20,472 bases of DNA from the IMG/VR virus record IMGVR_UViG_3300045282_000135, positions 1-20,472 of that record. One strand, given 5' to 3'. A model generated the notes under the pieces. The model saw nothing but the letters and a program-made list of their open reading frames with translations, was not told the DNA's origin and made no database searches. Shown in pieces: positions 1 through 20,472 of the stretch. The position numbers and the translations under genes are program-made. The DNA is from a virus. The first letter of the stretch is position 1; the number at the start of each line of letters is the position of its first letter.

Positions 1-62
1 TCCCAGCCCATCGCGAACCATTCGTCGAACCAGCGTTCATCGATCTCGATCGGCTGGGACAT
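1..62 (-). CDS. Unknown protein, N-terminal 20 residues only
   Basis: An ATG at 62-60 opens a frame that stays open to the window edge and reads MSQPIEIDERWFDEWFAMGW. It begins 9 bases after the endolysin stop codon, which fits the tight packing of the operon, and its acidic, tryptophan-rich start looks like real protein. There is no clear Shine-Dalgarno sequence, so it may depend on coupling to the endolysin. I do not recognise a family from 20 residues. As a gene after the endolysin it could be a late lysis or unrelated phage gene. Confidence 0.5.
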   Translation of the reverse strand, partial: MSQPIEIDERWFDEWFAMGW

Positions 63-71
63 ACCAGGGAT

Positions 72-827
72 CTAGGCGCCTGGCTTCTTCCGGGGGATCG
101 GCTCGATCAGGACTTGGCCACGCCGCTTGATGTGTGGGTGGCTGCCGAGCCACAACGCTGGGCTGTGGTTCACGATCGTCTTGAGGTGCCCCTTCCGTGT
201 CGTGTAGGTGATGTGGTAGGAGAGTTTCGGTTTCGGGGGCTTGGTTTTCGCGGTGGCCATGTCGAGGAGCTTCTCCCAGTTGAGGTTGCCGCAATCCCAA
301 TGACTGTTGCCGGGGATTTCGAGGTGCATGTACCAGCCAGCCTCCGAGCCCCAGCGTGGGTGTGGCTGTCGGCGAGGGTTCGAGGGGATGGCCCATGTGA
401 TGCCGGGTTTGAGCGGGTTGGGGTAGGGGCGGCTGAGGGGGATGCCGCATTCGAGGCGTAGCGTGGCCATCAACGCGGCGAGTCGTTTCGTCGTCTCCAC
501 GGTGGGAAGCCAGAGCGAGATCTGGGAGAACGATGCGATCTCGATCTGCACGACGGCCCACTTGTTCGTCTCATAAGGGAGGCTCGTGTCGTGCTCGAGG
601 CTGGTCGCTTCGGTGCCGAGGGGGACGAGTTGGAGGATGGCGTCGTCGGAGACGAGGAAGTGAGGCGCGAAGTGTTGCTCGAACACGGCGAGCGCCGACT
701 CCTTTGATCCCTCGGTGGTGTGCATGACGCCGGCGCGTGGCTTCGCGAGGGTGACGGGGACGTCGACGTGTGGGCATTCGTGTTTCGTGACTTTGTAGGC
801 GCCGGCGCTGTGTAGCCAAGGGTTCAT
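72..827 (-). CDS. Endolysin, N-acetylmuramoyl-L-alanine amidase (Amidase_2/PGRP type)
   Basis: This 251-residue protein is the likely cell-wall hydrolase that cuts the bond between N-acetylmuramic acid and L-alanine during lysis. The amidase fold spans roughly residues 25-195. H36 (in GVMHTTEGS), H168 (in GWYMHLEIPGN) and D178 (in HWDCGNLN) match the AmpD zinc ligands: the last two are ten residues apart, as in AmpD. The region around 163-190 closely resembles the C-terminal part of actinophage amidase domains. Residues 196-251 are lysine-, proline- and histidine-rich and may bind the wall or be a linker; I see no known binding module. There is no signal peptide, so release should need a holin. 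The ATG overlaps the upstream stop as ATGA. An oddity is the early KHECPH motif (residues 15-20), shared with the upstream gene. Confidence 0.85.
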   Translation of the reverse strand: MNPWLHSAGAYKVTKHECPHVDVPVTLAKPRAGVMHTTEGSKESALAVFEQHFAPHFLVSDDAILQLVPLGTEATSLEHDTSLPYETNKWAVVQIEIASFSQISLWLPTVETTKRLAALMATLRLECGIPLSRPYPNPLKPGITWAIPSNPRRQPHPRWGSEAGWYMHLEIPGNSHWDCGNLNWEKLLDMATAKTKPPKPKLSYHITYTTRKGHLKTIVNHSPALWLGSHPHIKRRGQVLIEPIPRKKPGA

Positions 828-1438
828 GGAGTGTCCTCAGTTGTGGCTAGGGGAACGGTGACGGTGGTCGTCGAGAAGGCCGTCTCCGCTGGGGATGTTT
901 CGGTGGTGGTAACTGTGACCGGTTCGCTGGGCACGTAGACGGTGACGGTGACGGGCACGAGCGGCTCCGCGACCGTCGCGTTCAAGAGTCCGCCTAGCCG
1001 GTCTATGCGGTGGATCTTGAGGTTGTGGGCGGGGACGATGATCCTGCGTCCCTTCGCGTGGATCACGACGGCTGGGACATGGACGACTTGTGTTCCACCG
1101 GGGAGCGTGATGACGCGGCCCTTTGTGACTTTCGTGACGGTGCGGTACGCGGTGCCTACGCTCGTCTTGGTGACGGCAGCGCCGAGTTCTCTGGTCGAGG
1201 GGAGGTGTTGCGCGAGTGCGGCGCCGCCGACAGCCATCAACGCGACGAAGACCGCGAACAATGGCGCTAATGGGAGGCTCCGTGAGGGGCAGCCGTGGGG
1301 GTGTGTCTGGCAGTAGGAGTCTGTTCGGTGGGGGCATTCGTGTTTGTGGGCGACGTGGCCGAGTACGCCGATTGTCCATTCGAGGTCGCCACAGGATTCG
1401 CAATGCAGGTAGAGCGACGATGGGAGGTCGTCGGTCAT
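824..1438 (-). CDS. Membrane protein with Cys/His-rich N-terminus and Val/Thr-rich tail, lysis cassette
   Basis: This is a 204-residue protein of unknown family. Residues 13-50 are rich in possible metal ligands: C13 and C16 (CESC), H28, H31, H33, C35, H37, C43, H46, H48 and C50, suggesting one or two zinc sites. A membrane segment follows at about 56-76 (LAPLFAVFVALMAVGGAALA). The remaining 125 residues are Val/Thr-rich and end in a low-complexity Thr/Val/Pro stretch. The plain prediction is metal-binding part inside, C-terminal part outside. It lies directly between a single-pass coiled-coil protein and the endolysin, with ATGA overlaps on both sides, so a role in lysis (holin partner, or spanin-like contact with the envelope) is plausible but unproven. 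The predicted orientation follows from the basic residues before the membrane segment. Confidence 0.65.
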   Translation of the reverse strand: MTDDLPSSLYLHCESCGDLEWTIGVLGHVAHKHECPHRTDSYCQTHPHGCPSRSLPLAPLFAVFVALMAVGGAALAQHLPSTRELGAAVTKTSVGTAYRTVTKVTKGRVITLPGGTQVVHVPAVVIHAKGRRIIVPAHNLKIHRIDRLGGLLNATVAEPLVPVTVTVYVPSEPVTVTTTETSPAETAFSTTTVTVPLATTEDTP

Positions 1439-2004
1439 TTCGTCGCATACAGGAGGATGAAGCCGAGGACGACGACTCCGGTTGAGATGAGGCCCATGAC
1501 CGATCCGAGGTCGAGGCGTGACTCGGTCGTCTGAGCGGTCTTGCCCTGTGCTTCGTATTGGGCGCGGCGTAGGTCTTGGATGTCTTTCTGGATCGGCTCG
1601 AGCGCAGCTGCGAGGTTCCGCGCTTGGGCGTCTGCCGCGGCAGCGACCTGTGTCCTGAGCGTTTCGGCTGAGGCGCTGACTTGGTTGGCGAGGGCGAGGG
1701 CTTGGGTGGCCTGCACTTCGGCGGCGCGTTGGACGTTGCCGACGTCGACTGCGCGGATCGCGTCGATCCTGGCTGTCTCTGCCTGCCGTAGCTTGTCCTC
1801 ATACGTCGCGCGGAGCCGCGCCATCTCCGCCGTGTGAGCTGACGCCGCCACGCGGAGATCGTCCTGCCGGCGCATCGCCTGCTCATGCAGATCATCCAGC
1901 CTTGTGATCGCCGACTCGACCAAGTCCAAAACGTTTTTGGTCGGATCGATGACGGGGTTGCCATGCGAGTCAGTCGCAAGGCCAGGCGCCAGTTCATCAG
2001 GCAT
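1435..2004 (-). CDS. Coiled-coil protein with C-terminal membrane segment (holin-like candidate)
   Basis: This 189-residue protein has a long, alanine-, glutamine- and charge-rich helical region from about residue 25 to 160, probably a coiled coil, followed by one hydrophobic segment at about 166-187 (SVMGLISTGVVVLGFILLY) and a short end (ATK). Nearly all of it would face the cytoplasm in a tail-anchored arrangement. Its start overlaps the stop of the preceding 108-residue gene by 8 bp, and its stop overlaps the next start as ATGA. Placement just before the endolysin suggests a holin or holin partner, but classic holins are shorter and usually have more than one membrane segment. The family is not recognised, so the lysis role rests mainly on gene order. 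Confidence 0.65.
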   Translation of the reverse strand: MPDELAPGLATDSHGNPVIDPTKNVLDLVESAITRLDDLHEQAMRRQDDLRVAASAHTAEMARLRATYEDKLRQAETARIDAIRAVDVGNVQRAAEVQATQALALANQVSASAETLRTQVAAAADAQARNLAAALEPIQKDIQDLRRAQYEAQGKTAQTTESRLDLGSVMGLISTGVVVLGFILLYATK

Positions 2005-2323
2005 GGACGCCGAGGAACACGAGGACAGCCAAGATCGTCGTCATCGCGACACAACCAACGGTCGCGACGGCGATCCAGTTCTTCTTCTGCGACCAGCCGA
2101 GCTCGTCGGATTCGTGGATGGCCTGGTCGACGCCGCGGCGGACCTGTTCTTGGACGCTCAGGTGGTCCAAGAAGGGTTCCCACTTGTCGACGAGTTCGCG
2201 GAACCGTTTGACCTGCGCGTCCTGCTTCTCGAAGCGTCGTTCGATGCGGGCGAGGCGGTATTCGAGGGCGTAGGCGCGTTCGTCGCCTTCACGCCGATCC
2301 GGCCAGACACGATCGTTGCTCAC
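1997..2323 (-). CDS. Small tail-anchored membrane protein (holin candidate)
   Basis: This 108-residue protein has a highly charged helical N-terminal part (residues 10-75, many Arg, Glu and Asp) and one C-terminal membrane segment at about 83-105 (WIAVATVGCVAMTTILAVLV) preceded by KK. Size, the single hydrophobic segment and position at the head of the lysis cassette resemble small holin-like proteins of actinophages. It is the first gene after the largest non-coding gap in the window. The start used is GTG at 2323. The helical part could pair with the coiled coil of the next gene, giving a two-component membrane complex; that pairing is inferred only from shared architecture. Confidence 0.65.
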   Translation of the reverse strand: MSNDRVWPDRREGDERAYALEYRLARIERRFEKQDAQVKRFRELVDKWEPFLDHLSVQEQVRRGVDQAIHESDELGWSQKKNWIAVATVGCVAMTTILAVLVFLGVHA

Positions 2324-2336
2324 TCACCACTCTGTT

Positions 2337-2365
2337 TCACGCAACCCCAATGCTGGTCACGCAAC
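2337..2365. repeat. 9-bp direct repeat in the gap before the lysis genes
   Basis: The 9-mer TCACGCAAC occurs exactly at 2337-2345 and again at 2357-2365, a 20-bp centre-to-centre spacing close to two helical turns. It sits in the largest non-coding gap (2324-2387), just upstream of the GTG start of the first lysis-cassette gene. It could be a protein-binding site or part of a promoter, but no convincing -35/-10 pair is visible, and a short repeat can arise by chance. Confidence 0.3.
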
Positions 2366-2373
2366 GGCCCCCT

Positions 2374-2388
2374 ATCCATGCGATGGAT
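2374..2388 (-). terminator. Short inverted repeat at the end of the tail-fibre-like gene
   Basis: ATCCAT (2374-2379) and ATGGAT (2383-2388) form a perfect 6-bp stem with a 3-base GCG loop, beginning at the stop codon of the 164-residue gene. There is no run of T after it on the minus strand, so it is at most a weak terminator or an mRNA end-processing structure. Confidence 0.25.
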
Positions 2389-2882
2389 CAAGTCGGAATC
2401 CTGGTAGCGCGTATGAAGCCGTTGATGAGCGTTGATGCGTCTCCGGCAGCGCCGCCCGTCCCAGCCTGCATCGTCCCTGATCCTGATGCGACCCACGCAG
2501 CGACGTTGTAGGTGTGGCTGGCGGCTGTGGGTGTGACGGGGAATGAGTGGAAGAGGCCGCCCTGGTTCGTGGAGGCGGGGTATTGGGTCAGTGTCCCGAT
2601 GACGGTCGTTCCGTCGCGGATGATGAGGTTGGTGACGCCGGCGGCGGCGGCGTAGCGGGGGCAGTAGAACTCGATGAGGGTGGGGACAGCTTCGTAGGTG
2701 AGTGCGCCGAGAGAGACGATCTGGTTGGCGGTTCCGACTGTCGTCGCGCTGATGGTGACGTTCGCGGTGAATGCGGTGCGGCCGACTTCTGCGAGGAACA
2801 GGAAGTTGTTGACGAGTTCGTTCCAGTTCGTGGCGGTGACGGTGTATCCGCTTGAGCGTGTGGTGGGGTCGGACCAGGGCAT
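2388..2882 (-). CDS. Small tail-fibre-like structural protein
   Basis: This 164-residue protein is rich in Thr, Ala and Gly and looks beta-structured. Its N-terminus (YTVTATNWNELVNNFLFL, residues 13-30) is of a type seen at the start of phage tail-fibre or baseplate-attached proteins, where a short helix docks to the tail tip. The rest alternates hydrophobic and small polar residues and resembles a jelly-roll or Ig-like tip domain. It starts at an ATG directly adjacent to the stop of the 612-residue tail protein and precedes the lysis genes, the usual place for a receptor-binding component. I recognise no enzymatic motif. A role in host contact is inferred from position and composition. Confidence 0.6.
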   Translation of the reverse strand: MPWSDPTTRSSGYTVTATNWNELVNNFLFLAEVGRTAFTANVTISATTVGTANQIVSLGALTYEAVPTLIEFYCPRYAAAAGVTNLIIRDGTTVIGTLTQYPASTNQGGLFHSFPVTPTAASHTYNVAAWVASGSGTMQAGTGGAAGDASTLINGFIRATRIPT

Positions 2883-4721
2883 CTAGGCGAGGATCGTCGC
2901 TGTGTTTAGTTCCGAGTAGCTGGACTGGCTGAGGTGCCAGACTTGGGTCGCGGCGGCGAAGCCGCGGGCGAGTGCCCATGTGCATGTGAGGTTTTTGGAG
3001 ACGTCGAGGTGTTTCGACTTGCCGATGATCCTTGTGACGATGTCGGGATTCGCGGTGCCGCCGGCGCCTCGGCGTTTGATGCGGATGTATTCGCCGATCT
3101 CCCGCGTCAGGATCTGGGTTCTGCGATTCGTCTGGGCTCCGTTCATGGTGACGGATTCGATGCGGTACATCGGGGTGGAGAAGTGGTCAACGATGCCCTG
3201 GACGATCATCAGCGCATCGCGGTCGTATTGGACGATCAACGCCCCGGGATCCTGGGAACGGACGCCGTACTGGCCTTGGCTGGTCGCGTTGGACGCGGTC
3301 TGGGTGAGGCCGGTTTCTGTGCTAGCTGTAGCTTGGTTGAAGACTTGGTCGTCGTAGACGAGTCCGACGTCGTCGTATTGGACTTCGAGTTCGCCGAGGA
3401 TCGTCTGGATGGTGGTAGCGTCGTCCCATGCGATGTAGTCGGGGTTCCCAGCGTCGTTGAAGAAGAAGATGCCGAGTGGTTGTTCGCATTGGGTCGTTTC
3501 GACGATCTCGTCGAAGAGTTTTTGCCCGGTCTGCATTCGTGGGGCGATGGTGACGGTGCCTGCTGGGATGCCAGCTGTAGACCAGAGCGCGTTTGTGGCG
3601 AGGGTGGCTATGCGGCTGCCCGCGGTGGCGGGGGCATAGCCGCGGGTGATGGCCGCGGTCGCGTGGGCTGCGACGCGCGATGCGGGCAGGGCGTAGTCGT
3701 AGAAGGCGACGTGTGAAAACAGGACTCCGGGGCTGGATCCTCCATTGCTCCCGGCGACGCGGAGGAACTCTCCAGAATCGGGCGACAACGGGGGATTACC
3801 GGCTCCGCCAGTCGAGGCGACTAGGACGCCATCGTGGTAGAGGCATAGGAGGCTGCCGTCGTAGGTCATCGCTACATGATGATGTCCATTCCCCATCGCC
3901 GCTGCGGACGCCTGGATCTTTGTCGCGGCTCCTGTGTAAACCCAGACGAGTCCATCCTCGAGCGCGAAAGTGAAGTCACCGGCGGGTGTATCGAATGGGC
4001 CGAGAGCGACTATGCCAGCACCACCCGCGCCAGGCTGGTAGAAGACTCCTTCGCAACTCACGGCGCCTGAGTCGTGCCAGATGTTCTCGTCGTCGAGTTT
4101 CGCGCGGCCATAACTGGACAGATCGGCTGGCGATGCGGCCAATCCGGAGTCGCCGAGGACGGGGTTCGGCGTCGTGTGGGTCATGTACCCCTTGTAGATG
4201 CCGGATGGCCCAGCAGCAGCATTCAGGGCGCCCCCAGCCTGTTCGTCGAGCGGGTAGTACGCGACGGGGTTGTCCACCGCGATGACATCGCCCATTGATG
4301 TAGCAGACGGCGGGTCAAGAGCCCCCGCTGTCTGCAATGAGAGCAACCCTGTACCGTCGACACAGGTCACCACGACGTCCGACTCTGTCGACCCTGGATC
4401 CGGGTAGACGACCTGGTAGGAGACGGCGTAGTAGGTGCCTTGGGGTCGGCTGACGCCGTCAGCGGTGATCGACCATCGGAAGCGGCGCATGGGGAGGATG
4501 TTCCCTGCGAACCTGCCGCCAGCGTATTCGGGTTCCCAATCCCGGTTCTTGTTCCGCAGGGTGAACGTCGCCTCACCGGCTTGGGGTTGGTCGAGGTCGC
4601 GTTGGATGCCAGCCTTCCAGTCGGCGTCTTTGAGGTAGGTGGTGACGTCGGTGTAGGTGGGGGTGGTGTCGCTGATGGGGTCGGGGCTGAACTCGAGTTT
4701 CGGGGTGCAGTAGTCAGGCAC
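2883..4721 (-). CDS. Minor tail / tail-tip protein with inserted LamG-like domain
   Basis: This 612-residue protein follows the tape measure gene and overlaps its stop by 8 bp (GTG start at 4721). Residues 1-140 and about 370-612 look like the two halves of a tail-tip (distal tail / hub) protein; the N-terminal stretch with YTDVTTYL and QPQAGEATFTLRN is typical of siphovirus minor tail proteins. Between them, residues about 150-358 form a LamG/concanavalin A-like domain: it begins AYYPLDE, contains HHHVAMTYDGSLLCLYHDG (280-298), and ends with HVAFYDYALPASRVAAH (337-353). Such domains bind glycans or proteins, so the insert probably projects from the tail tip to touch the cell surface. No separate distal-tail gene is visible between tape measure and this gene, so this protein may carry that function as well. 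Confidence 0.8.
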   Translation of the reverse strand: MPDYCTPKLEFSPDPISDTTPTYTDVTTYLKDADWKAGIQRDLDQPQAGEATFTLRNKNRDWEPEYAGGRFAGNILPMRRFRWSITADGVSRPQGTYYAVSYQVVYPDPGSTESDVVVTCVDGTGLLSLQTAGALDPPSATSMGDVIAVDNPVAYYPLDEQAGGALNAAAGPSGIYKGYMTHTTPNPVLGDSGLAASPADLSSYGRAKLDDENIWHDSGAVSCEGVFYQPGAGGAGIVALGPFDTPAGDFTFALEDGLVWVYTGAATKIQASAAAMGNGHHHVAMTYDGSLLCLYHDGVLVASTGGAGNPPLSPDSGEFLRVAGSNGGSSPGVLFSHVAFYDYALPASRVAAHATAAITRGYAPATAGSRIATLATNALWSTAGIPAGTVTIAPRMQTGQKLFDEIVETTQCEQPLGIFFFNDAGNPDYIAWDDATTIQTILGELEVQYDDVGLVYDDQVFNQATASTETGLTQTASNATSQGQYGVRSQDPGALIVQYDRDALMIVQGIVDHFSTPMYRIESVTMNGAQTNRRTQILTREIGEYIRIKRRGAGGTANPDIVTRIIGKSKHLDVSKNLTCTWALARGFAAATQVWHLSQSSYSELNTATILA

Positions 4722-6099
4722 CGGCGATGAGGCTCCTGCCGGTGCGGCGGCGAGTGTCCTTGTCGACGCTCACCATCGCGCTGTAGAACACCTTCCCATC
4801 GAGGTAAAGGTGGACTTGGGCCTGGCCGCCACCCCCTCCAGGGGTTATTCCGCCAGACGTGCGGAACCCAGGGATCAATCCTCCGACGCCGCTCTTCAAA
4901 CTGCCGAGCGCGCCGCCGATGTCGGGGACGTGGATCTGTCCAAGCGCGCTGATCAACGAGTGGACGTACCCGATCAGCGTTTGGACGGCGCTGATGATCC
5001 GCTGCACAGCTCCGACGATCGTGTCGAACGCGGCTCTTGCATAGTTGGCGTAGGCGCGGACAGCGCTGAGGGCCATGCCGACGATCTTTCTGAACGTCTC
5101 AGACTTCTTGTAGGCGACGACCATCGCCACGCCGAGCGCGATCACGGCGAGGACGATCAACCCAACCGGGTTCGCCAACAGGGCCGCGTCGAGCGCGGCC
5201 TGCGCGGCTGTCAGGACGATCGTCGTGGCGCGCCACACCTTGTACGCCGCGTTCACCACGAGAACACCAGCCGCGAGCGCCGCCAAGGAGACGACGATGA
5301 TCTTCGTGGCGCGTTGGTTCCGCTGCATCCAATGCGTCGCCGTCGACAACACCCCCGCCAACGTCAAGATCGCGGGGATGAGACTCGTCGTGAGCTCGCC
5401 GGCAACGTTCTTGAACGTCTCCTTCAAGATGTTCAACTGTCCCGGCAACGTCTTGCCTGCTGCCTCGGCTGATCCGCCGAACTCCTTGGTGAGCTCGCCG
5501 AGGATGATCTTCTGGGCCTGCATCTCGTGGCCAGAGTCGATGAGCGCGGTGATCGTCGCCTTCTGCTTGTCCGTGAACTGGACGCCAGCCCTGGTCAACG
5601 CGGTCATGCCCTTGATCGGATCGTTCAACGCTTTGCCGACGAGGAGCGACGCGCTCGTCATGTTCTTCCCAAGCGCGACGGACAGGTTGAGTGTCGCCGT
5701 CGTCGCCTGATTGAAGATGTCGTTGCCCTTTCCCGCCTCGTTGCGGATGTTGCGGAAGGTGAGGAGGACGTTTTCGCCGGACTGGATGACCTCGTCGTCG
5801 ACGCCGCTCTTGTTGAGCAAGCTTTGGGCGAGCGCGTTCACCTGTTTGGCGGTGATGTTCGCTGCGTTGCCCTGAGACTCGATGACAGCGGCGGTCTGGG
5901 CGGCTACCTTTTGGTGCTGCTCCATTTCGTCGAAGCCGATCTTGGCGGCGACGCCGAGGCCGAGGAGCGCGCCGGCGGCGAACTTCGACGCGACGGCGAT
6001 CGACTTCCCGAACTTCGACGTCTTCGTCTGTGCCCGACCGAGCGCAGCCTCGAGACTATTGGAGTCGCCGAGGATCTCGACTTGGATCTTACGCGCCAA
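4714..6099 (-). CDS. Tail tape measure protein
   Basis: This 461-residue protein sets tail length and is threaded through the tail tube. Visible hallmarks are the N-terminal IQVEILGDSNSLEAALGRA, long Ala/Gln-rich helical stretches, two hydrophobic segments (about 264-286 and 308-330, the second containing LANPVGLIVLAVIALGVAMV) and a glycine-rich C-terminus. The position after the frameshifted chaperone genes is diagnostic. It is short for the family: at about 0.15 nm per residue it would specify a tail of roughly 70 nm. The chosen start is TTG at 6099, which places it 8 codons before the end of the frameshifted chaperone, with a GGGAAG purine tract upstream. It carries no recognisable peptidase or lysozyme domain. 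Confidence 0.88.
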   Translation of the reverse strand: MARKIQVEILGDSNSLEAALGRAQTKTSKFGKSIAVASKFAAGALLGLGVAAKIGFDEMEQHQKVAAQTAAVIESQGNAANITAKQVNALAQSLLNKSGVDDEVIQSGENVLLTFRNIRNEAGKGNDIFNQATTATLNLSVALGKNMTSASLLVGKALNDPIKGMTALTRAGVQFTDKQKATITALIDSGHEMQAQKIILGELTKEFGGSAEAAGKTLPGQLNILKETFKNVAGELTTSLIPAILTLAGVLSTATHWMQRNQRATKIIVVSLAALAAGVLVVNAAYKVWRATTIVLTAAQAALDAALLANPVGLIVLAVIALGVAMVVAYKKSETFRKIVGMALSAVRAYANYARAAFDTIVGAVQRIISAVQTLIGYVHSLISALGQIHVPDIGGALGSLKSGVGGLIPGFRTSGGITPGGGGGQAQVHLYLDGKVFYSAMVSVDKDTRRRTGRSLIAGA

Positions 6100-6579
6100 G
6101 GAGTTTCTTCCCGATGTCGAAGGCGTCGCTCATCTGGTATGGCGTCAACACGTCGAGGTCATGTGGTCCGAGGTTCATGTAGCCGAGGATTCCGTTCCAG
6201 TAGCTGGCAGGCTCCTCACCTGGTGGAGCTCCGAACCTGTTTTCCCAGGTTCGCCAGAAGGCGTCGAACCCGTTTCGGGCTCGAGGGTCGTAGGAGGGAC
6301 GGCATCCGCATCCTCCTCGTCGAGCAGCTCGACCTTCCCGAGCTCGGCGTCCCAGATCAAGTCTTCGTCGATCTTTGGGAAGCGTTCGGATCGGCGGAGA
6401 GCGATGATCGCGAACGCGACGACGAAGTCCATGTCTCCTCGAGCCCCAGCATCCTCGTATTCGAGGGGGACGTAGCCCGTGATCTTTTTGATGGTGTGTA
6501 TGTCGCGGTTGGTGAGGCGTGACTCGTCGAGTTGGTATTCGCCGTCGTAGGGTGGTACTCCGGTGATTCTCAGGCGCAT
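6089..6579 (-). CDS. Tail assembly chaperone, frameshifted long form (gpGT-like)
   Basis: After the short chaperone frame, the -1 frame continues with well-formed protein: it reads through PSYDPRARNGFDAFWRTW and then ENRFGAPPGEEPASYW, ending in DAFDIGKKLLGA at a TAA at 6091-6089. The whole span (491 bases plus one re-read base) gives exactly 163 residues. Lambda-like phages make such a G-T fusion by -1 slippage; it coats the tape measure protein before tail tube assembly. The -1 frame becomes protein-like at about 6297, so the slip should lie close to codons GTC CCT CCT (6300-6292), where Pro-tRNA on CCT can re-pair with CCC. The TAA lies inside the first codons of the tape measure gene. The existence of the fusion is well supported; the exact slip site is not. 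Confidence 0.7.
6175..6579 (-). CDS. Tail assembly chaperone, short form (gpG-like)
   Basis: This 134-residue protein is the unshifted product of the tail chaperone locus. Residues 1-90 contain the likely folded part (ITGVPPYDGEYQLDESRLTN, then IKKITGYVPLEYEDA and DFVVAFAIIALRRSER), typical of actinophage chaperones; the region after about residue 92 is acidic, then Pro/Thr/Ser/Gly-rich and low-complexity. The low-complexity tail corresponds to the stretch where the -1 frame encodes the better protein, which supports frameshifting before it. It starts at an ATG that directly follows the stop of the neck-protein gene and precedes the tape measure gene, the canonical position. Confidence 0.8.
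   Translation of the reverse strand: MRLRITGVPPYDGEYQLDESRLTNRDIHTIKKITGYVPLEYEDAGARGDMDFVVAFAIIALRRSERFPKIDEDLIWDAELGKVELLDEEDADAVPPTTLEPETGSTPSGEPGKTGSELHQVRSLPATGTESSAT
6292..6300 (-). other. Probable -1 ribosomal frameshift site of the tail chaperone
   Basis: In the short-form frame the codons are GTC CCT CCT. Slipping one base back at CCT puts the ribosome on CCC TCC TAC GAC, from where the -1 frame is good protein up to 6089. No canonical X-XXY-YYZ heptamer lies in the right frame here. The only heptamer that looks classical, GGGAAAA near 6245, is in the wrong register (0-frame codons GGG AAA ACA) and lies after the -1 frame has become protein-like. Confidence 0.4.
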
Positions 6580-6954
6580 CTAGATTCCTCCGAACCCGTT
6601 GTAGGCGATGAGTGCGGTGAACGCGGCTTCGACTCGTGTTTCGATGTCGCCAGCGCCGGCGTCGAGGGCGGGGATGAGTCCTTCGCGCATCTGGAGCGCG
6701 CCGAAGTCGGGGCGGGTACCAGTTTTCTTCTTGGCGCGCTGGACGACGAAGACGCCCCGGATCTGGGCGCTGGGTTTGATCGTCGATGTTGACATGCCGC
6801 GATATCCGGCTAGCCGCTGCTGGGCATCGGCCGCGATCGGCGCCGCAGCCGCACGAAGCCCAGCGAACAATGTCGCCTTCGCTTCCTTGTTCACCTTCCC
6901 GAGTGCTCGAGCAGTTTCCCTGTACCCGGTGACGCGGATCGTCTCCGCAGCCAC
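6580..6954 (-). CDS. HK97 gp10-like neck / tail-completion protein
   Basis: This 124-residue protein resembles the gp10-like neck proteins of actinophages: a helical, alanine-rich first half (ATLFAGLRAAAAPIAADAQQ) followed by VFVVQRAKKKTG, RPDFGALQM and LIPALDAG motifs. These proteins sit at the head-tail interface. The frame is open further upstream to 7023, but the GTG at 6954 overlaps the preceding stop as TAGTG, the same coupling used elsewhere in this operon, and removes a Cys/His-rich leader that is only the neighbour's DNA read in another frame. It lies downstream of the tail-tube-like gene, whereas neck genes normally lie upstream of it. Confidence 0.65.
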   Translation of the reverse strand: MAAETIRVTGYRETARALGKVNKEAKATLFAGLRAAAAPIAADAQQRLAGYRGMSTSTIKPSAQIRGVFVVQRAKKKTGTRPDFGALQMREGLIPALDAGAGDIETRVEAAFTALIAYNGFGGI

Positions 6955-7298
6955 TACGACGTCACGGACATTCGGATCGCCGCATATGTCACACCAGCAG
7001 TCGCCGACGGAGTGACGGTGCATAACCCCGTGGTCGGATCCGCGTAGATGTTGGCGGGGAATGGACCCATGATAAGCTGCCCAGTCGTCGCCGCGATCGT
7101 CGGACCAGGATCCTGCACTGCAAGGCCACCCGTCGTCGCTGGCGACGTGATTGTGATGGTGCGGGTAGCGGCGTTGGTGTTGAAGACATGGAGGTAGGTG
7201 CGGTCGTCGGGGACGAACGTGTCTGACGCGTTCGCTGCCGAGTAGGAGGGGACGAGGCCGGCGACTGGAGTGGGGACCTGTGTCGCAAGGAGCGCCAC
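6954..7298 (-). CDS. Small structural protein, Ala/Thr-rich
   Basis: This 114-residue protein begins MALLATQVPTPVAGLVPSYS and is rich in Ala, Thr and Pro with alternating beta-like segments (TYLHVFNTNAATRTITITSP). The composition matches small head or tail decoration proteins of actinophages, and I recall similar sequences near capsid or tube genes, but I cannot name a family with certainty. The GTG start overlaps the upstream stop (TAGTG at 7300-7296), and its own stop overlaps the next start in the same way, so it is translationally coupled between tail-tube-like and neck-like genes. It could be a virion decoration protein or a tube-associated protein. Confidence 0.55.
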   Translation of the reverse strand: MALLATQVPTPVAGLVPSYSAANASDTFVPDDRTYLHVFNTNAATRTITITSPATTGGLAVQDPGPTIAATTGQLIMGPFPANIYADPTTGLCTVTPSATAGVTYAAIRMSVTS

Positions 7299-7717
7299 TA
7301 CGCCACCTGCCTTTGGATACCAGTCTGCGCCGCGTTGCGGAAGACGAGGTCAGTCGTTACCGCGTCCGCGACTGTGCCGTTGATCGGCGAATACTGTGGC
7401 AGGAGCGCGGTGATGGTATACCCCGGGTTCGACGTCGACCGAGCGCCGTTCACCGGCCTGACCTCCACCGCGAATGGAGTGTTTGTCGTGTGGAGCGCGA
7501 ACATCTGGCTGTCGACGTTGCCGACCGCGTAGTCGTTGAAGACGGTGATCGTGAATGTGACGTCTCCGAGGCCGAGGACGATCTCCTTTGAGGTGTCGCC
7601 CATCGATGTGACGTCGACCTCGTCGCGCTGAGATTCGATGTTCACACTCTGGACGTGGTTGGAGATGTCCACAGCATTGACGAGGACCTGAGCGTTGGTC
7701 AGAACCAACTTGGACAT
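7298..7717 (-). CDS. Major tail (tube) protein
   Basis: This 139-residue protein has the pattern of small siphovirus tail tube proteins: LTNAQVLVNAVDISNHVQSV at the N-terminus, then DEVDVTSMGD, LGLGDVTFTITVFNDY and VDSQMFAL, all common in actinophage major tail proteins. Such proteins form stacked hexameric rings around the tape measure. It starts with ATG three bases after the stop of the zinc-finger gene and shares a 1-bp stop/start overlap with the following gene. Its length is at the lower end for the family but usual for actinophages. No extra C-terminal Ig domain is attached. The assignment rests on sequence pattern plus the location a few genes before the chaperones. Confidence 0.75.
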   Translation of the reverse strand: MSKLVLTNAQVLVNAVDISNHVQSVNIESQRDEVDVTSMGDTSKEIVLGLGDVTFTITVFNDYAVGNVDSQMFALHTTNTPFAVEVRPVNGARSTSNPGYTITALLPQYSPINGTVADAVTTDLVFRNAAQTGIQRQVA

Positions 7718-7720
7718 CGC

Positions 7721-7984
7721 CTACTTCACCTTCCCTTCGTCGTCGGCCACCCAACCTGGTACGGCATAGGCAGCATGTTTGTCAGCGTAGTGTTTGGCGA
7801 GGTCGTCAGGCTTCTTCACCGTGGCCTCGCAGATCGGGCACGTCATCGTCTGAGCCTTCGTCTTGCCGGCGACGAGGACACCATTCGCGACGTTCAACTG
7901 GACGAGCGGATCCGTCTCGTCGAGCGACACTTCGTCTCCAGCGTCGCCGCCGTAGGCGAGGGTGGTCAGGGTGTATGTCCTCAT
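7721..7984 (-). CDS. Small C2H2 zinc-finger protein in the tail module
   Basis: This 87-residue protein begins MRTYTLTTLAYGGDAGDEVS. The frame is open to 8017, but the ATG at 7984 overlaps the upstream stop as ATGA and is preferred. Residues about 48-69 contain C-P-I-C, then twelve residues, H, four residues, H (ending AKHYADKH), a textbook CX2CX12HX4H zinc finger. The N-terminal part is acidic and beta-like. Its place between the tail-terminator-like and tail-tube genes makes a structural or assembly role more likely than gene regulation, and similar zinc-finger proteins seem to recur at this place in related phages. DNA binding cannot be excluded from sequence alone. Confidence 0.65.
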   Translation of the reverse strand: MRTYTLTTLAYGGDAGDEVSLDETDPLVQLNVANGVLVAGKTKAQTMTCPICEATVKKPDDLAKHYADKHAAYAVPGWVADDEGKVK

Positions 7985-8415
7985 GTGGTCCCTCCGACAA
8001 GGATCTGGACTGTCCATTCAACGAGCAGGAACTCACCGCCCTGGGGTGGCGTGACGATCTGGACTCCCGACGCTTCAGTGGCGGAGCAGTCATCACACAA
8101 CCCGCCGAGGTGGAGGTCGGCTTCTATGGCGGCTTTGACCGAATATGGGGCGATGTTCTCCATGAGTCGGTCTAAGAGTTTCTGCGCGCCTTCGCCGTCC
8201 TGGCGGCTGACGACGGCTTGGACAGTGAAGTTCGCGTAGTCGAGGCCGCGACCCATCGCCTGGTCATAATCCAACGCGGGGCCTGTCCCCGATCCGGGGA
8301 TGACTTGGATATACGGGGGGGTGGGGTTCGACAAGATGTATGCGGACGTTTGGATTTCGGGAATGGTGTCTAGGGCAGCGGCGAGCGCGACGCGTAGATC
8401 CGCGATCGAGCTCAC
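7981..8415 (-). CDS. Tail terminator-like (tail completion) protein
   Basis: This 144-residue protein follows the connector gene, overlapping it as GTGA (GTG start at 8415). Its layout, with a helical start (IADLRVALAAALDTI), then PPYIQVIPGSGT, a central beta-rich part, a helix (GAQKLLDRLMENIA) and a C-terminal strand (FLLVEWTVQILVG), matches the tail terminator / DUF3168-like group, which cap the tail tube and join it to the neck. An unusual internal CDDC pair (in GLCDDCSATEASG) appears in the region before the last strand. The call relies on overall pattern and gene order; it could instead be another neck protein. Confidence 0.6.
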   Translation of the reverse strand: MSSIADLRVALAAALDTIPEIQTSAYILSNPTPPYIQVIPGSGTGPALDYDQAMGRGLDYANFTVQAVVSRQDGEGAQKLLDRLMENIAPYSVKAAIEADLHLGGLCDDCSATEASGVQIVTPPQGGEFLLVEWTVQILVGGTT

Positions 8416-9428
8416 ACGAACAACCCCTTCGGCGGCGAGGCGTACTGCATCGCGTACTGGATCTCCGGGTCACGGGCAAATCCCTGTGCGATGAGGGCGG
8501 CGCCGTCTACGCCGAGTGTCGCGAAGCCGGTCGGGTTTTCGCGGGCGCGGCGGAGCATCCGCGTCGCGATGATCGTCGTCGCAAGTTGGACGCCGGCGGG
8601 GATCGTCTGCCACCCGAACTGTCCGGTGATCTTGATCGCGTCAGGATCCGTCGGAAGGTAGAGCTGCGACGCGCCTCGAGCGAGGCGGAGCTTCCGATAC
8701 GGCTCACCGTTTCCGCCGGTGCCACCGACGCCGCCACCACTGATGAGGCCGTTGATGAGGGGGTAGAGGCGATAGTCGCTCGCGCTGAGAGCGGTCGCGT
8801 ATTGGCCGCTTCCGGGGAACCCGGAGTATTCGACGCCGATACTCGTGATGACCATGACGTCGCCGAGGAGGAGATCTATTGAGGTGTAGGCGGTGTAGTA
8901 GCGGACTTCGCCGGGGGGGCGGAGCGTCCAGATCGTGTCGAATGCCGACTCGAGGCCACGACTCGCAGCGCTGATGGCGATGTCGAGATCATTGTCGGCG
9001 TAGGTTTCGCCCGTCAACTGGAGCGTCTTTTTGAGTTCCTCCCTGGTCACGTAGTGGCCGACGGTGGTGGGCGCGTCGGGGGTGATCGTGAGCAGGCGGT
9101 ATCCAGCGTTCGGGTAGGTTTGGATAGCGCCACCGGCGAAGGTGACGGTCCATGCGTAGAGGTAGTCGCCGGCAATAGTGGTTTCGCCGGCGGCGTAGGG
9201 GGCAGCGCCTTCGCCGTAGGCGACTTCGCCCTTCGTGCCGTCTGACCCGTCGCCGTTCTGCTGATTCAACGCGGTCTTCGCGTTGATCGTCGGCGTCCCA
9301 CCATGCAACGGGGTGACGGTGAGTTTGATGGTGGCGCCTTGGATGTCGACGGGAAAGCCATTCTCGTCTTCGAGCGTCTCGAAGATAGGAGATGCTGTGT
9401 CGCCAGCGTTGAGGTAGAAGTCAGCCAC
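8412..9428 (-). CDS. Ig-like domain fused to gp6-like head-tail connector
   Basis: This 338-residue protein seems to be two proteins in one. Residues 1-118 resemble the N-terminal Ig-like domain of baseplate/tail proteins (BppU-type): MADFYLNAGDTASPIFETLE, VDIQGATIKLTVTP and GDYLYAWTVTFAGG. From about 126 it reads like an HK97 gp6-type connector: VTREELKKTLQLTG, DNDLDIAISAASRGLESAFD, and near the end GWQTIPAGVQLATTIIATRM. Connectors form the dodecameric ring under the portal and are usually about 100-200 residues. No stop, internal start with good ribosome site or slip site separates the halves, so I read it as a true fusion. The start is GTG at 9428, six bases after the previous stop. The Ig domain may decorate the neck. 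Confidence 0.7.
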   Translation of the reverse strand: MADFYLNAGDTASPIFETLEDENGFPVDIQGATIKLTVTPLHGGTPTINAKTALNQQNGDGSDGTKGEVAYGEGAAPYAAGETTIAGDYLYAWTVTFAGGAIQTYPNAGYRLLTITPDAPTTVGHYVTREELKKTLQLTGETYADNDLDIAISAASRGLESAFDTIWTLRPPGEVRYYTAYTSIDLLLGDVMVITSIGVEYSGFPGSGQYATALSASDYRLYPLINGLISGGGVGGTGGNGEPYRKLRLARGASQLYLPTDPDAIKITGQFGWQTIPAGVQLATTIIATRMLRRARENPTGFATLGVDGAALIAQGFARDPEIQYAMQYASPPKGLFV

Positions 9429-9434
9429 AGATTC

Positions 9435-11225
9435 TCATTTGAAGTAGGTGGACGCTCCAAGGCGTTGGAACGCGGCGAGGCTCTCCGCGCTTGAATCTAC
9501 GTTGTAGTTCTCGACGCTGGCCTTCACCGTCGTCAGAAGGGCACGGCAGACGCCGGGCTTGTACCGACCGCGAGCAATCAGGCCGAGACGGAGACTGTCG
9601 AGCCACAGCGCCTTGTTGGTGTGGTCCTGTGAAGTGGCGCCGTCCGGGCAACCCATCTCGCCGATGATGAAGTCCTTGTTACGCGCGACGGCAGCGTTCA
9701 CGAGGGGGGCGAGGAGCGTCAACGCGTCCGTCCCGTATCGGAGAACACCCGGAGAGTCGAGGACGTTGTATACGTCCGACCCGAGGTACTCGTAATAGCT
9801 CGAGCCGGCTGGCGCTGGGCTCGAGCCCTTGTCTGGGTCGTAGTCGTCGACGCCCTGCCCAGCGGTGGGCGGGCCGATGCCGTTCGCGCCGACGAACATG
9901 CGATCCCAACCCACATACGCCATGACGATGCATCCACCCTGGTAGGTGCCATTCTTGGTGCGGACAGTGGCGCCGAGGCTGTCCGTGAGGTTGCGGAAGT
10001 GGCGGTACGCGTCGATGAACTGTTGGGCTGTGCCGAGGGGTGCCCATTGGGCGACGGTCGTCTCATGTCCGTAGCAGAGGATGAACGGGTTGGTGGGTGT
10101 CCATTTACCACTGTTGCGGATGTTGGTGACGAGCGTCGTCCAGCTCGCGTCGTAGGTCCCGGCGATCGCCGCGGCGTAAGTTTCTGTGGCCGGATCGTTT
10201 TGGCAGGCGCGGTAGCTCGTGGTCTTCCCGTTGCCGTATTGGGTGATGTGGCTTCCAGTGTTGACCCAGTTCGTACTGATGTCCGCGTTTTCTCGGAGTC
10301 CGGTGAAGATGCGGCCGATCTGGCCTTCGACGGTGGCGATGACAACTCCGCCGAGTGCCTGGTCTGAGACTCCCAGTGTGCAGACGCGAGTAGATGCTTG
10401 GGAGTGTTTCTTCGCCAACGTTTCACCTGACGCTCCCAACGCGATGACGCTGCCGGTGTCGCCCACTGTTCCTGTCGCTCCGTTCGGGCCTGTGATGTTG
10501 GTGCGGGCTCGGCTGCCGGCGCTCCGCGTGGCGCGAGTCCGCGGGGGAGACGCTCCCCCACCGCCGCCCGTGACCGAGACGGTCGGTACGGGGCTGCTCG
10601 CTGATGCCGATCCTGGCGCGGGGGAGATCCGAAGCTGCGGGACCGGCACCAGGGATGACGCCGATGCCGCTGCGGCTGGTGGCGATACTCGGAGTTGCGG
10701 CGTCGATGTTGGGCTGCTCGCATTGGCCGTTGCCTTCGGCGCAGGGATGCTGATCTGGATTGTCGGAGCGGGAGCGCTCGCCGAGGCTGTAGCCGCTGGT
10801 GGCGAGATGATCGTCCCTGTGATGATCGTTGGTACTGGAGCCGAGGCCGCTGCCGTAGCGGCTGGTGCCAGGATGACGATCTGCGGAACTGGCGGGGGAC
10901 TGTTCGCGCTCGCCGTCGCAACTGGAACGATGATTCCAGCCTGAAGCGTCGGAACCGGCGAACTCGCCGAAGCCGTAGCCGCTGATGGCAAGACTCTGAT
11001 CTGCGGAACCGGGATCGGCGCTGAGGCCGAGGCTGTCGCGACGGGGGCGGGAAGTCCGATCTGCGGGACCGGGACAGGAGCGCTCGCCGAAGCGGTCGCC
11101 ACTACCGCAGCGATGCTGATAATGATCGTCGGGGCTGGCGCTGATGCGGACGCCGTCGCGACTGGCGGTGAGACGGTCTGGTTGGTGACGTCCGGCGGTG
11201 GACGTCTGTTGATCCAGAAGCTCAC
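9435..11225 (-). CDS. Virion surface protein: Pro/Ala/Ser repeat stalk plus GH26-like glycosidase domain
   Basis: This 596-residue protein has three parts. A short N-terminus (MSFWINRRPPPDVTNQT) may anchor it to the particle. Residues 19-218 are ten degenerate ~20-residue repeats with the core VATASASAPxPVPQI. A glycine-rich, basic hinge and a few collagen-like Gly-X-Y triplets (GPNGATGTVGDTG, 246-258) follow. Residues about 275-596 resemble the GH26 clan of beta-glycosidases: YGHETT with E388 as likely acid/base, YLGSDVYN (480-487) and FIIGEMG with E523 as likely nucleophile. GH26 enzymes cut beta-mannans and related glycans, but substrate cannot be predicted. The gene follows another surface-type protein gene directly (GTG start at 11225). 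It may be a virion-borne glycan-degrading spike. Confidence 0.75.
   Translation of the reverse strand: MSFWINRRPPPDVTNQTVSPPVATASASAPAPTIIISIAAVVATASASAPVPVPQIGLPAPVATASASAPIPVPQIRVLPSAATASASSPVPTLQAGIIVPVATASANSPPPVPQIVILAPAATAAASAPVPTIITGTIISPPAATASASAPAPTIQISIPAPKATANASSPTSTPQLRVSPPAAAASASSLVPVPQLRISPAPGSASASSPVPTVSVTGGGGGASPPRTRATRSAGSRARTNITGPNGATGTVGDTGSVIALGASGETLAKKHSQASTRVCTLGVSDQALGGVVIATVEGQIGRIFTGLRENADISTNWVNTGSHITQYGNGKTTSYRACQNDPATETYAAAIAGTYDASWTTLVTNIRNSGKWTPTNPFILCYGHETTVAQWAPLGTAQQFIDAYRHFRNLTDSLGATVRTKNGTYQGGCIVMAYVGWDRMFVGANGIGPPTAGQGVDDYDPDKGSSPAPAGSSYYEYLGSDVYNVLDSPGVLRYGTDALTLLAPLVNAAVARNKDFIIGEMGCPDGATSQDHTNKALWLDSLRLGLIARGRYKPGVCRALLTTVKASVENYNVDSSAESLAAFQRLGASTYFK
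10572..11171 (-). repeat. Ten tandem ~60-bp units encoding the Pro/Ala/Ser stalk
   Basis: Within the GH26-like gene, residues 19-218 consist of ten units of about 20 residues, each built as A-T-A-S-A-S-A/S-P, a Pro-rich stretch, then Gln/Ile and a short hydrophobic stretch. The units are similar but not identical at DNA level, so the array is old or under selection for protein pattern rather than a fresh slippage product. Confidence 0.85.
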
Positions 11226-12023
11226 TTATCGCCATGCCATCGTCGCTCGGTTCGCCGCTCGAGGCCGAGGCTGTCGAGTCCGACTGTTGAACGTGAAGGG
11301 CTTCCGAGGTGTCGCCACCGTTGCAGCCGCCTTCATCGCCAGCGTCGTACCAGCCCATAAGGTGCTCACCGCAGCCGTAGCCGCCAAGTGGGGCGCCGAC
11401 GTCGCCGCGACGATGTTCTCCCACCCATAGAACGTGATGCCCTGCGTCGCGGTACCCGCTGGCGACTTGAGCGCCGACACGACGGCTGTCCAACCCGCCG
11501 GTACCTGCGTCCCGAACGCGCCGAGATTCTCGCCAGCCGAGTTGTTCGACAACCCCGCCACCGATAAGAGCACGTCGTTCGCGTTCGTCGTCGTCGAGCT
11601 CGTGCCGGAGTCCCACGCGGTACCGGCGGTGTTCGCGAAGTTCCCCGGCCCCTGCTGATCCACCGGAGATGACGTGTCGACGCCGCTGTATTGGAGCGCC
11701 CACGTCACCGAGTCGCGTGTCACGGTGCCGAGCGTCCACGTGGAGACGTGTGCCGCGGAGAGAGCCGTCCCGGTCGACCACCAGGGCGAGATCGAGCAGG
11801 ACTGCGCTACATTCGGCGCCAGGTTGATCGCGGTCAACGCGGTCCACGTCGCTTCGCCACCGCCGCCAGCTGGAGCCGTGACAGTCGTCGAGCTCGCAGC
11901 GTGGTTGTGCAGGACGAACACGATCAACACGTCCGTCGTCAAGGTCGCGTTCGTCCATGTCACAGATGGGTTGATCGTGGTAGCGAATGTGGCCGAATAC
12001 TGGTTTGAGCGGACGATCGCCAC
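11226..12023 (-). CDS. Putative virion surface protein, Thr/Ala/Ser-rich
   Basis: This 265-residue protein is rich in Thr, Ala and Ser with alternating beta segments (ATFATTINPSVTWTNATLTT, VLIVFVLHNHAAS, DVLLSVAGLSNNSA, ITFYGWENIV). It resembles beta-sandwich proteins found among actinophage structural genes. The last 30 residues depart in style: from ATPRKPFTFNSRTRQPRPRA the tail is strongly basic and without beta pattern. The GTG start at 12023 is preceded by a good GGAGG ribosome site 8 bases upstream. It is followed immediately by the GH26-like gene. A capsid or neck decoration role is inferred from composition and context; no enzymatic motif is seen. Confidence 0.65.
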   Translation of the reverse strand: MAIVRSNQYSATFATTINPSVTWTNATLTTDVLIVFVLHNHAASSTTVTAPAGGGGEATWTALTAINLAPNVAQSCSISPWWSTGTALSAAHVSTWTLGTVTRDSVTWALQYSGVDTSSPVDQQGPGNFANTAGTAWDSGTSSTTTNANDVLLSVAGLSNNSAGENLGAFGTQVPAGWTAVVSALKSPAGTATQGITFYGWENIVAATSAPHLAATAAVSTLWAGTTLAMKAAATVATPRKPFTFNSRTRQPRPRAANRATMAWR

Positions 12024-12037
12024 TCACTAGCCCTCCA

Positions 12038-12511
12038 TCATCCGACGCCGACTCGCATCCAAGCGAAAACGTTGACCGTCGCCGTCGTGTTGATCCGCAA
12101 CGCGAGCGCCTTCACCGTGCCACCCGACTGGTCAGTCTCAGGCTCCTGCCCCTGGTTGTACGCGCGAGCGAACATCCCGTTGAACTGTGGTTCGAAGTAC
12201 GGCTCGATCACCGTCAACGCCGTCGGCTCCGCCGTGTAGTTGTGGCCAACCGTGAACTGGGCCGTCGCCGGCCTCCCCGTGACCTGCACGACGGCCGGGA
12301 CTGAACCCGCCGAGGTGCCAGCGCCGGCCTGTGTGGACTGGCAAAGGTTCACCGTCGCTGGGACGGCTGTCGAGGTGGCGCCGTCCATTGTGACTGCCCA
12401 CTCGAGGATGTCGATCTTCTGGTTCGCGCCAGCGATGACGTTCAACACGGTTTTCGCGCCCGTCGCGGCGGAGAAGACGGTGTTCTGGACGATGTAGATG
12501 GCGTCGGCCAT
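12038..12511 (-). CDS. Putative structural / decoration protein
   Basis: This 157-residue protein begins MADAIYIVQNTVFSAATGAK and looks beta-rich throughout, with conserved-looking segments KIDILEWAVTMDG, FTVGHNYTAEP and VNVFAWMRVGVG. Proteins of this kind (jelly-roll-like small structural proteins with a closing aromatic strand) occur among virion genes of actinophages and may decorate the head. It starts at an ATG directly next to the stop of the previous gene, and another surface-type gene follows. I cannot name a family. It could equally be a head fibre or a host-contact protein; absence of any catalytic motif argues against an enzyme. Confidence 0.6.
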   Translation of the reverse strand: MADAIYIVQNTVFSAATGAKTVLNVIAGANQKIDILEWAVTMDGATSTAVPATVNLCQSTQAGAGTSAGSVPAVVQVTGRPATAQFTVGHNYTAEPTALTVIEPYFEPQFNGMFARAYNQGQEPETDQSGGTVKALALRINTTATVNVFAWMRVGVG

Positions 12512-12814
12512 CTACCCCACCAGCCCCTTCATCCGCGTCACGTGGTGAGTGGTGTCGTGGGTGACGACGCCGGCATCGTCGATAGTGAGCGCTTCGTTTC
12601 TGGCGACGCGGTATGCCTTGAGGGCGCGTTTGAACTCGACTGGCCCAGCGACCTTCTTGCCGTCCTTCTCGATGCGGAGCGAGATGCCCGGTGTGACCAT
12701 CTCGTTGTGAGCAGCCTGGAGGAGCGCTTCTTCGACGGTGTTGTAGGTCGAGTGCGTCTCGACGACGTCGCCGGCGACGTCGAGGCGGTCCATGTAGACG
12801 AGTGTGACGGTCAT
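12512..12814 (-). CDS. Unknown small protein, 100 residues
   Basis: The frame is open further upstream to 13015, but residues before MTVTLVYMDRLDVAGD are arginine/histidine-rich shadow of the neighbouring gene. The ATG at 12814 overlaps the preceding stop as ATGA and is preferred. The protein is mixed alpha/beta and charged, with VETHSTYNTVEEALLQAAHN, ISLRIEKDGKKVAG and a His/Asp-rich end (THDTTHHVTRM). It sits between two structural-type genes. I do not recognise it; it might be a small assembly factor or minor virion component. Confidence 0.6.
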   Translation of the reverse strand: MTVTLVYMDRLDVAGDVVETHSTYNTVEEALLQAAHNEMVTPGISLRIEKDGKKVAGPVEFKRALKAYRVARNEALTIDDAGVVTHDTTHHVTRMKGLVG

Positions 12815-13263
12815 GCGACGACCACGCTGATGATCCCGGAAGCGTTCCAGGCGATGGTGAGCGTCGCCCCAGCGGGGGCTGTGGCGGTGCCGCCGAACAA
12901 GACGTAGCTGATGAGGGGTTTGACGCCGGCGCCTGGTGTCGAGTCGTAGACGACGGCGCTGGTGGCGCTGATGCCGGCACCTGAGGCTGTCCATGAGGCG
13001 TTCGCTGCTGTCCACGAAGTCGTCTGTGCGCTCGTCGTCGCCGCCGAACCACAGGTGACTCCGCCAGCGGTGTACCCGTTCGCGGTGGAGAGTTCAGTCC
13101 ATGCCGCGTTGAATGGGGCAGCGTCGAAGTATTTGTGGGTGGCGACGTAGGTGTAGGCGGTGTTCGACAGGGCACACTTGATGACGTCGGTGCCGTCGAT
13201 GTCTGCTTCTTTGTTCCACGTCGTGGTGAGCAGCATCGGGTACATGAAGGCGGTGACGGCCAC
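12811..13263 (-). CDS. Putative structural protein, 150 residues
   Basis: This protein starts at a GTG that overlaps the upstream stop (TAGTG at 13265-13261). It begins MAVTAFMYPMLLTTTWNKEA, continues with DGTDVIKCALSNTAYTYVAT and has a long Thr/Ser/Ala-rich middle (TSAQTTSWTAANASWTASGA), then SAVVYDSTPGAGVKPLISYV and a closing LTIAWNASGIISVVVA. The pattern of a conserved frame around VVYDSTPGAGVKPLI and a terminal strand is familiar from small structural proteins in actinophage head modules. A head decoration or fibre role is likely but not proven. Its Ser/Thr-rich middle would offer many glycosylation sites, which is notable beside the sugar genes. Confidence 0.6.
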   Translation of the reverse strand: MAVTAFMYPMLLTTTWNKEADIDGTDVIKCALSNTAYTYVATHKYFDAAPFNAAWTELSTANGYTAGGVTCGSAATTSAQTTSWTAANASWTASGAGISATSAVVYDSTPGAGVKPLISYVLFGGTATAPAGATLTIAWNASGIISVVVA

Positions 13264-13409
13264 TAGTCTTCATCCTCGCTTTCGCCGCCAGGCTGGTGGG
13301 CTTTGGCCGTCGCCTGAGCCGTGGGCGCACCGATGACGACGTTCCCGTGGTCATCCTGTGTGATCTCGCCCTCCACTCGTTCGACTGGTGACTGGTTCGG
13401 AGTGGTCAT
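13263..13409 (-). CDS. Hypothetical small acidic protein, 48 residues
   Basis: This short frame runs from an ATG at 13409, overlapping the upstream stop as TGATG, to a TAG that overlaps the next GTG start. It encodes MTTPNQSPVERVEGEITQDD, then a central HGNVVIGAPTAQATAKAHQ and an acidic end GGESEDED. The perfect stop/start interlocking on both sides supports it as a real gene. It is hydrophilic and probably disordered. Function is unknown. Confidence 0.55.
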   Translation of the reverse strand: MTTPNQSPVERVEGEITQDDHGNVVIGAPTAQATAKAHQPGGESEDED

Positions 13410-13663
13410 CAGCGTGTCTCTTTGGCTTCTGCCTTGGGCCGCTTCGTCGCGGTCTTCTGGCTGGTGCCGCCGAGGGCTTTCAACTGTTCGCGGACGGCTT
13501 TGGCGTGATCGTCGTCGCCGCGGTCCTGCGCGCCGCGGAGTTCCCGCTCGAGATCCTCAAGGTGCCGCTTCTCGAGCCACTTGAGCGCGGCTTTGGGATC
13601 CGAGTTCAAGTCCTGCGTCGCGACCTGGACATCCACGTTGTTGTCTTCGGGCGTCTTCGCCAT
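13409..13663 (-). CDS. Hypothetical small charged helical protein, 84 residues
   Basis: This protein begins with an ATG adjacent to the stop of the glycosyltransferase gene and ends in a TGATG overlap with the next gene. Residues 20-65 form a highly charged helical stretch (DPKAALKWLEKRHLEDLERE, then RGDDDHAKAVREQLKALGG), and the last 20 residues are Lys/Ala/Thr-rich and probably disordered (SQKTATKRPKAEAKETR). Small proteins of this style are common between the capsid and connector genes of actinophages, and this may be the remnant of the usual head-connector region. No catalytic motif is seen. Confidence 0.6.
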   Translation of the reverse strand: MAKTPEDNNVDVQVATQDLNSDPKAALKWLEKRHLEDLERELRGAQDRGDDDHAKAVREQLKALGGTSQKTATKRPKAEAKETR

Positions 13664-14356
13664 CTATGCGCTCCTCAAATCGGGTAGTGGATACTCAGTC
13701 GCGACGCGGTCACGCTGCGCCAAGTAGTCGAGCTGGTTCTGCTGGCGATGCTTGGGTCGGATCCAGGTGCGGTGTTCGATTTCGGCGGGGGTGATGACCG
13801 AGTCTTCGAGGTGGCCGTCGCCCCAGAGCTTCCGCCCGTCCGGCGTGATGTAGGTGTAGTGGTTGCCTTTGACTTGGATGCCGGGGATCGCGCGGAACAA
13901 GCAGCGGACGCGGCCCAGCGAGGGATCGTGGATTTTGTTGCGCTCCCAGAACACGACCTCGCCTACGTCACAGCTCGTCTGCTCGAGCGTCTCCCGCAAC
14001 CCGAGCGACGTGGTGACGACCTCGTCAGCGTCGAGGATCAAATACCAGTCCTCATAGGGGGTGGCGACGAGGTCAGCCAACGCGAAGCCGAGCGACCGCT
14101 TCTCGAGCTCGTTGCCTACATACGCCTCGGCCGGCGAGTAGAGCGTCAACCCGAGGTTGTGGGCGTCGCAGACTTCTCGAACTGCCGCGTGCTGCTCTGT
14201 CCCGCTCCTGGGGTGGCGGACACCGTCGGGGTAGCAGGCGAACGCTCCGTCGAGGGCTATGAGGTGTTCGCCGCCGGCTCGGGCGAACGAGGCGACCGCC
14301 GCGGCGAGCCATTCGGGCTGCTCGTCATACCAGATCAGAATCCCGATCAGACGCAC
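13664..14356 (-). CDS. Glycosyltransferase, GT-A fold (GT2-like)
   Basis: This 230-residue protein should transfer a sugar from a nucleotide donor to an acceptor. The DADE motif (in WYLILDADEVVT, about residues 104-115) is the metal-binding DxD signature of GT-A enzymes, and the N-terminus (LIGILIWYDEQPEWLAAAVA, followed by GGEHLIALDGAFACYP) has the usual first strand-helix of GT2 proteins. Later FWERNKIHDP and GNHYTYITPDG suit acceptor-site loops. It overlaps the end of the epimerase gene by 10 bp (GTG start at 14356), indicating coordinated expression. No membrane segments are present, so it should work on a soluble acceptor, such as a virion protein, or on intracellular DNA or lipid; the virion is the best guess from context. 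Confidence 0.75.
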   Translation of the reverse strand: MRLIGILIWYDEQPEWLAAAVASFARAGGEHLIALDGAFACYPDGVRHPRSGTEQHAAVREVCDAHNLGLTLYSPAEAYVGNELEKRSLGFALADLVATPYEDWYLILDADEVVTTSLGLRETLEQTSCDVGEVVFWERNKIHDPSLGRVRCLFRAIPGIQVKGNHYTYITPDGRKLWGDGHLEDSVITPAEIEHRTWIRPKHRQQNQLDYLAQRDRVATEYPLPDLRSA

Positions 14357-15087
14357 ACAGCCTCCACGACGGGGTCGTGGGCGGAGATGATGCGTAGAAC
14401 CCCGTCAAACGGCTCTAGACGCTCGTTAGAGGCGCACAGCGGCTCCGCGAGTCTGTCACCACGCCGAGGCGGAATCAGCGCTAGGTCGCGTCCTGGATAC
14501 TCAGCCTTCGCGACCTGCGTCATGTCCCACGCCGGCCCCGGGTCAACCGTGTACCGACCCGACGGCAACGTCGCTGCTTCGATGAGCAGATCGACGGCCT
14601 GGCTCGAGGAGATGAAGTAGCGGCGGCACGGCGTGACGGGAATGAGGCCAGGCGCTGGGATGTTGCGCCAGGTTTCGAAGACGTTGCCGCAGGTTTCGCG
14701 GACGTTGTAGAAGCGACACACGACACCACCAGCGGCGAGGACGATCTTCTCGGCGAGCAGCTTGGAGGCTCCATAGGCCGTTTCGGGGTCGGCGGCTTTG
14801 CAGGTCGAGGCGAGCACGAACCTGGCGCCCCTGTCTTCGGAGAGGCGGACCATGTTGAGCGTCCCAACGGCGTTTACGCGGACCGCTGTTTCGGGGTCTG
14901 CTTCTCCGTCGGGGGCGCTTTTCGCGCCGGCGAGGTGGTAGACCAAGTCGAAGTCGCCGACATCCTGGGGGTTGGTGACGTCGAGGGTGTCCTTGTCCGT
15001 CGCGAGAACGTTGAAGCCTTCGAGGCGCTTACGGAGGGCGGTTCCGATGCTGCCCCGAGCACCGGTGATGAGGATCCGATCGATCAT
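14347..15087 (-). CDS. NAD(P)-dependent nucleotide-sugar dehydratase/epimerase (PseB/CapD-like SDR)
   Basis: This 246-residue extended short-chain dehydrogenase has a Rossmann start ILITGARGSIGTAL (GxxGxxG), a DLVYHLAGAKSAP strand, and the active-site region LASTCKAADPETAYGASKLL, with Ser/Thr plus the Tyr-x3-Lys pair (YGASK). This matches the PseB/CapD/FlaA1 pattern ST-D-K-A-x-NPTN-x-YGA-T/S-K, with Cys in place of the usual Asp. These enzymes convert UDP-GlcNAc-type sugars by 4,6-dehydration and sometimes 5-epimerisation. At 246 residues it is shorter than PseB (about 330), with a compact substrate domain. Its ATG overlaps the acyltransferase stop (ATGA). It may supply the sugar used by the next gene's glycosyltransferase. 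Confidence 0.75.
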   Translation of the reverse strand: MIDRILITGARGSIGTALRKRLEGFNVLATDKDTLDVTNPQDVGDFDLVYHLAGAKSAPDGEADPETAVRVNAVGTLNMVRLSEDRGARFVLASTCKAADPETAYGASKLLAEKIVLAAGGVVCRFYNVRETCGNVFETWRNIPAPGLIPVTPCRRYFISSSQAVDLLIEAATLPSGRYTVDPGPAWDMTQVAKAEYPGRDLALIPPRRGDRLAEPLCASNERLEPFDGVLRIISAHDPVVEAVCV

Positions 15088-15509
15088 CGAAGCTTCCTCG
15101 CCGGGTTACCAGCCCAGACTTCTCCTGCGGGGACGTTCTTGGTGACTACGGCGCCCATGCCGATCCGCGCGTCATCGCCAATCTCAACGAATGGCTTCAC
15201 GAGTGCGCCAAGGCCGAACTTGACTCGCCGGCCGATGGTGCAGTGACCGCCGATGATGGTGCCGGGGGCGAGTTCGCAGCCTTCCTCGAGGACAGCGTCG
15301 TGGCCGACGTGGGTCTTGGTCATCAGGAAGCAGTTGTGGCCGATGATGGTGTGACCGGCGATGCCCGCGTCGACCGTGACGAAGCTATTGATCCTGACGC
15401 CAGAGAAGATCAACGGCTCGAAGGTCTGTTGGGACTGGTCGGCGAGCCATTCGCGGTGTTCGGGGGGATCGCCGATGATCGCGGTGGCGTGGATGACGGG
15501 AGCCCCCAG
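15084..15509 (-). CDS. Left-handed beta-helix acyltransferase (NeuD/PglD-like), start uncertain
   Basis: The protein is a hexapeptide-repeat acyltransferase that acetylates a sugar or amino sugar with acetyl-CoA. Repeats run through AGHTIIGHNCFLMTKTHVGH, DAVLEEGCELAPGTIIGG and HCTIGRRVKFGLGALVKP, ending in the typical DDARIGMGAVVTKNVPAGEV and WAGNPARKL. The His in THVGHDA fits the catalytic His of PglD/NeuD. The reading frame contains no ATG or GTG between the capsid stop and the conserved N-terminus (VIHATAIIGD). The coordinates use a CTG at 15509, five bases after GGAG, giving 141 residues; the first TTG (15413) would cut off the opening repeats. The stop overlaps the epimerase start as ATGA. 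Confidence 0.65.
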   Translation of the reverse strand: MGAPVIHATAIIGDPPEHREWLADQSQQTFEPLIFSGVRINSFVTVDAGIAGHTIIGHNCFLMTKTHVGHDAVLEEGCELAPGTIIGGHCTIGRRVKFGLGALVKPFVEIGDDARIGMGAVVTKNVPAGEVWAGNPARKLR

Positions 15510-15522
15510 GGAGGCTCCCGTC
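15495..15522 (-). promoter_or_regulatory. Strong hairpin after the capsid gene, spanning the acyltransferase start
   Basis: GACGGGAGCC (15495-15504 on the plus strand) and GGCTCCCGTC (15513-15522) form a perfect 10-bp GC-rich stem with an 8-base loop, 31 bases after the capsid stop codon. On the transcript the GGAG ribosome-site candidate lies in the 5' arm and the candidate CTG start lies in the loop. There is no U run after it, so it is not a classical intrinsic terminator; it may lower expression of the sugar genes relative to capsid, or stabilise the capsid mRNA end. Confidence 0.6.
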
Positions 15523-15553
15523 GTTCCATGCTGTGTTTCGAGGTTGGTCAGGT

Positions 15554-16918
15554 TTAGAAGGTCGGCGTTCCCAGGCCAGCACCCGACACGACACCAGTCG
15601 CGGCGGGGTAACGACCCGCCGTGAACGCGGCGTAGCCGTAGCAGACGAGCTGGACCTGCAACGATGTGCCGGCCTGCTGCTCGAAGCTGAGGGTGACGGG
15701 GTCGCCGCCACGCTCCCAGAGATGCACAACCTGGCTGGCCATCACGATGATCCGATCCTCGTTCGTGCTGACGCCGAGGTTCGTCGCGATGTTCGCGTCG
15801 GTGTAGACGGGCAGGCCGTGCATGTACCCGACGAGGCCATACCCGGCGGTGTTGCCTTCGCCGAGGACGTTGACGGCGGGCTGGCCCTGGATACCGAACA
15901 ACGGCCGGTTCTGCGTGTCGACTGCGGCTTCGAAGAAGCCCCAGCGGCGGGGGTGCATGACGATCTTGTCGGCGACGTAGCCGATGCCGCCCATCGCCGT
16001 GTTGATCTGCTGGATGACGTCGGCGATCTTCGGCCACACACCAGCGATCGTGTTCGTGCTGGCGGTCGACGTGGAGATGCCGGCGGTGTTCAGGATCCCG
16101 AGGAGCTGGCCGGCAGCGCCAGACCCTGAGATGGCCTGCGAGTCGAGGAGCGCCCAATAGCGAGCGGTGAGGTCCTCGAACAGGACGCGATCGTCGTAGG
16201 CGGCTCGCTCGAGCGCCTGCCGCGATACTGGCAGGTACCCGGCGAGGGTGCGAACGTTGATGGTGAGGTCAGTCTCGACGATGTCCTGGGTGGTGGCAGC
16301 CGTGTTTTCTGTGGCCTGCACACCCGCGGCGGACGGAGTCGTGATCCGCGGGATGATCACCGACATGCCAGTGTCGGGCAGTTCCATGTTGTTGACCTGG
16401 TCGGCGAGGACGCGCCCGTTGCGGGCAGCCTTGGCGTAGAGGCCGATCAGGTACGCCGGCGGGATCAACCCACCCATGACGGTCGAGGTGATGGCGCGCT
16501 TCTCGACCTCGAGGGTGTTGTGCCGGTCGAGGCGCTTGCGGGCCTCGGTGTCGTTGTTCATCTGCGCCTGGTACATGTCCGCGAAGAAGCTGCGGCCACC
16601 CTTGACGTAGAGGTCAGGCTCACGAACGACGACCTTGTCCTGCGCAGTCGTCAATGGCGTGAACTGGCTCTTGGCGCGGTCAAGCGACTCGCGCTTCTGG
16701 AGCACGTCGTTTCGGTGCTCGCAGTCGGCGATCGCGTCGTAGGCGCGGGTCTTGAGCTCTTCGAGGTGCTCGTCGTGCTTGTCGCGCTCCTCAGCATCCG
16801 CCGGGGGCGTCGACTCGAGGGCCTCTTCGTACTGTGCGACGGCGTTGTCCTTCGCTTCGACGGCGGCGTTGTAGCCGTCGCGGAGTTCGATGAACGTCGC
16901 CCGCTGTGCTTCGGGCAT
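15554..16918 (-). CDS. Major capsid protein, HK97 fold with N-terminal delta domain
   Basis: This 454-residue protein builds the icosahedral shell. Residues 1-85 are charged and helical (delta domain), acting as an internal scaffold that the protease removes; no separate scaffold gene is present. A likely cleavage region is near residues 130-140 (RHNTLEVEKRA). The mature part shows HK97-family features: GGLIPPAYLIG, MSVIIPRIT, LPVSRQALERA, SQAISGSG, ADKIVMHPRRWGFF and a C-terminal QVVHLWERGGDP then SFEQQAGTSLQVQLVCYGYA. The ATG overlaps the protease stop as TAATG, with an AGGAG site six bases upstream, suited to high expression. It is followed by a strong hairpin and then the sugar genes rather than connector genes. 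Confidence 0.92.
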   Translation of the reverse strand: MPEAQRATFIELRDGYNAAVEAKDNAVAQYEEALESTPPADAEERDKHDEHLEELKTRAYDAIADCEHRNDVLQKRESLDRAKSQFTPLTTAQDKVVVREPDLYVKGGRSFFADMYQAQMNNDTEARKRLDRHNTLEVEKRAITSTVMGGLIPPAYLIGLYAKAARNGRVLADQVNNMELPDTGMSVIIPRITTPSAAGVQATENTAATTQDIVETDLTINVRTLAGYLPVSRQALERAAYDDRVLFEDLTARYWALLDSQAISGSGAAGQLLGILNTAGISTSTASTNTIAGVWPKIADVIQQINTAMGGIGYVADKIVMHPRRWGFFEAAVDTQNRPLFGIQGQPAVNVLGEGNTAGYGLVGYMHGLPVYTDANIATNLGVSTNEDRIIVMASQVVHLWERGGDPVTLSFEQQAGTSLQVQLVCYGYAAFTAGRYPAATGVVSGAGLGTPTF

Positions 16919-17661
16919 TACATGCTCCTGAGGGTTAGTCGGCGTGTGCGCCGCCGCATCTCTTCGAGAGCGTGGCGGTGCTCCAGTTCGCGGCCCCCAG
17001 GATGGGTGACCACCAGTTCCGAGCCCTCCAACGGAGTGACTTCGGTATTGGTGCCCGCTGCTCGACGTGCCAGTAGACCAAGCGACCGTAGTGCTGCACT
17101 GGTCTGGCTGTACGCGCCTTGCGGCGTGACGGTTACATCATACAGCTTCTTCATCTTGCGGATCACTCGGAGTTCATCCTCCGACCCATCCTCGTTCGTG
17201 GTGATAACCGGGGGGTCTTCCTCGGCGACGGTGAACGCGAAACTCATCTGGTCGACGACGCCGTCGCGCATGTTCTCGGCGAGATCCCGCACATAGGTGA
17301 TCCGAGGGTTAAGGCGCGCGCGGACACGGAGGCCGTGATCGTCAGCGGACAGTTCGAGGCCACCCGTCCCGTCGATACCGGTCCTCGCCATCGGCATGTC
17401 GAGGTTGTGGCCGATCACGAGGTGGACGTCGGGTTCGGAGGCGAGGACGTCGTCGAACGCTTCGGGGGCGATCATCTCGTGGAGGCGGACGAAGCTGCCG
17501 TCGTAGAGCGTCGTGGTCTGGTTGAATACGGCGGCGTACCCGTCGAAGTAGAGGTCGTCGCTGCCGTTGTCGGCGGAGCGGGGTTCGCGGAGTTGGAGCT
17601 CGGACAGTGTGGCGATGGCATAGCGAAGTTCCCGACTCTCGTCAGGCTGGGTCGTGGGCAT
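16918..17661 (-). CDS. Prohead maturation protease (HK97 type, family S78)
   Basis: This 247-residue serine protease cleaves the delta domain from capsid subunits in the prohead. The core spans about residues 35-190: FDGYAAVFN, the catalytic His H85 in VIGHNLDMPMART, and Ser S140 in DQMSFAFTV, followed by KLYDVTVTPQGAYSQTSAAL, which is diagnostic for the family. Residues 190-247 are basic and may be an autoprocessing tail or contact capsid. A strong AGGAGG site nine bases upstream of the ATG sits over the portal stop codon. It overlaps the capsid gene by one base. Confidence 0.92.
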   Translation of the reverse strand: MPTTQPDESRELRYAIATLSELQLREPRSADNGSDDLYFDGYAAVFNQTTTLYDGSFVRLHEMIAPEAFDDVLASEPDVHLVIGHNLDMPMARTGIDGTGGLELSADDHGLRVRARLNPRITYVRDLAENMRDGVVDQMSFAFTVAEEDPPVITTNEDGSEDELRVIRKMKKLYDVTVTPQGAYSQTSAALRSLGLLARRAAGTNTEVTPLEGSELVVTHPGGRELEHRHALEEMRRRTRRLTLRSM

Positions 17662-17670
17662 CCTCTTTTT

Positions 17671-17676
17671 CCTCCT
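17671..17676 (-). promoter_or_regulatory. Strong ribosome binding site of the prohead protease
   Basis: On the minus strand AGGAGG ends nine bases before the protease ATG at 17661 and overlaps the portal stop codon TAG (17677-17675). It is one of few full Shine-Dalgarno sequences in a window where most starts rely on stop/start overlap. Confidence 0.7.
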
Positions 17677-18922
17677 AGTTGCCTGAGTCGTCGGGTGGGA
17701 GTGGCGCCGGCTGTGGCATGGGGTTCGCGCCGCCGCCGACAGGGACTATCTGGGGGACCATCCCCGCACCATTCGGAAGTGGCGGCCACCCCTGCTGTTT
17801 CCGCCACTCATCCACAAGGAGCCGCCCATCCTGGACACGCTGATGAGCGACGTTGTCCTCCGTCAAAAGGTCGCCGCGAACGAAGTCCTCCGTGTTGAAG
17901 CCGGGATAGGTTCGCGCCTGGCCGAAGAGTTGCTCGTCAGCGGCGAGCGCGGATTCGATCCGAAACAACTCCGGTCCCAATCCGAAGCGGAGCCATTCGG
18001 CGAGGTCCTGCTCGAGCGGAACGTTCTTCTCGACCAGGATCCCCAAAAGGCGAGCGGGGACTCCGATGATCCGGCTAGCGTCCTCAGCGGTGAGGTGCGC
18101 CATGTCGACGAACTGGGCGTCCTCGTTCGTCATCCCGATCGGCGTCAACACGGCGCCACCGCCGATGACCGCGGTGCGATCCCCACTGGCGCCCTCATAG
18201 TTCTGCTTCCAACCCGCCTTCCATTCCTCCGCCTGCTGCTGCGTCACCCCCGCCGGGAACTGGACAGCCAACTTCACCGCTGTTCCTTTCTCCCAGACGC
18301 TGTTCTCGTAGCGTTGCCTGCTGATCGGCGACTGCAACGCGTCGCGGAAGACCTTGATCGGCGAGGGTGCTTCGAGTGTCCCACCGTCACCATGTCCGCG
18401 GATGTGAAGGATCGTGTCGTCGCCAACCTCATAGCGGGCTTCGCCCTGTCCGACAGGGTCGATGTAGCCGCGAGCGACCTTGACCTGGTACTCGCCGTAT
18501 CCAGTACAGGCGACCTGGTCGGGGTGGAGGGCATACCACTCGACTATGCGACCCGACGCGGGGTCGACGTTCTTCCAGATGTAGGCGTTGCCGCGATAGC
18601 ACAGGCTCTCTTCGGCGGTGTCCCAGAAGTCGAATCGGGTCTGATACTCGTTCGCGCGTTGCGCTTCGAACAGGCCGGCTTGCCACACCGTCTCAACAAG
18701 TTCGCGGTCGCCGCCGTAGCCACGCCAGCAGCAGAGACGGAGCGACGCGATGGCTTCGGCGCGGATACGAACGGCGCGGTTGATCGCCGGGATCCCCGCC
18801 ACCGCGCCAGCCGTCACACCCGTCCCAGGGATGTTCCGAAGCTCGTTGTACCCCCACCGAACCATGTCGCTGAGAGCGAAGCTGCGACGCTCGACGTCCT
18901 GACCAGCCGTCCGAATAATCAC
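17675..18922 (-). CDS. Portal protein, HK97 family
   Basis: This 415-residue protein forms the dodecameric portal through which DNA is packaged. It shows the family pattern: PAINRAVRIRAEAIASLRL near the start, RANEYQTRFDFWDTAEESLC, GNAYIWKNVDP, EWYALHPDQVACTGY, DTILHIRGHGDGG, then APSPIKVFRDAL, and later LTAEDASRIIGVPARLLGI and NVPLEQDLAEWLRFGLGPEL. The Pro-rich C-terminus (NPMPQPAPLPPDDSGN) is usual. Length is normal. GTG at 18922 overlaps the previous stop as GTGA. It directly precedes the protease, as in HK97. Confidence 0.93.
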   Translation of the reverse strand: MIIRTAGQDVERRSFALSDMVRWGYNELRNIPGTGVTAGAVAGIPAINRAVRIRAEAIASLRLCCWRGYGGDRELVETVWQAGLFEAQRANEYQTRFDFWDTAEESLCYRGNAYIWKNVDPASGRIVEWYALHPDQVACTGYGEYQVKVARGYIDPVGQGEARYEVGDDTILHIRGHGDGGTLEAPSPIKVFRDALQSPISRQRYENSVWEKGTAVKLAVQFPAGVTQQQAEEWKAGWKQNYEGASGDRTAVIGGGAVLTPIGMTNEDAQFVDMAHLTAEDASRIIGVPARLLGILVEKNVPLEQDLAEWLRFGLGPELFRIESALAADEQLFGQARTYPGFNTEDFVRGDLLTEDNVAHQRVQDGRLLVDEWRKQQGWPPLPNGAGMVPQIVPVGGGANPMPQPAPLPPDDSGN

Positions 18923-19146
18923 GCCTTGACGACCTCGTAAAACGCGACGCGTTCCCGCGGCAACCGGAGCTCCTTCGCGTCGAGCTTGTCCGCATTCCCA
19001 CCAGCCGCGAACAACAACTCGGGCACACCGAGGCGATACTCCTTCAAGGCATGGTCAAAGCCGAGCAGGACGCCCTCCACTGAGGGCAGAGCGACGCGGG
19101 GACTCTCATCGACGAGGTGCATCCTCACCCGCTTCCGTGCTCTCAC
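18919..19146 (-). CDS. Small conserved protein between terminase and portal
   Basis: This is a 75-residue protein if it starts at GTG 19146, which overlaps the terminase stop as GTGA; the frame can be extended to a TTG at 19161, and an ATG at 19122 is a further choice just before the conserved part. The core reads HLVDESPRVALPSVEGVLLG, EYRLGVPELLFAAGG and LPRERVAFYEVVKA. Small proteins with this SVEGVL...VP.L...PRE.V.F pattern lie between terminase and portal in many actinophages; they look like small beta-barrels. The function is not known to me. Confidence 0.7.
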   Translation of the reverse strand: MRARKRVRMHLVDESPRVALPSVEGVLLGFDHALKEYRLGVPELLFAAGGNADKLDAKELRLPRERVAFYEVVKA

Positions 19147-20472
19147 CAGCCACTCGCCCAAGCCTGCGCGCCACTCAACTCGACTGCCACACTGTGCGCC
19201 ATCGACGCGGCCGTCAACCCATCGATCACGCGGACATCCTGCGCCTGCACATCCCTCCGCGACTGGATCGGCCGATCAAACCGGGCATCCCCACTGGGAA
19301 GGACTCGAGCGACCGCGTTCAAGACGTGCTGCGTCAACGTCGCATCATTCGAGTGGTGCAACCAGCCTTCGCGGAGTGCCTCCATGAACCGGTCATAGTC
19401 GGCGACGGCCTTCTCGTTCGTCTGCGACCGATCGACCACGACAGCGCCGAACTGTTGGCTGATCCACTCGCCGAGCTGCTCCGCCCTCGAGGTGTCCATC
19501 ACGACGGTGTGGAGCGGGTTCCGCTCATGCAGTTCGATCAGGCTGCGCTCTACCAGGTTCGGATCGAGACTCTGCCCATTCCGCGGCGGCACGAGGATAC
19601 GCGCCGGCCCCAACAGGCGATAATCAGAGTCGCGCCACCACAAAGGGACGATCGCCGTCGTGTCCCACTTCCACGCGACATCCAACCCCACCCAGATCGG
19701 CTCACCCGGCGGAATCAACTCCAGCGTCGCAGCCGAGTGCCACTCCGCCTCCTGGATCGCCGCATACTCGCCACGCGTCGGCAAGTTGCACACGAACCGG
19801 CGCCAATGAGCCAACGTCATCGTCGGCGACGCAAACGCCTCCGACAGCCCCTCCACCGTCACCCCCGAAAACGGATTCGCCATCTTCACCAACGCCATAT
19901 CCTCCACATCACCCTTCTCAGGCACCGCCCACTCATGCAAAATCAGATTCTCGGACGCTGACCTGAGGAAACACTCGCCGCGCTCGAGATCGCCGGCCTG
20001 CCGAATCCGCTCCCGCGTCTGCTCAAACTCCCCAAACGGCTCACCCGCAGTCGAAATCGTCACGATCTGACCATGCCGCTTCCGAATCTTCCCCCGCCAC
20101 GTCCGATACAACCTCAAGTCCCGGTGACGGTGAAGCTCGTCGATGATGCACAACGTCGGGATGATCCCATCCCCCGTCCGATCATCCGCCGCGAACACCT
20201 GGATCCGCGAACCATTCGCCAAACACTTGATCCGCCGATACCCCTCCTGCGGCTTGAACAACTTCCGCAACCGCGGCGACCTGAGCACAAACCCCTCCGC
20301 CTGCCGATACATGATCTCCGCCTGCTCACGGCTGCTCGCCGCCACAGGAACCGCCGCCGAATCCCGAAACTCGCAGTGATACAGGGCAAGTCCAGCCAAC
20401 AACGTCGTCTTACCGTTCCCCTCAGGCACGATAAGCCAACATTCGTCGTACCCAGCGAATACATCCCGCAGA
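19143..20472 (-). CDS. terL: Terminase large subunit (5' end beyond window)
   Basis: This is the ATPase-nuclease motor that cuts and packages phage DNA. The frame stays open to the window edge; a GTG at 20429 lies inside the Walker A motif and cannot be the start. Visible residues (442) include Walker A VPEGNGKTT, Walker B LCIIDELH (DE about 70 codons into the visible ATPase core after it), coupling motif TISTAGEP, and a nuclease domain with acidic residues in WVGLDVAWKWD, TVVMDTSRAEQ and RVIDGLTAAS. This is the HK97-type (Terminase_1) family. About 60-100 N-terminal residues are likely missing. Its codon third positions are G-rich, unlike downstream tail genes. The small terminase should lie outside the window. 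Confidence 0.93.
   Translation of the reverse strand, partial: LRDVFAGYDECWLIVPEGNGKTTLLAGLALYHCEFRDSAAVPVAASSREQAEIMYRQAEGFVLRSPRLRKLFKPQEGYRRIKCLANGSRIQVFAADDRTGDGIIPTLCIIDELHRHRDLRLYRTWRGKIRKRHGQIVTISTAGEPFGEFEQTRERIRQAGDLERGECFLRSASENLILHEWAVPEKGDVEDMALVKMANPFSGVTVEGLSEAFASPTMTLAHWRRFVCNLPTRGEYAAIQEAEWHSAATLELIPPGEPIWVGLDVAWKWDTTAIVPLWWRDSDYRLLGPARILVPPRNGQSLDPNLVERSLIELHERNPLHTVVMDTSRAEQLGEWISQQFGAVVVDRSQTNEKAVADYDRFMEALREGWLHHSNDATLTQHVLNAVARVLPSGDARFDRPIQSRRDVQAQDVRVIDGLTAASMAHSVAVELSGAQAWASGW

Follow-up and report, generated by a model that had tools for sequence, protein, structure and literature searches.

Decoration proteins of phage capsids have been reviewed as binders and collagen-like spikes, and the words glycosidase and hydrolase are absent from that review (PMC7602432). 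In the satellite phage MiniFlayer (OQ357865), a tail-fibre gene and three hypothetical genes were proposed by the authors as a possible adsorption module, and short fibres as well as contact of the capsid with the helper phage were seen (PMC10690885). For mangrove soil, a viral gene of glycoside hydrolase family GH26 has been catalogued among auxiliary metabolic genes (PMC6460857).

Here we describe a gene that joins a repeat stalk to a GH26-like domain, found in an uncultivated viral sequence (IMGVR_UViG_3300045282_000135; the whole stretch analysed, 20,472 nucleotides, is called the window below). We think it probable that this gene belongs to a tailed soil phage and encodes an exchangeable fibre of its virion, tipped by a divergent GH26-like glycosidase and forming part of a hyper-variable adsorption module. 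In this reading an anchor at the N-terminus would carry a stalk of ten repeats, probably trimeric, and a short collagen-like joint would link the stalk to the GH26-like tip. On or around the host, the tip would attach to a beta-linked polysaccharide and cleave it by a retaining two-glutamate mechanism, with E388 as acid/base and E523 as nucleophile, and cutting may loosen a capsule or matrix, or may make adsorption reversible.

Locus, exchange of parts and place on the particle

The gene (9435-11225, minus strand; the initial annotation had given the interval without a strand) encodes 596 amino acids, from a GTG start at 11225 to a stop at 9435-9437. According to PHROG assignments, the gene order runs from terminase through portal, protease, major capsid protein, sugar-modifying genes and small proteins to the stalk gene, which is followed by an Ig-like/connector gene, tail terminator, major tail protein, tape measure, tail genes and endolysin; the stalk gene thus stands between the major capsid protein and the connector and tail terminator, in the head half of the map, as had been proposed. 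All neighbours named here are on the minus strand. Immediately 5' of the stalk gene, with stop and start abutting, is a gene for a 265-residue protein (11226-12023), preceded by genes for a 157-residue protein (12038-12511; 45% identical to its counterpart in contig L002) and for a phrog_644-family protein (12811-13263; PHROG and tblastn) that is kin of MiniFlayer gp6. On the 3' side, one gene (8412-9428) carries an Ig-like N-terminal part and a connector-like part; in L002, L095 and MiniFlayer the Ig-like part has a gene of its own, upstream of the connector or adaptor gene.

Between the capsid and stalk genes, 13664-15557 (minus strand) encodes a glycosyltransferase-like protein (weak match, E 0.12), an NAD-dependent epimerase (PF02719, E 3.8e-24) and a hexapeptide acyltransferase (E 4.1e-18). 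This set is a candidate virion-glycosylation cluster, and the Ser/Thr-rich stalk is a possible substrate. Epimerase and glycosyltransferase-like genes likewise lie 3' of the coat protein in L016. At 15554-16918 and 19143-20471 (minus strand) mosaicism is strong: compared with L002, the terminase is 72% and the coat protein 26% identical.

Related viral contigs carry the same stalk with other ends, and other stalks with the same end. The stalk with its ATASASAP core recurs in five other contigs (L009, L010, L083, L085 and L084, of which L084 and L085 are mutually close). L009, L010 and L085 have this stalk with a glycine-rich end (ATGASG...TSGQTGA in L009/L010) and without GH26, and in L083 it is interrupted by an inserted domain. 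The L083 protein (2639-5167, 842 amino acids) consists of an N-terminal domain, two repeats, the inserted domain, for which Pfam gives no match, and over ten additional repeats. A second, Arg-rich stalk type is found in L002, L006 and L095, and here only L002 has the GH26 tip. The particles of L002 and L095 are otherwise nearly identical (89% in the coat protein, 92% in the connector and 91% in the major tail protein), and it is in this slot that the pair diverges most: their stalks are 47% identical and the GH26 tip is absent from L095; the protein next to the stalk in this slot is about 28% identical, a rough guide, as the L095 frame may not be coding (abutting ORF 4200-4997). Conversely, the 265-residue neighbour in the window is 84% identical to that of L006, yet the two phages differ in stalk type and in tip, L006 being tip-less. 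BLAST joined these neighbours only among the window, L006 and, in part, L007, and we therefore rejected the idea that they form one family in all relatives.

The window and L002 share only 25-26% identity in their coat and portal proteins; despite this, their GH26-like domains are 63% identical with a dN/dS of 0.31, which argues that the tip travels between virions under constraint. By this measure the domain is under purifying constraint. Taken at the level of sequence, these comparisons newly show, as far as computation can do so, that the tip is apparently exchangeable on stalks between phages. The start of the stalk gene abuts the stop codon of the upstream gene in all seven intact cases (window, L002, L006, L009, L010, L085 and L095). 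A hyper-variable slot among near-identical particles is where an adsorption protein would be expected and, together with the corresponding slot of MiniFlayer, it leads us to interpret the product of this gene as a fibre whose tip acts on glycans.

Where such a fibre would be attached is a separate matter, and capsid, neck and tail are all possible. The initial annotation had placed the enzyme on the head, which is not established: relatives of the protein at 12811-13263 occupy a capsid-adaptor slot in MiniFlayer, but stand among tail genes in four cultured actinophages. These phrog_644 relatives lie 3' of the tape measure in Gordonia phages GMA1 and Sixama (annotated there as 'minor tail protein'), Tsukamurella phage TPA4 and Rhodococcus phage REQ3, and beside them are proteins with 22-24-residue repeats whose signal exceeds that of shuffled sequences in Sixama and REQ3 and is marginal in GMA1 and TPA4. 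Gene order is consequently a weak argument for a capsid location. Other viral GH26 genes adjoin tail genes too (tape-measure or baseplate genes in L061, L066 and L049), and that of L050 follows head-decoration and tail-fibre-like genes and precedes the tape measure. These observations make it quite possible that the module was relocated beside the capsid genes while the protein itself is assembled into a tail or neck fibre; against this, the module is flanked by capsid genes on one side and connector or adaptor genes on the other in MiniFlayer, the window and seven related contigs (L002, L006, L009, L010, L083, L085 and L095). Returning to a capsid- or neck-borne enzymatic fibre, in which an exchangeable polysaccharide-cutting enzyme would be held on stalks away from the tail tip, we put it forward only tentatively. 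In L046 (330-2003), the reading frame of a GH26 domain runs on into an SU10-type head-tail adaptor (Pfam E 6e-19); we rejected this junction as proof of a GH26-adaptor fusion, as an RBS-like AAGGAAG precedes an internal ATG (possible start 1323).

The GH26-like domain

The C-terminal domain (residues 284-596; 9438-10376, minus strand; residues 261-596 were used in searches) falls below every cut-off in Pfam, NCBIfam and PHROG. Pfam, NCBIfam, PHROG and PDB sequence searches gave no match for the protein alone or for a three-row alignment. The domain does not reach the curated cut-off of PF02156, which is a threshold of detection and not of mechanism, and it has no Pfam match at all; for this reason we class it as GH26-like and not as an ordinary member of GH26. 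No relative of the domain was found by tblastn among cultured phages (matches at E of about 6-7 were judged to be chance), by domain scans of genome contigs or by scans of 400 genomes from the phylum of the L016 contig, and the viral model library lists phage GH5 proteins, not GH26. Its close relatives are on two viral contigs, L002 and L003 (a partial contig).

More sensitive comparisons connect the domain to the family. A 21-member GH26 profile, built from PF02156 loci in genomes that share a phylum with the L016 contig (titled Chloroflexi MAG), scored the window domain at 32.1 bits and that of L002 at 25.4 bits, whereas none of 2002 shuffled or reversed controls exceeded 4.3 bits; the window domain was not recognised by a profile made from the classical mannanase-like cluster. 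In hhalign, alignment A1 matched A7 (98.1%, E 1.2e-13), and PDB searches with profiles containing the retrieved GH26 proteins gave the lichenase CtLic26A as first match. We discarded an AF2 model made from three sequences (pLDDT 35). The model made with alignment A8 (pLDDT 69.9, pTM 0.79; 63 residues under 50) has alternating strands and helices; with it, Foldseek placed the CtLic26A entries on top (E 1.9e-14), and VIA-align against CtLic26A gave Z 26.8 and an rmsd of 2.7 over 268 residues, with xylanases next (Z 22.5-22.6) and mannanases after them (about 19.6). The GH26-like glycosidase fold suggested by the initial annotation is therefore borne out by the profile score and by a (beta/alpha)8 barrel, predicted at a pLDDT of 70, whose nearest structure is CtLic26A; as far as computation can confirm it, from alignment and model together, the domain is a GH26-like (beta/alpha)8 barrel. 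Mannan had been a guess as substrate and is not favoured, since the nearest solved structures are a lichenase, then xylanases and only then mannanases.

The HE and GE motifs are where they had been placed (H387-E388 and G522-E523), and the AlphaFold check proposed at the time, now run, returned the barrel with E388 and E523 at the predicted ends of beta4 and beta7. E388 (10062-10064, minus strand), the predicted acid/base, stands in a column without variation across the 29 rows of A8, 26 of which are phage GH26 domains, and the 19 of A6; the column of E523 (9657-9659, minus strand), the predicted nucleophile, is invariant in A6 and nearly so in A8. The two residues follow strands beta4 and beta7 in the AF2 model and align with the catalytic pair of CtLic26A, E388 with E109 and E523 with E222. 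Both glutamates, the preceding His, and D484 and Y486 of a GSDVYN motif (9768-9776, minus strand; conserved GH26 positions in the alignment) are kept in the window and L002 domains.

At the remaining active-site positions conserved in GH26 (Arg before HE, the Asn after it, the beta8 Trp), however, the domain departs from the family. Both members have Cys for the Arg before HE, Val for the Asn, and Leu or Phe/Leu for two Trp; both also have Tyr for the beta3 Trp and SPxxG(S/T) for YPGD. Given these shared changes, the domain could be a binder, and catalysis, like the substrate, is a matter of inference. The tip may thus be lectin-like, a barrel without useful catalysis that serves as a carbohydrate-binding adhesin on a stalk, an alternative in keeping with the Laminin_G (concanavalin-like) domain of MiniFlayer gp8 in the same slot and with T4 Hoc, T5 pb10, SPP1 gp12 and phi29 gp8.5, which are non-enzymatic binders (PMC7602432). 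We nevertheless consider it somewhat unlikely, because the catalytic pair, the preceding His and D484/Y486 are retained in both members.

N-terminus, stalk and the meaning of the fusion

The first 18 residues (11172-11225, minus strand) are a candidate anchor kept in L009 and L010. The N-termini of the window protein and these two relatives (MSFWINRRPPP, MAFYIARRPPE and MAFYINHRPPP, each followed by NQTVSPPVA) match, which supports the start codon and the N-terminus of the stalk gene.

The stalk itself (residues 19-218; 10572-11171, minus strand; also in L009, L010, L083 and L085) has the ten repeats of about 20 residues that had been noticed, with starts at residues 19, 39, 59, 79, 99, 119, 141, 161, 181 and 202 and lengths of 20-22. 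Its self-identity is 0.46 at a lag of 20 and 0.48 at a lag of 40, whereas 2000 shuffles reached no more than 0.27 at any lag. Tandem Repeats Finder detected no repeat array in the DNA, which argues that the copies are old and that the pattern is maintained at the protein level. Ala is invariant at repeat positions 5, 7 and 9 (25 repeats, five phages). One could regard the stalk as an artefact, an unstructured Pro/Ala/Ser linker with no structural role; its composition would fit, as would the lack of any match to profiles or structures, but this is unlikely, since in five phages the repeats keep a strict register of 20/22 residues and an Ala that never varies at alternate positions, a pattern upheld in the protein where the DNA has no repeats. 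Considered as a structural stalk, it could reach at most 62 nm (200 residues at about 0.31 nm), so the 'tens of nanometres' of the initial annotation stands as a fully extended upper bound and not as an expected length; a folded trimeric repeat would make the stalk several times shorter. The stalk leads to the hinge and collagen-like triplets described before, namely GGGGG and four G-X-Y triplets, GPNGATGTVGDTG, at residues 246-258 (10452-10490, minus strand), the counterpart of the TGxSG tails in tip-less relatives.

This fusion bears on how such genes are interpreted. Lists of auxiliary metabolic genes from soil viromes include GH26, as an aid to the host in digesting plant carbon; the present GH26-like enzyme, joined to a structural stalk and encoded in a hyper-variable slot, points rather to adsorption of the virion. 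It is very improbable that the gene encodes a soluble glycosidase aiding soil polysaccharide degradation by the infected host: soil-phage GH26 genes have been so annotated (PMC6460857; GX15bay), but the protein shows no obvious signal peptide (judged by eye), its domain is fused to a repeat stalk common to structural-module proteins, and the gene abuts structural genes in all members. Fusion and synteny together offer a simple test for sorting other viral glycosidases.

Comparison with known systems

With CtLic26A (the Clostridium thermocellum GH26 lichenase; PDB 2bv9, 2bvd, 2cip and 2cit), the window domain shares the predicted barrel, the order of elements and the positions of the catalytic glutamates; it differs in that identity is 17-18%, several conserved active-site residues are changed, and the domain is mounted on a phage repeat stalk. 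Four uncultivated phages (L048, L059, L061 and L066) likewise have a GH26 domain within a phage structural protein. Unlike the window domain, those of L048, L059 and L066 pass the Pfam GH26 cut-off; the partner domains differ, and the L061 and L066 genes adjoin tape-measure genes.

MiniFlayer, a cultured Streptomyces satellite, resembles the window in the position of its module (gp6-gp9), which is flanked by the genes for the major capsid protein and the head-to-tail adaptor, in a phrog_644 protein (38% identity, tblastn 1e-4) and in a long multi-domain protein with a carbohydrate-type domain, Laminin_G in MiniFlayer. It also has a small gene at the Ig-like position before the adaptor, whereas in the window the Ig-like part is fused to the connector-like part. 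The MiniFlayer protein differs in its Laminin_G domains, its different repeats and the lack of a GH26 match, and the MiniFlayer virion has no long tail. Between gp8 and the window stalk no common sequence was detected, and the repeat signal of gp8 is marginal. In gp8 (5867-9997 of L092, the MiniFlayer sequence) the Laminin_G domains lie inside PMxGSGxxP repeats.

Lastly, the decoration proteins and head fibres T4 Hoc, T5 pb10, phi29 gp8.5 and SPP1 gp12 are like the proposed fibre in being elongated, of a dispensable type and glycan-interacting, some of them collagen-like (PMC7602432). None of them is described as an enzyme in that review, whereas the window fibre would be one, with gene order as the basis for a capsid location. 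Should the fibre indeed sit on the capsid or neck, enzymes would join the known roles of decoration proteins.
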